A stretch of 64,000 nucleotides of DNA from Cellulomonas sp. S1-8. Lineage in GTDB: Bacteria > Actinomycetota > Actinomycetes > Actinomycetales > Cellulomonadaceae. Below are positions 1 to 64,000 of this stretch, one piece after another. The position numbers and the translations under genes were made by a program. The stretch is from contig NZ_CP110806.1 of the NCBI RefSeq assembly GCF_026184235.1, positions 620,001 to 684,000 of the forward strand. The letters are read 5' to 3'. The notes under the pieces are model-generated. The model worked only from the letters and a program-made list of their open reading frames with translations, did no database searches and was not told the DNA's origin. Positions within the stretch are counted from its first letter, which is position 1, and each line of letters begins with the position of its first letter.

Positions 1-422
1 ACGACGGGTCCGGCCAGCGCCGTCGTCGAGTGCTCCCACGGGCGGCGGACGGGACGGTACGCGGCGTCGAGCAGCGCGCCGGCGAACCGGGGGCCGCGGG
101 CGGCCAGCACGCGGGTGAGGAGCTCGTCGTCGACCCTGCCGGCGCGCGTCACGCGGACCACGCGTGCAGCGTCGACCCCGACACGCGCGGCGAACACGCC
201 GAGCATCACCTCGTCGACCTCGACGTGGCTGGTCCAGCCGTAGGTGCGCTCGTCGAGCTGCCCGTACTCCCCCCACTCGCCCTTCGCGAGGCCCGCGCGC
301 GCGACCTGCTGCTGCTCGGGGGTGCCGATCGGCAGGTCCGCGGCGTCCTCGAGGCGCGCGTCGGCCCAGCCGAGCTCCCGGAAGACCTCCACGGCCGCGG
401 CCAGGGCGGGGGTCGTGCTCAT
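1..422 (-). CDS. Partial unknown protein coupled to the SWIM protein
   Basis: Only the first ~140 codons lie in the window; the gene runs off the left edge. It begins with ATG at 422 (MSTTPALAAAVEVFRELGWA...) and this ATG overlaps the TGA of the upstream SWIM gene as ATGA, so translation is probably coupled. The visible part is Ala/Arg/Asp rich with a helical look (motif VTRAGRVDDELLTRVLAARGP) and has no signal peptide or catalytic motif. Large uncharacterised proteins (DUF6493-like) are often encoded next to SWIM zinc-finger proteins in actinobacteria, and the 'RGP-F' helix is compatible with that family, but this is a guess from context. Function unknown. Confidence 0.7.
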   Translation of the reverse strand, partial: MSTTPALAAAVEVFRELGWADARLEDAADLPIGTPEQQQVARAGLAKGEWGEYGQLDERTYGWTSHVEVDEVMLGVFAARVGVDAARVVRVTRAGRVDDELLTRVLAARGPRFAGALLDAAYRPVRRPWEHSTTALAGPV

Positions 423-1744
423 GCGTCCTCCTCCGTCACGATGCGGACCGCGAGCACGTGCGCGCACGGGCCGCGCCCGGTGCCGTGCCGCAGGTACCAC
501 GGGCAGGTGCAGCGGGCGTCGCGCCCGTCGCGGGTCACGCGGTACGCCGGGCCGTCGCCCGTGCGGCGGCGCACCGACCAGCCGTCGCCGTCGGGGACGA
601 CCCCGCCGTCGTCGACGAGCCGGCGTGCGCCGACGAGCCGCGGGTTGTCCTTCTCGACGCGTGCCGGGTCGTGCGGCAGCTCGCGGTGGAACCACGCGGC
701 GTCGTGCAGGTCCCAGCCGATGCGCCCGTCGGCGGCGAGGACCGCGAGCGCGGCCCGCGCACGCGGCTCGTCGAGCGCGGTGTCGCGGGCGAGCCGCGGC
801 ACGTCCACGACGGGCTCGAACGCCAGAAGCGCGGCGACGAGGTCGGCGTCCTCGACGACCGTCGCCCCGGCGAGGGCCGACAGCAGCGACCCCTCGCCGG
901 AGTGGCCGCGCCACGCCTCGTCGGTCAGGCCCAGGACGAGCCGGGCGCCGGGCAGCGCGAGCTCGACGACCACCGGGCCGGGCTCGGCCGTGCCGTGCAC
1001 GGTGAGGCCCGTGACGTGCGTGAGCAGGCGCTTCGCGGCGCTGAGCCGGTGCAGGCCCACGACGTGCACGCCGCCGGGCGTGGCGCGCGGGGCGACCCGG
1101 ACCGCGTCCCGCGCGGCGACGAGCCAGCCGGAGCGGCCCGCGGCCGTCGCGGGCGGGAGCGCGGCGACGAACGCGCGGGCGCCGGCCGCACCGACGGTGA
1201 ACGCGTGCGGCAGCCCGTGGTGCAGCTCGGCGACGTTCCCCAGCGCGCGCACCCAGCGGCCCGGCATCTCGACGGGCCGCTCGACTGCCGTGCCGTCGGG
1301 GCCGGACACCGTCACGCCGTCGCGCCCGACGTCGAGGTGCAGCAACCGGTCCCGGCCCACGTGCGTCAGCGCCGCGCGCGTCGCCGGGCCGATGTCGACG
1401 TTCGTCGTCCCGCGGCCGAGGGTGCCGGAGTCGAACGCGTCGGGCAACAGGTCGAGCCGCGCGTACACGCCGTTGCACGCCGAGAAGCACTCGGCCCGCA
1501 GCCGGTCGCCGTGCGCCGTGAGGACCGGGTCACGCAGGCTGGTCGGGGTGTACTGGAAGTACCGCGTCGCGGTGACGTCGGCCAGCGTGACCAGCCCCCG
1601 CGCGAGCACCTGCGGGTGAGCCGCGAAGCCGTGGCAGAAGCTCGGGTCGGTGTCGAGGCCGTCAGGGGTCAGGGCCGGGGCCAGACCGAGCACGAGCCCG
1701 TCGTCCCCCAGGTGGGAGGCGCGGGCGAACGTCCGGGTCGTCAC
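419..1744 (-). CDS. SWIM zinc-finger domain protein
   Basis: A 441-residue protein. The C-terminus carries a SWIM zinc finger, CTCPWYLRHGTGRGPCAHVLA (CxC-x(n)-CxH), a zinc fold used for DNA or protein contacts. The rest has no enzyme motif that I recognise. The start is set at GTG 1744 because a -10-like TAGACT (1757-1752) lies seven bases upstream, so the message is probably leaderless; GTG 1768, eight codons earlier, would place the -10 inside the gene. The TGA overlaps the ATG of the next gene on the same strand, so the two products probably work together. The partner protein's role is unknown, and so is that of this one. Confidence 0.85.
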   Translation of the reverse strand: MTTRTFARASHLGDDGLVLGLAPALTPDGLDTDPSFCHGFAAHPQVLARGLVTLADVTATRYFQYTPTSLRDPVLTAHGDRLRAECFSACNGVYARLDLLPDAFDSGTLGRGTTNVDIGPATRAALTHVGRDRLLHLDVGRDGVTVSGPDGTAVERPVEMPGRWVRALGNVAELHHGLPHAFTVGAAGARAFVAALPPATAAGRSGWLVAARDAVRVAPRATPGGVHVVGLHRLSAAKRLLTHVTGLTVHGTAEPGPVVVELALPGARLVLGLTDEAWRGHSGEGSLLSALAGATVVEDADLVAALLAFEPVVDVPRLARDTALDEPRARAALAVLAADGRIGWDLHDAAWFHRELPHDPARVEKDNPRLVGARRLVDDGGVVPDGDGWSVRRRTGDGPAYRVTRDGRDARCTCPWYLRHGTGRGPCAHVLAVRIVTEEDA

Positions 1745-1822
1745 GGCGCGGAGTCTAGGGGTGGGCACCGACGCCGCGCGGGCGCGTGCTGCGGTTCCAC
1801 ACGGAAGGCCGCGGCGTCGGTC

Positions 1823-2413
1823 CTACGTGACCTCGGTGCGGGGCTGGTGCGGTGACTCGGTCAGGTGGGTCAGGTCGACGTCCCACGTGCCGTCGCGGGC
1901 GATGCGCCAGGTGCCCGTGTCGAGCATGTCGTGCCAGCGGGCGATGCGCTGCGGCAGCGTGGAGTGCGCGACGACGAGCCGGTCCGCGTGCGGGTCGTGG
2001 CGGAACGTGTCGGGGCCGGGCCGGGCGCCGTCCAGGACGAGGGGCAGCGCGTGACCGTGGACGGCGACCACCCAGTGCGGCTGCCACGGGACCCCGACGG
2101 CGGTCCCGGCGCGCGCGTCCGCGAGGGACGCCTCGAGGTAGTCGCGGGACCGGCGCAGGCTGTCGTCGAAGGACGCGAAGTCCTGACCGGGCGCGAGGTG
2201 CGCGGGTGCGCGGCCCGGACGCGCTCCCACGCCGTCGCGCCACGTCCACAGCGCGTAGACCTCCTCGCTCAGCTCGTAGCCGTGCAGGTGAGCCGTGTCC
2301 TGGGCCTCCGTGAGGGTCAGGCCGGGGCGCAGGCGCGTGACGACGATCGCGCCGAGCGACACGAGGCGGGCGGCCCACCCGTGCAGGGCGTCGTGCACCT
2401 CGCGTGCGCTCAC
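1823..2413 (-). CDS. SUKH (SMI1/KNR4)-like protein
   Basis: About 196 residues starting at GTG 2413 (VSAREVHDALHG). The motif order LTLTEAQDTAHLHGYELSEEVYALWTWRDGVG, then a WVVAVHGHALPLVLDG strand and a 'GTWDVDLTHL' C-terminus, resembles the SUKH/SMI1-KNR4 superfamily, small proteins often acting as immunity or adaptor factors. No toxin gene is adjacent, so an immunity role cannot be claimed. An in-frame extension up to 2587 is Arg/Gly-rich and looks non-coding, so the shorter start is preferred. No signal peptide or membrane segment. The family call is moderate and function is not known. Confidence 0.6.
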   Translation of the reverse strand: MSAREVHDALHGWAARLVSLGAIVVTRLRPGLTLTEAQDTAHLHGYELSEEVYALWTWRDGVGARPGRAPAHLAPGQDFASFDDSLRRSRDYLEASLADARAGTAVGVPWQPHWVVAVHGHALPLVLDGARPGPDTFRHDPHADRLVVAHSTLPQRIARWHDMLDTGTWRIARDGTWDVDLTHLTESPHQPRTEVT

Positions 2414-2712
2414 CGCGCGCCCTCGTCGACGGGCGAGTGCGGACCCGCCCGCGTCGCCTCGCCGCGGTCCCGGAGACCGGCCACCGTGCCCTCCTTCATG
2501 CCTGTGACGTGCGGGGACGTCGTCGGACCCGCAGCGGGTCGTCACCGTGACACACCTGCGCACAGCGCGGCAGGGTGGGCATGACACGCCACCCGGTCGG
2601 CGGAGCGTGAGCGGGTGAAACGCAGCCCGAACGGCCCCTTACCGACCGGTAGCGCATCGTGGCCGGCAGTGGCCCGGTCAGGGCGTCGTGGCGCAGGTCG
2701 CACGGATCGGGT
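2414..2712. other. Intergenic stretch, no gene seen
   Basis: The ~300 bases between the SUKH-like gene and the tRNA promoter have no credible reading frame with actinobacterial codon bias. A frame on the minus strand covering the tRNA encodes the familiar artefact PEGTRTPNLLIRSQMLYPLSYG, which is just antisense tRNA. The short dyad GTCACCGTGAC near 2540 is too small to interpret. Confidence 0.6.
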
Positions 2713-2742
2713 TTGGGCTGCAGCCGCCCGTGCCTGTATCGT
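2713..2742 (+). promoter_or_regulatory. Probable tRNA-Arg promoter
   Basis: TTGGGC (2713-2718) and TATCGT (2737-2742) are separated by 18 bases and end 23 bases before the mature tRNA 5' end, a normal layout for a housekeeping-sigma tRNA promoter. Inferred from sequence only. Confidence 0.5.
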
Positions 2743-2765
2743 TCTGGTCGGCCCGTGAGGGTCGT

Positions 2766-2838
2766 GCGCCCGTAGCTCAATGGATAGAGCATCTGACTAC
2801 GGATCAGAAGGTTGGGGGTTCGAGTCCCTTCGGGCGCG
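2766..2838 (+). tRNA. tRNA-Arg (anticodon ACG)
   Basis: A 73-base cloverleaf. The acceptor arm GCGCCCG (2766-2772) pairs with CGGGCGC (2831-2837), followed by discriminator G. The D arm is GCTC...GAGC, the anticodon stem is TCTGA/TCAGA around loop CTACGGA with anticodon ACG, and the T arm contains GGTTCGAGT. It reads CGU and, after A-to-I editing by TadA, CGC and CGA. CCA is not encoded (the next bases are CA then G). Confidence 0.97.
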
Positions 2839-2844
2839 CAGGTC

Positions 2845-2875
2845 GAGAGCCCGGCACACGACGTGCCGGGCTCTC
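2845..2875 (+). terminator. Terminator hairpin after tRNA-Arg
   Basis: A perfect 13-bp stem (GAGAGCCCGGCAC / GTGCCGGGCTCTC) with a 5-base loop starts seven bases after the tRNA. No clear U tract follows, as is usual for high-GC actinobacteria. Confidence 0.8.
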
Positions 2876-2916
2876 GTCGTTCCGTGCTCTCGTCGTCCCG
2901 GGCCGCAGGAGGACAC

Positions 2917-3915
2917 GTGCACCCCGTTCCCGTCCCGCAGGTCGCCTCCACCGGTGCGCTACCCCCGTGGGAGCGCGTCGAGGAGCTCGTGCAGGAGGCG
3001 CACGCGGCCTACCGGGACGACGACAGCGGTGAGGTCGCGGACTACATCCCGGTGCTCGCGCACGCCGACCCGGACCTGTTCGGGCTGTGCGTCTGCGAGG
3101 TCGACGGCGGGATGCACGTGGCGGGCGACGTGGACCACGCGTTCTCGGTGCAGTCGATCTCGAAGGCGTTCGTCCTGGCGCTCGTGACGCAGGCTCGTGG
3201 GCACGACGCGGTGCGCGAGCAGCTGGGCGTCGACAGCACGGGCCAGCCGTTCGACTCGATCGTGGCGGTCGAGCAGGCGGGCGGGCACCCGCGCAACGCC
3301 ATGGTCAACGCGGGTGCCCTGGTCGCGACCGCGCTGGTGCCGGGCGGGTCCGTCGACGAACGGTGGGCGGCCGTGCACGACGGCCTGTCGAGGTTCGCGG
3401 GCCGCCGCCTCGAGCTCGACGAGGACGTGCTGGCCTCGGAGATGGCGGGCAACCAGCGCAACCGCGCCGTCGCGCACCTGCTGGCGAGCCACGGCCGGCT
3501 GCCGCAGGACCCGGCGGAGGTCGTCGACGTCTACACGCGCCAGTGCAGCCTGCTCGTCACCGCGCGCGACGTCGCCGTCATGGGCGCGACGCTCGCCGAC
3601 GGCGGCGTGAACCCGCTGACGGGGGAGCGGGTCGTCGCGGCGGACGTGTGCCGCGACACCCTGGCCGTGCTCGCCACCGCCGGCATGTACGAATGGTCAG
3701 GACGGTGGCTCTACGAGGTCGGGCTGCCCGCCAAGTCGGGCGTCGCGGGCGGGCTCGTCGCCGTCACGCCCGGCAAGGCCGGGATCGGCGCGTTCTCACC
3801 GCGGCTCGACGGCGCGGGCAGCACGGTGCGCGGGCAGCGCGCGGTCGCGCACCTGGCGCGCTCGCTCGGGCTCAACCTGTTCGCGTCGGACGCGCACCCG
3901 TCGCACCGCGCCTGA
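2917..3915 (+). CDS. glsA: Glutaminase (glutamine to glutamate plus ammonia)
   Basis: A 332-residue serine-dependent beta-lactamase-fold glutaminase. Diagnostic motifs are SISK (S80-K83, the SxxK nucleophile/base pair), NAMVNAGAL, EMAGNQRNRAVAHLL, YTRQCSLL and MYEWSGRWLYEVGLPAKSGVAGG. Length is normal for the single-domain bacterial enzyme. GTG 2917 is chosen because AGGAGG lies five bases upstream; any earlier start would read out of the tRNA and terminator. It lies close behind tRNA-Arg and converges with a lipoprotein gene three bases away. Cytosolic; supplies glutamate and ammonia, and in some bacteria helps acid resistance. Confidence 0.93.
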   Translation: MHPVPVPQVASTGALPPWERVEELVQEAHAAYRDDDSGEVADYIPVLAHADPDLFGLCVCEVDGGMHVAGDVDHAFSVQSISKAFVLALVTQARGHDAVREQLGVDSTGQPFDSIVAVEQAGGHPRNAMVNAGALVATALVPGGSVDERWAAVHDGLSRFAGRRLELDEDVLASEMAGNQRNRAVAHLLASHGRLPQDPAEVVDVYTRQCSLLVTARDVAVMGATLADGGVNPLTGERVVAADVCRDTLAVLATAGMYEWSGRWLYEVGLPAKSGVAGGLVAVTPGKAGIGAFSPRLDGAGSTVRGQRAVAHLARSLGLNLFASDAHPSHRA

Positions 3916-3918
3916 CGC

Positions 3919-4392
3919 TCACTCCACGGTGAGCGAGCTGCCGTCGACCTCCACGGTCAGGCCGGCGGCGTCGGGGGCCTCGTCCGGCAGGGCGACGACG
4001 CTGGTGGTCGGGGCCATGTCCATGGTGCAGGCCCGGTCGGCGTACGCCTCGTTGTCGGTGAGCTCGATCTGCAGCACCTCGGCGGTGGCGTCCCACATGA
4101 CGTCGGTGGGCAGGACGGGGCAGGTGCTGCTGCCGAAGGTCACGACGAGGAGCTGCCGCGGGTCGTCGCCCGCGTGGACGGTGGTGCCGTCACCTTCGAC
4201 GCCGTCGGGCGCCCCGGGGAACATCGTCTCGGCGACGTTCGGGATCTCGGCGGGGGCGGCGCTCTCGGCGGGGTCCGCCGTGGCGGTGTCGTCCATGCCG
4301 GTGTCCTGGGCGCCGGGCTCCTCGCTGCTCGCGCAGCCCGCCAGCAGGAGGGCTGTCACGGCCCCGGTCATCGTCATCGCTGCTCGTCGCAC
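3919..4392 (-). CDS. Small secreted lipoprotein
   Basis: 157 residues with a lipoprotein signal peptide: MRRAAMTMTG then a hydrophobic run and lipobox LLAGC, so Cys20 would be lipidated and the protein held on the outer face of the membrane. The mature N-terminus is acidic and low-complexity (Glu/Asp/Ala/Pro). The globular part has two cysteines (VTFGSSTCPVLP and DRACTMDM) that could form a disulfide, with short beta strands after them. No family recognised. It ends three bases from the end of glsA (convergent). Confidence 0.75.
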   Translation of the reverse strand: MRRAAMTMTGAVTALLLAGCASSEEPGAQDTGMDDTATADPAESAAPAEIPNVAETMFPGAPDGVEGDGTTVHAGDDPRQLLVVTFGSSTCPVLPTDVMWDATAEVLQIELTDNEAYADRACTMDMAPTTSVVALPDEAPDAAGLTVEVDGSSLTVE

Positions 4393-4488
4393 GGCACGAA
4401 CCCCCTCGTCGCGCGGCCACCCGGCCAGCAGCCGTTCCCGGACATAGTGGCACGGTGGACGGCTGCGCGGGCAGGGTCACACCAGGTG

Positions 4489-4546
4489 TTGACCGTCCGT
4501 TTCGTCCGGCGCTACCGTCGGCAACATCAACTGACAGACCTGTCAG
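4489..4546 (+). promoter_or_regulatory. GH16 copy 1 promoter plus dyad operator
   Basis: TTGACC (4489-4494), an 18-base spacer GTCCGTTTCGTCCGGCGC, and TACCGT (4513-4518) form a promoter. Twelve bases on lies the perfect inverted repeat CTGACAG-AC-CTGTCAG (4531-4546), placed to act as a roadblock operator. Nearly the same promoter and a degenerate dyad precede the second GH16 gene (8240-8295), which supports function by conservation. The regulator is unknown. Confidence 0.65.
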
Positions 4547-4645
4547 TGACCGGTGGCGTCGACGGCGACGCGCGACGCGGCGGACCCCCGCCCGCCGCCC
4601 TGGCCGTGTCCGGCGATCGCCGGAGCCGTCCCGCCAGGAGGCCCC

Positions 4646-5944
4646 ATGCACCCCCGTCCCCGCCACCGGCCGTCCCGTCTGCTCACCGCCGCCGTCGCCG
4701 CAGCCGCGCTGGTCGTCACCACGCTGGCCGCCACCACCGCGGCCGCCGACCCGCTCGCCACCGGCACGCTGGCGACCGGCGCGCTCGCAGCCGCACCCGG
4801 CGCCGTCGTCTGGTCCCAGGAGTTCGACGGCCCCGCCGGCACCGCCCCCGACCCGGCGGTGTGGAACCACGACGTCGGCGCGAACGGCTGGGGCAACGCG
4901 GAGCTGCAGAACTACACGACGTCGCGCGCCAACTCCGCGCTCGACGGCGCGGGCAACCTCGTCATCACGGCACGCCGCGAGGCCGACGGCTCGTACACCT
5001 CCGCCCGCCTGCACTCCAACGACAAGGTCGAGCTGCAGTACGGGCGCATCGAGGCGCGCATCCAGATCCCGCGTGGCCAGGGCATCTGGCCGGCGTTCTG
5101 GATGCTCGGCGGCGACTTCCCCGGCAACGCGTGGCCGGGGTCGGGCGAGATCGACATCATGGAGAACGTCGGCAAGGAGCCGCACCTGGTGCACGGCACC
5201 GTGCACGGCCCGGGGTACTCGGGTGGCGGCGGCATCACCGGCAGCGCCATGCACCCGCAGGGCTGGTCGTTCGCCGACACGTTCCACACCTTCGCGGTCG
5301 ACCGGAAGCCCGGCGAGATCACCTGGTACGTCGACGGCGTTCAGTACCACCGCGTGACGCGTGCGAGCGTCGGGTCCAACGCCTGGGTCTTCGACAAGCC
5401 GTTCTTCCTCATCCTCAACGTGGCGGTCGGCGGGCAGTGGCCCGGCTACCCCGACGGCAGCACGACGTTCCCGCAGTCGATGAAGGTCGACTGGATCCGC
5501 GTCACCGACAACGGCGCCACCGGCGGCGGCACGGGCGGCGGGACCGGCGCGGGCGCGCTCCCGACGGGCGTCGGCACGCTCCGCGCAGACGGCGGCCTGT
5601 GCCTCGACGTGCCGTGGGCCGACGCGTCCGACGGCAACCCGATGCAGGTCGTCAACTGCAGCGGCAACACCGCGCAGCGCTGGACCCGCGGGTCCGACGG
5701 CACGATCCGCGCGCTGGGCAAGTGCCTCGACGTCGCCGGCGGCGGTACCGCGGACGGCACGCGGGTCCAGCTGTGGCAGTGCAACGGCACGGGCGCGCAG
5801 AAGTGGACGTTCGACGCGGGCACGCGCGCGCTGCGCAACCCGCAGTCCGGCCGGTGCCTGGCGGTGGACGGCGCCCTGACCGACGGCCAGCGCGTCGTCA
5901 TCCGCAGCTGCTCCGGCACGCCCCAGCAGCGCTGGGTGTTCTAG
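4646..5944 (+). CDS. Secreted GH16 beta-glucanase with CBM13 module (copy 1)
   Basis: 432 residues. A Sec signal peptide (~1-36, ending near TTAAAD) is followed by a GH16 catalytic domain (~50-290) with the family signature GEIDIMEN (E168 nucleophile, D170, E173 acid/base), the GIWPAFWMLGG strand and W-rich substrate cleft. A Gly/Thr hinge leads to a ricin-B-type CBM13 with QxW repeats (AQRWT, AQKWT, QQRWVF). Likely an endo-beta-1,3- or 1,3-1,4-glucanase that degrades laminarin-, callose- or cereal-type glucans outside the cell. ATG 4646 has AGGAGG five bases upstream; the 5' leader is ~125 bases. A paralogue lies 2.5 kb downstream. Confidence 0.92.
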   Translation: MHPRPRHRPSRLLTAAVAAAALVVTTLAATTAAADPLATGTLATGALAAAPGAVVWSQEFDGPAGTAPDPAVWNHDVGANGWGNAELQNYTTSRANSALDGAGNLVITARREADGSYTSARLHSNDKVELQYGRIEARIQIPRGQGIWPAFWMLGGDFPGNAWPGSGEIDIMENVGKEPHLVHGTVHGPGYSGGGGITGSAMHPQGWSFADTFHTFAVDRKPGEITWYVDGVQYHRVTRASVGSNAWVFDKPFFLILNVAVGGQWPGYPDGSTTFPQSMKVDWIRVTDNGATGGGTGGGTGAGALPTGVGTLRADGGLCLDVPWADASDGNPMQVVNCSGNTAQRWTRGSDGTIRALGKCLDVAGGGTADGTRVQLWQCNGTGAQKWTFDAGTRALRNPQSGRCLAVDGALTDGQRVVIRSCSGTPQQRWVF

Positions 5945-5965
5945 ACGCCTTCCGGCGGCGTCGGC

Positions 5966-6004
5966 GCGCAGCGTTCGGGACACCAGGTGACCCGAACGCT
6001 GCGC
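5966..6004 (+). terminator. Terminator after GH16 copy 1
   Basis: A perfect 14-bp stem (GCGCAGCGTTCGGG / CCCGAACGCTGCGC) with an 11-base loop begins 22 bases after the stop codon; no U tract. Confidence 0.8.
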
Positions 6005-6135
6005 ACGCCCGCATCCGGGACGCATGCACACATGACGCGTGCGCCCAGGGCCCTTCGGCGCGCGTGTGCCCGCCGACTGGCAAGCGCACCTGCACCGTCA
6101 GGCCGGCGGGCGGGTCGCGGGCCTAGCCTCGGGGC

Positions 6136-7269
6136 ATGTCCACGTTCTCCACCGCCGGTCGCATCGTCGTGGGTGCCGGTGTCGCCGCGCAGCTCGGTGA
6201 CCTCGTCGCAGGTCTGGGCGGGCGCGTGCTCGTCGTCGCGGGACGCTCCGCCGACGTCGACGCGCTGACGGCCGGCCGCGACGCGTCGGTGTGGCGGTGG
6301 CGCGGCGAGCCGGACGTCGACGCGGTGCGGGCGGCGGTCGCGCACGCCCGGGAGGTGCGCCCGGACGTGGTCGTCGGCTGGGGCGGCGGGTCCGTGCTGG
6401 ACCTCGCCAAGTGCGTCGCGGTGCTCGCACCCGGCACGACGGACGTGCTCGACCACCTCGAGGTCGTCGGACGCGGGCTGCCGCTGCCGGGCGGCGCGCT
6501 GCCCGTCGTCGCCGTGCCGACGACGGCCGGGACCGGCGCCGAGGTCACCGCGAACGCCCCCGTGCGGGTCCCCGACCGGGGAGTCAAGGCCAGCCTGCGG
6601 GGGCGCGCGATGCTGCCGGCGGTGGCCCTGGTCGACCCCGTCCTGACCCTCGGCTGCCCGCCCGACGTCACGGCGGCCGCGGGGGCGGACGCCCTCACGC
6701 AGTGCCTCGAGGCGTTCACGACGCCGCAGGCCACGCCCCTGACGGACCCGCTCGCCCACGACGGTCTGGTCCGCGCCGGCCGCAGCCTGCTGCGGGTGCA
6801 CACGCACGGTGACGACCTCGACGCGCGTACCGACCTGGCCGTCGCGGCGCTGCTGTCCGGCATGGCGCTGGCCAACGCGCGCCTCGGCGTCGTGCACGGG
6901 CTCGCGGCGGCGCTCGGCGGGCGGCTCGGCGCACCGCACGGGCAGGTGTGCGCGGCTGTCCTCGCCGCCGCGACGGCGGCCAACGTCGCGGCGCTGCGGC
7001 GACGCGACCCCGACGGGCCGGGGCTCGCGCGGTACGACGCGGCGGCCGTCGCCCTCACCGGGCGGCCCGGGGCGCGCGCGGACGACGCCGTCGCCTGGCT
7101 CGCCGCCACCGTCGAGGCGCTCGCGGTGCCCGGCCTCGACGCGCTGGGCCTGGACGCGGCCGACGTGCCGGACGTCGTGGCCGCCACGCTCGCGGCGTCC
7201 AGCACCCGCGGCAACCCCGTCGTGCTGACGCCCGACGAGCTGCGCGACGTCCTCGCGGCGTCCCGCTAG
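6136..7269 (+). CDS. Iron-containing alcohol dehydrogenase family protein
   Basis: 377 residues of the Fe-ADH/dehydroquinate-synthase-like fold. The N-terminal Rossmann half has the dinucleotide loop GGGSVLDLAK. The metal-binding half shows PTTAGTGAEVT, AGADALTQCLEAF and GVVHGLAAALGGRLGAPHG, where the two conserved His would bind the metal with the Asp further upstream. NAD(P)-dependent oxidation/reduction of a small alcohol or aldehyde; the substrate cannot be deduced, and maleylacetate reductase-like members also exist in this family. The ATG follows TAGCCT by six bases (6124-6129), suggesting a leaderless transcript. It sits between the two GH16 copies. Confidence 0.88.
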   Translation: MSTFSTAGRIVVGAGVAAQLGDLVAGLGGRVLVVAGRSADVDALTAGRDASVWRWRGEPDVDAVRAAVAHAREVRPDVVVGWGGGSVLDLAKCVAVLAPGTTDVLDHLEVVGRGLPLPGGALPVVAVPTTAGTGAEVTANAPVRVPDRGVKASLRGRAMLPAVALVDPVLTLGCPPDVTAAAGADALTQCLEAFTTPQATPLTDPLAHDGLVRAGRSLLRVHTHGDDLDARTDLAVAALLSGMALANARLGVVHGLAAALGGRLGAPHGQVCAAVLAAATAANVAALRRRDPDGPGLARYDAAAVALTGRPGARADDAVAWLAATVEALAVPGLDALGLDAADVPDVVAATLAASSTRGNPVVLTPDELRDVLAASR

Positions 7270-7336
7270 CAGCCCCCACCCCACCCAGCCCGTGAGAGGG
7301 CGATCCGGCCCGTGGCCACGCGGTCCGCGTGGGGCG

Positions 7337-7377
7337 CCCCCGCGGGCCGGCCCTCCGGGGGTCGGCCACCCGCGGGG
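7337..7377 (+). terminator. Possible terminator after Fe-ADH
   Basis: A 9-bp stem CCCCGCGGG / CCCGCGGGG encloses a 23-base loop that itself contains GGCCGGCC. It lies between the Fe-ADH stop and the GAF-ANTAR gene. Confidence 0.5.
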
Positions 7378-7468
7378 TGGGCTACCGTCGGACACTGGAT
7401 CTGCGATCCACGACCCGCATCGCGGCGCCACCCGGACGGCCGGGGAGCGCGCCGGCAAGGAGGCCCCC

Positions 7469-8194
7469 GTGCTCGACGAGCAGCTCGGCGACACGATGAC
7501 CCGTCTGCACACCTCGCTGGTGGCGGCGACGCAGGTCGAGCAGGTCGTCACCGCGGTCGTCGACAGCGCGGCGGCCGCCATGGCGGGTGCCTCGGAGGTG
7601 TCCGTCACGCTGCGGCGCAACGGCGCCTACCGGACGGTCGGGGCGAGCGGGGAGCGCGCGCTGCGCTGCGACGAGGCCGAGTACGAGGCAGCCGCCGGCC
7701 CCTGCCTCGACGCCGCCGACACGTCCCTGACGGTGCTGGCACCCGACCTGAGCACCGAGGTGCGTTGGCCGCACTGGACCCGCACGGCACTCGCCGAGGG
7801 CTTCGCCGGCGGCGCGGCGTTCCCGGTCGGCGGCGCCGACACCACCGTCGCGCTCAACGTGTACTGCGAGAGCCCGATCGAGTGGGACGACCGGACCGTC
7901 GTCATCGGCCAGCGGTACGCGGCCGAGCTCTCCCGCATCCTCGACTACTCGGTGCGGCTGGTCGACCTGGCCACCGAGACGTCGGACCTGCGCGCCGCGA
8001 TGGAGTCGCGGTCGGTCATCGACCAGGCCATCGGCATCGTCATGGCGCAGAACCGATGCTCGGCGGACGCCGCGCTGGACCTGCTGCGGCGGGCGTCCCA
8101 GCGGCAGAACCTCAAGCTGCGCGACCTCGCGCTGAGCATGGTCGAGCGGGTCGGCGGGGCAGAGTCGGAGATCCTGTTCGTCCAGCGCAGCTGA
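7469..8194 (+). CDS. GAF-ANTAR regulator (RNA-binding antiterminator type)
   Basis: 241 residues: an N-terminal GAF sensor domain (~10-150; 'AAAGPCLDAADT' and 'FPVGGADTTVALNVYC') followed by a C-terminal ANTAR three-helix bundle (~170-230; SRSVIDQAIGIVMAQNRCSADAALDLLRRASQRQNLKLRDLA). ANTAR domains bind paired hexaloop hairpins in mRNA and prevent termination. In actinobacteria these GAF-ANTAR proteins are usually stand-alone stress or light/redox responders. GTG 7469 has AAGGAGG upstream; in-frame sequence before it is Arg/Gly-rich and probably untranslated. Its ligand is unknown. Confidence 0.88.
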   Translation: MLDEQLGDTMTRLHTSLVAATQVEQVVTAVVDSAAAAMAGASEVSVTLRRNGAYRTVGASGERALRCDEAEYEAAAGPCLDAADTSLTVLAPDLSTEVRWPHWTRTALAEGFAGGAAFPVGGADTTVALNVYCESPIEWDDRTVVIGQRYAAELSRILDYSVRLVDLATETSDLRAAMESRSVIDQAIGIVMAQNRCSADAALDLLRRASQRQNLKLRDLALSMVERVGGAESEILFVQRS

Positions 8195-8239
8195 CGCGCC
8201 TCGGCCTCCCGCACGGGGCCCAGGGGCCCGCCCCGTGGG

Positions 8240-8295
8240 TTGACTGTCCGTTTCGTCCGATACTACGGTCGAGACTCCGCTTACAGATTGGTCAG
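8240..8295 (+). promoter_or_regulatory. GH16 copy 2 promoter plus degenerate operator
   Basis: TTGACT (8240-8245), 18-base spacer GTCCGTTTCGTCCGATAC, TACGGT (8264-8269), then CTTACAG-AT-TGGTCAG (8280-8295) at nearly the same offset as the perfect dyad of copy 1. The shared 14-base GTCCGTTTCGTCCG block in the spacer could itself be an activator or repressor site. Confidence 0.65.
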
Positions 8296-8407
8296 TGAGT
8301 GGTGGCGCCCGCAACGGCGCGGGTCGGGGGGAACAACGGGGCCTGCCTCGCCGGCGTCGCCGCACCGACCGCCGGTTCCGTCCCGGAGCCGGACGTCAGG
8401 AGGCTCG

Positions 8408-9844
8408 ATGTCCCCCCGCACCCGTCCCGGTCGCACCCGGCTGCTCTCCGCAGCCCTCGCGGCCGTCGTGCTCACCGCCCCCGTCCTCGCCGCCGCCGCG
8501 GCCCCCGCAGCCGCCCTGCCCGGCGGTGCCGCACCCGCGGCCGTCGGCGACGTCCTGTGGTCCCAGGAGTTCGACGGACCCGCCGGCACGTCCCCCGACA
8601 CCACCCAGTGGCGCTTCGACACCGGCGCCAACGGCTGGGGCAACGCCGAGCTGCAGAACTACACGACGTCCCGCGACAACTCCGCGCTCGACGGTGCCGG
8701 CAACCTCGTCCTCACCGCCCGCAAGCAGGCCGACGGCTCGTACACGTCGTCCCGGCTGACCACCAAGGGCAAGGTCGCCCTGACGTACGGGCGCATCGAG
8801 GCACGCATCGACCTGCCGGAGGGGCAGGGGATCTGGCCCGCGTTCTGGATGCTCGGCGACAACAACGCGACGTGGCCCGCGACGGGCGAGATCGACATCA
8901 TGGAGTACGTCGGCAAGGAGCCGAACTACGTCTACGGCACGGTCCACGGCCCCGGCTACCTCGGCGCGGGCGGCATCAGCGGCGCGTACCGGCACCCGCA
9001 GAACCAGGACTTCGCCGACGGGTTCCACACCTACGCGATCGACTGGAAGCCCGGCGAGATCACCTGGCTCGTCGACGGCCAGCAGTTCCACCGCGTCACG
9101 CGCGCCGACGTGGGCGCCAACCCGTGGCTCTTCGACGCGCCGTTCTACCTGCTGCTCAACGTCGCCGTCGGCGGCGAGTGGCCCGGCTACCCCGACGCGA
9201 CGACGACCTTCCCGCAGGCGATGAAGGTCGACTGGATCCGCGTGACGGACAACGGGTCGAACCCGACGGTGTCGCCCACGCCGACGACGCCGCCCCGCCC
9301 CACCGCGACGCCGACGCCCTCGACGACGCCGAAGCCGTCCGCCACCCCGACGCCGTCCGCGACGCCCTCGGCCACCCCGAAGCCGTCCGCCACGCCGAAG
9401 CCGTCGGCCACCCCGACGCCGTCCGCGACCCCCACCGCCGCCCCCGGCCCTCTGCCCACCGGCACGGGCACCATCCGCGCCGACGGCACCCTGTGCCTCG
9501 ACGTCCCGTGGGCGAAGACGCACGACGGCAACCCGATCCAGATCGTCCACTGCAACCGCAACGCCGCGCAGGACTGGACGCGCGGCACGGACGGCACCGT
9601 GCGCGCGCTGGGCAAGTGCCTCGACGTGGCGGGCGGCGGCACCAAGGCCGGCACGCAGGTCCAGCTGTGGACCTGCAACGGCACCAAGGCGCAGCGGTGG
9701 ACGTTCGACGCGTCGACCGGCGCGCTGCGCAACCCGCAGTCCGGCAAGTGCCTCGACGCCCGCGACGGCCTGCCGCTGCGCGACGGTCAGCGCGTCATCA
9801 TCTGGACCTGCCACGGCGGCGCGAACCAGCGCTGGGTGCTCTGA
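8408..9844 (+). CDS. Secreted GH16 beta-glucanase with CBM13 module (copy 2)
   Basis: 478 residues, a clear paralogue of the product at 4646-5944. Signal peptide (~1-38), GH16 domain with GEIDIMEY (E161, D163, E166), and a C-terminal CBM13 with GKCLDVAGGG and QRW repeats. The two differ most in the linker: copy 1 has a short Gly/Thr hinge, while here there is a ~50-residue Pro/Thr/Ser tract built from KPSATP/TPSATP repeats, typical of extended or glycosylated linkers in secreted cellulomonad enzymes. ATG 8408 has an AGGAGG site. Probably the same substrate class; the longer linker would give the carbohydrate module more reach. Confidence 0.92.
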   Translation: MSPRTRPGRTRLLSAALAAVVLTAPVLAAAAAPAAALPGGAAPAAVGDVLWSQEFDGPAGTSPDTTQWRFDTGANGWGNAELQNYTTSRDNSALDGAGNLVLTARKQADGSYTSSRLTTKGKVALTYGRIEARIDLPEGQGIWPAFWMLGDNNATWPATGEIDIMEYVGKEPNYVYGTVHGPGYLGAGGISGAYRHPQNQDFADGFHTYAIDWKPGEITWLVDGQQFHRVTRADVGANPWLFDAPFYLLLNVAVGGEWPGYPDATTTFPQAMKVDWIRVTDNGSNPTVSPTPTTPPRPTATPTPSTTPKPSATPTPSATPSATPKPSATPKPSATPTPSATPTAAPGPLPTGTGTIRADGTLCLDVPWAKTHDGNPIQIVHCNRNAAQDWTRGTDGTVRALGKCLDVAGGGTKAGTQVQLWTCNGTKAQRWTFDASTGALRNPQSGKCLDARDGLPLRDGQRVIIWTCHGGANQRWVL

Positions 9845-9920
9845 CAGGTCCGCGCGAGCCGGGCCGAGCCGGGCCGAGCCGGGCCGAGCCCGTCCCGGCC
9901 GGTCCCGGTGCACGACCGGC

Positions 9921-9959
9921 GCAGGGCCCCGCGGTCACGTGACGACCGCGGGGCCCTGC
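9921..9959 (+). terminator. Terminator between GH16 copy 2 and the STAS gene
   Basis: A perfect 16-bp stem (GCAGGGCCCCGCGGTC / GACCGCGGGGCCCTGC) with a 7-base loop. It lies between convergent genes and can serve both strands. It is preceded by about four direct repeats of GAGCCGGGCC (9855-9890). Confidence 0.85.
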
Positions 9960-9993
9960 GGGGCGTCCGCCGCCGAGCGGGTGCCGCTGAGCG

Positions 9994-10057
9994 GGTCAGC
10001 TGCCGAGCCGGTCAGCTGCCGAGCCGGTCAGCCGCCGAGCCGGTCAGCCGCCGAGCC
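9994..10057. repeat. Four 16-bp tandem repeats across the STAS stop codon
   Basis: Four copies of GGTCAGCYGCCGAGCC (9994-10009, 10010-10025, 10026-10041, 10042-10057). The last unit contains the stop codon of the STAS gene on the minus strand. Since 16 is not a multiple of three, slippage here could change the C-terminus. Confidence 0.85.
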
Positions 10058-10376
10058 GCACGCCGACCGCGTCGGCGACACGTCGCACCGGCTCCGGGAC
10101 GGGCCCCACGATCCTGCCGAGCTGCCCGTCCAGGTGCCCGAGGGCCATGAGCAGCAGGGCCAGCCCGCGCGCGTCGAGGAACGTCACGCCCGACACGTCG
10201 ACGTCCAGGCCCCCGCGCGCGGCCGCCGCGACGCGCTGCAGGAGGGCGTCGTCGACCAGGGCCGCGTCGACCTCACCGCGCAGCACGAGCAACGCCCGCG
10301 GCCCACGGCCCAGCACGACGTCGCCGGCGGGCGACGCGGACCCGGCGCCCGGTGCGTCGCGCGGTCGCCGCCTCAT
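10044..10376 (-). CDS. STAS-domain anti-sigma factor antagonist-like protein
   Basis: 110 residues with a STAS core: ALLVLRGEVDAALVDDALLQRVAAA, then LDVDVSGVTFLDARGLALLLMAL. The usual phosphorylated Ser/Thr before the 'GL' helix ('DSSGL' or 'SATGL') is replaced: the site reads FLDARGL, so an Ala sits where Ser is expected and regulation by kinase phosphorylation may be lost. It overlaps the upstream PAS-ANTAR gene as ATGA, implying coupled synthesis. A role in a partner-switching or sensory cascade with that protein is inferred. The C-terminal stop lies inside a 16-bp tandem repeat. Confidence 0.82.
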   Translation of the reverse strand: MRRRPRDAPGAGSASPAGDVVLGRGPRALLVLRGEVDAALVDDALLQRVAAAARGGLDVDVSGVTFLDARGLALLLMALGHLDGQLGRIVGPVPEPVRRVADAVGVRLGG

Positions 10377-11011
10377 GGAGGGTCTCGGCGCGCCTGCTGC
10401 GGGCGCGCCTTGCCCAGCAGCAGCGCGACGTCGCCGGCCAGCGGCTCGACGGTGGCGCCACCACGGGCTGCGACGTGGTCGACGACCTGCTGCGCGATCG
10501 CACGCAGGTTGACGTTGCGGTGCATCGACGCCGTGCGCAGCAGCGTGAACGCCGCGTCGACGTCGAGCCCGTACGCGGCGGCGGCGACACCGGTGGCCTG
10601 CTCGATCGTCGCGCGTGACGCCGCGGCAGCGGTGATCTGCTCGGTCGCCAGGCGCCCGCCCTCGGCGGCGACGACGCGGGTGAGGTCGACGAGCAGCACG
10701 TCCACCGCGGCGTCGTCGGTGCGCCGGGCCACGCCGACGACCTGGAGCGGGCGGCCCGCCGCGTCACGCAGGCGGACGATGGCGTGCGCGCCGTCGCCGG
10801 ACGCGGACCGCAGCGTCTCCCACCAGGTGTCGCGGTCCTCGGGGTGGACGTGCGCCAGCACGAGCTCGGTCGTGGGCACGACCTCACCCACGGCGAAGCC
10901 GTGCAGGAGGAAGCACGCGTCCGACCACCACCAGGTGCCGTCGGCCTGCAGGCGCAGACGTGCGGTGGTGGGGCGGGGAGGGACCGGCAGGTCCTGACTC
11001 GTCGTGGACAC
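10373..11011 (-). CDS. PAS-ANTAR regulator
   Basis: 212 residues starting at GTG 11011. The N-terminal half is PAS-like (WWWSDACFLLHGFAVGEVVPTTELVLAHVHPEDRDTWWETL, the 'HPEDR' motif of PAS_3 folds, then a PAC-like segment IVRLRDAAGRPLQVVGVA). The C-terminal half is an ANTAR helical bundle (SRATIEQATGVAAAAYGLDVDAAFTLLRTASMHRNVNLRAIAQQVVDHV). Such PAS-ANTAR proteins are common in actinobacteria and are predicted RNA-binding antiterminators. It is the first gene of a two-gene unit with the STAS protein, with a four-base overlap. Confidence 0.85.
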   Translation of the reverse strand: MSTTSQDLPVPPRPTTARLRLQADGTWWWSDACFLLHGFAVGEVVPTTELVLAHVHPEDRDTWWETLRSASGDGAHAIVRLRDAAGRPLQVVGVARRTDDAAVDVLLVDLTRVVAAEGGRLATEQITAAAASRATIEQATGVAAAAYGLDVDAAFTLLRTASMHRNVNLRAIAQQVVDHVAARGGATVEPLAGDVALLLGKARPQQARRDPP

Positions 11012-11183
11012 GTCGTTGGCCTTCGGATGTCGTCGTCCGGAGGGCCGTGTCCTGACCCGTGGCAGAACTTAGGTGACCGGTGGGCCGCGGCGCAAACCCC
11101 CGCACGGGGTCGCGTCAGCCGCCTGCGCGCGCCGGCGAGGACGGCGGAGCGTCGGCCGTCCTGAGGCGTGAGATGCATGCTCG

Positions 11184-11241
11184 TCGAGACCGTGCCGAGT
11201 CGTCGAAAGGGCCCTCTGACGGTGACTCAGCACGGTCTCGA
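11184..11241. repeat. Palindromic element, CGAGACCG family (copy 1)
   Basis: Arms TCGAGACCGTGCCGAGTC (11184-11201) and GACTCAGCACGGTCTCGA (11224-11241), 18 bp with one mismatch, around a 22-base centre. An outer GTGAGA...TCTCAC pairing extends the dyad to about 11169-11257. It lies between divergent genes, so it is not a simple terminator. The CGAGACCG(T/G)GC arm start is shared with the elements at 61643 and 62767. Confidence 0.75.
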
Positions 11242-11323
11242 TGACGGGCCGTCTCACGGATCGGCCAGCGGGGGGTCGGTCAAACAGCGGGCGCTCCGGC
11301 CGGATCGTCGCGAGGATGGACCC

Positions 11324-11776
11324 ATGAGCACCCTCGACCGCCTGACCGCCGACCTGACCACGTCCCTCAAGGCACGCGACACCCTGCGCACCAGCACCCT
11401 GCGCCAGGTCATCGGCGCCGTGCGCCACGAGGCGAAGGCCGGCACGGTCGAGCGCGAGCTCACGGAGGACGAGATCCTGCAGGTCCTGGCCCGCGAGTCG
11501 AAGAAGCGCCGCGAGTCCGCGCAGATCTACACCGACGCGGGCGCCCCCGAGCGTGCCGCGACGGAGACCGCCGAGGCGGACATCGTCGACGGGTACCTGC
11601 CGACGCGCCTCACCGACGACGAGCTCGCCGCGCTGGTCGACGCCGTCGTCGCCGACACCGGGGCGTCGAGCCTCAAGGACATGGGCACGGTCATGAAGGA
11701 GGCGGGCGCCCGGGCGCAGGGCCGCGCGGACGGCAAGGCGCTGTCGACGCTGGTCCGCGCCCGCCTCGCCGGCTGA
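11324..11776 (+). CDS. GatB/YqeY domain-containing protein
   Basis: 150 residues matching the YqeY family along its whole length: STLRQVIGAVRHEAKAG, ELTEDEILQVLARESKKRRESAQIYTDAGAPERAATETAEADIVDGYLPTRLTDDEL and SLKDMGTVMKEAGARAQGRADGKALSTLVRARL. YqeY resembles the tail domain of the GatB amidotransferase subunit and may bind tRNA; its cellular role is not settled. GAGGAT (11312-11317) lies six bases before the ATG, pointing to a leaderless mRNA. Its last 15 bases are copied again at 14601-14615, after the inserted LPRTG gene. Confidence 0.93.
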   Translation: MSTLDRLTADLTTSLKARDTLRTSTLRQVIGAVRHEAKAGTVERELTEDEILQVLARESKKRRESAQIYTDAGAPERAATETAEADIVDGYLPTRLTDDELAALVDAVVADTGASSLKDMGTVMKEAGARAQGRADGKALSTLVRARLAG

Positions 11777-11793
11777 CGCCGAGCCCCGGCCCG

Positions 11794-11952
11794 GTGCTGA
11801 TCGCTCTCCCACCTGGTGGTGAGAGAGCAATCCAGCACACCGAGAAGTCGCGCCTGCACTCCCACCTGGTGGTGAGAGAGCAATCCAGCACGCCGACGCG
11901 TCGTTCCAGCCCCCCCGGGGGGTCGTGACCACTGGTGCTGGATTGCTCTCTC
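11794..11952. repeat. GAGAGAGCAATCCAG palindromic repeats (three copies)
   Basis: Copy 1 (11794-11838) is a hairpin: GTGCTGATCGCTCTC against GAGAGAGCAATCCAGCAC around CCACCTGGTGG. Copy 2 (about 11858-11891) repeats the right half. Copy 3 (11935-11952) is the inverted form GTGCTGGATTGCTCTCTC. The same 15-base arm recurs at 14634-14755 and 50123-50597. Confidence 0.85.
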
Positions 11953-11971
11953 GCGCATGGGGTGTGAGGGG

Positions 11972-12110
11972 TCAGGGGCAGGCGGCGCTTCGTCCTCGAG
12001 AGGTTCGGCCTGCACCGCGTCGGTCAGCGGTCCCCGAGGGCGTCCTGGGGTGCCGGGCCGTCCTGCGGCATGGCTCGTCCGGCGTGCCGTCGCGTCACGG
12101 GCGGCCGTCT
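11972..12110 (-). pseudogene. Remnant of the MFS gene 3' end
   Basis: On the minus strand this encodes a fragment like the C-terminal tail of the MFS protein at 14766-16130: DAVQAEPLEDEAPPAP here versus GAVQDEPLEDEPAPRP there. The position matching the MFS stop (TCA at 11972-11974 on the plus strand) is kept, but one base is missing just before it, so the stop is out of frame. Nothing of the membrane domain remains. It is best explained as half of a duplicated gene junction. Confidence 0.7.
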
Positions 12111-12144
12111 CCCGCCTGCGGGTGAAGCGTCCACGGGTTAATGC

Positions 12145-12172
12145 TTGACCCTTCTGTGCTAATTGGGACAAT
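12145..12172 (+). promoter_or_regulatory. Promoter of the LPRTG surface-protein gene
   Basis: TTGACC (12145-12150), a 16-base spacer rich in A/T, and GACAAT (12167-12172), 42 bases before the ATG at 12214. The stretch GGTTAATGCTTGACCCTTC is unusually A/T-rich for this chromosome, and the promoter is closer to consensus than its neighbours. It could also be read with ACAATC and a 17-base spacer. Confidence 0.6.
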
Positions 12173-12213
12173 CTGGCGGGGTTTGCGTCGTCGCTGGTCT
12201 GAGGGGGCCCCAG

Positions 12214-14592
12214 ATGGACGTGTCACGCCAGGACCAGCCGCGCACGCAGCAGAGGCGTCGAGAGCGGCTCCGCCGCCTGCTCGTCCTCGCCACCGGGTTC
12301 CTGCTCGCCGTCCCGGGCGTGCTCGTCCCCGTCGGCGAGGTGGAGGCCGCGCCCCGCTTCGACGTCCGGTGCGACGAGCTGATCGACGGCATCGACGGCA
12401 CGGCGGGGGACGACGACCTGCCCGGCGGCAAGAACGTGCCGGCCGGGCACAAGGAGAAGATCCCGGACTACACCTACGAGAACTCCTCCGAGGCTTTCAG
12501 GAATCGCGTGGCACCCACCCCGGCGGAGCTCAACGCGCTGCAGGGCGAGTACAAGAGCTTCCCCGCCGGGACCGAGGACCACATGCTCCGTCGCTGGAAG
12601 GAGTACCAGAACAACGGCGGCGAGTGGGACTGGGAGCGCTGGCGCAACACGTACATCCCGAACATGGCCAACGACTCGCGGGGTGACGGGTTCCACCGCA
12701 ACGTCGGGCGGCGCCTCAAGCTCAGCGGACCGGACTGGATCTGCGAGGACACCAAGCTCTGGAACGAGAAGGGTCTCGGTTACGAGCGCCGGTACGACTC
12801 CGTCAACCGGGCGAAGGAGGTCGCCTTCGAGCTCAAGTCCGGTGGCTCACCCCTCAAGCTGGAGCAGCTCAAGGCTGATCAGGCCCTGATGCGGGGCTCG
12901 AGCTGGAGGGTGTACTACGTCTTCAGCCAGGAGCCGCTCCCCGGCCAGATCCGGCTGATGAACCAGCACGGGGTCAAGTACGTCGTGCTGGAGTCCAACG
13001 CCCGCCTGCAGAACCCGCCGGCGAAGCCGGCCAACACGGCCATGAACCCCGACCCGAACAAGCCGACCGGCGGGTCCGCCAAGGACCTCGCCTCGCGTTC
13101 CGGACGGACGGCGGCCGACGCCCGCGAGGCGCGGCGCCTCGCGGAGGACTTCTCGAACGACCAGCGCCGCCAGGGCTTCGGTTCCCGGCGTCCGGGCGGT
13201 ATCGACTGGACCTCGCTCGAGCTCCACTACGTGTCCGACAACCCGCAGACCAAGGACTTCGGGTACGCGTTCTCCGCCGCGGAGCTGCCGGACGACGGCG
13301 AGGCCGAGCCGGGATTCGGGGGAGAGGCTGCGCTCGACCTCTCGTCGGACGCGCTGTTCACCTGGCTGGCTCTGGACCAGGCCCAGTTCTGGGTCAACCT
13401 CAACCCGGACACGCCGGAGTCCATCATCGACCCGCAGTTCGCGACCACGGACGCGGGGCGCGTGCTGCTGCAGGCGGACCTGCGTTTCAAGGAGACGCAG
13501 AACGAGTACATGGACCCGGGGACAGAGCACGGCCAGGCGTTCTGGGACTCGATGGAGCGCACCTCGGAGGGCCTGATCTGCCACGGGTCCTACCGGATGT
13601 GGGTCGAGCCCAAGCCGGCCACCGTCCGCGAGGACGGCGACCAGCTCTACATCCTGGACGCGCCCCTGGCGGCCAGGTACGAGCCGATGGACATCGACTG
13701 GCGCCCGCCGGGACAGGGTGAGGACCTCTGCGAGGACGCGCCCCAGGACATCGTGGACCGCAACACGCAGCGGATCGCCGACACGTTCGCGCCGCTGCTG
13801 GAGCAGCGGGTGAACACCGCCCCGGAGTACGCAGACCTTCGTCGCGTGTACACCTCGCGGGTGGCCGCCCAGTGGCTCAAGGAGCGTGACGCCGAGCGCC
13901 CGGGCGTGTTCCACGACGTCATCGGCTCCGGCGACGTGTCGCAGTGGCCGGCGCGTACCGCGTGGGACCCGCAGGACGTCTTCGACACGTACATCGAGGA
14001 GCTGAGCACACCGCTCTTCCGGTACGAGTGGACCCACGGGGACATGGAGTACTGGATCGACATCGTCGGCGGGGTCACCCTCCCGGACACGCCACGTGAG
14101 GCGATGCCCGCGGAGCAGTTCCAGCAGGAGCACCCGACCCTGCCGACGACCGTGCAGTCCTCGGTCCACGAGGCGGTCAGCGTGCCACTCGCCGCCCCGA
14201 CCGGCGACGCCCTGGGCACCTTCGCCGAGGGCACGGAGAGCATGGCGTGGCTGGGCGGAGGGCCGATCGTCCAGCTCGCGCCGGAGCCGGAGCCGACCGA
14301 CCCGCCGGACCCCGGCCCCACCGACCCCGGCCCCACCGATCCGGGCCCCACCGATCCCGGCCCCACCGACCCGGGCCCCAACGACCCGGGCCCCGGCGCG
14401 GCGCCGGGCGGCCCCGCCGACGGCCCGGCCCGCCCTCGCGGCGGCTCGCCCCGCGAGGGCGTGGCCTGGGCCGGCGGGACGCTGCCCAGGACGGGCTTCT
14501 CGGAGCCCTGGATCGTCCCGACCGCGCTCGGGCTGATCCTGGCCGGCGGGGCGCTCCTGGTGCTGCGGCACCGCTGGCCGCGGCGCCGGTGA
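12214..14592 (+). CDS. LPRTG-anchored surface protein with PD-(D/E)xK-like motif
   Basis: 792 residues. Order: basic N-terminus and signal peptide (~1-46, ending VEAAP); a domain of ~150 residues ending in YDSVNRAKEVAFELKSGGS, which fits a PD-(D/E)xK nuclease core (D195, E206-x-K208) followed by a beta strand VYYVFSQ and helix; a second conserved-looking domain (~330-680) with IDWTSLELHYVS, ALDLSSDALFTWLALDQAQFWVNLNPD and RVLLQADLRFKETQNEYMDP; a Pro/Thr/Asp repeat (DPGPT x5); then LPRTG (757-761), a membrane segment and RHRWPRRR, a sortase signal. Nuclease activity is inferred from the motif only. ATG 12214 lacks a strong Shine-Dalgarno. Base composition is somewhat less G/C-extreme than its neighbours, and the gene sits between long direct repeats. 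Confidence 0.8.
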   Translation: MDVSRQDQPRTQQRRRERLRRLLVLATGFLLAVPGVLVPVGEVEAAPRFDVRCDELIDGIDGTAGDDDLPGGKNVPAGHKEKIPDYTYENSSEAFRNRVAPTPAELNALQGEYKSFPAGTEDHMLRRWKEYQNNGGEWDWERWRNTYIPNMANDSRGDGFHRNVGRRLKLSGPDWICEDTKLWNEKGLGYERRYDSVNRAKEVAFELKSGGSPLKLEQLKADQALMRGSSWRVYYVFSQEPLPGQIRLMNQHGVKYVVLESNARLQNPPAKPANTAMNPDPNKPTGGSAKDLASRSGRTAADAREARRLAEDFSNDQRRQGFGSRRPGGIDWTSLELHYVSDNPQTKDFGYAFSAAELPDDGEAEPGFGGEAALDLSSDALFTWLALDQAQFWVNLNPDTPESIIDPQFATTDAGRVLLQADLRFKETQNEYMDPGTEHGQAFWDSMERTSEGLICHGSYRMWVEPKPATVREDGDQLYILDAPLAARYEPMDIDWRPPGQGEDLCEDAPQDIVDRNTQRIADTFAPLLEQRVNTAPEYADLRRVYTSRVAAQWLKERDAERPGVFHDVIGSGDVSQWPARTAWDPQDVFDTYIEELSTPLFRYEWTHGDMEYWIDIVGGVTLPDTPREAMPAEQFQQEHPTLPTTVQSSVHEAVSVPLAAPTGDALGTFAEGTESMAWLGGGPIVQLAPEPEPTDPPDPGPTDPGPTDPGPTDPGPTDPGPNDPGPGAAPGGPADGPARPRGGSPREGVAWAGGTLPRTGFSEPWIVPTALGLILAGGALLVLRHRWPRRR

Positions 14593-14600
14593 CCGCGCCG

Positions 14601-14910
14601 GCCTCGCCGGCTGACCCCCGGCCCAGCACCTGGTGCTGGATTGCTCTCTCGCGCCCGGGGGTGGGGCTGGATTGCTCTCTCGCGCCCGGGGTGGTGCTGG
14701 ATTGCTTTCTCGCGCCCGGGGGTGGGGCTGGATTGCTCTCTCGCGCCCGGGGGTGACGGGACGGGTCAGGGGCGGGGGGCGGGTTCGTCCTCGAGAGGTT
14801 CGTCCTGCACCGCGCCGGTCAGCGCGCCCGCGTCGGCGTCCTGCGGCGCCGGTCCGTCCTGGAGCGCGGGGTCGTCCTGCGTGCCGTCCTGCGGGGCGGG
14901 GGCCTCGGCC
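14601..14910. repeat. Right long direct repeat (yqeY end to MFS end)
   Basis: Counterpart of 11763-12110. GCCTCGCCGGCTGAC (14601-14615) copies the last bases of yqeY exactly although yqeY itself is 2.8 kb away; this is followed by the repeat arms and the true 3' end of the MFS gene. Together the two copies bracket the LPRTG gene. Confidence 0.75.
14634..14755. repeat. Four 30-31-bp tandem repeats with the CTGGATTGC arm
   Basis: Four copies of CTGGATTGCTCTCTCGCGCC plus a G-rich tail begin at 14636, 14667, 14697 and 14728. All are in the same orientation, unlike the inverted copies at 11794-11952. One copy has CTTTCTC instead of CTCTCTC. Confidence 0.9.
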
Positions 14911-16130
14911 TCCGCCATCGCGCGTCGTCCGGACGGCAGCGCGACGCCCGCGACGACGACGAGCATGAGCGCGATGCCCGCGGCGACCAGCAGCGACTGC
15001 ACCGTGAACCGGTCGGCCAAGGGGCCGAACACGGCCATGCCCAGCGGCATCGCGACGGCCATGACGATGCCGACGAACCCGAAGACGCGGCCCTGCCGCT
15101 CGGGTTCGACCCGCTCCTGCAGGACCGTCATCGTCGGCGTCGAGAAGAACGGCACGCCCAGGCCGATGAGGAACATGAACACGAAGAACACCCACATGTT
15201 CGTCGACAGTCCCAGCCCCACGTTGAGCACGCCGAACACACCGGTCGTCAGGACCACCATGTGCACGCGGTTGCGCATGCCGCCCCACCACGCGATGACG
15301 ACGCCGCCCAGCGTCATGCCGATGCTGAACGCGAGCTCGTTCACGGTGAGCTTCCACACCTCCTCGCCGAACGTCCGCACCACCATGAGCGGGGTGAGGA
15401 ACGACGGAGCGACGATGAGCACGAACACGACGCCCCACATCGCGAGGATCCACCGCACGAACGGCGTCGTCGCGACGTAGCGCACGCCGCCGACGAGGTC
15501 CGCGAGGTACCCGCGCACTCCGGCGACCTGGTCGGTGCGCACCAGGCGCGGCACGGGGACCAGCAGCAGCATGCCGATGCCGATGACGGCGGTGACGACG
15601 TCGGCGAAGAAGATCGCCTCGATCGACGCCCAGGCGTACAGGCCCGCGGCGACCGCAGGTGCGACCAGCATCATCGCGGCCTGGATCGTGGCGTTGATGC
15701 CGTTGACGCGCATCAGCTGGTCGGTCGGGACGATCTGGGGGAGCAGCGCACCGACCGCGGGGGTCTGGATGCCGGCACCGGCGGAGCGGATCGCGGCGGC
15801 CACGTACAGCAGCCACAGGTCGTCGTACCCGGACAGCATGAGCAGCGCGAGCGCGAGGGTGGTCGCGGCGATCGTCGCGTCGGCCCCGATGATGAGGGCC
15901 CGCCGGTCCAGACGGTCGGCCCAGACGCCCCCGAACACCGAGACGACCGCCTGCGGCAGGAACCCGACGGCCGCGTAGACGGCCATGACGGTCCCCGACC
16001 GGGTCTCGAGCGTCAGGTGCCACAGGATCGCGTACTGCACCAGCATCGACCCGAGCAGCGAGAACGTCTGACCGGTGAGGAAGACGGTGACGTCCCGCCG
16101 CCAGCGGGGGCGGTCGGTCGAGGTCGTCAT
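14766..16130 (-). CDS. MFS exporter (DHA3 / macrolide-efflux type)
   Basis: 454 residues with about 12 membrane segments. The N-terminal half has FLTGQTFSLLGSMLVQYAILWHL and the MFS loop motif GGVWADRLDRRALIIGAD; the second half has NRVHMVVLTTGVFGVLNVGLG and ERVEPERQGRVFGF. This pattern is typical of DHA3 proton-drug antiporters related to MefA macrolide efflux pumps. Substrate cannot be assigned. The cytosolic tail (~410-454) is acidic, low-complexity (QDGTQDDPALQDGPAPQD) and its coding sequence is the part duplicated at 11972-12110. ATG 16130 has GAAGGCC upstream, a weak ribosome site. Confidence 0.88.
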   Translation of the reverse strand: MTTSTDRPRWRRDVTVFLTGQTFSLLGSMLVQYAILWHLTLETRSGTVMAVYAAVGFLPQAVVSVFGGVWADRLDRRALIIGADATIAATTLALALLMLSGYDDLWLLYVAAAIRSAGAGIQTPAVGALLPQIVPTDQLMRVNGINATIQAAMMLVAPAVAAGLYAWASIEAIFFADVVTAVIGIGMLLLVPVPRLVRTDQVAGVRGYLADLVGGVRYVATTPFVRWILAMWGVVFVLIVAPSFLTPLMVVRTFGEEVWKLTVNELAFSIGMTLGGVVIAWWGGMRNRVHMVVLTTGVFGVLNVGLGLSTNMWVFFVFMFLIGLGVPFFSTPTMTVLQERVEPERQGRVFGFVGIVMAVAMPLGMAVFGPLADRFTVQSLLVAAGIALMLVVVAGVALPSGRRAMAEAEAPAPQDGTQDDPALQDGPAPQDADAGALTGAVQDEPLEDEPAPRP

Positions 16131-16338
16131 GGTGAGGCCTTCGCAGCTGGGGGGTGGGTCGCGAGGATAGACCGGGGCCGACCGCCGGAGTCATCGGGTT
16201 TTCCGGTGCCGACGTGATGCGGGGCGCGTTGTCGGTGGGCGGGTGCAGGATCGGGGTACGGGCGACGAGTTCGCGGTGCGGCGCTGGTCGGTAGGGGACG
16301 ACGGACGACGACGGACGCGACGACGGGCGAGGAGTGCG

Positions 16339-17310
16339 ATGACGGCCACCATCACCGCTCACGGGCTGGTCAAGCGGTACGGCGCGGTCGAGGCCCTGCG
16401 GGGGCTCGACCTGGAGGTGCCGGAGGGCACCGTGCTGGGCCTGCTGGGACCCAACGGCGCGGGCAAGACGACCGCGGTGCGCATCCTCACGACGCTGCTG
16501 CGCCCCGACGAGGGCACGGCGAGCGTGGCGGGCGCGGACGTCCTGCGTGCGCCGGAGGAGGTGCGACGCCGCATCGGGTTGTCCGGCCAGAACGCGGCGG
16601 TCGACGAGAACCTCACCGGTGCGGAGAACCTCGAGATGATCGGTCGGCTCTACGGGTTCCCGCGCCGACGCGCGCGCGCCCGTGCGGACGTGCTGCTGGG
16701 CGGCTTCGACCTCGCCGACGCCGGCGGGCGGCCCGCCAAGACGTACTCCGGCGGCATGCGACGGCGCCTGGACCTGGCGTGCGCACTGGTCGCCGAGCCT
16801 CCCGTGGTGGTGCTCGACGAGCCGACGACGGGCCTCGACCCCCGCAGCCGGCTGCAGATGTGGGAGGTCATCACGGACCTGGTGCGCGAGGGCACCACCG
16901 TGCTGCTCACCACGCAGTACCTGGAGGAGGCGGACCGCCTCGCGGACGCGATCGTCGTCATCGACCACGGCCGCGCGATCGCGCGCGGCACGGCCGACGA
17001 GCTCAAGGCGCAGGTGGGCGGCGAGCGCGTCGAGGTGCTGCTGGCCGACGTGGCCGGGTCGTCGGCCGCGCGCGCGGCGCTGGCCGCGGTCGCAGCCGGC
17101 GACGAGGTGCACGCCGACGGTGACGGTCGCGCGCTGTCGGTCGCCGTCGTCGACGGGGCACGAGCGCTGCGTGACGTGCTCGACCGGCTCGACGCCGACG
17201 GCGTCGCGGTCCTCGAGGCGGGCCTGCGACGCCCGACCCTGGACGACGTGTTCCTCACCCTGACCGGCCGCCCGGCCGAGGACGACGCCGCACCGGAGGT
17301 GGCCCGATGA
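16339..17310 (+). CDS. ABC transporter ATP-binding protein (DrrA type)
   Basis: 323 residues. Walker A GPNGAGKTT, Q-loop LSGQNAAVDENLTG, signature YSGGMRRRLDLA, Walker B VVVLDEPTTGLD and switch His replaced by Gln in LLTTQYLEEADRLAD, which is common in DrrA-type daunorubicin-resistance ATPases. The C-terminal ~80 residues are the regulatory tail ending RPTLDDVFLTLTGR, also a DrrA hallmark. ATG 16339 follows GAGGAG; in-frame sequence before it is low-complexity. It overlaps the permease gene by four bases (ATGA), so the pair makes one exporter, likely for a hydrophobic compound or lipid. Confidence 0.93.
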   Translation: MTATITAHGLVKRYGAVEALRGLDLEVPEGTVLGLLGPNGAGKTTAVRILTTLLRPDEGTASVAGADVLRAPEEVRRRIGLSGQNAAVDENLTGAENLEMIGRLYGFPRRRARARADVLLGGFDLADAGGRPAKTYSGGMRRRLDLACALVAEPPVVVLDEPTTGLDPRSRLQMWEVITDLVREGTTVLLTTQYLEEADRLADAIVVIDHGRAIARGTADELKAQVGGERVEVLLADVAGSSAARAALAAVAAGDEVHADGDGRALSVAVVDGARALRDVLDRLDADGVAVLEAGLRRPTLDDVFLTLTGRPAEDDAAPEVAR

Positions 17311-18110
17311 GCACGCTGAGCCGCGCGCTGGTCGACACGCACGTCGTCGCCAAGCGCAACCTCATCAAGATCGTGCGCGTCCCCGAGATCCTCGTGGCCG
17401 TCCTCATCTCGCCCATCATGTTCGTGCTGCTCTTCGCGTTCGTGTTCGGCGGGGCGATCGACCCCGGGGACGGCGTCAGCTACCGCGAGTTCCTGATCCC
17501 GGGGATCTTCGCCCAGACCGTCGTGTTCGGCGCGACGTTCACGGGGGCGGGCATCGCGGAGGACATGCAGAAGGGCATCATCGACCGGTTCCGCTCGCTG
17601 CCGATGTCGCAGTCGGCGGTGCTCGCCGGCCGGACCATGTCCGACGTCGTGTACAACGTGCTCTCGCTCGCCATCATGGCGCTGACCGGGCTGCTCGTCG
17701 GGTGGCGGGTGCGCGGGTCGTTCCTCGACGCCCTCGCGGCGTTCGGGCTCCTGCTGGCGTTCTCGTACGCGGTGAGCTGGATCATGGCCCTGGTCGGTGT
17801 GCTCGTGCCCAGCGTCGAGGTCATCAACAACGCGTCGTTCATCGTCATCATGCCGCTGACGTTCGTCTCGAACGCGTTCGTGCCGCTGGAGTCCTTCCCG
17901 GAGCCGCTGCAACGGATCGTCGAGTGGAACCCGGTGTCCACGCTCACGCAGGCGTGCCGCGAGCTCTTCGGCAACACCAACCCCGCGGCACCCGTGCCCG
18001 ACGCGTGGTCCATGCAGAACCCCGTGCTGTACACGCTGATCTGCGTGGTCGTCATCCTCGTGGTGTTCGCACCGCTGGCCATCGCGCGGTACCGGCACAC
18101 GTCGCGCTGA
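17307..18110 (+). CDS. ABC-2 type permease (DrrB type)
   Basis: 267 residues, six predicted membrane helices, with the ABC-2 layout: cytosolic start VVAKRNLIKIVRVPEILVAVLISPIMFVLLFAFVFGGAI, central MQKGIIDRFRSLPMSQSAVLAGR coupling segment, and NAFVPLESFPEPLQRIVEWNPVSTLTQACRELF near the end. This is the membrane half of the DrrAB-like exporter and is translated from an ATG overlapping the stop of the ATPase gene. The strict conservation of the RSLPMS segment supports the drug-exporter subfamily, but the substrate is unknown. Confidence 0.93.
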   Translation: MSTLSRALVDTHVVAKRNLIKIVRVPEILVAVLISPIMFVLLFAFVFGGAIDPGDGVSYREFLIPGIFAQTVVFGATFTGAGIAEDMQKGIIDRFRSLPMSQSAVLAGRTMSDVVYNVLSLAIMALTGLLVGWRVRGSFLDALAAFGLLLAFSYAVSWIMALVGVLVPSVEVINNASFIVIMPLTFVSNAFVPLESFPEPLQRIVEWNPVSTLTQACRELFGNTNPAAPVPDAWSMQNPVLYTLICVVVILVVFAPLAIARYRHTSR

Positions 18111-18163
18111 GCCGGACGGATCGCCGGCGCGAGCCTCCGGCGGCGAGGAGAGGGGTGGCGGTC

Positions 18164-18706
18164 ATGACGGGCTGCAGGGTCCAGGCAGGCGTGGCCCTCG
18201 TCGCCGGGCTCGTGCTGGTCGCGGGGTGCTCGTCGTCCTCCGGCACCGGGACGGAGCCCGTCGCAGGGACCACCGCGTCAGCGACCGGGAGCCCAGGTGC
18301 CGACGGGACGGCGTCGGTCGAGCAGTGGGCGTCGACGATCACGCCGATCGCCGAGGACCACGAGACGGCCGCGGTCGACTGGGACGCGGCCGGTTGCTCG
18401 CCGTCGGTGCTGGCAGCCGTCCCGGACTGCTCCGCCCGTCTCGCGGCGATGGTCCTCACTGCGGAGACGGCGGCCGTCACGATCGAGGGCCTGCGGGACG
18501 AGTCCGGCCCGCAGTACCTCGGTGAACCCCCGGACGAGATCGCGAGCCTCGTCGAGCAGACGGGCGTCGCCGCTCGAGCCGCAGCCAACGCGGGGAGCGG
18601 CGTGCGGTGCCCGGGGGAGGACTGCACCGTGACGGCGGACAAGTTCTCACGGGCGTGGGACGCACTGGGTGACGCGTACGCCGGCTGGGGTGCCGAGCGC
18701 GACTGA
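18164..18706 (+). CDS. Small secreted lipoprotein
   Basis: 180 residues: MTGCRVQAGVALVAGLVLVAGCSSSS is a lipoprotein signal with lipobox VAGC, followed by a Ser/Thr/Gly-rich spacer and a helical domain with four to five cysteines (AAGCSPSVLAAVPDCSARL, RCPGEDC), probably disulfide-bonded. The pattern of a short all-helical extracytoplasmic domain is seen in many actinobacterial lipoproteins of unknown role. GTG 18155 in the same frame is an alternative start, but ATG 18164 gives the more normal signal peptide. It lies 53 bases after the ABC permease and could be co-transcribed. Confidence 0.75.
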   Translation: MTGCRVQAGVALVAGLVLVAGCSSSSGTGTEPVAGTTASATGSPGADGTASVEQWASTITPIAEDHETAAVDWDAAGCSPSVLAAVPDCSARLAAMVLTAETAAVTIEGLRDESGPQYLGEPPDEIASLVEQTGVAARAAANAGSGVRCPGEDCTVTADKFSRAWDALGDAYAGWGAERD

Positions 18707-18799
18707 AGCGGACGACGCGCACGGGCCGCGGACGAGACGCACGAGGCACGTCTCGGCGCGTCGGCGGGTCCCGGAGCGGCGCAGCAGCGCCGGCGCTAC

Positions 18800-19099
18800 G
18801 GCGATCGAACCGATTCGTTCGGCGTCCTCGCAGGTCAGCGCATCAGCGCTACCTACTCAGGCCACTGCGGGACCGCACTACGTGCCGCGTGCCCCGGCAA
18901 CGTGTTCCTCGTCGGAAGCAACCGCCCCGGCGAGAACGTCATCGTCGGCCCCGCCGGCACGCCGATCGACGCCCTCTCCGAGAGCATCACGGTCGACGTC
19001 GTCCTGGCCGGGGTGCCCGCGGGCGGCTTCGGCCCGGGCACGACCTCCGTCGACGCGACCGTCACGATCGCGTTCGACGAGCCGCGACCGGCGAGATGA
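18800..19099 (+). pseudogene. Start-less fragment of a secreted beta-rich protein
   Basis: An open frame with good codon bias reads ...DRTDSFGVLAGQRISATYSG, then NVFLVGSNRPGENVIVGPAGTPIDAL and ends VTIAFDEPRPAR at a TGA (19097-19099). Upstream the frame stays open but becomes Arg/Gln/Gly-rich with no ATG or GTG before 18902, so a complete gene is unlikely. The alternating hydrophobic strands look like the end of an extracellular beta-sandwich. Alternatively a 65-residue protein starts at GTG 18902. The remaining bases from 18707 to 19240 hold only the glgP promoter. Confidence 0.4.
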
Positions 19100-19240
19100 G
19101 CCTGGGCCTCGACCTGGGTGCCGCAGTGTGAGACACCGCACGGGACACGCCGGGGAACACGCAGGTCGCGGTGGTTTGTGATGAAGTGTCCGGGTCGATC
19201 GGCCTGGTCTCACCGTCACCGGGGAACTACCGTTGCGCAA

Positions 19241-21724
<2,484 letters not shown>

Positions 21725-21740
21725 CCCGCCCGGCAAGGAC

Positions 21741-21784
21741 CGGCCCCGCACCCCCGGCGACACCGTCGCGGGGGAGCGGGGCCG
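21741..21784 (+). terminator. Terminator after glgP
   Basis: Stem CGGCCCCGC / GCGGGGCCG (9 bp) around a 26-base loop that can itself fold (CCCCCGGCGACACCGTCGCGGGGG), 17 bases after the stop. Confidence 0.7.
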
Positions 21785-21989
21785 TCCTGCTGCCGGGGGC
21801 GTTCACGCGAACGTGGACGCGCGTCCAACAGTTCACCCGTCTGCGCCGTCCGGTTGCTCCGGAACCGCCGGTTCTGTGGGGTTTCTGATGAATGACCTGC
21901 ACCGATGCCGCCCATAGCCTCGACGCGCAGCGTTTCCGTGCAACCCTGCCCGCCGGCGATGCGTTGGACGGGCACCGAAGGAGCAGCCC

Positions 21990-23438
21990 GTGTCCCCCAC
22001 CCCCTTCCGGCGAGCAGCGGCAGTCGCCGCGCTGTCGGTCCTCGCGCTCGGCGGCAGCGCGCTCGGCGCCCAGGCCGTGCCTGTGGCGCCCCCCACCGTG
22101 GCCGAGTGCAGCTCCCCCCTCACGGGCCCGACGTACACGAGCTTCGAGGGCCCGGCCATCGAGGCCACCCTCACCGACGGCACGGCGGAGATCGTCGAGG
22201 GCGGCCTCGCGATCAGCACGACGAACGGCCAGGTCGCGTTCACCGACTACGGCATCACGTCCTTCCCGCTCACGGCCGCGGGCAGCCCGTCGCTCGACTA
22301 CACCGCGACCAGCGGCTCCCTCCCGGGCCTGACGATGTCGTACGCGCTGGACGGCGCCTGGGCCGGCACGCTCGTCTACGAGCCGACGGTCTACGGCGAG
22401 GGCGAGTGGTGGAGCACGCGTGCCGTCGCCGACTTCGACCGCGCCGAGCTGTTCACGCTGAACGAGCTCCTCGCCGTCGAGCCCGACACGACGATCATCG
22501 GTGTCGGCTTCTCGCTGGGCTCCGGCGCGACCGGCGCGGGCACGGTGCACGGCTTCACGGCCGGCTGCACCACCTACGCGTTCGACGTCGAGAGCACCCC
22601 GACGCCCACGCCCACCCCGACGCCGTCCCCCACGCAGGAGCCGACGCCGACCCCGACGTCGACCCCGACCCCGACGCCGGCCCCGACGCAGGAGCCGACG
22701 CCCGCCACGGTCCCCGTGCCGGCGCTGACCGTCACCCAGCCGACGTGCAACGGCCTGGCCGTCGTCCCGAACGGCCGCTTCGTCATCGAGCCGGCGCCGT
22801 CCGTCGAGTGGCTCGTCACCCGCACGGGCGTGCTCTACGGGCTCAGCGAGGACGACGTCTTCGGTCAGGGCGAGGCCGGTGTCCGCGGCGACGTCGTCGT
22901 CCCGCCGGGCGTGTACGACATCTTCGCGTTCGCCGGTGAGGGCAAGGCGTTCGGCGACCTGGGTCAGTGGCAGCAGGTCCCCGACGAGGACTTCGTCTAC
23001 CAGACCATCACCGTCACCGCGTTCACGGGCACCTGCCCGGTCGTCGGTGAGCTGACGGACGGCACCAAGGGCGGCTTCACCAGCCCGGCGACCGTCGGCA
23101 CGGGCGGCGCGCTCGTCCTGTCCGGCCTGCCTGCCGGCGAGGTCCTGCACGCCTACCTGTTCTCGGTGCCCACCGACCTCGGTGTGGCGACGGTCGCCGC
23201 CGACGGCACGCTGCGTCTGACGATCCCGGCCTCGGTGGCCGCGGGCACGCACCGCGTCGCGCTGTACCGGGCGGACGGCACGCTCCTCGGCTGGCAGTAC
23301 GTCGAGGTCCTCGCGGCCGGCGGCGGCACCCTGGCCGCCACCGGTGCCGACCCGCGCGCGGGCATCATCGGAGGGCTCGTGCTGGTCGCGGCCGGCGGGG
23401 CGCTCGTCCTGGCCCGTCGTCGCGTGACGACCCGCTGA
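21990..23438 (+). CDS. LAATG sortase-anchored surface protein
   Basis: 482 residues: signal peptide (~1-32, ending GAQAVP), an N-terminal beta-rich domain with one Cys pair (ECSSPL ... GCTTYAFD), a Thr/Pro repeat linker (TPTPTPTP and TQEPTPTP), a second beta-rich domain (~250-350, with PTCNGLAVV and GTCPVV), an Ig-like strand set (GGALVLSGLPAGEVLHAYLFS), then LAATG (448-452), a membrane segment and RRRVTTR. LAxTG is the motif of class E sortases of high-GC actinobacteria. The domains are not recognised. GTG 21990 follows AAGGAG. No sortase gene lies in the window, so anchoring is by an enzyme encoded elsewhere. Confidence 0.83.
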   Translation: MSPTPFRRAAAVAALSVLALGGSALGAQAVPVAPPTVAECSSPLTGPTYTSFEGPAIEATLTDGTAEIVEGGLAISTTNGQVAFTDYGITSFPLTAAGSPSLDYTATSGSLPGLTMSYALDGAWAGTLVYEPTVYGEGEWWSTRAVADFDRAELFTLNELLAVEPDTTIIGVGFSLGSGATGAGTVHGFTAGCTTYAFDVESTPTPTPTPTPSPTQEPTPTPTSTPTPTPAPTQEPTPATVPVPALTVTQPTCNGLAVVPNGRFVIEPAPSVEWLVTRTGVLYGLSEDDVFGQGEAGVRGDVVVPPGVYDIFAFAGEGKAFGDLGQWQQVPDEDFVYQTITVTAFTGTCPVVGELTDGTKGGFTSPATVGTGGALVLSGLPAGEVLHAYLFSVPTDLGVATVAADGTLRLTIPASVAAGTHRVALYRADGTLLGWQYVEVLAAGGGTLAATGADPRAGIIGGLVLVAAGGALVLARRRVTTR

Positions 23439-23465
23439 CCCACCCGCACCACCGCACCATCCGGC

Positions 23466-23499
23466 GCCCGGCCGGCCACCGCACGGTGGCCCGCCGGGC
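23466..23499 (+). terminator. Terminator between convergent genes
   Basis: GCCCGGC-C-GGCCACCG / CGGTGGCC-C-GCCGGGC, 15 of 16 positions paired, tiny loop. It lies between the convergent LAATG gene and the LysR-like gene. Confidence 0.75.
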
Positions 23500-23576
23500 G
23501 TCGGCGTGCGTGGGTGTCGGCGTGCGTGGGTGTCGGCGTGCCCGGGTGTCGGCGTGTGCCGGGTGTCGGCGTGAGC
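23496..23576. repeat. Five 16-17-bp tandem repeats
   Basis: Units of GGGTGTCGGCGTGCGT (first copy GGGCGTC) starting at 23496, 23512, 23528, 23544 and 23561; the last two drift in their final four bases. They end eight bases before the stop codon of the LysR-like gene. Confidence 0.85.
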
Positions 23577-23584
23577 CCGGCAGG

Positions 23585-24343
23585 TCAGCGGCCGCGGCGC
23601 GGCTGCGTCCGACCCGGTGGGCGGCCCGTCGTCCGTCCCGGCGTCCGGCCCTGGGCGGGGCGGGGCGTCCGCGGCGCGCGTGGCGGCGTCGTCGGCTCGT
23701 CGCCCCGCCCGTCGGCGCCCCGCCCGCGGGAGCTGGCCACGGTGCGCCCGCGCACGATCCCGACGAGCTCCTGCGCGTGCGGGTGCTCGCGGTCGGCGAG
23801 CCACACCAGCACGACGGGGGAGCCGGGGGCGTCGGGCACGGTCCGCACGGCGGTGCCCGGGCGGTCGTGCAGCCGCGCGAGGGCGTGGGGCACGAGCAGC
23901 ACGCCCTGGCCGGCGACGACGAGGTCGGCGGCCGTGGGCACGTCGGGCACGTCGACGACGTCGACGTCCGGCGGCAGCCAGCCGAGCACGTCGTCGCCGG
24001 GCACCAGCACCGTCTCGCCCGCGAGGTCCGCGACGGCGACCTCCTCGACGACCGTGAGCACGTGGTCCTGCGGCGCGACGACGACGCTCTGCTCGGTCCA
24101 CAGCGCGACCACCGCCCAGCCGGTGGCGGTGGTGGGCGTCGTCGTGGGCAGCCCGGACGGGGGAGCGCCACCGCCGGCGGGCGGCAGGCGCAGCACGGCC
24201 GCGTCGACGTCGCCGCGCAGGACGGCCGCGGCGGCGTCCGCCGGGGTGCCGTGGACGACGTCGAGCGGCTCGTCGGGCAGGCGCTCGCGCCACACGCGCG
24301 CCCACCGGTCGGGGCTGGTGCCGGGCACCAGGAGCAGCCTCAT
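23585..24343 (-). CDS. LysR-type substrate-binding domain protein without HTH
   Basis: 252 residues. The first ~175 match a LysR effector-binding (PBP2-like) domain: MRLLLVPGTSPDRWARVWRERLPDEPLDVV, VLRGDVDAAVLRLP, VVAPQDHVL and AGQGVLLVPHALARL. The N-terminal winged-helix DNA-binding domain is absent; the protein begins directly at the first beta strand. The C-terminal ~60 residues are a basic low-complexity tail (Arg/Pro/Gly/Thr), perhaps for nucleic-acid contact. Its ATG overlaps the TGA of trmB (ATGA), so the two are translated together. It cannot act as a classic LysR regulator by itself; a ligand-binding adaptor role is a guess. Confidence 0.82.
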   Translation of the reverse strand: MRLLLVPGTSPDRWARVWRERLPDEPLDVVHGTPADAAAAVLRGDVDAAVLRLPPAGGGAPPSGLPTTTPTTATGWAVVALWTEQSVVVAPQDHVLTVVEEVAVADLAGETVLVPGDDVLGWLPPDVDVVDVPDVPTAADLVVAGQGVLLVPHALARLHDRPGTAVRTVPDAPGSPVVLVWLADREHPHAQELVGIVRGRTVASSRGRGADGRGDEPTTPPRAPRTPRPAQGRTPGRTTGRPPGRTQPRRGR

Positions 24344-25071
24344 CGCACGCGCCGCACGATCACGTCGGTGACGTCGTGCCCCAGCGCCCGGCCGCGCTCC
24401 TCGAACCGCGTGACGGGCCGGTGGTCGGGCCGCCGCACGACGCCGCCGTCGAGGTCCGGGTCGCCACCGAGCACGTCGGCCATCTGCCGGGCGTAGTCCG
24501 CCCAGTCGGTCGCCACGTGCAGGGTCCCCCCCACGCGCAGCCGGTCGCGCAGCAGCGCGACGTGCGTCGGCTGCACGAGCCGCCGCTTGTGGTGGCGGGC
24601 CTTGGGCCACGGGTCGGGGAAGTACGCGTGCACGGCGTCGAGGCTGCCGGGGGCGACGTCGGCGCGCAGCAGCCGCAGCGCGTCGCCGTGCGCGACGCGC
24701 ACGTTGGTGAGGCCCTCCCGCTCGACCAGCAGCAGCAGCGCCGCGACGCCCGGCTGGTGCGCCTCGACCGCGAGCCAGTCGCGGTCGGGGTCGGCGGCGG
24801 CCATCGCGGCGGTCGCGTCCCCCATGCCGGACCCGATCTCGACGACCAGCGGGGCCGCCCGGCCGAACAGCGCGACCGTGTCGAGCAGACCGTCGGGCGT
24901 CCGCGGCGGGGGGAGGCGCGCGTCGTCGACCGAGAAGCCCCACCGGGGGAAGAGGCGCTCGAGCGCGTCCGTGCGGTCCGTGCCGAGCGCGGTGCGGCGC
25001 GGGTGGAACGTGCGCAGCGGCTCGTGGGGTCGCGACGCGCGGTGGGTGAACACGTCGTCCGGGGGTGGCAC
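24340..25071 (-). CDS. trmB: tRNA (guanine-N7-)-methyltransferase
   Basis: 243 residues, Rossmann-fold SAM enzyme that makes m7G46 in the tRNA variable loop. Motifs: SAM loop VVEIGSGMGDATAAMA, acidic VEAHQPGV, the family signature AYFPDPWPKARHHKRRLVQP and a C-terminal TRFEERGRALGH. The N-terminal RTFHPRRTALG is also typical. GTG 25071 is preferred over GTG 25080 because TAGGGT (25084-25079) lies seven bases upstream, matching the leaderless pattern seen for several genes here. Ends in a four-base overlap with the LysR-like gene. Confidence 0.94.
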   Translation of the reverse strand: MPPPDDVFTHRASRPHEPLRTFHPRRTALGTDRTDALERLFPRWGFSVDDARLPPPRTPDGLLDTVALFGRAAPLVVEIGSGMGDATAAMAAADPDRDWLAVEAHQPGVAALLLLVEREGLTNVRVAHGDALRLLRADVAPGSLDAVHAYFPDPWPKARHHKRRLVQPTHVALLRDRLRVGGTLHVATDWADYARQMADVLGGDPDLDGGVVRRPDHRPVTRFEERGRALGHDVTDVIVRRVR

Positions 25072-25094
25072 GCCGTCCACCCTACGCAGCGCCG

Positions 25095-25874
25095 TCAGGC
25101 GACGAGGTCGTCGTCCGTGGTCTGCAGCAGCGCGACGACCTCGCCCGACGGGCCGCGGACCAGCAGCATCCGCCCGTACGGGGTGTCCTCCGGTCCGCTC
25201 ACGACCTCGCCCCCCAGCTCGGCGACGTGCGGGGCGACCGCGTCGGCGTCCTCCACCGCGACGTACCAGGTCCAGGCGGCGGCGACGTCACCCGCGCCCG
25301 GGCCGTACCCGCCGATGCCGGCTGCCGGCGTCCCGCCGACGGACAGGGACGTGTACGTGAAGTCCGGGGCGCTCATGTCCTGCTGCTCGTACCCGAACAC
25401 GGTGGTGTAGAAGCGGCGGGCGGCGACGGGGTCGTTCGACATCTGCTCGGCCCACGCGAAGGCACCGGGTGCGTCGGTCAGCTCCCAGCCGGTGTGCGTC
25501 CCCGACTCCCACAGCCCGACGACGGCGCCCGTCGGGTCGGCCAGCACCGCCGCCCGGCCCATGTCCGGGACCGTGACAGGTCCGGCGACGACGGTCGCGC
25601 TCGCCTCGACCGCACGTGCCACGCATCGCGCGACGTCGTCCGTCGCGAGGTACACGCACCACCCGGCCGGCTGCGGCGCGGCCGCGACCCGCAGCCCCGC
25701 GACCACGTGCCCGTCGACCGTCGCCGTGACGTACCCGCCCGTCTCGGGGCCGCCGACGCGCAGCTGCCAGCCGAGCAGCCCGCCGTAGAACCGCTGCGTC
25801 GGGCCGAGCTCCGTGACGGTGATCTCCGCCCAGGCGGGCACACCGGCGGGCCAGGGGCTCGCGCTGACGGTCAT
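25095..25874 (-). CDS. VOC family protein, two glyoxalase-like domains
   Basis: 259 residues containing two beta-alpha-beta-beta-beta VOC modules. Module 1 (~15-120): WAEITVTELGPTQRFYGGLLGWQL ... AAVLADPTGAVVGLWES. Module 2 (~135-255): FAWAEQMSNDPVAARRFYTTVFGYE ... MLLVRGPSGEVVALLQT. VOC proteins use a metal or act as ligand traps (glyoxalase, extradiol dioxygenase, bleomycin-resistance relatives). The usual metal-ligand His/Glu set is only partly visible, so a specific reaction is not assigned. The ATG at 25874 has GGAGGACC upstream. Confidence 0.88.
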   Translation of the reverse strand: MTVSASPWPAGVPAWAEITVTELGPTQRFYGGLLGWQLRVGGPETGGYVTATVDGHVVAGLRVAAAPQPAGWCVYLATDDVARCVARAVEASATVVAGPVTVPDMGRAAVLADPTGAVVGLWESGTHTGWELTDAPGAFAWAEQMSNDPVAARRFYTTVFGYEQQDMSAPDFTYTSLSVGGTPAAGIGGYGPGAGDVAAAWTWYVAVEDADAVAPHVAELGGEVVSGPEDTPYGRMLLVRGPSGEVVALLQTTDDDLVA

Positions 25875-26005
25875 GGGGGTCCTCCGGGGTCGGGGGTGCG
25901 GACGTCGTCCGCGGTGGGGCGAGCACAGCCAACCACCGCCGTCCGGGTCGCGCACGACGTGCTCGTCGGCGGTGGGGCGGGGCCGCGCCGTCGGGTGGTG
26001 GTCGG

Positions 26006-27019
26006 TCAGTCCGCCGGCAGGCGGGTCGTGAGGAAGTCGGTGACCTCGTGCAGGTAGCGCTCGCGGGCGACGGGGCCGGACAGCGCGAGGTCGTGCGCAC
26101 CGCCCGGCACCTCGACGTACGTCACGTCGGGTCCCAGCCGGTGTGCGCGCTGCGCCATGTGCGCCGGGTCGAGCACGGAGTCCGTGCTGAGCAGCGCGTC
26201 GTGCGCCGTGCGGTGGGGGCCGGCGGCGTCCGACGCGAGCACGATCACCGGGACGTCGACCTCGAGCCCGCGGGCGACCCGCGCGTGCCCGCGGCGCACC
26301 GAGCGCACGAAGCCGGCGCGGACGGGGAAACCGGCGTGCGGCTTCCACGCGAGGTCGAAGTCCCACTCGCCGCCGGTGTCCCGGTGCAGCGCCTGGCCGT
26401 AGTACGGGGCCACGGTGCGGACCTTGACACGCGGCACGGGCCGACCGATCACGTCGACCGCGCGCGCGAGCAGCGTGCGCTCGAAGAGCGTCCCGCGCAC
26501 GTCGAGCCACGGGGAGTTGAGCACGAGGGCGTCCACGAGCCCGAGGCCGCGGCGGGCGTCGGCCCACAGCGCGGCCGTCAGGCCGCCGGTGGAGTGGCCC
26601 ATCAGGACGAGCACGTCGTGCTCGGCGTGCAGCAGCCGGACGGCCGCGTCGAGCTCCTCCGCGTACACCGCGAGGTCGGTCGTGTCGTTGGGCGGGCGGC
26701 CGGTCCGGATCGAGCGGCCGTGGTCGCGCAGGTCGAGCGCGTACGTGTCGTACCCCGCCGCGGCGAGCGCGTCGCCGACGTGCGGGTGGAAGAAGTAGTC
26801 GATGAACCCGTGCAGGTACAGCACGGCACCGCGGGTGGGGGCGGCGTCGGCGTCCGGGACGCGGCGGACCAGCGTCGCGACGGGGTCGACGCGCGTGCGG
26901 CGCGTGACCGCGTCGGGACGCAGGTGCAGCGTGCGCGCACGCCACTGCTCGCCGAGCACGTCGGTGCGTTCGTCGTCCCACCGGCCAGGGGCCGGGCGGG
27001 GGTCCTCGTCGTCGGCCAC
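26006..27019 (-). CDS. Alpha/beta hydrolase (lysophospholipase-like)
   Basis: 337 residues. Core motifs: GAVLYLHGFIDYFFHPHVGDALAAAGYDTYALDLRDHGRS (oxyanion loop HGF), nucleophile elbow MGHSTGGL (Ser), acid in a late loop (VIVLASDAAGP) and catalytic His in VPGGAHDLAL. The layout (serine aminopeptidase S33/Hydrolase_4) matches esterases or monoacylglycerol lipases. GTG 27019 is chosen since GAGGAT (27031-27026) lies six bases upstream, a leaderless arrangement. Cytosolic, since no signal peptide is seen. Substrate unknown. Confidence 0.88.
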   Translation of the reverse strand: MADDEDPRPAPGRWDDERTDVLGEQWRARTLHLRPDAVTRRTRVDPVATLVRRVPDADAAPTRGAVLYLHGFIDYFFHPHVGDALAAAGYDTYALDLRDHGRSIRTGRPPNDTTDLAVYAEELDAAVRLLHAEHDVLVLMGHSTGGLTAALWADARRGLGLVDALVLNSPWLDVRGTLFERTLLARAVDVIGRPVPRVKVRTVAPYYGQALHRDTGGEWDFDLAWKPHAGFPVRAGFVRSVRRGHARVARGLEVDVPVIVLASDAAGPHRTAHDALLSTDSVLDPAHMAQRAHRLGPDVTYVEVPGGAHDLALSGPVARERYLHEVTDFLTTRLPAD

Positions 27020-27107
27020 GCGCCGATCCTCGCACGCGGCCCGCCGCGCACACGGGGACCCCACTGCCCAGCGTCCCTGGAAGTGGGCACATCTGGTGGT
27101 GCGGTGA

Positions 27108-27139
27108 CCGGTAGTGGTCACTCGTGTGACCACTACCGG
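27108..27139. terminator. Perfect hairpin between PGM-like and hydrolase genes
   Basis: A 14-bp perfect stem CCGGTAGTGGTCAC / GTGACCACTACCGG with a TCGT tetraloop, 14 bases after the stop of the histidine-phosphatase gene. Good intrinsic-terminator geometry without a U tract. Confidence 0.85.
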
Positions 27140-27153
27140 GCCTGCCGGGGCCG

Positions 27154-27810
27154 TCAGGCGACCGAGGGGACCGGGGTCGGGGTGCGCATCGGGCGGGCGG
27201 CGATGTGGCCCTGGCCGGCGACGTCGAGCGCGAGGGCCGTGATGCGGGACGTGCCGTCCGGGTCCACCTCGACCGTCGTGACCGACGCGTTGGGCAGGGG
27301 CACGAGGCCGACGTCGTCGACCATCGCGAGGTACGCGCCCAGCGCGAGCCCGTGACCGACGACGAGGACGTGCCCGTCGCGCTGGGTCTGCGCGATGCGC
27401 GCGAACACCTCGCGCGTGCGGTGCATGAAGTCGGCGCCCGGCTCGCCCCCCGGCAGGCCCGGGTGGGTGCCGGCGAGGACGTCGGTGACGAGGTCGGTCC
27501 ACTGCACGACCTCGTCGAGGACGCGCTCGGGCCGCTGCTCGTAGATGCCGAAGGAGTACTCCAGCAGGTCGGGGTCGGTGCGCAGCGGGATCTCGGGGTG
27601 GTGGCGCAGCAGCTCGACGGCGGTCGCGACGGCACGTCCCGACGGGGACGACCAGGCGGCCGTGAACGGGGTGTCGGCCAGGTGGCGTGCGGTGGTGCGG
27701 ACGCCGACGCGGCCGTCGCGCGTCAGGGGCGAGTCGCAGCGGCCCTGCAGGATGCGGCGGGCGTTGAAGTGGGTGCGGCCGTGGCGGACGAGCGTCATGG
27801 TGAGGGTCAT
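27154..27810 (-). CDS. Histidine phosphatase family protein
   Basis: 218 residues of the phosphoglycerate-mutase-like superfamily. Catalytic motif LVRHGRTHFNARRILQGRCDSPLT with the phospho-accepting His in RHG, second Arg in SSPSGRAVATA, Glu in DLLEYSFGIYEQRP and His in HVLVVGHGLALG. Cofactor-independent small-molecule phosphatases of this group act on sugar phosphates, alpha-ribazole phosphate and similar compounds; the exact substrate cannot be told. ATG 27810 or ATG 27798 are both possible starts; 27810 is chosen for length. Confidence 0.9.
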   Translation of the reverse strand: MTLTMTLVRHGRTHFNARRILQGRCDSPLTRDGRVGVRTTARHLADTPFTAAWSSPSGRAVATAVELLRHHPEIPLRTDPDLLEYSFGIYEQRPERVLDEVVQWTDLVTDVLAGTHPGLPGGEPGADFMHRTREVFARIAQTQRDGHVLVVGHGLALGAYLAMVDDVGLVPLPNASVTTVEVDPDGTSRITALALDVAGQGHIAARPMRTPTPVPSVA

Positions 27811-27927
27811 CGGTGCCCTGCTCTCTCGTAGTTGTCGCATCGACGCTAGGGGCCCCACGTGTCGCGCCGACGACGCCGGTGTGACGCGTGCGTGACGGTT
27901 CGCCGTCCTCAGCCGGCCGGCGTGCCG

Positions 27928-28329
27928 TCAGTCCCGTGCCCGGGCGGGACGCAGGTCCGTGTGGGAGAAGTCGTCGCCGACGAACAGCAGCGGCTCGTCC
28001 TGCTCGGTGGCCAGGGCGTAGGAGAAGCAGTCGCCGAGGTTCAGGCGGGCGGGGTGCCCGCTGCCACGGCCGAGCTCGCGGTACGCGTCGGCCGCGATCC
28101 GGGCGTGCTCGGGCGTCATCGCGACCACCTCGATGCCGAGCCGCTCGAGCAGGGACTCGACGCGCCGGCGCTGCTGGGGCGCGCCCTTCTGGGCCACGAC
28201 CGCCGAGAGCTCGACGAACGTCGGCGCTGACATGCGCGGGCGCGGGTCGGCCAGGACCGAGCGAACGAGCTCGTCGGCACCCGGCTCTCCCAGGAGGATC
28301 GCGACGACGGCCGAGGTGTCGACGATCAC
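27928..28329 (-). CDS. vapC: VapC-type PIN-domain toxin (RNase)
   Basis: 133 residues. PIN domain with acidic residues in VIVDTSAVVAILLGEPGAD (first Asp), PTFVELSAVV (Glu), LGDCFSYALATEQDEPLLFVGDDF (two Asp). VapC toxins are Mg-dependent RNases that cut tRNA or rRNA and are neutralised by VapB. The GTG start at 28329 overlaps the antitoxin stop (GTGA), the usual coupled order antitoxin then toxin. All catalytic acids appear intact, so it should be active. Confidence 0.93.
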   Translation of the reverse strand: MIVDTSAVVAILLGEPGADELVRSVLADPRPRMSAPTFVELSAVVAQKGAPQQRRRVESLLERLGIEVVAMTPEHARIAADAYRELGRGSGHPARLNLGDCFSYALATEQDEPLLFVGDDFSHTDLRPARARD

Positions 28330-28598
28330 CTGGGGAGGCCGAGGTCGTCGTAGAGCGCGGAGTCCGCGTCCGCGATCCGGGCGCGGTCCTGCGGGCTCAG
28401 GTCGGCCCGGTAGTCGACGAGGAGCCGCTGCACGTCGGCCCACCGCGTGTCGACCCGCCCGACCGGGGCGAGCGACTCGACCTCCGCGAGGCGGCGCGCG
28501 ACCGCGTCCTCCACGGCGGCGGTCTGAGACTGCCCCGTCAGCTCGGCGAGCCGGCGGACGAGGGCGTGCGTCCGCTCGTTCTTGATGTTGAGCGACAT
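28326..28598 (-). CDS. vapB: VapB-type antitoxin (Rv0623-like)
   Basis: 90 residues starting MSLNIKNERTHALVRRLAELTGQSQTAAVEDAVARRL, the ribbon-helix-helix N-terminus of Rv0623-type VapB antitoxins, followed by an extended C-terminal tail (DRARIADADSALYDDLGLPR) that would wrap the PIN toxin. It is expected to bind its own promoter as a dimer with VapC. It sits back to back with clpB; Clp-family proteases usually degrade such antitoxins, although ClpB itself is not a protease partner. Confidence 0.92.
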   Translation of the reverse strand: MSLNIKNERTHALVRRLAELTGQSQTAAVEDAVARRLAEVESLAPVGRVDTRWADVQRLLVDYRADLSPQDRARIADADSALYDDLGLPR

Positions 28599-28670
28599 GG
28601 CGAGATTCTACCGTCGCTCCTTCTTCCGTCTACCCTCCCCGCTGCCCGCCGACGGTGGGCTCGCCGGCCG

Positions 28671-28695
28671 AAGTTGAGCGGAATACACTCAACTT
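28671..28695. promoter_or_regulatory. HAIR-like element (HspR operator) before clpB
   Basis: AAGTTGAG-CGGAATACA-CTCAACTT, a perfect 8-bp inverted repeat with 9-base spacer. It matches the HspR-associated inverted repeat (consensus CTTGAGT-N7-ACTCAAG) known to repress clpB and dnaK operons in Streptomyces and mycobacteria. It lies 61 bases before the TTG start of clpB; a further GTTGAG half site is at 28704-28709. Confidence 0.85.
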
Positions 28696-28755
28696 CGCGG
28701 ACCGTTGAGCATGACGGCACCACATCGACGCGCGACGTACGCACAGGAGGTCCCG

Positions 28756-31353
<2,598 letters not shown>

Positions 31354-31365
31354 CCCGACCACCGC

Positions 31366-31433
31366 GAGCGCGGTACTCCGCGGCCGAGTGCGGTACTCGT
31401 TCGTGCCGCGCTCGGCCGTCGAGTACCGCGCTC
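31366..31433. terminator. Nested palindrome after clpB
   Basis: Outer arms GAGCGCGGTACTC (31366-31378) and GAGTACCGCGCTC (31421-31433), perfect; inner arms CGGCCGAGTGCGG (31381-31393) and CCGCGCTCGGCCG (31406-31418), one mismatch, around TACTCGTTCGTG. It begins 13 bases after the clpB stop and probably terminates it. The nested design is more elaborate than needed for that. Confidence 0.75.
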
Positions 31434-31498
31434 GGCGTGGGGAGGGAGTGCGGGGGCGTGCGCGCGGGGCGGGTGGGGGCGTGGCAGCATCCGGAGAC

Positions 31499-32197
31499 AT
31501 GCCCCTGATCGCAGCCGCAGCCGACGCCGCACCCGAGCTCACCGGGCTGGCGGGGTGGGTGGTCTCCGTGATCGAGGCGCTCGGGCCCCTCGGCGTCGGG
31601 TTGCTCGTCGCCCTCGAGAACCTCTTCCCGCCGATCCCGTCCGAGGTCGTGCTGCCCGTCGCCGGGTACGTCGCCTCCCAGGGCGGCATGTCGCTGGTGT
31701 GGGCGGTCGTCGCCGCGACGATCGGCGCCGTCGTCGGCGCGTGGGCGCTCTACGGGCTCGGCCACGGGCTCGGACGCCTGCGCGTCCGCCGGTGGCTGAG
31801 CCGCATCCCGCTCATGGAGCCCGAGGACCTGGACCAGGCCGAGCGGTGGTTCCAGCGGCACGGCGACGTCGCCGTGCTCGTGGGCCGCTGCATCCCCGTC
31901 GTGCGCAGCCTCATCTCCGTGCCCGCGGGCGTCGCCCGTATGAGCTTCGTGCGGTTCACGCTGTACACGCTCATCGGGTCGGCGGTCTGGAACGGCGGGC
32001 TGGTCTGGGCCGGGTACGCGCTGGGGTCGCAGTGGGAGGACATCGGCCGGTACAGCGACTGGCTCAACGCGGCCGTGTACGCCGTGATCGCGGTCGTGCT
32101 CCTGCACTTCGTGTGGGCGCGCACCGGTGCGCGCGGCGAGCGGCGCCGGGCGGCGCACATCTCCGCGCAGGGCGACGCGACGGACCCGGTGGCCTGA
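31499..32197 (+). CDS. DedA family membrane protein
   Basis: 232 residues with four to five membrane segments. Family motifs: LENLFPPIPSEVVLPVAGYVA (re-entrant loop with the conserved E and PP), GAVVGAWALYGLGHGLGR, and RCIPVVRSLISVPAGVARMSFVRFTLYTLIGSAVWNG with the essential arginines. DedA proteins act in lipid transport (undecaprenyl phosphate or phospholipid flipping) and proton-motive-force homeostasis. ATG 31499 is preceded by CCGGAG. The Ala-rich N-terminus is membrane-proximal rather than a cleaved signal. Confidence 0.93.
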   Translation: MPLIAAAADAAPELTGLAGWVVSVIEALGPLGVGLLVALENLFPPIPSEVVLPVAGYVASQGGMSLVWAVVAATIGAVVGAWALYGLGHGLGRLRVRRWLSRIPLMEPEDLDQAERWFQRHGDVAVLVGRCIPVVRSLISVPAGVARMSFVRFTLYTLIGSAVWNGGLVWAGYALGSQWEDIGRYSDWLNAAVYAVIAVVLLHFVWARTGARGERRRAAHISAQGDATDPVA

Positions 32198-32203
32198 CCG
32201 GCC

Positions 32204-32818
32204 TCAGCCTGCGGGGGTCGGTGACTCGCCCGCCGGCGTCGCCGTGCCGTCGACGAACGACCCGGTCACAGGTCCCGTCGGCACCGCGAGGCACAGCCCC
32301 GTCCGGTCGCCGCGGGACCACCCGGCCTCGCTCGGCGCCCACGTCACCAGGCGGACGCCCGCGGCGACCTCCTCGTCGCTCAGGACGCAGGCCCGGGTGA
32401 CGCGCTGGTGCGCACCGTCCTGCCCCGGCCAGGCGGCCGCGGCGTCGAACGCGTACTGCGCGACGACCTGCGCGGCGTGCGGGTCGGCGCACGGCACGAC
32501 GCCCACGCGCCCCACCTCACCGTCGGCGGGCAGCGCCTCCAGGCACGACCCGGTGACGAGCTGCACCGCGTACGCCTCGACCGGCTGGGCGACGTCCGGT
32601 GCCAGGGGCCTGCTGCGGTAGTCGCTCAGCGTGCGCGTGCCCACCACCGCGAGCGCCGCGAGCACGACGACCGCCCCGGCGCCCGCCACACCGAGGACGA
32701 CCCGGCGGCGTGCCCGCGAACGCTGGGCCGCCGCCTCCGGCCAGCCCTGCGCGTAGTGCGTCGGCGGGTTCGGGTCCTCGGGGACGTCCGGGACGGGGCG
32801 CGTGTCGTCGGAGGTCAG
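32204..32818 (-). CDS. Membrane-anchored septum-formation-like protein, CTG start likely
   Basis: 204 residues if translation starts at CTG 32818: MTSDDTRPVPDVPEDPNPP, a basic stretch RSRARRR, one membrane helix, then an outside domain with cysteines (TGSCLEALPADGEVGRVGVVPCADPHAAQVV...TRACVLSDEE...GLCLAVP) like the septum-formation family PF13845. No ATG, GTG or TTG exists upstream of the membrane segment in this frame. The CTG overlaps the TGA of the upstream gene (CTGA), mimicking the ATGA/GTGA couplings common here, and the resulting MTSDD N-terminus is the same as that of the upstream paralogue. Role in division is by family name only. Confidence 0.75.
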   Translation of the reverse strand: MTSDDTRPVPDVPEDPNPPTHYAQGWPEAAAQRSRARRRVVLGVAGAGAVVVLAALAVVGTRTLSDYRSRPLAPDVAQPVEAYAVQLVTGSCLEALPADGEVGRVGVVPCADPHAAQVVAQYAFDAAAAWPGQDGAHQRVTRACVLSDEEVAAGVRLVTWAPSEAGWSRGDRTGLCLAVPTGPVTGSFVDGTATPAGESPTPAG

Positions 32819-34257
32819 GACGACACCCCGGAGGCCGGTGCGACGAGCGAGCCCGTCGTGCCGAAGGTGTCCTCGTACACGCAGTAGCCGACGAGCTGAC
32901 CGGCGGCGACCTGGTCGGGGTGGGGCAGCCACACGTCGGTGTAGCCCCAGCCCAGCAGCCCCGGGTCGAGCGCCTCGACCGCCGAGTCGCACTGCGCGTA
33001 CGCCTCGGCGAGCACCGGGTCGTCGACCGTGAGGTCCGTGGCCGGCGCACCCGTGGCGGTCAGCAGTGCGACCACCTCGACCTCGTGGTCCTCGTCGCAC
33101 GGCACGGTCACGGCGTCGGACAGGTCGTAGAACTCCGGCAGCGTCGCCCAGCACGTCCCGAGCGCGACGTCCTGCGGCAGGGCGTACGACGGCAGCACGT
33201 CGGCCTCGGGGTCGCCGAGCCCGTCGCCGAGCTGCTCGTCGAGCTCGTCCAGCAGCCCGTCGAGGTCGTCGGTGGTCCCGCTGTCGCTCTCCAGGTCCTC
33301 GAGCATCTCGTCGAGGCCCTGCTCGTCGAACGCGTCCGTCGCGTCCTGCGCGTAGGACGACTCGAGCTGCGCGAACCAGACGGTGACCCAGACGACCAGC
33401 GCGAGCACCACCGTCGCGACGGCGCCGACGACGATGCCCGCGATCGCCATGCCGCGGCCGCGGGCCCCGGTGCGGCGGATGCGCGCGAGCGCGCCGATGC
33501 CCAGGCCGATGCCGATGGGCCCCGTCGCACCCGCGAGCAGCACCAGACCGCCGACCGACGTGACGAGCGACGCGACCGCCAGCCCGTCGGTGGGCTGCGG
33601 CGGCGCCCAGCCGTACGGCTGCCCGGGTCCGCCGTAGGGGGGCGCACCCTGCCCGGGTCCGCCGTACCCAGGGCCACCCTGCCCGGGTCCGCCGGATCCC
33701 GGTCCGCCGGATCCCGGTCCGCCGTATCCCGGTCCGCCGTACGGCGGACCGCCGGGGGCCGGCCCCGCCTGCGGCGCGGTCCCGTACGGCGCGGCACCGT
33801 AGGCCGCGGTGCCGTACGGCGCAGCGCCGGAGGGCTGCCCGCCGAACGTCGGCGCCGCGGGCGGGGGACCTGCGGGCGGTGTCCCGTAGACGGGCGCGGG
33901 CGCACCAGGGGCAGCGCCGGACCAGGCGTCCTGCCGCACCGCCCACGGGTCGGCCGCCGCCGGGCCCGGTGCGGGCGCGGGCGGCGGCGTCGCCGTCAGG
34001 CCACCCGGCACGAGCGCGGGCGGCGTGGGTGCGGTCCACGCCGGGGGCTGCTGCGGGCCCGTCGCGAGCGGCTGGGTGTCCGCGAGGGTCGTCGTCAGCG
34101 GCTGCGTGTCGTGCACGCCCGCGCGGTAGACGGGGGAGGACGTCGTGCCCCACGACGCGGAGTCCGGGGCCGGGGCCGCGTCGGCGGTCGGGGGCTCCGG
34201 GACGGGGGGTGCCGCGGGCCCCTCGGGGGGCTCTGGCGTGCGGTCGTCGGACGTCAT
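32815..34257 (-). CDS. DUF4190 and septum-formation domain membrane protein
   Basis: 480 residues. Residues ~1-240 are a long Pro/Gly/Ala/Tyr-rich cytosolic tail with about nine GPGYGGPG-type repeats. DUF4190 follows (~245-330): two membrane helices GLAVASLVTSVGGLVLLAGATGPIGIGLGIGALARIRRTGARGRGMAIAGIVVGAVATVVLALVVW. The outside part (~360-480) is a septum-formation (PF13845) module: QDVALGTCWATLPEFYDLSDAVTVPCDEDHEVEVVALL. Proteins with this order are common in actinobacteria and poorly characterised. The product at 32204-32818 is a shorter relative made from the same mRNA by coupling. ATG 34257 chosen; in-frame upstream codons are non-coding-like. Confidence 0.85.
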   Translation of the reverse strand: MTSDDRTPEPPEGPAAPPVPEPPTADAAPAPDSASWGTTSSPVYRAGVHDTQPLTTTLADTQPLATGPQQPPAWTAPTPPALVPGGLTATPPPAPAPGPAAADPWAVRQDAWSGAAPGAPAPVYGTPPAGPPPAAPTFGGQPSGAAPYGTAAYGAAPYGTAPQAGPAPGGPPYGGPGYGGPGSGGPGSGGPGQGGPGYGGPGQGAPPYGGPGQPYGWAPPQPTDGLAVASLVTSVGGLVLLAGATGPIGIGLGIGALARIRRTGARGRGMAIAGIVVGAVATVVLALVVWVTVWFAQLESSYAQDATDAFDEQGLDEMLEDLESDSGTTDDLDGLLDELDEQLGDGLGDPEADVLPSYALPQDVALGTCWATLPEFYDLSDAVTVPCDEDHEVEVVALLTATGAPATDLTVDDPVLAEAYAQCDSAVEALDPGLLGWGYTDVWLPHPDQVAAGQLVGYCVYEDTFGTTGSLVAPASGVSS

Positions 34258-34345
34258 GAAACGCAACCTAGCCGAGCGCGGGCGCGCCCACGTCCCCCGG
34301 TCGGTCGTCGTTCCCGATACCACCCGCTCCCGCGGGGCGTCCGTG

Positions 34346-35140
34346 TCACGGCGTCCGGATCTCGAGGATCACGGGCACGTGGTCGGACGGCTGCTTGCCC
34401 TTGCGCTCGTCGCGCTCGATGCGCACGCCGTCGACGCGCGCGGCCAGCGCAGGGCTGGCGTACGTGAGGTCGATCCGCATGCCCTCGTTGCGGGGGAACC
34501 GCAGCTGCTGGTAGTCCCAGTAGGTGTAGGTGTGCTCCGCGGGGACGTGCACGCGGGACACCTCGGTGTAGCCGACGTCCGCGAGCGCCTCGAACGCGGC
34601 GCGCTCGGCGGGGGTCACGTGCGTGCGGCCCACGAACCGGGCGACGTCCCACACGTCGGTGTCGAGCGGGGCGATGTTCCAGTCACCGACGAGCGCGACC
34701 TGCGCCTGCGGGTCCGCGGCGAGCCAGCCCTGCGCGGCGTCGCGCAGCGCGCCCAGCCAGTCGAGCTTGTACGTGTAGTGGGGATCCTCGATCTCGCGGC
34801 CGTTCGGCACGTACAGGCTCCACACGCGCACCCCACCGCACGTCGCGCCGAGCGCGCGCGCCTCGGCGGCGGCAGGGTCGCCCCACGTCGGCTGACCGGG
34901 GAAGCCGCGCTCGACGTCCGTCAGGCCGACGCGTGAGATCACGGCCACGCCGTTCCACTGCGAGTACCCGTGCGTCGCGACCTCGTACCCCAGGGCCTCG
35001 AACGGCTCGCGCGGGAACGCCTCGTCCTTCACCTTCGTCTCCTGCAGCGCGAGGACGTCGACGTCCGCGCGCTCGAGGAAGGCGACGGCCCGGTCGAGCC
35101 GGGCGCGGATGGAGTTGATGTTCCAGGTGGCGAGGCGCAT
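34346..35140 (-). CDS. xthA: Exodeoxyribonuclease III / AP endonuclease
   Basis: 264 residues, EEP-fold Mg-dependent enzyme that cuts 5' to abasic sites and removes 3' blocks. Motifs: MRLATWNINSIRARL (Asn), LQETKVKDEAFP (Glu metal ligand), SLYVPNGREI (Tyr), LVGDWNIAPLDTDVWD (GDWN-A), FRFPRNEGMRIDLTYAS (RIDL) and SDHVPVILEI (SDH catalytic His). Length equals the classic enzyme. ATG 35140 chosen; TAGCGT lies eight bases upstream on the minus strand. Divergent from the SDR gene. Confidence 0.96.
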   Translation of the reverse strand: MRLATWNINSIRARLDRAVAFLERADVDVLALQETKVKDEAFPREPFEALGYEVATHGYSQWNGVAVISRVGLTDVERGFPGQPTWGDPAAAEARALGATCGGVRVWSLYVPNGREIEDPHYTYKLDWLGALRDAAQGWLAADPQAQVALVGDWNIAPLDTDVWDVARFVGRTHVTPAERAAFEALADVGYTEVSRVHVPAEHTYTYWDYQQLRFPRNEGMRIDLTYASPALAARVDGVRIERDERKGKQPSDHVPVILEIRTP

Positions 35141-35360
35141 GGCGTGGAACGCTACCGGCGCCCACCGACGCCGGTCCTCCCGGAGGCGTCGCACTGGTCG
35201 GTCGGGGATGTCCGGTTCGTCCGGTCCGGTGACAGCGCTGCAGGTCGCTGGTGATCCGGACGGTCCGCGGTTACCGTGCGGTACCCGACATGCCGGGCGT
35301 CGGGCGACCGCGCGACCGCGGGTCGGCACACCGTCCCGCAGCGCCACGGAGGACCCGCCC

Positions 35361-36113
35361 ATGACGTCCGACCTCGCCGGCCGCCGCGCCCTCGTCACCG
35401 GCGGCGCGGTCGGCATCGGCCGCGCCGTCGCGCTCGGCCTTGCCCGCGCCGGGGCCGACGTCGCGATCACGCACCTGGCGCACGACGCCGCGTCCGTCGT
35501 CGAGGAGATCGAGGCGCTCGGCCGTCGCGGCTTCGCGGTCCAGCTCGACGCGCGCCACAGCTGGGACGTCGACGCGGCCGTCGCGGCGGCCGCGGACGCG
35601 CTCGGCGGGCTGGACGTGCTCGTCAACAACGTGGGCGGGCTCGTCGACCGACGGCCCCTGACCAGCACCGACGACGCGCACTGGCACCACGTGATGGACC
35701 TCAACCTCTCGTCCGCGTTCTACGCGACGCGCGCCGCGCTCGCCCTGCTGCCCGACGGCGGCCGCGTCGTGACGATCAGCTCCCAGGCCGCGGTCGCCGG
35801 CGGCGGGTCCGGCGGGGTGCCGTACGCGACGGCGAAGGCCGCCGTCGAGGGCTTCACGCGGGCGCTGGCGCGCGAGCTCGGCCCGCGGCGCATCACGGTC
35901 AACGCGGTCGCGCCGGGGTTCGTCTCCGGCACGCCGTTCCACGCGACGCACACCCCGGAGCCCGCGCAGCGCGCGGCGGTCGCGGCCACGCCGCTGGGCC
36001 GTGCGGGCGTGCCCGACGACGTGGCGGCCGCGGTCGTCCACCTGGTGTCCGACGGTGCGTCGTTCGTCACAGGGACCGTGCTCGACGTCAACGGCGGCGC
36101 GTGGTTCCGCTGA
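35361..36113 (+). CDS. SDR family oxidoreductase
   Basis: 250 residues, classical short-chain dehydrogenase. Motifs: cofactor loop TGGAVGIGRAVA (TGxxxGIG), NNVGG (usual NNAG), catalytic Ser in TISSQAAVAGG and YATAK (Tyr and Lys), plus NAVAPGFVSGT and GTVLDVNGGAWF. The first Gly-rich loop is followed by no basic residue at the end of strand 2, so NAD or NADP cannot be decided. Likely a 3-ketoacyl-ACP- or sugar-alcohol-type reductase. ATG 35361 with GGAGGACC upstream. The next gene, a GH43 glycosidase, is co-directional. Confidence 0.92.
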   Translation: MTSDLAGRRALVTGGAVGIGRAVALGLARAGADVAITHLAHDAASVVEEIEALGRRGFAVQLDARHSWDVDAAVAAAADALGGLDVLVNNVGGLVDRRPLTSTDDAHWHHVMDLNLSSAFYATRAALALLPDGGRVVTISSQAAVAGGGSGGVPYATAKAAVEGFTRALARELGPRRITVNAVAPGFVSGTPFHATHTPEPAQRAAVAATPLGRAGVPDDVAAAVVHLVSDGASFVTGTVLDVNGGAWFR

Positions 36114-36229
36114 CGAGACGGGTGCCGGGACTTTCGGTGACGCTCCCGCAACAGAGCGGACACGCGGGGCCGGTATTCTGCCCAGGCGTCGCGTCCGAGA
36201 CCGGGCCGGCGGCACCCAGGAGGTAGCAC

Positions 36230-37261
36230 GTGGTGAGCGGAGCAGGCGCGGGCGTCGAGGACGCCCTGCGCGTGGCGGGGGCGGACGGCACGGCGACGGA
36301 GACGGTCGTGCTGGACGGGCCCCTCGTCGAGGGGGTGTGGACGGCGGACCCGTCAGGCCACGTCTGGGACGGCGTCCTGTACGTCTACACGTCGCACGAC
36401 GAGGAGACGGGCGTCGCGCGCGACGACGACGGCAGCCACTACGACATGCGGGACTACCGGGTGATCGAGCTGCGCGACGCCGGCGGCCCGGCGCTCGACC
36501 ACGGGGCCGTCCTGCACGTCGACGACGTGCCGTGGGCGGAGCGCCAGATGTGGGCCCCGGACGCGGCGCGACGCGGCGATACTTTCTATCTCTTCTTCCC
36601 GGCCAAGGACCTCGACGGCGTCTTCCGGATCGGCGTCGCGACGTCGTGCTCGCCGACGGGCCCGTTCACGGCCGAGCCCGAGCCCATCGCGGGGATCGGC
36701 AGCATCGACCCCGCGGTGCTCACGGACGACGACGGCAGCGCCTACCTGTACGTCGGCGGCATCATGGGCGGGCAGCTGCAGCGCTGGGACGGCGCCACCT
36801 ACACCGGTGTCGACGCCTACCCCGCGCCCGACGCCCCCGCCCTCGGCCCGCGCGTCGCGCGCCTGACCGACGACCTGCTCGCGCTCGCCGAGCCGGCCCG
36901 CGAGGTCGTCGTGACCGACGCGGACGGGCAACCGCTCACCCAGGGCGACCCGCGCCGCTTCTTCGAGGGTCCGTGGGTCTCGCGGATCGACGGCGTCTAC
37001 CACCTGCTGTACTCCACGGGCGGCGCCCACACGCTCGTCCACGCGACCTCCGACTCGCCGTACGGCCCGTTCACGTTCCGCGGCACGGTCCTCGAGCCCG
37101 TCGTCGGGTGGACCACGCAGGGCTCGATCGCGCAGCTCGACGGCCGGTGGTACCTGCTCTACCACGACGCCCGGGCGTCGGGCCACGACCACCTGCGCAA
37201 CGTGCGCATCGCCCCGCTGACCGTGCACGCCGACGGGCGTCTGACGGCCGACCCGCGCTGA
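36230..37261 (+). CDS. GH43 family glycosidase (arabinan/xylan-type)
   Basis: 343 residues, five-bladed propeller of family GH43. The catalytic triad is visible: base D40 in WTADPSGHVWDG, pKa modulator D160 in GSIDPAVLTDDDGSAYLYVGG, acid E246 in FFEGPWVSRIDGVYHLLYS. Substrates in the family are arabinans, xylans and related side chains. There is no signal peptide, so it acts on imported oligosaccharides. GTG 36230 with AGGAGG upstream is taken; GTG 36233 is equally placed. TATTCT (36174-36179) may be the -10 of its promoter, ~50 bases before the start. Confidence 0.9.
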   Translation: MVSGAGAGVEDALRVAGADGTATETVVLDGPLVEGVWTADPSGHVWDGVLYVYTSHDEETGVARDDDGSHYDMRDYRVIELRDAGGPALDHGAVLHVDDVPWAERQMWAPDAARRGDTFYLFFPAKDLDGVFRIGVATSCSPTGPFTAEPEPIAGIGSIDPAVLTDDDGSAYLYVGGIMGGQLQRWDGATYTGVDAYPAPDAPALGPRVARLTDDLLALAEPAREVVVTDADGQPLTQGDPRRFFEGPWVSRIDGVYHLLYSTGGAHTLVHATSDSPYGPFTFRGTVLEPVVGWTTQGSIAQLDGRWYLLYHDARASGHDHLRNVRIAPLTVHADGRLTADPR

Positions 37262-37306
37262 CCCCGACAGGTCGCGCGGGCCGACCGCGTCTCGGACGTG
37301 CCGGTC

Positions 37307-37867
37307 TCAGACGCGTCGTCGCAGGGCGCGCACCGCTGCCAGCACCGCGACGCCCCCGACGATCCACGGCCCGGCGACGATGAGCGGGTCGAGCAGCTGG
37401 TGCCGCACGTCCGTGCGTCCCCGGCGGGACGCGACGGGGTGGCGGCGCAGCTCGGACAGGACGCCCGTCTCGGTGATCGGGTTGTCCGGCCGCAGCGTCG
37501 CCAGCGAGCGCAGGTGGGCACCGGCGGCGTCGACGCGGTCGGCCGCGATGAGCAGCAGCCAGTGTGCTGCGCGTGCCTCGCTGAAGCGCTCGTAGGAGTA
37601 CCGGCGGATGGCACCCGACAGGCCGTGCGGCGGCTGCGCGGTGCCGAACACCGGCGTCAGCATCTCGTGCTCGATCGACCGCTCGCGCGGGTACGTCTCG
37701 GGCTGCCGCTCCGGGAGCTCCCAGTGCGCACCGTTCGGCAGGTCGGACCGCTCGCGCGGCACCTGCGGGCGGTTCGCGGTGTCGAGGTCGGCACCCCAGC
37801 CGGGGATGCGGGCACGCAGCTCGTCGGGCGTCTCGGGGAGCGGCGGCTTGGCGGCGGTGTACGGCAT
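37307..37867 (-). CDS. Uncharacterised protein with C-terminal membrane helix
   Basis: 186 residues starting MPYTAAKPPLPETPDELRARIPGWGADLD. The N-terminal third is Pro/Arg/Glu-rich and extended, the middle is helical (SGAIRRYSYERFSEARAAHWLLLIAADRVDAAGAHLRSLATL), and residues ~160-180 form one membrane helix (DPLIVAGPWIVGGVAVLAAVRALRRR), N-in by charge. It lies 11 bases after the zinc alcohol dehydrogenase stop and is probably co-transcribed with it. No family recognised. Confidence 0.75.
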   Translation of the reverse strand: MPYTAAKPPLPETPDELRARIPGWGADLDTANRPQVPRERSDLPNGAHWELPERQPETYPRERSIEHEMLTPVFGTAQPPHGLSGAIRRYSYERFSEARAAHWLLLIAADRVDAAGAHLRSLATLRPDNPITETGVLSELRRHPVASRRGRTDVRHQLLDPLIVAGPWIVGGVAVLAAVRALRRRV

Positions 37868-37878
37868 CGGCGGTCCTC

Positions 37879-39027
37879 TCAGTCCTCGGACGGGATGATC
37901 AGCGGCTTGATGCAGCCGTCGAGCTTGGACGACATCACGTGGTACGCCTCGGCGATGTGCTCGAGCGGGAAGCGGTGCGTGACGACGTCGCTGGGCCTGA
38001 GGTAGCCCGCCTGGATGTGCTCGAGCAGCCGCGGCCACTGCCGCTTCGCCGGCGCCTGGTTCATGTTCAGGGTCAGCCCCTTGTTCATGGCGTCCCCGAA
38101 CTTCACGGCCGAGAAGAGCGGCCCGTACGCGCCGAGCACGGACACGGTCCCGCCCTTGCGGACGGCGTCGATCGCCCAGTTGAGCGCGACGGGGGAGCCG
38201 CCCTGCAGCTTGAGCTTCGCGGCGGTGATGTGCTGGGTCAGGTTGCCGTCCGCCTCGGCGCCGACGGCCTCGATGACGCGGTCCGCCCCGAGCCCGTCGG
38301 TCGCCTTCTTCAGCTCCACGACGATGTCGTCGTGCTCGTTGTAGTTCCGGGTCTCCGCGTAGGCGAACTCCCGGGCCTTGGCCAGGCGGTACTCGAGCTG
38401 GTCGACGACGATCACCCGGCCGGCGCCCATGAGCCAGGCCGAGCGTGCCGCGAACAGCCCGACCGGTCCGGCGCCCAGCACGACGACCGTGTCGCCCTCG
38501 ACGACGTCCGCGATCTGCGCCCCGAAGTAGCCCGTGGCCAGGGCGTCGGTCATGAGCACGGCGTCGTCGTCGTCGAGCCACGCGGGGATCTTCGAGGGCC
38601 CGACGTCGGCGAAGGGCACGCGGACGTACTCCGCCTGCCCGCCGTCGTACCCGCCCGTGGAGTGCGAGTAGCCGTACATCCCGCCGATGGCGGTCGCGTT
38701 CGGGTTTACGTTGTGGCAGTTCGAGTACAGACCGCGGGCGCAGAAGAAGCACGTGCCGCAGTAGACGTTGAACGGCACCATCACGCGGTCGCCGACCTGC
38801 AGGTTCCGGACCGACGACCCGACCTTCTCCACGACCCCGACGAACTCGTGACCGAACGTGTGACCGATCCGCGTGTCCGGCATCATGCCGTGGTAAAGGT
38901 GCAGGTCGGAGCCGCAGATGGCGGCACGGACGACCCGGACGACGGCGTCGTTGGGGTGCTCGATCGTCGGGACGTCCTTCTCCTCGACGCGGACCTTGTA
39001 GGGCCCGCGGTAGGTCATCGCGCGCAT
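37879..39027 (-). CDS. Zinc-dependent alcohol dehydrogenase (MDR family)
   Basis: 382 residues of the medium-chain dehydrogenase family. Catalytic zinc: C38 in AICGSDLHLYHG and the GHEF His/Glu; structural zinc cysteines in NVYCGTCFFCARGLYSNC; NAD loop VVVLGAGPVGLFAARSAWLMGAGRVIVVDQ. The GGYDGGQAEYVRVPFADVGPSKIP segment and the extra loop after it resemble glutathione-independent formaldehyde or aldehyde-dismutating dehydrogenases, which keep NAD tightly bound. Substrate remains open. ATG 39027; first gene of a two-gene unit. Confidence 0.91.
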   Translation of the reverse strand: MRAMTYRGPYKVRVEEKDVPTIEHPNDAVVRVVRAAICGSDLHLYHGMMPDTRIGHTFGHEFVGVVEKVGSSVRNLQVGDRVMVPFNVYCGTCFFCARGLYSNCHNVNPNATAIGGMYGYSHSTGGYDGGQAEYVRVPFADVGPSKIPAWLDDDDAVLMTDALATGYFGAQIADVVEGDTVVVLGAGPVGLFAARSAWLMGAGRVIVVDQLEYRLAKAREFAYAETRNYNEHDDIVVELKKATDGLGADRVIEAVGAEADGNLTQHITAAKLKLQGGSPVALNWAIDAVRKGGTVSVLGAYGPLFSAVKFGDAMNKGLTLNMNQAPAKRQWPRLLEHIQAGYLRPSDVVTHRFPLEHIAEAYHVMSSKLDGCIKPLIIPSED

Positions 39028-39436
39028 CGGTCACCTTCCGGCTGGGGGCTCCAGGGTGCGCACCACATGTCCGGATCCGCATCCCGAGGACCGGCGTCGG
39101 ACCGGCGGGGCTCTCGCCGCGCGCCGACCGCCGGGACGACCTAACGTTCGGGGAGCGGAGCACAGCTGCCCCGCACATCGCACCGACGGAGGAAGCCCGT
39201 CGGCGCCTACCCGGTCACGCCGGGCGGCGCCTGACCTGGCCCCGTCCTGCAGCCGTGGTTCTCCCTGCATCACCCCGTGCACGTCGCTGCGGTGACGGTC
39301 ACGTGGGTGGCGCCCGACGCCGGGAGGCCTCGCCGACCACGCCCGACACGCGCACCACGGACCCCCCCGGTGCCGGACGTCGTGGGGCGGGCACCGGGAC
39401 GCACGGACAGCTTCACGAGTGAGTGAGAGGACGACC
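39028..39436. other. Divergent intergenic region with short hairpins
   Basis: About 400 bases between the zinc alcohol dehydrogenase and the envelope operon. It contains CTAACGTT (39141-39148), a possible -10, and two small adjacent hairpins, CCGACGG/CCGTCGG (39183-39203) and GGCGCC/GGCGCC (39202-39230). These do not match a riboswitch I know. Open frames here are short and lack codon bias. Confidence 0.5.
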
Positions 39437-40252
39437 ATGACGCACGACATCCAGGGTGCGGCCGCTGCGACGGCGGGCACCGCGAAGCAGGAGACGGCCG
39501 ACCTGGCCCACGCCGCGGTCGACAGCGGCCACGACCTGCTGCACGAGGTCAAGTCCGAGGCGGCAGGCATCGCCTCCGAGGCCGCCGGTCAGGCACGGGA
39601 CCTGTTCGGCGAGGCCCGGGCGGGCCTGACCGACCAGGCCTCCGAGCAGCAGGTGCGCGCCGCAGCGGGACTGCGGGCACTCGGCGACGAGCTCGGGCGG
39701 ATGGCCGACGACTCGCAGGACGCCGGGCTGGCGACGGACCTGGTCCGTCAGGTCTCCATGCGCACGGGCTCCGTCGCGACGTGGCTCGAGGACCGCGAGC
39801 CGGGCGACGTGCTGCACGAGGTCGCGGACTTCGCGCGGCGCCGTCCCGGTGTGTTCCTGGCGATCGCCGCGGGCGCCGGCGTCCTGGCCGGTCGGCTCAC
39901 GCGCGGCCTGAAGGACGCGCCGCCGCCGCAGCCCCGGTCGCACCGCGCGCCGGGTGCGGCCACGACGACGGCACCCCCGGCTCCCACCGCCCCGACCCCT
40001 CCGCCGGCCCCGGTGGCGCCGGTCAGGACGACCGCCTACGACACGCCGTCCGCGGCCGGCCTGGGCACCTCCACGTCGCAGCCCGCGACGACGACCTCGT
40101 GGCCCCCCGTCGCGGGCGGGACGGCCGGCACGTCGTCCGTCGGCGGCCCGACGCCGGTCGCACCCGCGTCCGGCCACCTCGCGGGCTCGGGTGACGGGGG
40201 CACCGCCGGTGGTGACCCGCTGGCAGGGCTGACGCGCGAGGACCGGCCGTGA
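39437..40252 (+). CDS. Membrane-associated helical protein of envelope operon
   Basis: 271 residues. The N-terminal ~110 form Ala/Asp/Glu-rich amphipathic helices (AKQETADLAHAAVDSGHDLLHEVKSEAAGIASEAAGQARDLF), the middle has a short hydrophobic segment (RRPGVFLAIAAGAGVLAGRLTRGLKD, a GAGVLAGR helix as in DUF883/ElaB-like inner-membrane proteins), and the last ~110 residues are a disordered Pro/Ala/Thr/Gly tail. First gene of a three-gene overlapping operon (next start overlaps by GTGA). Role unknown; envelope stress or membrane shaping is plausible from the partners. Confidence 0.82.
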   Translation: MTHDIQGAAAATAGTAKQETADLAHAAVDSGHDLLHEVKSEAAGIASEAAGQARDLFGEARAGLTDQASEQQVRAAAGLRALGDELGRMADDSQDAGLATDLVRQVSMRTGSVATWLEDREPGDVLHEVADFARRRPGVFLAIAAGAGVLAGRLTRGLKDAPPPQPRSHRAPGAATTTAPPAPTAPTPPPAPVAPVRTTAYDTPSAAGLGTSTSQPATTTSWPPVAGGTAGTSSVGGPTPVAPASGHLAGSGDGGTAGGDPLAGLTREDRP

Positions 40253-40752
40253 CGGGCCCCGACCCCACCGTCGCGGGCACGCGCGCGACGCCGGGCGTCC
40301 CGCCGACGGGCGCCTACCCGCCGCCCGGCACCCCGCTGGGTGCGGGAGCCCCGCCGGTCGGCGCCGACGACGATCGCCCGTCCCTCGGTGATCTCATCAG
40401 CGCCGTCACGCAGGACCTCTCGCTGCTCGTGCGGCAGGAGGTCGAGCTGGCGAAGGCGGAGCTCTCGCAGACCGCCAAGCGCGCCGGCACGGGGAGCGGC
40501 CTGCTCGCCGGGGCCGGCGTGGCCGGGCACTTCGTCCTGCTGTTCCTGTCCCTGGCGCTGTGGTGGGGCCTGCCGATGGGCCGCGCCTGGGCCGCACTCG
40601 TCGTCGCCGTCATCTGGGCGATCATCGCGGCCGTCCTCGCCAAGCGCGGGCGCGGCGAGCTCAAGCGCGTCAAGGGCATGCCGCGTACCGCGGAAACCGT
40701 CAAGAAGATCCCGAACGCCCTGAAGGGTGACGAGGAGGCCAACCATGAGTGA
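40249..40752 (+). CDS. DUF1469 / phage-holin-like family membrane protein
   Basis: 167 residues with a soluble N-terminus, amphipathic helix SLGDLISAVTQDLSLLVRQEVELAKAELSQTAKRAGTGSGL, and two membrane helices (GAGVAGHFVLLFLSLALWWGL, AWAALVVAVIWAIIAAVLAKRGRGELKRV). This is the Phage_holin_3_6 (DUF1469) family; despite the name, in actinobacteria it is a chromosomal envelope protein found with DUF3618 genes, not a lysis gene. Starts at GTG 40249 inside the previous stop and overlaps the next gene by eight bases. Confidence 0.92.
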   Translation: MTGPDPTVAGTRATPGVPPTGAYPPPGTPLGAGAPPVGADDDRPSLGDLISAVTQDLSLLVRQEVELAKAELSQTAKRAGTGSGLLAGAGVAGHFVLLFLSLALWWGLPMGRAWAALVVAVIWAIIAAVLAKRGRGELKRVKGMPRTAETVKKIPNALKGDEEANHE

Positions 40753-41476
40753 GAGCCCGGAAGAGATCCGTCGTCGCATCGAGGCGACCCGTGCCGACCT
40801 GTCGGCGAACGTCGACGCGGTCGGCGACACGCTGGACCCGCGCCAGATCGCGCACCGGCAGGCCGACAAGGTGCGCGGCCGCGCGACCGCGGTCCGTGAG
40901 CGGGTGATGGGCACCGCGCAGGACGCCCGCGACCGTGTCATGGGCTCGGCGCACGACGCGGGTGACTCCGTCGGTGCGGGCGTGGGCGGTGCGGCGGACG
41001 CCGCACGGTCCGCCGCGGGGTCGGTCGCCCAGGGCGTGAAGGACGCGCCCGGCGCGGTGGCGCACCAGGCGCAGGGCAACCCGCTGGTCGCGGGGCTCGT
41101 CGCCTTCGGTCTCGGCTGGCTGGCGTCGTCGCTGGTCCCCGCCTCCAAGCCCGAGCAGCGGGCCGCGCAGTCGGTCAAGGAGAGCGCGCAGGCCGTCGTC
41201 CCGCAGGCGAAGGAAGCGGCGCAGCAGGTCGCCGACGACCTGCGCGGCCCCGCGCAGGACGCGCTCCAGGCCGTCAAGGACCGGGCCGCGGAGGCGGCGG
41301 CCGGGGTCAAGGAGCACGGTGCCGAGGCGGCGACGGACCTGCGCGACCAGGCGCAGCACTCGGCCGAGGAGGTGCGCCAGGCCCCCCAGCAGGGAGGGTC
41401 GCCGTCGCAGGACGGCGGGTCGCCCTCGCAGCACGCCGGCCCCAGCACCCCGTACGGCAGCCCGGCGCAGCACTAG
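40745..41476 (+). CDS. DUF3618 domain protein
   Basis: 243 residues. The DUF3618 core is at the N-terminus: SPEEIRRRIEATRADLSANVDAVGDTLDPRQIAHRQADKVRGR. A long Ala/Gln/Asp-rich helical region with short repeats (AQDARDRVMGSAHDAGDSV), a single membrane-like segment NPLVAGLVAFGLGWLASSLVP, another amphipathic helix and a polar tail follow. Usually paired with DUF1469 proteins; thought to be a membrane-associated stress protein, function not established. ATG 40745 overlaps the previous stop by eight bases. Confidence 0.92.
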   Translation: MSESPEEIRRRIEATRADLSANVDAVGDTLDPRQIAHRQADKVRGRATAVRERVMGTAQDARDRVMGSAHDAGDSVGAGVGGAADAARSAAGSVAQGVKDAPGAVAHQAQGNPLVAGLVAFGLGWLASSLVPASKPEQRAAQSVKESAQAVVPQAKEAAQQVADDLRGPAQDALQAVKDRAAEAAAGVKEHGAEAATDLRDQAQHSAEEVRQAPQQGGSPSQDGGSPSQHAGPSTPYGSPAQH

Positions 41477-41489
41477 CGGTACCGAGGTA

Positions 41490-41530
41490 CGGGCCCGCCC
41501 CGGACGCCCCGCGCGTCCAGGGCGGGCCCG
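41490..41530 (+). terminator. Terminator after the envelope operon
   Basis: CGGGCCCGCCC-C-GGACGC / GCGTCC-A-GGGCGGGCCCG, 17 pairs around a short loop, 14 bases after the DUF3618 stop. Confidence 0.85.
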
Positions 41531-41709
41531 TGCCCGTGGGCCTTCCTGGGCGAATTCTCCCCCCGGTGTCGGATACCCCCGAACGGTGCGACCCTGAGGA
41601 GGTGCGGGGCGTCGCCGCACGAGATCCGGGCCCTGGAGCCCACGCGGCGTGTATGGCCGCTTCAGGACACGGGGTGGCGCGCCGGCCAGTCCCCTCAAGG
41701 GTCGTCCTC

Positions 41710-42057
41710 ATGCCCAGCTACGCCTCCCTCCCCGGCTCCGTCACCGTCGAGCCGCACGGTTCCGTGACGCTCGTGCGTCTGCGCGGCGAGATCGACATCT
41801 CGCTGCGCGACCAGGCCTCCAGCGCGCTTCCCCGGCTGCTCGACCCCCGGCTGCCCGTCGAGGTCGACCTCGCCGAGGTGCGCCTGCTCAGCGCCACCGG
41901 GTTGTCCTTCCTGGTGCAGTGCAAGGACGCCTGCACCCGGGCGGGGCTGTCCTGCGTCCTGCGCGGGGTCCCGGCGCACGTCGCGGTGGTGCTCGCCGCC
42001 GCCGAGCTCACCGCCTACCTGGGCGACGACGACCGCCACGGGCGGGTGTCGTCATGA
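41710..42057 (+). CDS. STAS-domain anti-sigma factor antagonist
   Basis: 115 residues, a single STAS domain: VTLVRLRGEIDISLRDQASSALPRLLD, then VEVDLAEVRLLSATGLSFLVQCKDACTRAGLSCVLRGV. S61 in LLSATGL is at the site phosphorylated in SpoIIAA/RsbV-type antagonists, so, unlike the STAS protein at 10044-10376, this one should be switchable by an anti-sigma kinase. No kinase or phosphatase gene is next to it. Overlaps the ANTAR gene downstream by four bases (ATGA). The ATG start has only a weak ribosome site. Confidence 0.9.
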   Translation: MPSYASLPGSVTVEPHGSVTLVRLRGEIDISLRDQASSALPRLLDPRLPVEVDLAEVRLLSATGLSFLVQCKDACTRAGLSCVLRGVPAHVAVVLAAAELTAYLGDDDRHGRVSS

Positions 42058-42707
42058 CCACGCTCGCGCCCCGCGCCACACCGGCGGTCGACGTCCCGCC
42101 GGGCAGCCCGGCCGTGGTCGCCGTCCTGCGCCGCACGGTCGAGGAGAAGCTGGGCCTGCCCGTCGACGTCCGCGTGACGGCGGACGTCGCGGGGCACGCG
42201 CAGCACCTGACCTCGACGTCGGGGGCCGTGGCGCCGGACGTGGCGTGGCCGACCAGCGGCACCCCGGAGCCCCGCGCGGTCGTCGCCCAGCACGCGAGCG
42301 CCGGCGTGCTGACGTCGGTCGCCGCACGCGCGCCGATCGCGGTGGACTGGTCCGTCGTGGCCACCGACCTGGACGAGGCGGCGGCCGTCCTGGCGGTCAT
42401 GGTGTCCGACCGGGTCGCCCTGACCGACCTGCGTCAGGACGTCGCCGACCTGACCGCGGCGATGGCGAGCCGCGAGGTCATCGACCAGGCGCTGGGGGTC
42501 GTGATGGCGCACCGCCGCTGCGCCCCGGCCGACGCCCTGCAGGCCCTGCGTGTCGCGTCGCAGCGCCGCGGCGAGAAGGTCAGCGTCGTCGCCGCGCGCA
42601 TCGTCGCGCAGGTCGCCGGACCGCAGCCGGACGCCCCGCGCCCGTTCGTCTCCCGGCGCCACCCGTCGACGTCGCGCCCGGCGGGCACGGCGCTGCCGGT
42701 GACGTGA
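42054..42707 (+). CDS. ANTAR-domain regulator paired with STAS
   Basis: 217 residues. The N-terminal ~125 look like a divergent GAF-type sensor (ending AARAPIAVDWSVVATDLDEAAAVLAVMVSDRVALTDL), then an ANTAR bundle (~138-200; SREVIDQALGVVMAHRRCAPADALQALRVASQRRGEKVSVVAARIVAQV). Third ANTAR protein in the window. Its overlap with the STAS gene suggests that a partner-switch output and an RNA antiterminator are made together. The C-terminal tail is polar and probably disordered. Confidence 0.87.
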   Translation: MTTLAPRATPAVDVPPGSPAVVAVLRRTVEEKLGLPVDVRVTADVAGHAQHLTSTSGAVAPDVAWPTSGTPEPRAVVAQHASAGVLTSVAARAPIAVDWSVVATDLDEAAAVLAVMVSDRVALTDLRQDVADLTAAMASREVIDQALGVVMAHRRCAPADALQALRVASQRRGEKVSVVAARIVAQVAGPQPDAPRPFVSRRHPSTSRPAGTALPVT

Positions 42708-42710
42708 CGA

Positions 42711-42741
42711 GACCCGGGGCTCCCCCTCCGCGCCCCGGGTC
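42711..42741. terminator. Bidirectional terminator before glpK end
   Basis: Perfect 10-bp stem GACCCGGGGC / GCCCCGGGTC with an 11-base loop between the convergent ANTAR and glpK genes. Confidence 0.85.
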
Positions 42742-42786
42742 CTCGCCGTCCCCGGCACCCGGACTGCCGGGACCGGACGCAGCGCG

Positions 42787-44307
42787 TCAGCGCACGTCGT
42801 CGTCCACCCAGTCGAACGACTTGGTGACGGCCTTCTTCCACAGCCGGTACTGCCGGTCGCGCTCGTCGGAGTCCATCGACGGCTCCCAGCGCTTGTCCTC
42901 GGCCCAGTTGTCGATGACGTCCTGCTCGCCGGACCAGTACCCGACGGCGATGCCGGCGGCGTAGGCGGCACCGAGCGCGGTGGTCTCGGCGATCTTGGGC
43001 CGGATGACGGGGACGCCGAGGATGTCGGCCTGGAACTGCATGAGCGCCTCGTTGGCGACCATGCCGCCGTCGACCTTCAGCTCCGTGAGGTCGACGCCGG
43101 AGTCGGCGTTCATGGCGTCCAGCACCTCGCGCGTCTGGAAGGCCGTGGCCTCCAGCGCAGCCCGCGCGATGTGCGCCTTGGTGACGTACCGAGTGAGGCC
43201 GACGAGCGCACCGCGCGCGTCGGAACGCCAGTAGGGCGCGAAGAGCCCGGAGAACGCGGGGACGAAGTACGCGCCGCCGTTGTCCTCGACGCTCGCCGCG
43301 AGCTGCTCGATCTCGGGTGCCGAGGAGATGATGCCGAGGTTGTCGCGCAGCCACTGCACGAGCGACCCGGTCACCGCGATCGACCCCTCGAGCGCGTAGA
43401 CCGCGTCGGCGTCGCCGATCTTGTAGCAGACGGTCGTCAGCAGGCCGTTCTTGCTCGGCACCGGTGACGTCCCGGTGTTGATGAGCATGAAGTTGCCGGT
43501 GCCGTAGGTGTTCTTCGCGTTGCCGACCTCGAAGCACGCCTGCCCGAACGTCGCGGCCTGCTGGTCACCGAGGATCCCCGCGATGGGGACGCCCGCGAGC
43601 AGGCCCTTCTCGCGGTCCTTGCCGTACACCTCGGACGACGAGCGGATCTCGGGGAGCATCGACAACGGCACGCCCATCTCCGCGGCGATCTCCTCGTTCC
43701 ACGTGAGGCTGTCGATGTTCATGAGCATGGTGCGCGACGCGTTGGTGACGTCGGTGACGTGCACCCCGCCGTCGGGGCCGCCCGTCATGTTCCACAGCAG
43801 CCACGCGTCGGTGTTGCCGAACGCGAGGTGCCCCGCCTCGGCCTTCTCGCGTGCGCCCTCGACGTTGTCGAGGATCCACCGGATCTTCGGGCCGGAGAAG
43901 TAGGTCGCGAGCGGCAGCCCGACGCGGTCCTTGTACCGCTCGGCGCCGCCCCCCAGCGCCGCGAGCTCGTCGCAGATCTTCTGCGTGCGCGTGTCCTGCC
44001 AGACGATCGCGTGGTGGACGGGCTCGCCCGTGCGGCGGTCCCAGACCACGGCCGTCTCGCGCTGGTTGGTGATGCCGACCGCGGCGATGTCGGTGTTCTG
44101 CAGGCTCGCACGTCCCAGGGCCTGGCCGACGACCTCACGGGTGTTCGCCCAGATCTCCGTGGCGTCGTGCTCGACCCAGCCCGCCCTCGGGAAGATCTGC
44201 TCGTGCTCCTTCTGACCGACCGCGATGATGGCGGCCTTCTGGTCGAAGACCATCGCGCGTGTGCTCGTCGTTCCCTGGTCGATCGCCATGACGTACTTCT
44301 CGGACAT
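42787..44307 (-). CDS. glpK: Glycerol kinase
   Basis: 506 residues, FGGY-family kinase that makes sn-glycerol-3-phosphate from glycerol and ATP. Motifs: [15 protein letters not shown] (phosphate loop), [11 protein letters not shown], the glycerol-contact segment [46 protein letters not shown], and the C-terminal ATP loop [25 protein letters not shown]. Length is standard. Last gene of a minus-strand glpD-glpF-glpK operon; 63 bases separate it from glpF. Confidence 0.97.
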
Positions 44308-44370
44308 GTGTCGTCCCTTCGGCGTGGGGTGGTCGGTGCGGGTGCGGTGCGGGTGTGCGTCGAGGGTCGG

Positions 44371-45108
44371 TCAGCCGAGGTACACGCGGGCGACGAGCCC
44401 GGCGAGGACGCCGCCGACCATCGGGCCCACGATCGGGACCCAGGAGTACGCCCAGTCGGAGGAGCCCTTGCCGCGGATCGGCAGGAGGGCGTGCGCGATG
44501 CGCGGGCCGAGGTCACGTGCCGGGTTGATGGCGTAGCCCGTCGGCCCGCCCAGGCTCGCGCCGATGCCGACGACCAGCAGGGCCACGGGCAGCGCCCCGA
44601 GGTCCGCCGGCGACTTCGCGAACGCGAGGACGATGAAGACGAGCACGAACGTGCCGATGATCTCGGTGACGAGGTTCCAGCCGTAGGAGCGCACCGCGGG
44701 GCCCGTCGAGAACACCGCGAGCTTGGTGCCCGGGTCGGCGTCCTCGTCGAAATGCTTCTTGTACGCGAGGAACGCGAACGCGGCACCGATCGCCGCGCCG
44801 GCGATCTGCGCCGTCACGTACAGCAGGCCGTTGACGACGGTCACGGGGATGCCGGGGGCGAACTCCTCGGCGCCGGTGGCCCAGATGCCGACCGTGACGG
44901 CGGGGTTGATGTGCGCGCCGGACTTGAACGCGGCGTAGACGCCCGCGAAGACCGCGAGCCCCCAGCCGAAGTTGATGAGGAGCCAGCCGCCGCCGAAGCC
45001 CTTGGTCTTCGGCAGGATCGCGTTGGCGACCACGCCCGCGCCGAGCAGCAGGAGGAGCGCGGTGCCGACGAGCTCGGAGACGAACGCCTCGCCGATGGTG
45101 TAGTCCAC
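44371..45108 (-). CDS. glpF: Glycerol facilitator (aquaglyceroporin)
   Basis: 245 residues, six helices and two half-helices of the MIP family. NPA boxes AHINPAVTVG and YAINPARDLGPR are intact; the Asp right after the second NPAR is the mark of glycerol-conducting channels as opposed to water-specific ones. It lets glycerol in to be trapped by GlpK. The start is GTG 45108 with AAAGAGGTC upstream. Located between glpD and glpK in the same operon. Confidence 0.95.
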   Translation of the reverse strand: MDYTIGEAFVSELVGTALLLLLGAGVVANAILPKTKGFGGGWLLINFGWGLAVFAGVYAAFKSGAHINPAVTVGIWATGAEEFAPGIPVTVVNGLLYVTAQIAGAAIGAAFAFLAYKKHFDEDADPGTKLAVFSTGPAVRSYGWNLVTEIIGTFVLVFIVLAFAKSPADLGALPVALLVVGIGASLGGPTGYAINPARDLGPRIAHALLPIRGKGSSDWAYSWVPIVGPMVGGVLAGLVARVYLG

Positions 45109-45218
45109 GGTCGACCTCTTTCGTTGACGTCGTTGTCACGGGGCCGTGCGTACCGCCGGGGAGGGCGGGTGGTGCGGGCCGACGCCGGCGGGTCGGCGGG
45201 ACCCACCGGCGCCGGCGA

Positions 45219-47030
45219 TCAGGTGCCGGCGGGGCCGGCGGAGCCGCGACCTGCGGGCGAGCCCGGCTTGGTGCCCGGGTCGGCGCCCCCGCCGAGCGGC
45301 AGCAGCGGGGCGACGTCCACCGCGGCGAGGCGGACCTGCTCGGCCGACGCGTCGTCGGGCTGGGCGGCCGCGGCCTCCTCGGCCTCGGCACGGGCGCGGT
45401 ACGTCTCGATCTCGCGCAGACGCGTCGCGTCGTCCCAGCCCAGGACGGGCGCGACCAGGTCGGCGATCTCGTCGAGCGCGCCGACGCCCCGGTCGGCCTG
45501 CTCGTAGTTGAGGCGGGTCCGGTGCATGAGGACGTCGTCGAGGTGCAGCGCGCCCTCGTGGCTGACGGCGTAGACGATCTCGGCGCCGATGTACGCCGGG
45601 GCGTGGGGCAGCGGCTCGGCGAGCTCGGGGCGCTCGTCGCACAGGTCGGTGAGCTCCTGCAGCAGCGAGCCGTACCGGTGCAGCAGGTGGTCCATGCGGG
45701 GGCGGTCCCAGCCGTACCGGGCGGCGGTCGCCCGGGACTGCCGCTGCACGACCTTGAGTCCCGCGGCGCCCACGAGCGGCACCTCGTGCGTGATCGACGG
45801 CAGCGTCGTGGCCCGGGAGCCGAGCGCGAAGTCCACCGCGTCCTTCGCCATCACGCGGTAGGTCGTCAGCTTGCCGCCCGCGACGACCGTCAGGCCGGGT
45901 GCGGGGGAGGCCACGGTGTGCTCGCGCGAGACCTTCGCGGACGACGTGCCCGCCTTGGTGCCCGGCTGCAGCAGCGGTCGCAGCCCCGCCCAGGTGCCGA
46001 TCACGTCGTCGCGCGTCAACGGGCGGGACAGCACCTGGTTGGCGTGCTCGATGACGTAGTCGATGTCGGCGCTCGTCGCGACGGGGTGCGTCAGCTCCTG
46101 CTCCCACGGGGTGTCCGTGGTGCCGATCACCCAGTACCGCGACCACGGGATGATGAACAGGACCGACTTCTCGGTCTGCAGGATCAGGCCCGTGTCGCCC
46201 TCGATGCGCCGCCGCGGCACCACGATGTGGATGCCCTTCGACGCCAGCACGCGCAGCCCGCCCTCGCTGCCCGCGAGGGACTCGGTCTGCTCGGTCCACA
46301 CGCCGGTCGCGTTGATGACATGGCGCGCGCGGACGTCGATCCGGTCCCCGGTCTCCAGGTCCACGACCTCCGCGCCCGTGACGGCGCCGCCCGTCGTGGT
46401 CTGCATGCCGACGACCTGGGTGCGCGTCGCGGCGTGCGCGCCGTAGCTGACCGCCGTGCGCACCAGGGTCTCGACGAGCCGCGCGTCGTCGACGCTCGCG
46501 TCCCAGTACCGGACGGCGCCGATCGCGGCGTCGTGCCGCAGGTCCGGGAACAGGCGCTCCATGCCCTTGCGGGTCAGGTGCGTGTGCATCGGCATGGCGC
46601 GGCGGCTGCCGGAGACCGACGCGAGGGTGTCGTACAGCGCGACGCCCGCGCCCACGTACGCCCGCTCCCACACGCGGTTCTCCAGCGGGTAGAGGAAGCT
46701 GACGGGCTTGACCAGGTGCGGCGCGAGGTGCGTGATCAGCAGGTCGCGCTCGGTGAGCGCCTCGCGGACCAGGTGGAAGTCGAGCATCTGCAGGTACCGC
46801 AGGCCGCCGTGCACGAGCTTGCTGGACCGGCTCGACGTGCCGGACGCCCAGTCCTGCCCCTCGACGATCGCGGTCGACAGACCGCGGGTGACCGCGTCGA
46901 GCGCGATCCCGGCCCCGGTGACCCCACCGCCGACGACCAGGACGTCCAGCTCGCGGCCGCCCTCGGAGCTGCGGCGCAGCGCGGCCAGCGCGTCCTGTCG
47001 TGCCTGGGCTGTTAGCGGTGCGGTCCTCAT
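45219..47030 (-). CDS. glpD: FAD-dependent glycerol-3-phosphate dehydrogenase
   Basis: 603 residues. FAD-binding VLVVGGGVTGAGIALDAVTRG, SSRSSKLVHGGLRYL, and the GxGGTTD-type segment as GTTDTPWEQ, plus the C-terminal helical domain (HEGALHLDDVLMHRTRLNYEQADRG) characteristic of GlpD. It oxidises glycerol-3-phosphate to dihydroxyacetone phosphate and passes electrons to menaquinone at the membrane. First gene of the operon, transcribed away from the SorC-type regulator with a 174-base shared promoter region. The C-terminal ~40 residues are Gly/Ala/Pro-rich and low-complexity. Confidence 0.96.
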   Translation of the reverse strand: MRTAPLTAQARQDALAALRRSSEGGRELDVLVVGGGVTGAGIALDAVTRGLSTAIVEGQDWASGTSSRSSKLVHGGLRYLQMLDFHLVREALTERDLLITHLAPHLVKPVSFLYPLENRVWERAYVGAGVALYDTLASVSGSRRAMPMHTHLTRKGMERLFPDLRHDAAIGAVRYWDASVDDARLVETLVRTAVSYGAHAATRTQVVGMQTTTGGAVTGAEVVDLETGDRIDVRARHVINATGVWTEQTESLAGSEGGLRVLASKGIHIVVPRRRIEGDTGLILQTEKSVLFIIPWSRYWVIGTTDTPWEQELTHPVATSADIDYVIEHANQVLSRPLTRDDVIGTWAGLRPLLQPGTKAGTSSAKVSREHTVASPAPGLTVVAGGKLTTYRVMAKDAVDFALGSRATTLPSITHEVPLVGAAGLKVVQRQSRATAARYGWDRPRMDHLLHRYGSLLQELTDLCDERPELAEPLPHAPAYIGAEIVYAVSHEGALHLDDVLMHRTRLNYEQADRGVGALDEIADLVAPVLGWDDATRLREIETYRARAEAEEAAAAQPDDASAEQVRLAAVDVAPLLPLGGGADPGTKPGSPAGRGSAGPAGT

Positions 47031-47140
47031 GCGGCGGTCCCTCCCGTGGAGCCGTCCCCGGCGGTCGCGACCCCGCGGTCGGGTGGCGCTCGCCCGCCGG
47101 GTGCGTCGCCGCTATGGTCATCACGTCCAGAACGGACGCG

Positions 47141-47170
47141 CAACTCGGGTGCACGAACGTGCACGGGTTG
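47141..47170. promoter_or_regulatory. Dyad operator between glpD and its regulator
   Basis: An imperfect 30-base palindrome whose core TGCACG-AA-CGTGCA (47150-47163) is perfect and whose ends are CAAC (47141) and GTTG (47170). It is the only strong dyad in the divergent spacer and the expected place for the SorC-type regulator to bind. TTGACG (47168-47173) at its right edge may be a -35 for the regulator gene. Confidence 0.65.
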
Positions 47171-47204
47171 ACGCTCCCATGGGGATCCCGAGAGGCGGTG
47201 CTGG

Positions 47205-48182
47205 GTGTTCGTGGAGCGGGAGCAGGACGTGCTGCGCGCGGCGTCCATGTACTACCTGCAGGACCTCAAGATGGAGGTCATCGCGCGGCACCTCGGGACG
47301 TCCCGATCGACGGTGTCGCGCCTGCTCAAGCGGGCGCGCGAGACCGGCCTCGTCGAGATCACCCTGCGCCCGTCGAGCACCCGCGCACCCGGTCTGGGGC
47401 GCTCGATCTCGGCGGCGTTCGGCATCGACACGTACGTCGTCCCCGTGCCCGACTCCGCCGGATCCGTCGAGCGCCTCGACCAGGTCGCCATGACCGCCGC
47501 ACGTCTGCTCGCGTCGTGGTTCGACTCCGACATGGTCCTGGGCGTCGCCTGGGGCACGACCGTCGCCGCCGTGTCCCGGTACCTCGCCCCCAAGCCGACG
47601 CGCGGGTCCGCGGTCGTCCAGCTCAACGGCGCCGCGAACATGCGCACGTCCGGCGTGGACTACGCGTCCGACCTCATCTCGTCGTTCGGCTCCGCGTTCG
47701 GCGCCGCCGTCCACCACTTCTCCGTCCCCGCGTTCTTCGACTACCCCGACACCAAGGACGCGATGTGGCGCGAGCGGTCCGTGCGGCGCGTGCTGGACAT
47801 GCAGCGTCGCGCCGACATCGCCGTGTTCTCCGCCGGGGCCGTCGCCGGGGCCGTCCCCTCGCACGTCTACTCGGCGGGCTACCTCGACGAGGCCGACGTG
47901 CGCTGCCTGCACGACGAGGGCGTCGTCGGCGACGTGTGCACGGTGTTCCTGCGCGCCGACGGGTCCTGGTCCGACGTGTCCCTCAACAGCCGCGCCACGG
48001 GCCCGACGCCCGACGAGCTGCAGCGCATCGCCCGCCGCGTGTGCGTCGTCGCCGGCGACAACAAGGTCGCCCCGCTGCTCGCCGCCCTGCACGCCGACGT
48101 CGTCACGGACCTCGTCGTCGACGAGATCACCGCCACCGCCCTCGTCGACGCCGTCACCACCCGCCCCCACCGCCCCCACTGA
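47205..48182 (+). CDS. SorC/DeoR-family sugar-binding transcriptional regulator
   Basis: 325 residues. N-terminal HTH (~10-55: DVLRAASMYYLQDLKMEVIARHLGTSRSTVSRLLKRARETGLVEI) and a C-terminal sugar-phosphate-binding domain with the SorC pattern (VLGVAWGTTVAAVSRYL, VVQLNGAANM, ADIAVFSAGAVAGAVPSHVYSAGYLDEADV, GDVCTVFLRADG, VVAGDNKVAPLLAALHADVVTDLVVDE). Divergence from glpD-glpF-glpK implies it controls glycerol use, with glycerol-3-phosphate or dihydroxyacetone phosphate as likely inducer. GTG 47205 lacks a strong ribosome site; it is the first start before the HTH. Confidence 0.92.
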   Translation: MFVEREQDVLRAASMYYLQDLKMEVIARHLGTSRSTVSRLLKRARETGLVEITLRPSSTRAPGLGRSISAAFGIDTYVVPVPDSAGSVERLDQVAMTAARLLASWFDSDMVLGVAWGTTVAAVSRYLAPKPTRGSAVVQLNGAANMRTSGVDYASDLISSFGSAFGAAVHHFSVPAFFDYPDTKDAMWRERSVRRVLDMQRRADIAVFSAGAVAGAVPSHVYSAGYLDEADVRCLHDEGVVGDVCTVFLRADGSWSDVSLNSRATGPTPDELQRIARRVCVVAGDNKVAPLLAALHADVVTDLVVDEITATALVDAVTTRPHRPH

Positions 48183-48364
48183 CCCCGACCGGAACCCCAC
48201 TCACGGTGTGGCGGCCGAGACGGTGACCGGTGTGCCGTTCGACGCCGCACGACTCGCCGACCGGAACACGGGTCCCCGTCCGACGGGCTGGACGAGGAGC
48301 CGTGTACCGGTCGCGGGCGGGTGGGGCGGCGGCCGAGCGGCGTGGCCGTGCGTAGGTTGAGCCC

Positions 48365-48880
48365 GTGAGCACCCCCGCACCCGTCGACGTCGCACCGGCT
48401 CTCCCCGCGGACGTCCGCGCCATCCGCCGCCTCGTGGAGCCCTACGCGCAGGAGCGCATCCTGCTCGCCAAGGAGTGGGTCGGGTACTACGAGGCCGTGC
48501 AGGAGTTCCTCGTCGCGCGCCCGGCGGACGGCGCCGACGTCGTCGGGTGCGGGGCGCTGCACGTCATGTGGGAGGACCTGGCCGAGATCCGCACGCTCGC
48601 GGTCGACCCGGCCTACCGCGGGCGCGCCGTCGGGCACGCGCTCGTCGACGGCCTGATCGAGCGGGCCCGGGGCCTGGGGCTGCGACGCGTGTTCTGCCTG
48701 ACGTTCGAGGTCGACTTCTTCGCCCGGCACGGCTTCCGCGAGATCGAGGGCACCCCGGTGCCCACGGACGTCTACGCCGAGCTGCTGCGGTCCCACGACG
48801 ACGGTGTCGCCGAGTTCCTCGACCTCGCCCGCGTCAAGCCGAACACCCTGGGCAACACCCGCATGCTCCTCGACCTCTGA
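48365..48880 (+). CDS. argA: Amino-acid N-acetyltransferase (N-acetylglutamate synthase, Rv2747 type)
   Basis: 171 residues, GNAT fold. The sequence VVGCGALHVMWEDLAEIRTLAVDPAYRGRAVGHALVDGLIERA contains the acetyl-CoA loop, and LTFEVDFFARHGFREIEGTPV...GVAEFLDLARVKPNTLGNTRMLLDL is the signature of mycobacterial Rv2747 ArgA. It makes N-acetylglutamate for arginine synthesis without the kinase-like domain of E. coli ArgA. TAGGTT (48353-48358) lies six bases before the GTG, so the mRNA is likely leaderless. No other arg genes are near. Confidence 0.93.
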   Translation: MSTPAPVDVAPALPADVRAIRRLVEPYAQERILLAKEWVGYYEAVQEFLVARPADGADVVGCGALHVMWEDLAEIRTLAVDPAYRGRAVGHALVDGLIERARGLGLRRVFCLTFEVDFFARHGFREIEGTPVPTDVYAELLRSHDDGVAEFLDLARVKPNTLGNTRMLLDL

Positions 48881-48894
48881 CCCCACCCTGCGTC

Positions 48895-48922
48895 GAGTGC
48901 GGGGGTCGTTTCCCCCGCACTC
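48895..48922. terminator. Hairpin between argA and mutY
   Basis: Perfect 11-bp stem GAGTGCGGGGG / CCCCCGCACTC, loop TCGTTT, followed by a second partial arm ACCCCCGCACTCG (48930-48942). It lies between convergent genes. Confidence 0.85.
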
Positions 48923-48965
48923 GAGCGGTAACCCCCGCACTCGTGGGAGTGGGGTGGGCGTGGGG

Positions 48966-50009
48966 TCAGTGGGGGAGGCGGTACGTCGCGGCCGACGGGT
49001 CCGGGTCGTCGCCCGGAGGGGCGTCGCGCACGACGAGGCCGTCGGTGACCAGCGCATCCACGCACCGCGCCAGCTGGGCCGGGTCTGGCCAGACCACCGC
49101 GACCGCGTCGTGGGGGACCGGGCCGAGCGCTCCTCGCAGCAGGGCCATGACCCGGCCGCGGGCCTGTCGGTCCGTCCCCGCCCACGCCTGGGTCCTGCGC
49201 CGGTGCGCGTGCAGGTCGGGCGGCCGGCCGGCGGCGAGCCAGCGGCAGCGGTCGGCGACGGGGCACGCCTCGCACCGGGGTGCGCGCGCCGTGCAGACCA
49301 GCGCGCCCAGCTCCATCGACGCCGCCGACCACCGTGCCGCCGCCGCGTCGTCGTCGGGTACCCACGTGCCCGCGAGCTGCATCTCGGCGACGGTCTGGGT
49401 CGGCGCAGGCAACGCCTCGCCCGCCGCGAGCCGCGCCAGCACCCGTCGGACGTTGGTGTCGAGCACCACCGACCGTCGCCCGAACGCGAACGCCCGCACC
49501 GCCGCCGCCGTGTACGCGCCCACGCCCGGCAGCGCGAGGAGCGCGTCCTCGTCGTCGGGCAGCACCCCGCCGTGCCGCTCGACGACCACCCGTGCGCACT
49601 CCTGCAGACGCAGCGCCCGCCGCGGGTAGCCGAGCCGGTCCCACGCGCGCAGCACGTCCGCCGTCGGTGCGGCCGCCAGGTCGGCGGGCGTCGGCCACCG
49701 GTCCAGCCACGCGCGCCAGGCCGGTACGACGCGCACGACGGGCGTCTGCTGCAGCATCACCTCGCTGACGAGCACCCCCCACGGCGTCCGGTCCGCCGCC
49801 CGCCACGGCAGGTCGCGCGCGTGCTCGTCGAACCACGCGACGACGTCCGCGCGCACCCCCGCGATGTCCGCCGAGACGTCCTCCGCTGCGTCCACCGCGA
49901 CGTCCTCCGGTGCGTCCACAGCGACGTCCTCCGCGATGTCCGCAGCGACGCGGTGTGTCGCAGTCGCGGGGGTCGGCGACGCGGGGCGGGGCGCGGGGTC
50001 GACGAGCAC
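48966..50009 (-). CDS. mutY: A/G-specific adenine glycosylase
   Basis: About 347 residues from GTG 50009. HhH-GPD fold: catalytic Glu in SEVMLQQTPVVRVVPAW, hairpin LLALPGVGAYTAAAVRAFAFGRRSVVLDTNV with the catalytic Asp, and the four-cysteine [4Fe-4S] loop CTARAPRCEACPVADRC. It removes adenine mispaired with 8-oxoguanine. The C-terminal 8-oxoG-recognition domain of long MutY proteins is short or absent. The N-terminal ~50 residues include three eight-residue repeats (EDVAVDAP-like) coded by 24-bp repeats; a start at GTG 49856, just before VRADVVAWFDEHARDLPWR, is possible and would remove them. Confidence 0.88.
   Translation of the reverse strand: MLVDPAPRPASPTPATATHRVAADIAEDVAVDAPEDVAVDAAEDVSADIAGVRADVVAWFDEHARDLPWRAADRTPWGVLVSEVMLQQTPVVRVVPAWRAWLDRWPTPADLAAAPTADVLRAWDRLGYPRRALRLQECARVVVERHGGVLPDDEDALLALPGVGAYTAAAVRAFAFGRRSVVLDTNVRRVLARLAAGEALPAPTQTVAEMQLAGTWVPDDDAAAARWSAASMELGALVCTARAPRCEACPVADRCRWLAAGRPPDLHAHRRRTQAWAGTDRQARGRVMALLRGALGPVPHDAVAVVWPDPAQLARCVDALVTDGLVVRDAPPGDDPDPSAATYRLPH
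49873..49944. repeat. Three 24-bp tandem repeats at the 5' end of mutY
   Basis: Units GMGACGTCCTCCGSTGCGTCCACM (49873-49896, 49897-49920) and GCGACGTCCTCCGCGATGTCCGCA (49921-49944). In frame with mutY (8 codons per unit), encoding acidic EDVAVDA-type repeats if GTG 50009 is used. Confidence 0.85.
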
Positions 50010-50122
50010 GCCCCATCGTCCCGCACGCAACGCAGCGGGGCTGGTCGGCCCTCTCGTCAGGGTGGGAACGTCTCGCCTGCGTCGGGAGACGTCGATCCGG
50101 CCCCGCGACGCTGGGGTAGGGG

Positions 50123-50597
50123 CTGGATCACCCTCTCCCGGGAAAGGGGTGGGGTCGGTGTGGGTCGCGCGCTCACCAGGGGGCTCCTCGTCCTGTCGCG
50201 AGAGAGCGAACCAGTTCCGGGTGCTGGGGGCTGGGTGGGGCTGGATTGCCCGCTGACGGGGGAAGGGGTGCCTCACCCTGTTGCGAGAGGGCCATCCAGC
50301 CCTTGGTGAGGGCCGTGGTCGAACTGGATTGCTCTCTCGCGGGGGGAGGGGGTGCCACACCCTGTCGCTAGGGCGATCCAGCCCTTGGTGATGGCCGTGG
50401 TCGAACTGGATTGCTCTCTCGCGGGGGGTGGGGAGTGCCTCACCCTGTCGCGAGGGCGATCCAGCCCTTGGTGATGGCCGTGGTCGAACTGGATTGCTCT
50501 CTCGCGGGGGGTGGGGGGTGCCACACCCTGTCGTGAGAGAGCAATCCAGTTCCGGGTGCTGGGGACTGGGTGGGGCTGGATTGCTCTCTCGCGGGGT
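50123..50597. repeat. Tandem array of ~83-bp palindromic units
   Basis: Arms CTGGATTGCTCTCTCGCG begin at 50241 (variant), 50324, 50406, 50489 and 50576, spaced 83, 82, 83 and 87 bases; a diverged copy is at 50123. Each is answered by an inverted arm such as CGCGAGGGCGATCCAG or GAGAGAGCAATCCAG after a G-rich/CACCCTG centre, and units are joined by CCTTGGTGATGGCCGTGG. The array fills most of the ~700-base gap between the divergent mutY and the gene at 50705. The arms are the same as at 11794-11952 and 14634-14755. Confidence 0.9.
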
Positions 50598-50704
50598 TGG
50601 GGTTTGGGGTGGGTGTGGCGCGTCGGACGGGGCGACGGCAGGGTCGGGCTCGTACCGTGGGCAGCGACCCGCGGCGCCCGCGGACGCCCCGGACGGAGGT
50701 CCCG

Positions 50705-51331
50705 ATGAACGACCGGCAGCGCCCTCCTGGCCCCGACCCCCGGTCGGCCGTGCCACCCCGGCCGCCCGCGCGGGTCTTCTGGATCCGACGGGTCGTGGTG
50801 CTCGGGCTGCCGCTGCTGCTCGTCGTCGCGCTCGTCGTCTGGCTGACGGGCCGCGGCGGCGACGCCGACCCCGTCGCCGGTCCGCAGGCCACCGCACCGG
50901 TGCCCGCACCTCCGCCCGAGGACGAGGACGACGCAGGGGTGGCCGACTGCGTGCCTGCCGAGCTCGCGCTCGCGGTCGCACCCGGCGCCGAGGCGTTCCC
51001 GGCGGGCGTGGAACCCACGTTCCAGGTGTCGGTGACCAACGCCGGTACCGAGCCGTGCCTCGTCGACACCGGTGACGGACAGCGCGAGGTCCTCGTGACG
51101 TCGGGCGACGACCGGGTCTGGTCGAGCCGCGACTGCGCGCCCGTCGAGGCGGACGCGCGGACGCTGCTGCTGGCAGGTGGCCAGAGCGACGTCACGCAGA
51201 TGGCCTGGCCGCGCGTGCGGTCCGCCGAGGGATGCCCCGGTGAGCTGCCGTCGCCGGGCGCCGGGACCTACGCGGTGACCATGTCCGTGGGTGGTGCGAC
51301 GTCAGCGGCCGCGGTGTTCGGCCTGGGGTGA
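50705..51331 (+). CDS. Membrane-anchored extracytoplasmic protein, unknown
   Basis: 208 residues: short Pro/Arg-rich cytosolic N-terminus, one membrane helix (~24-46, RRVVVLGLPLLLVVALVVWLTG), a Pro/Glu/Asp linker and an outside beta-sandwich domain of ~130 residues (PTFQVSVTNAGTEPCLVDTGDGQREVLVTSGDDRVWSSRDC...GTYAVTMSVGG) with four cysteines. This resembles actinobacterial membrane proteins with a BsuPI/intein-free Ig-like fold often named only 'hypothetical'. ATG 50705 with GGAGG upstream. Faces mutY across the repeat array. Confidence 0.8.
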   Translation: MNDRQRPPGPDPRSAVPPRPPARVFWIRRVVVLGLPLLLVVALVVWLTGRGGDADPVAGPQATAPVPAPPPEDEDDAGVADCVPAELALAVAPGAEAFPAGVEPTFQVSVTNAGTEPCLVDTGDGQREVLVTSGDDRVWSSRDCAPVEADARTLLLAGGQSDVTQMAWPRVRSAEGCPGELPSPGAGTYAVTMSVGGATSAAAVFGLG

Positions 51332-51382
51332 GGCGGGGAAGCAGCGCGCGTCAGACGTCACGCACGTCAGGCGTCACGCATG

Positions 51383-52459
51383 TCAGACGTAACGCTCCAG
51401 GATGCTCGACTCGGCCAGACGCGACAGCCCCTCGCGCACGGAGCGGGCCCGCTGCTCGCCGACACCCTCGACGGTCATGAGGTCGTCGATCGTGGCGGCC
51501 AGCAGCTTCTGCAGGCCGCCGAAGTGTCCGACGAGGCGGTCGACGACGGGCCCGGGCAGGCGGGGCACCTTCGACAGCAGCCGGTACCCACGCGGGCCGA
51601 CGGCGGCGTCGAGCGCCTCGCCGCCGCCCGGCAGGCCGAGCACGCGCGCGATGTGCGCGATGTCGAGCAGCTCGGTCGAGTCGAGCTCGGACAGCGCGTC
51701 GGGCACGGTCTCGACCGCCCGACGCGTCGTGTCGACGTAGTCGCGGATGACGAGCTCGCGCTCGGTGCCGACGCCGCCGACGAGCTCGTCGAGCTGCAGG
51801 GTCAGCAGGCGGCCGTCGGTGCCGAGCTCCACGACGTAGCCGGAGATCTCGTCGGAGATGCGGCGCACCATCTCGAGCCGCTGCACGACCGCCGACACGT
51901 CGCGGACCGTCACGAGGTCCTCGATCTCGAGCGCGGACAGCGTGCCGCTGACCTCGTCGAGCCGGGCCTTGTACCGCTCGAGGGTGGCGAGGGCCTGGTT
52001 GGCGCGCGACAGGATCGTCGTCGAGTCCTCCAGGACGTACCGCTGCGCACCGACGTACAGCGCGACGATCCGCATCGACGCGGACACGGAGATGACGGGC
52101 AGCCCGGTCTGCTTGGCGACGCGCTCGGCGGTGCGGTGCCGGGTGCCGGACTCCGAGGTCTGGATCGAGGGGTCGGGCAGCAGCTGCACGGCCGCGCGGA
52201 CGATGCGGTCGCGCACCGGGTCGATGACCACGGCGCCGTCCATCTTCGCCAGCTCACGCAGGCGGGTGGCGGAGAACTCGACGTCGAGCACGAAGCCGCC
52301 GGAGCACAACGACTCGACCGTCGCGTCCATGCCGAGCACGATGAGCGCACCCGTCCGGCCGCGCAGGATCCGCTCGAGGCCGTCGCGCAGCTCGGAGCCG
52401 GGCGCGACCGCGGCGAGCGTCGACCTCAGCAGGTCGTCCTGGGGGTGCTGGTGCGGCAC
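51383..52459 (-). CDS. disA: DNA integrity scanning diadenylate cyclase
   Basis: 358 residues. N-terminal DAC domain makes c-di-AMP from two ATP: DGA motif at 74-76 ([10 protein letters not shown]) and RHR motif at 107-109 ([15 protein letters not shown]). A linker helix bundle (~150-280) and a C-terminal HhH DNA-binding domain ([34 protein letters not shown]) follow. DisA moves along DNA, stops synthesis at branched structures and links genome integrity to c-di-AMP. GTG 52459 chosen (start of [10 protein letters not shown]); 44 bases after radA, an operon kept in many actinobacteria. Confidence 0.97.
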
Positions 52460-52503
52460 GGTCGAATCGTATCGGTGGCGTGACGTGTTGTCCGAGCCAG
52501 TTC

Positions 52504-53928
52504 TCACCCCGTCTCACCGGACGGGGCCAGACCCGCCAGGACGGCCGCCGCCAGGTCCGCCGCCTCGACCACCCGCAGCCCGTCCGGGACGGTCACCTCG
52601 GCGAGCGTCCCGGCGGGGACCACCGCGCGCGTGCAGCCCAGCCGGGCGGCCTCGGCCAGGCGTCGCCCCACGCCCGAGACCGAGCGGATCTCACCGGCGA
52701 GACCCACCTCGCCGATGGCGACGAGCCCCGCGTGCACGGGGACGTTCTCGCGGCCGCTCACGGCGGCGAGCGCGAGCGCGAGGTCCGCCGCGGGCTCGAC
52801 GACGCGGGCGCCGCCGACCGTCGAGACGTACACGTCCTGGTCGGCCAGGCGTGCGCCGAGACGGCGCTGCAGCACGGCCAGGACCATCGCGAGCCGGCTG
52901 CCGTCGACGCCGCTGGTGGTGCGGCGCGGGTTGGGCACGACGCTCGGCGCGACGAGGGCCTGGACCTCCGCCGCGAGAGGCCGGCGCCCTTCCAGCGTGA
53001 CGGTCAGGCACGTCCCCGGCACGTCGCTGACCAGGCGCGACGTGAACAGCCCGGACGGGTCGGCCAGCCCGACGATGCCGTGCTCGGACAGGTCGAAGCA
53101 GCCCACCTCGTCGGTAGGGCCGTACCGGTTCTTGGTGGCACGCAGCAGCCGCAGCCGGGAGTGGCGCTCGCCCTCGAACTGGCACACGACGTCGACCAGG
53201 TGCTCGAGTGTCCGCGGACCCGCGACCGACCCGTCCTTGGTGACGTGCCCCACCAGCACGACGGGCAGCGCGCGCGACTTCGCGGCCGTGATGAGTGCCG
53301 CCGTGACCTCCCGCACCTGCGAGATCCCGCCGGGGGACCCCTCGACCTGCGCGGACGTGAATGTCTGCACGGAGTCGAGCACGAGCAGGTCGGGGTCGAC
53401 GCTCTCGATGTGGCCGAGCACGGTGCCGAGGTCCGTCTCGGCGGCCAGCAGCAGCGTGGGGGCCAGCGCGTTGATGCGGCCCGCGCGCAGGCGCACCTGC
53501 GCGGCCGACTCCTCGCCGGTGACGTACAGCACACGCCTGCCGGTGCGCGCGGCGCGCGCGGCGACGTCGAGCAGCAGCGTCGACTTGCCCACGCCCGGCT
53601 CGCCCGCGAGCAGCACCACGGCGCCCGGGACGAGCCCGCCGCCGAGCACGCGGTCGAGCTCGTCGACGCCCGTCGCCCGGGCGGCCGCCGCGTCGACGTC
53701 GATCTCCTCGATCGGGCGCGCGGGGTTGCGGGTCGGTGCGACCGCGACGGTCCGCGGCCCGCCGGACCCCGGCCCCGCGTCCTCGACCACCGAGCCCCAC
53801 TCCTGGCACTCGCCGCAGCGACCGACCCACTTGGTCGCGGTCCAGCCGCACTCGGTGCAGCGGAACCCCGGGCGCTCGGGGGAGCGCTCACCCCCGGCAC
53901 GGGCACGGCGCGTCGTCGTCTGGCTCAC
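52504..53928 (-). CDS. radA: DNA repair protein RadA
   Basis: 474 residues. Zinc finger [18 protein letters not shown] at the N-terminus, RecA-like ATPase with Walker [10 protein letters not shown] (109-117), the RadA-specific KNRYG motif ([11 protein letters not shown]) and a C-terminal Lon-protease-like domain ([41 protein letters not shown]). RadA is a helicase-type branch-migration factor for recombination. It also controls DisA in Bacillus and mycobacteria, matching its position directly upstream of disA. GTG 53928 chosen. Confidence 0.97.
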
Positions 53929-54072
53929 GTCGCGCACCGTACGCGGGACCACCGACAGCGCCGGGACGCCGCGGGCTCGCCGGTGCGGCGTCGCGACACC
54001 GACGGCTCGGCGATCGGTAGGCTGCGCGTGCCCCGGCGCTCAGCCGGCGCGCGACACGAGGGGAATCGGCGC

Positions 54073-54912
54073 ATGAGCCACACGGGACGACCCGGGGAGC
54101 CCGAGCAGCGCCCGGGTGCCACGGGACCGACGCACCGACCTGCCGCGACGCCGCAGGGTGCGCCCGCGCCCGCCGCCGGCGGCTGGGCGTCGGAGCCCAC
54201 GGACCCGACCCTCGACCCGGCCGGCCCGACCCTCGACCCGGTCGGCGACGCCGCACCGGCGTCCGGCCGCCCGGCGTGGCTGGTGCCGGTCGCGATCGGC
54301 GTGGCGGTGCTCGTGGTGATCGGCATCGTCCTGGGGATCGTGCTCACGCGCGACGGCGGCGGTGACGCGCAGGGCGCGACCCCCGCCGCGTCGACGGTCG
54401 TGGCGCCGCCCCCGACGCCCGCGGTCGAGCCTGCGGCACGGACGGCCACCACCGCGTTCGCGGCGGCGCTGCCGACCACGGTCCTGCAGTACGCGCTCGA
54501 GTCGTCGCAGGACGACGCCGAGTGGCTGGGGGCCGGTGCGCTCGAGGCGTACACGGAGACGTTCACGGACGGCGACGGTGCGACGCTGACGGTGCGCGCG
54601 GCGCAGCTGGAGACCCCGCAGGACGCGACGGCGCTGCTGCAGCAGCTCACCGCGGCGCTGCCCGTCGCGGCACCGGCCGCGGACCCGTCGGCCTCGGCGG
54701 CCACGGACGCTGCCGCCGACGCCACCGAGACGCCCGCGGACCTGCCGCAGACCGGTGAGGTCCTGGTCGCAGGGACGGCGGTCGGCACGTTCACGGTCGT
54801 CGACGCCGGCGACGGCACCGGTGTCGCGGTGTGGCAGAACGCGACAGCCGTGTTCCGGATCACCGCCCCCCTGGCCGACATCTTCGACGCCTACCAGGCC
54901 TACGGCTTGTGA
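54073..54912 (+). CDS. Membrane-anchored extracytoplasmic protein, unknown
   Basis: 279 residues: disordered Pro/Gly/Ala N-terminus (~1-68), one membrane helix (ASGRPAWLVPVAIGVAVLVVIGIVLGIVLTRDGG), an Ala/Thr/Pro linker and an outside domain of ~170 residues (FAAALPTTVLQYALESSQDDAEWLGAGALEAYTETFTDGDGATLTVRAAQLETPQDATALLQQL ... GEVLVAGTAVGTFTVVDAGDGTGVAVWQNATAVFRITAPL). The outer domain looks like an alpha/beta fold found in other actinobacterial membrane proteins. ATG 54073; TAGGCT (54018-54023) may be its -10. Divergent from radA. Confidence 0.8.
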   Translation: MSHTGRPGEPEQRPGATGPTHRPAATPQGAPAPAAGGWASEPTDPTLDPAGPTLDPVGDAAPASGRPAWLVPVAIGVAVLVVIGIVLGIVLTRDGGGDAQGATPAASTVVAPPPTPAVEPAARTATTAFAAALPTTVLQYALESSQDDAEWLGAGALEAYTETFTDGDGATLTVRAAQLETPQDATALLQQLTAALPVAAPAADPSASAATDAAADATETPADLPQTGEVLVAGTAVGTFTVVDAGDGTGVAVWQNATAVFRITAPLADIFDAYQAYGL

Positions 54913-54915
54913 CGT

Positions 54916-55317
54916 TCAGCGGCGCAGGAGTGCGACGACGTTGCCCGCGGGGTCGGTGAACCAGGCGATGTCGGGGCCCTGGTCGCCGCCGCGCGCGATC
55001 CCGTCGTCGTCCGCCGGGATGCCCTCGTAGCGCTCGAACGTCACGCCCCGCCGCGTCAGCCACGCGACGACGCCCTCGAGGTCGTCCACCGCGAGGTTGA
55101 GGACGGTGAACGAGGCCGGCCGGTGCGCGTCGCCCTTGGGGTAGACGAACACGTCCGTCGCGGGCGTGCCCCCCTCGCCGCCCGGGCGGCCCGGGCGCAG
55201 CCACAGGCCCATGGGCGTGCGCTCGACGTCGAGGCCGAGCACGTCGGCGTAGAACCGTTCTGCCGTGTCGACGTCGTCGACCGAGAAGCTGCTGAAGGCG
55301 TGCGCGTCGTCGAGCAT
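54916..55317 (-). CDS. VOC family protein, single glyoxalase-like domain
   Basis: 133 residues: FSSFSVDDVDTAERFYADVLGLDVERTPMGLWLRPG, then FVYPKGDAHRPASFTVLNLAVDDLEGVVAWLTRRGVTFERYEG, and PDIAWFTDPAGNVVALLR. The last motif with DPAGN is typical of glyoxalase/bleomycin-resistance-type members; the first His ligand is replaced by Ser/Phe, so the enzyme class is not fixed. Starts at ATG 55317 with AGGAGGACAG upstream. Converges with the gene at 54073-54912, stop codons only four bases apart. Confidence 0.9.
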   Translation of the reverse strand: MLDDAHAFSSFSVDDVDTAERFYADVLGLDVERTPMGLWLRPGRPGGEGGTPATDVFVYPKGDAHRPASFTVLNLAVDDLEGVVAWLTRRGVTFERYEGIPADDDGIARGGDQGPDIAWFTDPAGNVVALLRR

Positions 55318-55417
55318 GATGCTGTCCTCCTGTGTCCGGCGCGGGCGACCGGGAGGCTGCCCCGCAGGTACGGACCCGCCGCCGCGACGCCGATGGGTCA
55401 CCCGGACGGGCGACGCC

Positions 55418-56170
55418 TCAGTGCGCCGGGCGCAGCACGTACCCGACGCCGCGCAGCGTGTGCAGCACCGGGGCGCGGCCCTTGTCGATCTTGCGCCGCA
55501 GGTACGACACGTACAGCTCGACGACGTTCGCCTGCCCACCGAAGTCGTACTGCCACACCCGGTCGAGGATCTGCGCCTTGCTGAGCACGCGGCGCGGGTT
55601 GCGCATGAAGTACCGCAGCAGCTCGAACTCCGTGGCGGTGAGCCGGACCGCGTCGTCGCCGCGCCACACCTCGTGGCTGTCCTCGTCCATCCGCAGGTCG
55701 CCGACGACGAGCACGGGGCTGTCGCGCTGCGAGACCGCACCGGCGCGGCGCAGCAGCCCGCGCAGCCGCGCGACGACCTCCTCCAGCCCGAACGGCTTGG
55801 TCACGTAGTCGTCGCCGCCGGCGGACAGGCCCGCGACCCGGTCCTCGACCGCGTCCCGCTCGGACAGGAACAGCACGGGCACGTCGGGGCGGGACTCGCG
55901 GATGCGGCGCAGCACGTCGGGGCCGGGCAGGTCGGGCAGCCCGACGTCCAGCAGGACGACGTCGGGCTCCAGGGTCCGCGCCCGCGCGACGGCGTCGCCG
56001 CCGGTCAGCGCGTGCTCCACCTGCCACCCCTCGTACCGCAGCGCCGTGCACAGCAGCGCACCGAGCGCGGCCTCGTCGTCGACGACGAGCGCGCGCACCG
56101 GGGTGCCGTCGGGGCGCGTCAGCATCTCGGGCCGACGCGTCGGGTGCGGGGCGGGTGCGGTCGTGGTCAT
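55418..56170 (-). CDS. OmpR/PhoB-family response regulator (orphan)
   Basis: 250 residues. Receiver domain with acidic pocket VVDDE, phospho-acceptor D75 in VVLLDVGLPD, Ser in LFLSERDA and Lys in YVTKPF; then a winged-helix DNA-binding domain (~150-245: LTATEFELLRYFMRNPRRVLSKAQILDRVWQYDFGGQANVVELYVSYLRRKIDKG...LHTLRGVGYVLRPA). The usual histidine-kinase gene is not next to it, so the partner is encoded elsewhere. An ATG at codon 16 (MLTRPDG) is an alternative start. Confidence 0.93.
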   Translation of the reverse strand: MTTTAPAPHPTRRPEMLTRPDGTPVRALVVDDEAALGALLCTALRYEGWQVEHALTGGDAVARARTLEPDVVLLDVGLPDLPGPDVLRRIRESRPDVPVLFLSERDAVEDRVAGLSAGGDDYVTKPFGLEEVVARLRGLLRRAGAVSQRDSPVLVVGDLRMDEDSHEVWRGDDAVRLTATEFELLRYFMRNPRRVLSKAQILDRVWQYDFGGQANVVELYVSYLRRKIDKGRAPVLHTLRGVGYVLRPAH

Positions 56171-56261
56171 GCGACGAGGGTGGCCGCACCCGCTGGGGTG
56201 CGGCTGGGGCGTTCCTGTGAGTTCGCTGAGCGAGCGCGCGCACCGGCGACGGTCGCTCCGG

Positions 56262-56912
56262 TCAGACGACGTCGCCCACGGGGCGCGGGGCGTCGGCGCC
56301 GGCGAGCGTCGCCGCGAGGATCGCCTCGATCGCGAACGTCGTCGCCTCCGGCAGGTCGACGGCGTCCGCGTCGAGCAGCCACTGCACCTGCAGGCCGTCC
56401 ATCACCCCGATGACCGCGGCGGCCGCGCGGACCGCCGCGTCCCGCGTCACGTGCGGACCCATGGCCTGCACCGCGTCCGCGATCTCCTCGCGCAGCACCG
56501 CGAACCGCCGCGTCACCCAGTCCCGGGCGGGGTGGCCCTGGGTGACCGACTCACCGACCAGCACCGTGTACCCCTGGATGATGCCGGGGCGCCCCTCGTT
56601 GGCGCGCACCGTGCGGACCAGGTGCCGGAAGAGCTCGCGCCCGCCGGGGATGTGCTGTCCCTCCAGGTCGCGCACACCGTCGTCGTCGCGCTGCTGCAGC
56701 ACCGCGACGAGCAGCTGCTCCTTGGACCCGAAGTGGTGCAGGACCCCCGCGTGGGTGATGCCGACCTGCTCCGCGACGTCGACGAGCGAGCCGGTCCGGT
56801 ACCCCTTGGCCGCGAACGTCCGCGACGCGGCGCGCACGATCTCCTCGCGTCGCGCCTGCGTGCCCGCACGTGGCCGCGTCACCTTGCCCGTCGTCGTCGC
56901 CGGCTCAACCAT
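56262..56912 (-). CDS. TetR/AcrR family transcriptional regulator
   Basis: 216 residues. N-terminal HTH (QARREEIVRAASRTFAAKGYRTGSLVDVAEQVGITHAGVLHHFGSKEQLLVAVLQQRD) and a C-terminal ligand/dimer domain (~75-200). TAGAGT (56924-56919) is six bases before the ATG, so the transcript is probably leaderless. It is divergent from the DUF998 membrane protein, the likely regulatory target; the 107-base spacer has no strong dyad beyond CCGATGATTCGG (56951-56962). Confidence 0.93.
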   Translation of the reverse strand: MVEPATTTGKVTRPRAGTQARREEIVRAASRTFAAKGYRTGSLVDVAEQVGITHAGVLHHFGSKEQLLVAVLQQRDDDGVRDLEGQHIPGGRELFRHLVRTVRANEGRPGIIQGYTVLVGESVTQGHPARDWVTRRFAVLREEIADAVQAMGPHVTRDAAVRAAAAVIGVMDGLQVQWLLDADAVDLPEATTFAIEAILAATLAGADAPRPVGDVV

Positions 56913-57019
56913 GGCCGAACTCTAGGCCGCGGGGAGGTGACGGGCCGATGATTCGGTGACGCGCCGCGGGTCGTCCCACAGGACGCGGCACGCGGCCACC
57001 GACCGACGAGGAGACCCGC

Positions 57020-57727
57020 ATGAGCGCCACCGACCCCGGGGCCCGCGCCCCCCGGCCCGGCCCCCGGTCGCGTCCCGTCGACGTGGGTGCGGCCGTGACC
57101 CGCTCGCTCCTCGGCTGGGGCGTGGTCGCCGGGCCGTTCTACCTGGCCGTCGGGCTGACGCTGGCGCTCACCCGCGAGGGGTTCGACCTGGCCCGCCACC
57201 CGCTGAGCGCGCTCATGCTCGGACCCGGCGGCTGGATGCAGCGCACCACCCTGGTGCTCACCGGGTTGATGGTCGTCGCGGCCGGGATCGGGTTCCGGCG
57301 CGTGGCCCGGGCGGGCGTGCCCGCGCGCGGCGGCACGGCCGTCGTCGTCGCCGGCTGTGCAGCCGTGGTCGGGGGGATCGCGGTGCCCGACGCCGTCGCG
57401 GGTTTCCCGCCCGGGTCGGCGGGCGGGAGCGTCTCGGTGAGCGGGCTCGTGCACCTCGCGGCCGGCGGGGTGCAGCTCGTCGCGCTCTCGGTCGCCGCGC
57501 TCGCGCTGGGTGCGGCCGTCCGGCGGGCCGGGCGCCGGGCCGGGGGCCGGTGGTCCCGCGTCGCGGCTGTCGTCGTGCTCGTCGGGTTCGTCGGCGGGGC
57601 GGCGCTGTCGTCGGGGCCCGTCGGGATCCTCCTGCTGTGGTGCGCGGTCGTGGTGGCGTACGCGTGGCTCGCCGTCTCGTCCGTGCGCCTCTACCGGGAG
57701 TCCCCTCACCCTGAGGGCACGCGCTGA
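57020..57727 (+). CDS. DUF998 integral membrane protein
   Basis: 235 residues, six predicted membrane helices. Family features: VVAGPFYLAVGLTLALTREGFDLARHPLSALMLGPGGWMQRTTLVLTGLMVVAAGIGF and GLVHLAAGGVQLVALSVAALALG. DUF998 proteins are uncharacterised; the conserved 'RHPLSxLxLG' loop between helices 1 and 2 is intact. ATG 57020 with GAGGAGACC upstream. Probably controlled by the divergent TetR protein. Confidence 0.9.
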   Translation: MSATDPGARAPRPGPRSRPVDVGAAVTRSLLGWGVVAGPFYLAVGLTLALTREGFDLARHPLSALMLGPGGWMQRTTLVLTGLMVVAAGIGFRRVARAGVPARGGTAVVVAGCAAVVGGIAVPDAVAGFPPGSAGGSVSVSGLVHLAAGGVQLVALSVAALALGAAVRRAGRRAGGRWSRVAAVVVLVGFVGGAALSSGPVGILLLWCAVVVAYAWLAVSSVRLYRESPHPEGTR

Positions 57728-57803
57728 CGCAGGGCCGCCCGCGGCCCCGGCCCTGACCCCGCTCCCGGCGCCGGGAGCCCGCCGGGTGCCCTACCGTGTG
57801 ACG

Positions 57804-58766
57804 GTGCGCAAGGGCCTCTCCGTCCCGGTCGTCCCGGGCCCGTCCGCGCAGCGTCGGCCGCGAGCGCGTCGATGGGTCGTCCCCGCCTGCGGGTTCGTCG
57901 CCGTCCTGTGCGTCGTGGGCGTGTGGCTGCTGTGGCGCGTCTTCGTCGACACGTGGGCCGGGCAGCGCGTCGAGGACGCCGCCCTCGACGGCGCGGCCAT
58001 CGGCCAGGGGGCGCTGTGGCAGGTCGCCGAGCCCGTGCTCGACGTCGTGTCCGTCGGGTTCGTGGCGGGTGGGCTGCTGGGTGCCGCGGCCGTCGCCGTG
58101 GCCCGCCGCCGGTGGAGCCTCGCGCTGCAGGTCGCGGTCCTCGTGGGCGGGGCCAACCTGACCACGCGCCTCGTCAAGAACGAGGTGCTGACCCGTCCCG
58201 TCCTGGGGGTGGGCGCCGACTACGGCAACACCCTGCCGAGCGGTCACACGACGGCTGCCGGGTCGGTGGCCGCCGCGGTGCTGCTGGCCGCGCCGCCGCG
58301 CGCGCGTCCCCTCGTCGCGGTGCTGGGCGCGGCGTACACGGCGCTGACGGGTGTCTCGACGCTCGTCGGGCAGTGGCACCGTCCGTCGGACGTGGTCGCC
58401 GGGACGCTCGTCGTGGTGCTCTGGACGGCGATCGTGTGCGGCGCCATGGCGGCGCGGCCCGGCGCCGCGGCCACCGCGACGGCGAGCCTGCGACGCGTCG
58501 GCGGCCCCGACCCGTGGTGGTTGCGGACCCGGCGCACGGCGTCGGCACTGGTCGTGCTGGGCGTCGTCACGGGGGGCGCGGCCCTCCTGCTGCTGGCGCG
58601 CACGTGGGCGTTCCGTGCGGGACCGGTGAGCCGCGCCGACGAGCTCCTGGCCTACGGTGGGGGTGTCGCTGGCGTCGTCTGCGCGTGCTGCCTGACCTTC
58701 GCGGTCATGCTCCTGCTGCGTCACGCGGCGGGTTCGCGGGACGAGACGGCGTCCCCGTCGGCTTGA
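57804..58766 (+). CDS. PAP2-superfamily phosphatase, membrane-bound
   Basis: About 320 residues with six to seven membrane helices. PAP2 motifs: KNEVLTRPVL (a slightly short KxxxxxxRP), PSGHTTAAGS, and VSTLVGQWHRPSDVVAG (catalytic His and Asp). Such enzymes dephosphorylate lipid phosphates such as undecaprenyl pyrophosphate or phosphatidic acid. GTG 57804 is chosen because TACCGT (57792-57797) lies six bases upstream, consistent with a leaderless start; GTG 57798 is the alternative. Confidence 0.88.
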   Translation: MRKGLSVPVVPGPSAQRRPRARRWVVPACGFVAVLCVVGVWLLWRVFVDTWAGQRVEDAALDGAAIGQGALWQVAEPVLDVVSVGFVAGGLLGAAAVAVARRRWSLALQVAVLVGGANLTTRLVKNEVLTRPVLGVGADYGNTLPSGHTTAAGSVAAAVLLAAPPRARPLVAVLGAAYTALTGVSTLVGQWHRPSDVVAGTLVVVLWTAIVCGAMAARPGAAATATASLRRVGGPDPWWLRTRRTASALVVLGVVTGGAALLLLARTWAFRAGPVSRADELLAYGGGVAGVVCACCLTFAVMLLLRHAAGSRDETASPSA

Positions 58767-58876
58767 CCTGAGCACGTAGAGTCCCCTCGCAGGTGGGGTG
58801 CAGGCGTCGTGGCACGCCCACGGTGTGCCACGAGTTCGTCGTCACCCCGCCGCCAACGGCACGGAAGGCCGGTCAG

Positions 58877-61621
58877 ATGTCTGCAGGTCGCAAGCTCGTC
58901 ATCGTGGAGTCCCCCGCGAAGGCGCGCACGATCGCCGGGTACCTCGGCGAGGGGTACGACGTGGAGGCATCCGTCGGGCACATCCGCGACCTGCCGCAGC
59001 CCTCCGAGCTGCCCGCGGACATGAAGAAGGGCCCGTTCGGCAAGTTCGCGGTCGACGTCGACAACGGGTTCACGCCGTACTACGTCGTCGACGCGGACAA
59101 GAAGAAGAAGGTCGCCGAGCTGAAGAAGCTCCTCAAGGAGGCCGACGAGCTCTACCTCGCCACCGATGAGGACCGCGAGGGCGAGGCCATCGCCTGGCAC
59201 CTGCTGGCCGAGCTGAAGCCGAAGATCCCCGTCAAGCGCATGGTGTTCCACGAGATCACGCGCGAGGCGATCACCCGGGCGCTGGAGAACACGCGCGAGC
59301 TCGACGAGCGGCTCGTCGACGCGCAGGACACGCGCCGGATCCTCGACCGGCTGTACGGGTACGAGGTCAGCCCCGTGCTGTGGCGCAAGATCGGTCAGGG
59401 CCTGTCGGCGGGTCGCGTCCAGTCCGTGGCGACGCGCCTGGTCGTCGAGCGTGAGCGCGAGCGCATGGCGTTCGTCGCGGCCGACTACTGGGACGTCACC
59501 GGCACGTTCGCGGTGGCCGACGCCACCGAGCCGACGTTCTCGGCGCGCCTGACGGGCGTCGGGGGCGCGCGCGTCGCGACGGGCCGCGACTTCGACGACC
59601 GCGGGACGCTGAAGACGCGCGACGCCGTGACGCTCGACGAGGCGCGGGCGAACGCCCTGGTCACCGGGCTCGACGGGGCCGCGTTCACGGTGCAGTCGCT
59701 CGAGACCAAGCCGTACACCCGTCGGCCCGCCGCGCCGTTCACGACGTCGACCCTGCAGCAAGAGGCGTCGCGCAAGCTGCGCATGAGCTCGCGGCAGGCG
59801 ATGCGCACGGCGCAGTCGCTGTACGAGAACGGCTACATCACCTACATGCGGACCGACTCGCCCGCGCTGTCGACGCAGGCGATCGACGCCGCGCGCCGGC
59901 AGGTCGCCGAGCTGTACGGCTCCGAGTACGTGCCCGACAAGCCGCGCGTGTACACGTCGAAGGCCAAGGGCGCGCAGGAGGCCCACGAGGCCATCCGCCC
60001 CGCGGGTGACCACTTCCGCACCCCGGCGCAGGTCGCGCGTGAGCTGTCGGGCGACCAGTTCAAGCTGTACGAGCTGATCTGGAAGCGCACGGTCGCCTCC
60101 CAGATGGCCGACGCGCGCGGGCAGACCGCGTCCGTGCGGCTCGCGGCGACCGCGCAGGTCGCAGACGGGCCCGTCGAGACCGTGTTCTCCGCGTCCGGCA
60201 CCGTCATCACGTTCCGCGGCTTCCTCGCCGCGTACGAGGAGGGCCGCGACCGCGGGCGGTACGACGAGACCGAGACCGAGGGCGGCGCCGGCGCCGCGTC
60301 GGCCGCGTCCGACGACGCCCGGCTGCCGCAGATGGCCCAGGGCGACCCGGTCACCGGATCCGACCTGACCGCCGACGGCCACCGCACGTCCCCGCCGCCG
60401 CGGTTCACGGAGGCGTCGCTGGTCAAGGCGCTCGAGGAGCGCGGCATCGGCCGCCCCTCGACGTACGCCGCGACGATCGGCGTCATCCAGGACCGCGGGT
60501 ACGTCACCAACCGCGGGCAGGCGCTGGTGCCGACGTGGCTCGCGTTCGCGGTCACCCGGCTGCTGGAGGAGAACTTCGACCGGCTCGTCGACTACGGGTT
60601 CACGGCCGGCATGGAGGAGGGCCTCGACGCCATCGCCGCAGGTCAGAAGGGTCGCGTCGAGTGGTTGACGGAGTTCTACTTCGGTGACCGCTCGGACTCC
60701 GTGGAGACCGGCGGGCTGCGCGGGCTCGTCGACAACCTCGGTGAGATCGACGCGCGCGAGGTCAACTCCATCCCCATCGGCGACGGCATCACGCTGCGCG
60801 TCGGGCGGTACGGGCCGTACCTCGAGGCGCCCGGCGAGGGCCCCGACGACGACCCGCGCCGCTCGTCCGTCCCCGAGGACCTGGCCCCCGACGAGCTGAC
60901 GGTCGCCAAGGCCCGCGAGCTCCTCGAGACCATGCCCGACGGCGACAAGGTGCTGGGGAACGACCCCGTGACGGGGACGCAGATCGTGGCGCGCAACGGC
61001 CGGTACGGCCCGTACGTCACCGAGGTGCTGCCCGAGCCCGAGCTGGACGAGGGGCTGTCCGCCGCCGCGCGCAAGAAGGCCCTCGCGGCCGCGCCGAAGC
61101 CCCGGACGGGGTCGCTGTTCAAGTCCATGACGCTGGCGACGGTGACGCTGGACGACGCGCTGCGGCTGCTGTCGCTGCCCCGCGTCGTGGGCGTCGACCC
61201 GGAGTCGGGTGCGGAGATCACCGCGCAGAACGGCCGCTACGGCCCGTACCTGAAGAAGGGCACGGACTCGCGGACCATCGCGTCGGAGGAGCAGCTCCTC
61301 GAGATCACGCTCGAGGAGGCGCTGGCGATCTACGCGCAGCCCAAGCGCGGGCGTGGCCAGAGCGCGACGCCACCGCTGCGCGAGCTCGGCGACGACCCGA
61401 CGAGCGGCAAGCCGATCGTCGTCAAGGAGGGTCGCTTCGGTGCGTACGTCACCGACGGCGAGACCAACCGCACCCTGCCCCGCGACGTGACCCCCGAGTC
61501 GATCACCCCGGAGCAGGCCGTCGAGCTGCTGGCGGAGAAGCGCGCGGCGGGTCCCGCCAAGAAGCGCCCGACGGCCCGCAAGCCGGCGACGCCCCGCAAG
61601 AAGTCCCCGGCCAAGGGCTGA
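58877..61621 (+). CDS. topA: DNA topoisomerase I
   Basis: 914 residues. TOPRIM domain (KLVIVESPAKARTIAGYLG ... LATDEDREGEAIAWHLL), active-site tyrosine Y323 in YITYMRTDSPALS, toroid domains, and then, instead of zinc fingers, four or more actinobacterial C-terminal repeats with the GRYGPY motif (VGRYGPYLE, NGRYGPYVTE, NGRYGPYLKKG, EGRFGAYVTDGE) and a Lys/Pro/Ala tail KKRPTARKPATPRKKSPAKG. Relaxes negative supercoils. ATG 58877; TAGAGT (58777-58782) is a possible -10 about 95 bases upstream. Essential housekeeping gene. Confidence 0.97.
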   Translation: MSAGRKLVIVESPAKARTIAGYLGEGYDVEASVGHIRDLPQPSELPADMKKGPFGKFAVDVDNGFTPYYVVDADKKKKVAELKKLLKEADELYLATDEDREGEAIAWHLLAELKPKIPVKRMVFHEITREAITRALENTRELDERLVDAQDTRRILDRLYGYEVSPVLWRKIGQGLSAGRVQSVATRLVVERERERMAFVAADYWDVTGTFAVADATEPTFSARLTGVGGARVATGRDFDDRGTLKTRDAVTLDEARANALVTGLDGAAFTVQSLETKPYTRRPAAPFTTSTLQQEASRKLRMSSRQAMRTAQSLYENGYITYMRTDSPALSTQAIDAARRQVAELYGSEYVPDKPRVYTSKAKGAQEAHEAIRPAGDHFRTPAQVARELSGDQFKLYELIWKRTVASQMADARGQTASVRLAATAQVADGPVETVFSASGTVITFRGFLAAYEEGRDRGRYDETETEGGAGAASAASDDARLPQMAQGDPVTGSDLTADGHRTSPPPRFTEASLVKALEERGIGRPSTYAATIGVIQDRGYVTNRGQALVPTWLAFAVTRLLEENFDRLVDYGFTAGMEEGLDAIAAGQKGRVEWLTEFYFGDRSDSVETGGLRGLVDNLGEIDAREVNSIPIGDGITLRVGRYGPYLEAPGEGPDDDPRRSSVPEDLAPDELTVAKARELLETMPDGDKVLGNDPVTGTQIVARNGRYGPYVTEVLPEPELDEGLSAAARKKALAAAPKPRTGSLFKSMTLATVTLDDALRLLSLPRVVGVDPESGAEITAQNGRYGPYLKKGTDSRTIASEEQLLEITLEEALAIYAQPKRGRGQSATPPLRELGDDPTSGKPIVVKEGRFGAYVTDGETNRTLPRDVTPESITPEQAVELLAEKRAAGPAKKRPTARKPATPRKKSPAKG

Positions 61622-61642
61622 CGCGGCGCGACCCTGGGTCCA

Positions 61643-61698
61643 CGAGACCGGCCCTGGGTCGCTCATCGCTGTCGATGAGCGATCCAGGGCCGGTCTCG
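61643..61698. repeat. Palindromic element, CGAGACCG family (copy 2)
   Basis: 26-base arms (61643-61668 and 61673-61698), one mismatch, loop CTGT. Arms begin CGAGACCGGCCCTGG and contain TCGCTCATCG. It may terminate topA, but it is longer than needed and shares its arm with elements at 62767 and 11184. Confidence 0.85.
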
Positions 61699-61790
61699 CG
61701 AGCCGACCACAGGCCCCGGGGGTGGGCAGCCGGTCCACCGTGACGCGGCGGGCCCGTCGATCGAGGTGGCCCGCGTGGTCGGGTCAGGGG

Positions 61791-62780
61791 ATGCGACCCG
61801 CAGCACCGCTCCCTGACCGTCTGCTGGCGACCGCCCGGGCGCAGGAAGGCCTGCTGAGCGCTCGCCAGTGCGACGACGGTGGCGTCGGATCCGCGCGCCG
61901 GGCCGCGCTGCGCGAGGCAGGACTCCTGCGGCCGGTCGTCCGCGGTGTGCACGACGCGGCGGCGGCGCTGGTGCAGACACGGGCAGCCCGAGCCGGCGGG
62001 TGGGGCTCCGCGGATCCTGCGGACCGTGACCGTCGACGGAGCGCGTGGCTCGCGGTGCTCGCCCTCGGCCCTGAGAAAGCCGTCGCCGTCGGGTCGTGCG
62101 CCCTGGCGCTCTACGGTGTCCAGGGTCTGCCGCCGCGGATCCGCCCCGAGGCCTCACTCCTGGACGGCTCCGACCGGTCGCCGGGCGGCGGTATCCGCGT
62201 GCGCTGCACGGCCCCGAAGGACGTCCAGCGCATCGGGACGATCCTGGTCACGGGGCCGGTGACGGCACTGGCACAAGCCGTCTGCGAGCTGCCGCGCGAC
62301 AGGGCGGTCGCCGTGCTCGACTCGGCCGTGCAGACCCGGCTGCTGCGAGCGGATCAGGTCGAGGACGTGCGCCGCGCGGTCCTCGGTCGCCGCGGCAGCC
62401 GACGGACCGCCGGGTGGTGGGGTCTGGTCGACGGTCGCGCACAGTCTCCGCTCGAGACCGTGGCCCGCCTGCAGTGCGTCGACGCCGGGGTCCCTCCGCA
62501 CGACCTCCAGGTGCCGGTGCTCGACGCGGCGGGGCGCGCGTTCGCGTTCGCCGACCTGGGGTGGTGGCTCGCGGACGGCCGGCTGCTGGCTGCGGAGATC
62601 GACGGTGCGGGGCCGCACGGCGCACCGGAGGCCCTGTTCCGCGACCGGGAGCGCCAGAACCGCGTCGTCGCGACGGGCGCGGTCGTCCTGCGGTTCACGG
62701 CCCAGGACATCCGGGCGGGCCGGGTGGCCGGGACGATCGCGGCCCACACCCGGCCGTCGCGACTCACGAGACCGGGCTGA
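61791..62780 (+). CDS. AbiEi-like winged-helix / DUF559-like endonuclease-fold protein
   Basis: 329 residues. N-terminal winged helix like AbiEi antitoxins (DRLLATARAQEGLLSARQCDDGGVGSARRAALREAGLLRPVVRGVH), a middle AbiEi-like region (AWLAVLALGPEKAVAVGSCALALYGVQGLP, a transferase-like fold), and a C-terminal PD-(D/E)xK-like domain (SPLETVARLQC, FAFADLGWWLADGRLLAAEIDG, VLRFTAQDI). In that core D sits in FADLGW and E-x-D in AEIDG, where Lys is usual, so catalytic activity is uncertain. No AbiEii toxin gene is adjacent. ATG 61791. The 3' end overlaps the left arm of palindrome copy 3. Confidence 0.78.
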   Translation: MRPAAPLPDRLLATARAQEGLLSARQCDDGGVGSARRAALREAGLLRPVVRGVHDAAAALVQTRAARAGGWGSADPADRDRRRSAWLAVLALGPEKAVAVGSCALALYGVQGLPPRIRPEASLLDGSDRSPGGGIRVRCTAPKDVQRIGTILVTGPVTALAQAVCELPRDRAVAVLDSAVQTRLLRADQVEDVRRAVLGRRGSRRTAGWWGLVDGRAQSPLETVARLQCVDAGVPPHDLQVPVLDAAGRAFAFADLGWWLADGRLLAAEIDGAGPHGAPEALFRDRERQNRVVATGAVVLRFTAQDIRAGRVAGTIAAHTRPSRLTRPG

Positions 62781-62822
62781 GGTCGCTCATCACCTGCCAT
62801 GAGCGACCTCAGCCCGGTCTCG
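62767..62822. repeat. Palindromic element, CGAGACCG family (copy 3)
   Basis: Perfect 24-bp arms (62767-62790 and 62799-62822) with loop CACCTGCC. Arm start CGAGACCGGGCTGAGG, containing GGTCGCTCAT also present in copy 2. The left arm overlaps the stop codon of the AbiEi-like gene (62778-62780). Confidence 0.9.
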
Positions 62823-62903
62823 TTCGGGTGGGTGTCCAGGATGTGACCTTCTCCGGGGTGTGGCGCGGCCGTCGGGTGGGGGCGCGTCCGGCACCATGGG
62901 GTC

Positions 62904-63749
62904 GTGCGCAGCGATCAGGTCCCCGGGGCCCGACGAACCGGTGTCCTGGCCCTGGTCGTGGGGCTGCTCGTCGCAGGCTGCACGGGTGACCCCGCGCCGA
63001 CCGTCCCGTCGCCCACGGTGTCGCCGACGCCGACCCCGGTGGCGACGCTGACGTTCGAGCAGGCCGCCGCCGCACTGGTCCCCGACCTCGTGCCGACCGC
63101 CGAGGTCCAGCCGTGCGAGGAGTACGAGGCCGGGTCGCCGGAGGCGCAGGAGTACCTGGACCGACTCTCGGCGGAGATGGGAGCGGCGTCGGACGAGGAG
63201 GCCGCAGCCGCCGTGACTGCGCCGACGCCGACCCTGCCGTCCTGCGGGTTCGCGGGCCTGGAGTCGGTGCGTGCCGCGAGCATCACGGGCTTCGCGCACG
63301 GGCCGGCCGACCCGGTCGTGCTGCCCGTCGCCGGGGGCGCGGCGCGGATCGTCGAGGTGTACGAGCTCGCGGACGCGCAGGCCGCGGCGACGACGTACGC
63401 GGCGCGGGTCGCCGACGAGGAGGGCTGGGCCGCGGACCAGGAGATCCCCGCCGAGGAGCTCGAGGGCGGCCACTACCAGCCACGGCGCGTCGTCAGCGGT
63501 GCGCGCCTGGAGGCGGTGGACCTGCCCGGGTGGACGGCGACGACCATGAGCCGCGACGAGGCGAGCTTCACGCGCGACGGCGCCCCGGCGTCCGACCCGG
63601 TGTCCTACGGCTACCTGTGGGCGGTCCGCGACGCGATCGTCGTCCGCGTGCAGGTCGCGGGCGACGCGCCCGGGGCCGCCGCCGCGACCGCGCTCGACAC
63701 GGCACGCGCGCTCACCGCCGGGATCGAGGGTGCGTCGGCGGGCGGCTGA
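62904..63749 (+). CDS. Secreted lipoprotein, unknown
   Basis: 281 residues. Lipoprotein signal GVLALVVGLLVAGCTG (lipobox VAGC, Cys ~26), Pro/Thr linker (PTVPSPTVSPTPTP), then an extracytoplasmic alpha/beta domain (~60-270) with a cysteine pair (VQPCEEYE, LPSCGFAG). The pattern LEAVDLPGWTATTMSRDEASFTRDGAP...VSYGYLWAVRDAIVVRVQVAG is typical of actinobacterial sensor-like lipoproteins. GTG 62904 is six bases after CACCAT, possibly leaderless. The family is not recognised. Confidence 0.8.
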   Translation: MRSDQVPGARRTGVLALVVGLLVAGCTGDPAPTVPSPTVSPTPTPVATLTFEQAAAALVPDLVPTAEVQPCEEYEAGSPEAQEYLDRLSAEMGAASDEEAAAAVTAPTPTLPSCGFAGLESVRAASITGFAHGPADPVVLPVAGGAARIVEVYELADAQAAATTYAARVADEEGWAADQEIPAEELEGGHYQPRRVVSGARLEAVDLPGWTATTMSRDEASFTRDGAPASDPVSYGYLWAVRDAIVVRVQVAGDAPGAAAATALDTARALTAGIEGASAGG

Positions 63750-63827
63750 CCCGGCCGGCCGGACCGTCGGGGTGTGACGTACGGGCCACGGCCTGCCAGT
63801 GTCCCCGTCGGACGCTAGGTTGGCGCC

Positions 63828-64000
63828 ATGGCTCGCACCGAGGACCCCCGCACCGCACCGCCGATCCGCTGGGGCATCATCGGCCCCGGCGGCATCGCCA
63901 GCCAGTTCGCGAACTCCGTCCGTGAGTTCACGCGCGCGCAGCTCGTCGCCGTCGGCTCGCGCCACCGCGACCGCGCCGAGCGGTTCGCGACCGGGCACGG
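63828..64000 (+). CDS. Partial Gfo/Idh/MocA-family oxidoreductase
   Basis: First ~57 codons only; the gene runs off the right edge. PIRWGIIGPGGIASQFANSV is the NAD(P)-binding Rossmann loop (GxGxxA) and LVAVGSRHRDRAERFA is the second strand, both typical of Gfo/Idh/MocA dehydrogenases. TAGGTT (63816-63821) lies six bases before the ATG, again a leaderless pattern. Substrate unknown, commonly a sugar or inositol. Confidence 0.9.
   Translation, partial: MARTEDPRTAPPIRWGIIGPGGIASQFANSVREFTRAQLVAVGSRHRDRAERFATGH

Follow-up and report, generated by a model that had tools for sequence, protein, structure and literature searches.

A single surface-protein gene between duplicated ends of yqeY and an MFS transporter gene in Cellulomonas sp. 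S1-8: a probable horizontal acquisition

Introduction

The T6SS immunity arrays of Vibrio cholerae are described as a setting in which homology-facilitated illegitimate recombination leaves gene remnants (PMC5361080, in the part of that report drawn on here). The locus considered here, an LPRTG surface-protein gene of Cellulomonas sp. S1-8, resembles these arrays in that a new gene occupies a conserved place with the remnant of a displaced gene end beside it; it differs in having duplicated ends on either side of the gene, in the small size of the displaced part, a gene tail of only 130 nt, and in a mechanism that is putative (PMC5361080). Small variable segments, which are single-gene-sized and strain-variable, have been attributed largely to illegitimate recombination, and some 10% have flanking direct repeats, according to the portion of PMC2884548 used here; the present comparison, by contrast, is between species, and its repeats are parts of both neighbour genes. 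Merodiploids of Streptococcus pneumoniae carry tandem duplications arising from transformation with partly repeated DNA (PMC3784515, likewise in part) and share with this locus a repeat–unique–repeat order produced by recombination; their duplications, however, measure about 100–900 kb and involve unequal crossing-over, whereas here one 2.4-kb foreign gene is concerned.

The LPRTG gene was probably acquired horizontally, as a single gene, at the junction where yqeY and the MFS gene converge; this junction would have been duplicated at the first insertion and then have spread with the gene as a block. It would be a well-marked case of a surface-protein gene entering a conserved junction, as an empty site, a second occupied site, a mosaic right boundary and leftover gene tails are all readable at the locus; a duplicated junction, moreover, need not mean a mobile element. 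The window is the whole 64,000-nt stretch analysed (contig NZ_CP110806.1, positions 620,001 to 684,000), and its genome is termed G000; G010 is a relative with the gene at the same site. The features of the locus, in window positions, are as follows.

11324..11776, + strand: yqeY gene, left flank (Pfam YqeY PF09424, E 1.3e-42)
11755..11776, + strand: yqeY 3' tail, copied at 14593-14614 (21/22 identity)
11821..11952: left motif array, copies at 11821-11836 (−), 11874-11889 (−) and 11937-11952 (+)
11959..12092, − strand: left decayed, frameshifted copy of the MFS 3' tail (from 113/134 columns and reading frames)
12095..12213, + strand: upstream region of the surface-protein gene, alignable with G010 from about 12095
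12145-12150 (TTGACC) and 12167-12172 (GACAAT), + strand: promoter-like boxes upstream of the surface-protein gene
12214..14592, + strand: LPRTG surface-protein gene, 792 aa from ATG 12214, LPRTG at 14482-14496
12787-12843, + strand: RRYDSVN...ELKSG stretch inside the surface-protein gene
14593..14624, + strand: yqeY 3'-tail copy after the surface-protein stop codon (28/32)
14635..14742, + strand: right motif array, four forward copies
14766..16130, − strand: intact MFS transporter gene, right flank (Pfam MFS_1, E 4.9e-33)

The duplicated junction

The direct repeats flanking the gene are real, as the original prediction had supposed: the two segments it set against each other give a local alignment score of 123.5, compared with a maximum of 51 among 1419 random 310-nt stretches of the window. 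The single alignment of more than 250 bp that was expected is replaced by two pieces of 167 and 56 nt. The longer piece (11933-12091 against 14723-14888; 82%, E 9e-35) comprises motif and MFS tail, and the shorter, also at 82%, is the yqeY tail. For the MFS 3' tail by itself, 11959-12092 and 14749-14889 are identical in 113 of 134 ungapped columns (84%, 7 gap letters); the left copy derives from the type represented by the MFS 3' tail at 14766-14889. This left copy had been described as frameshifted with the old stop position kept, and MFS-like residues are indeed split over two reverse frames with the stop position retained. On the other side 15 nt of the yqeY end had been recognized; the copy comprises the last 22 nt, directly 3' of the LPRTG gene (14593-14614, 21/22; the best other place in the window, both strands considered, gives 17/22), and extends to 32 nt at 14593-14624 (28/32).

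The predicted order of yqeY tail, intergenic region and MFS tail is found on both sides, and the duplicated halves abut the gene, the yqeY tail at its stop codon and the MFS tail some 50 bp upstream of its promoter. The gene tails are colinear on both flanks, whereas the intergenic middle is not, differing in motif number and orientation (two reverse and one forward copies on the left, four forward copies on the right). The intergenic repeat arms, which had been counted as part of the duplication, are copies of a genome-wide motif and therefore say nothing about this particular event. That the event is not recent agrees with the 84% match of left and right over 134 columns with 7 gap letters; the duplication appears to be older than, or about as old as, the split between the gene copies of G000 and G010 (87% at third codon positions). 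Excision by recombination between the copies, a further suggestion, is expected to be weak because the longest exact word common to both repeats is only 25 nt.

The surface-protein gene and its product

The ATG at 12214 gives a protein of 792 aa, the length of the homologue P0001, so the TTG at 12163 of the open reading frame list is probably not the start codon; the boxes TTGACC and GACAAT are, by eye, presumed to resemble the sigma-70 consensus. The product is most likely a sortase-anchored exported protein, as predicted from a C-terminal LPXTG sorting signal (LPXTG_anchor TIGR01167, 18.7 bits against a cut-off of 15.9). Like LPXTG (sortase) surface proteins it has a signal-peptide-like start, a proline-rich stalk, the LPRTG motif, a hydrophobic stretch and a basic end; unlike them, its remainder falls in an actinobacterial family that is uncharacterised (of 7986 candidates scored, 281 are homologues at E <= 1e-3), with no Pfam match at E <= 1, 0 matches in the PDB and no relatives of solved structure. 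The N-terminal stretch may adopt a restriction-endonuclease fold, as suggested by a motif noted on visual inspection together with weak Pfam matches; of the Tox-REase profiles none matches the protein itself (0/1), and among 35 homologues Tox-REase-9 weakly matches two (best E 0.042) and Tox-REase-7 one (E 0.081). An anti-phage defence label was rejected, PADLOC reporting 0 families for the gene.

The locus in relatives

The yqeY-MFS loci of relatives were compared (n=17; the junction of one, G003, includes 10 N). Single empty junctions had been predicted, and eight of the 17 loci have yqeY facing the MFS gene with nothing between; another eight have no yqeY in the stretch, and one, that of G010, has the gene in the corresponding position but lacks the left MFS copy, which is seen in one genome only. 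In the empty relatives both the MFS tail type and the intergenic hairpins are different. The gene regions of G010 and G000 are 89.9% identical over 2580 nt of DNA; the orthologous yqeY-tail place in G010 gives a weak match of 24/32 (next best in 10 kb, 22), and this copy matches G010's own yqeY tail weakly, at 21/32 (next best place, 20).

Across the genus a long match to the surface-protein gene is found in 7 of 81 genomes, with weak partial matches in three more. In a distant Cellulomonas clade, that of G002, G004, G016, G017 and G035, the gene lies away from the MFS orthologue, on other contigs or, in G016, far off.

Evidence for horizontal transfer

Between G000 and G010 the surface-protein gene is 87.1% identical at third codon positions and the MFS gene 72.5%, a difference that stronger codon constraint on the surface-protein gene could inflate. 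From G000 to the C. fimi clade the surface-protein gene retains 81.6–82.9% third-position identity; for the MFS gene the value between G000 and G017 is 64.1%. The gene is thus far less diverged at these positions than the neighbouring MFS gene, patchily present and found at different sites, all of which are marks of horizontal transfer.

The right boundary is mosaic. In 100-nt windows of the MFS body G010 is 91–100% identical to G003 and 82–92% to G000, while over 14762-14808 it is 95.7% identical to G000 (47 nt) as against 25–43% to G003. The tail type EPLEDEPA, shared by G000 and G010, is absent from the eight empty relatives and from the nearest MFS-tree neighbours of both genomes; among the 120 MFS homologues listed it is found in four, namely the window's own, two C. 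dongxiuzhuiae clusters and the metagenomic P0203, which has a similar extended tail. The MFS 3' tail type switches together with gene presence, and the gene and this tail appear to have been transferred between lineages as one block. G000 is placed beside G078 (95/93) in the MFS tree alone; with abcA and abcB, G078 groups with G072 and G000 is left unplaced, so that the pairing is not confirmed and the order of species is uncertain.

Origin of the insertion

The first insertion probably took place in an unsampled donor lineage with an EPLEDEPA-type MFS tail, and would have duplicated the junction on both sides of the gene, that is the yqeY tail, the intergenic region and about 130 nt of MFS tail. 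From there, homologous recombination through the flanking genes may have carried the block into the lineages of G000 and of G010, the crossover on the right falling within the final 100–150 bp of the MFS gene; G010 would later have lost, or never have received, the left MFS-tail copy, keeping only a decayed yqeY-tail copy 3' of the gene. The locus resembles common gene transfer whose traces have been preserved, rather than a novel type of mobile element. Neither the open reading frame list nor Pfam gives a transposase or integrase gene in the insert, which holds a single sizeable gene without a Pfam match; a simple transposon or insertion sequence, already thought unfit in the original prediction, is rejected on this ground and on the kind of duplication, which consists of gene tails of 22-32 and ~130 nt. 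An integrase-type genomic island was likewise discarded, as a yqeY-tail duplication is present but no integrase gene lies in 11777-14766.

How the first insertion occurred can be read in several ways. One-sided, homology-facilitated illegitimate recombination is possible but not probable; linear DNA would pair at MFS or yqeY and be joined by microhomology at the opposite end, and a truncated remnant of the resident MFS tail would stay behind on the gene's left. A GC-rich candidate microhomology of 9 nt, GCGGGGCGG, does lie exactly at the left joint; in the MFS tail it occupies 14891-14899, immediately beyond the point where the left-right homology stops, and it recurs in G010 (L041:4170) at the corresponding position upstream of the gene. 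A mosaic right crossover lies inside MFS, and the same outcome, displaced gene ends persisting as remnants next to a new gene, is described for the Vibrio T6SS arrays (PMC5361080) and proposed for small variable segments (PMC2884548), in the parts of those reports cited. The right yqeY-tail copy, however, is unexplained unless the donor already carried it, and the left copy shares its tail type with the right one instead of showing a G078-like resident type. Single-crossover (Campbell) integration of a circle carrying a yqeY-gene-MFS type junction, the idea originally put forward, is unlikely: it yields exactly the tail order seen on both sides, and that much of it stands, but no circle was found, no such molecule occurs in any relative compared, the insert has no circle, integrase or replication gene and its sole gene lacks a Pfam match; the 9-nt microhomology is not needed by simple homologous integration and fits illegitimate joining equally.

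It is doubtful that the gene was captured as filler during staggered-break repair, or by replication slippage, with ~300 bp of junction duplicated in one step; both duplicated halves do end directly at the gene, yet there is no independent sign of such an event. Ancestral presence is disfavoured and very improbable. If the clade ancestor had the gene with duplicated flanks, the repeats would have permitted clean loss from the empty relatives; against this stand the different MFS tails and hairpins of those relatives, a much lower divergence of the gene than of MFS in the comparison of G000 with G010, and the shortness of the longest exact common word. That chance similarity and genome-wide repeats imitate a duplication is scarcely credible: motif copies alone would make the sides alike, but the MFS-tail match without the motif is far above the 1419 random stretches, which refutes the idea for this tail, and the yqeY-tail match has no equal elsewhere in the window.

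The flanking motif

The motif flanking the gene is clade-specific and without a known transposase, and poses a question separate from that of the insertion. Its core is about CTGGATTGCTCTCTCRC, some 18 nt long and not palindromic; it has 86 exact copies here, is found in 8 of 81 genus genomes and, with up to 1 mismatch, occurs at 160 places in the genome of 4.5 Mb, where the reversed control has 0. Convergent gene ends account for 19 of 36 classified motif clusters and 10 of 45 other pairs (p 0.0055, with a crude ORF caller on which cluster placement depends, an earlier version having put several differently; p 0.021 if the four clusters lying within predicted ORFs are scored as non-convergent).

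It is improbable that motif arrays at junctions serve as landing pads for single-gene cargo (surface-protein, toxin-antitoxin-like or other), with the LPRTG gene, which has an array on either side, as one cassette, whether they would act directly or by tolerating recombination in letting such genes arrive and depart. Among the motif sites compared, 4 of 21 orthologous sites differ by at least 500 bp between G000 and a relative, and the G000 stretches at these sites contain GNAT, YibE/F, PIN and Phd-type genes; in G010, however, the gene occupies this site and no motif is present there, which counts against this reading. Five other motif-array pairs that bracket genes (L075, L077, L087, L094 and L099) show, by reading, motif and low-complexity spacer only, with no duplicated neighbour gene tail, and the duplication is therefore peculiar to this locus among the six compared.

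Like REP or BIME-type extragenic repeats, the motif is short, intergenic, clustered, present in both orientations and commoner at convergent gene ends; unlike them, it has a non-palindromic core and no Y1_Tnp in the genomes that bear it. RAYT transposases are presumed here to belong to the Y1_Tnp family; PF01797 was found in 1 of 81 genus genomes (G053), which is not among the eight with the motif, and a RAYT/REP origin was rejected on this absence. An Rfam structure was also rejected, the three microRNA matches (E 0.01-0.8) all lying far below the gathering score. In a limited literature search no paper holding the motif 15-mer was found, nor was one on a Cellulomonas intergenic repeat evident. 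At family level the motif is found in 9 of 221 genomes, all of one genus; six viral contigs carry one copy each.

The duplicated yqeY-MFS junction

The surface-protein gene of Cellulomonas sp. S1-8 (genome G000) lies between yqeY and a convergent MFS transporter gene:

11324-11776: yqeY (Pfam YqeY, E 1.3e-42)
12214-14592: surface gene, 792 aa, with an LPRTG sorting signal (LPXTG_anchor exceeds its cut-off)
14766-16130, minus strand: MFS transporter gene

Left of the surface gene, the intergenic region contains three copies of a short intergenic repeat (the motif) together with a decayed duplicate of the MFS 3' tail, frameshifted as originally noted; to the right lie a second yqeY 3' tail and four more copies of the motif. 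The two flanks, proposed to be direct repeats, align with a score of 123.5; 1419 stretches drawn at random from the window reach at most 51. The expected identity of 75-90% agrees with that found (82%), while the expected length of more than 250 bp does not; BLAST returns two pieces, 11933-12091 with 14723-14888 (82% over 167 nt, E 9e-35) and 11755-11808 with 14593-14648 (82% over 56 nt, E 1e-8). In the MFS-tail part 113 of 134 positions are identical, with 7 gap letters; the longest exact word common to both repeats is 25 nt and largely motif. The claim that the yqeY 3' end is repeated right of the surface gene is borne out, as the 22-nt tail has a single off-site match at 21/22 (runner-up 17/22).

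The same order of yqeY tail, intergenic sequence and MFS tail on both sides requires a duplication, which would have been made with the first insertion of the surface gene or just ahead of it. The two repeats diverge by 16% plus indels in non-coding DNA; this is of the same order as the third-position divergence of the surface gene from its copy in the relative G010 (13%), which suggests that the duplication and the split of these gene copies are of similar age.

The locus in relatives

The MFS gene was searched in 81 genus genomes and the loci of 17 relatives were fetched. As the original prediction anticipated, yqeY directly faces MFS in some relatives, namely 8 of the 17 (G078, G079, G018, G033, G060, G003, G045 and G026); the fetched stretch has no yqeY in 8 others, four of which carry it elsewhere, and only G010 has the surface gene between the two. 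The intergenic sequence differs in each of the eight empty junctions, often with hairpins of other sequence. The motif is absent from all nine yqeY-MFS loci (the eight empty ones and G010), and its presence at this junction is therefore peculiar to G000 among the loci seen. G079 (L016/L049) and G060 (L014/L052) have in common another hairpin (CTCGACCTTTGGCGGCTT...AAGCCGCCGAAGGTCGAG), and the hairpins differ again in other relatives; the junction hairpin thus turns over between species.

Homology of G010 to the window runs from ~12095 to 14636 at 89.9% and picks up again at the MFS tail; no MFS-tail copy is present left of its surface gene. Just after the stop codon of its surface gene, G010 agrees with the G000 yqeY tail at 24/32, more than anywhere else outside yqeY in that 10 kb (next 22); compared with G010's own yqeY tail the count is 21, with 20 at the next best place, which makes this a weak match. 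Read by eye, the G010 interval between yqeY and the surface gene also carries a small exported-protein-like gene (L041 3466-3966, minus strand) that is absent from the window.

Horizontal movement of the surface gene and its proposed insertion

The surface gene has long matches in 7 of the 81 genomes and weak partial matches in 3 others. In G002, G004, G016, G017 and G035 it is on a separate contig from the MFS orthologue, or far from it (single-contig G016). Records of C. fimi HM71, C. biazotea, C. algicola and C. septica have homology limited to the surface gene and promoter region (12144-12167 to 14567-14573), with neither yqeY nor MFS nearby; these are not independent of the five genomes, since protein rows are identical for four of the five. 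Third-position identity of the surface gene is 87.1% between G000 and G010 and 81.6-82.9% from G000 to the clade of those five genomes; the corresponding MFS values are 72.5% and 63.5-64.1%.

The MFS tree pairs G000 with G078 (95/93) and G010 with G003 (100/99), both partners being empty; the yqeY tree supports G003-G010 (92/89) and leaves the placement of G000 unsupported, and the abc trees group G078 with G072 instead. In 100-nt windows along MFS, G010 shares 91-100% of positions with G003 and 82-92% with G000; at the MFS end (14762-14808) it becomes G000-like (45/47, 95.7%), versus 25-43% to G003 there. The G000 tail, for its part, departs from that of G078 (73% identity over 48 columns). 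Among ten MFS tails compared (the eight empty relatives included; G072 and G077 outside the comparison), the EPLEDEPA type occurs in G000 and G010 only; it is found in 4 of 120 MFS homologues listed, one of which is metagenomic and has an extended tail resembling that of G000. The simplest reading of the shorter G010 tail is a deletion between short repeats.

The subsequent spread to G000 and G010 would have proceeded through recombination with a crossover within MFS, a step better supported than any mechanism of insertion. For the latter, the 9-nt word GCGGGGCGG lies at 14891-14899, where left-right homology ends in the MFS tail, and also at the matching position upstream of the surface gene in G010, a placement that a microhomology joint would predict. 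One-sided illegitimate recombination is ranked somewhat above the circle integration originally proposed and above capture during break repair, none of the three being proven.

The surface protein

Of 7986 proteins scored, 281 are homologous to the surface protein at E <= 1e-3 and make up a broad actinobacterial family; 35 members align along their length, with invariant residues mostly beyond position 329. The RRYDSVN...ELKSG stretch resembles a PD-(D/E)XK nuclease core; Tox-REase matches are weak and in at most 3 of the 35 members (Pfam), and ExK is missing in some.

The motif and its arrays

Sites of the CTGGATTGCTCTCTC type (at most 1 mismatch) occur at 160 places in the 4.5-Mb genome, against 0 for the reversed control, and seem sparser at 1.2-2.9 Mb among the places listed. 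Eight of 81 genus genomes contain the exact 16-mer, and a 17-mer form, confined to one genus, occurs in 9 of the 221 genomes of the family; the 15-mer was not found in the literature searched for the sequence. In 132 aligned copies a conserved, non-palindromic core of ~18 nt is followed by a G-rich stretch. This clade-specific motif (GRCTGGATTGCTCTCTCRC) forms arrays of 1-7 copies, at 11821-11952, 14635-14742 and 50285-50590 in the window and at further G000 loci (L074-L106). Spacers are near-identical inside one array (local tandem duplication); different arrays have in common mainly the core and the G-rich stretch. The 40 array clusters divide into 19 with convergent neighbouring genes, 15 with tandem and 2 with divergent ones, and 4 within predicted ORFs; compared with 10 of 45 other pairs, convergent settings are enriched (p 0.0055 without the in-ORF clusters, 0.021 with them), figures that rest on a crude ORF caller.

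Other arrays also adjoin genes. The G000 locus L099 has a 2.3-kb stretch between two arrays, carrying a GNAT-type gene as well as one of 487 aa that has no Pfam match; its G010 counterpart (L121) has one motif copy and lacks this stretch. In L076 (G000) a PIN/Phd-YefM toxin-antitoxin-like pair (2555-3198) adjoins an array, in a stretch unaligned to G078 (L141). A gene between two arrays in L087 (2147-3157, minus strand) encodes a protein that has an AbiEi-type domain and matches the MTES_1575 nuclease weakly; this gene is present in G010 and G078, more diverged than its flanks (75-77% DNA).
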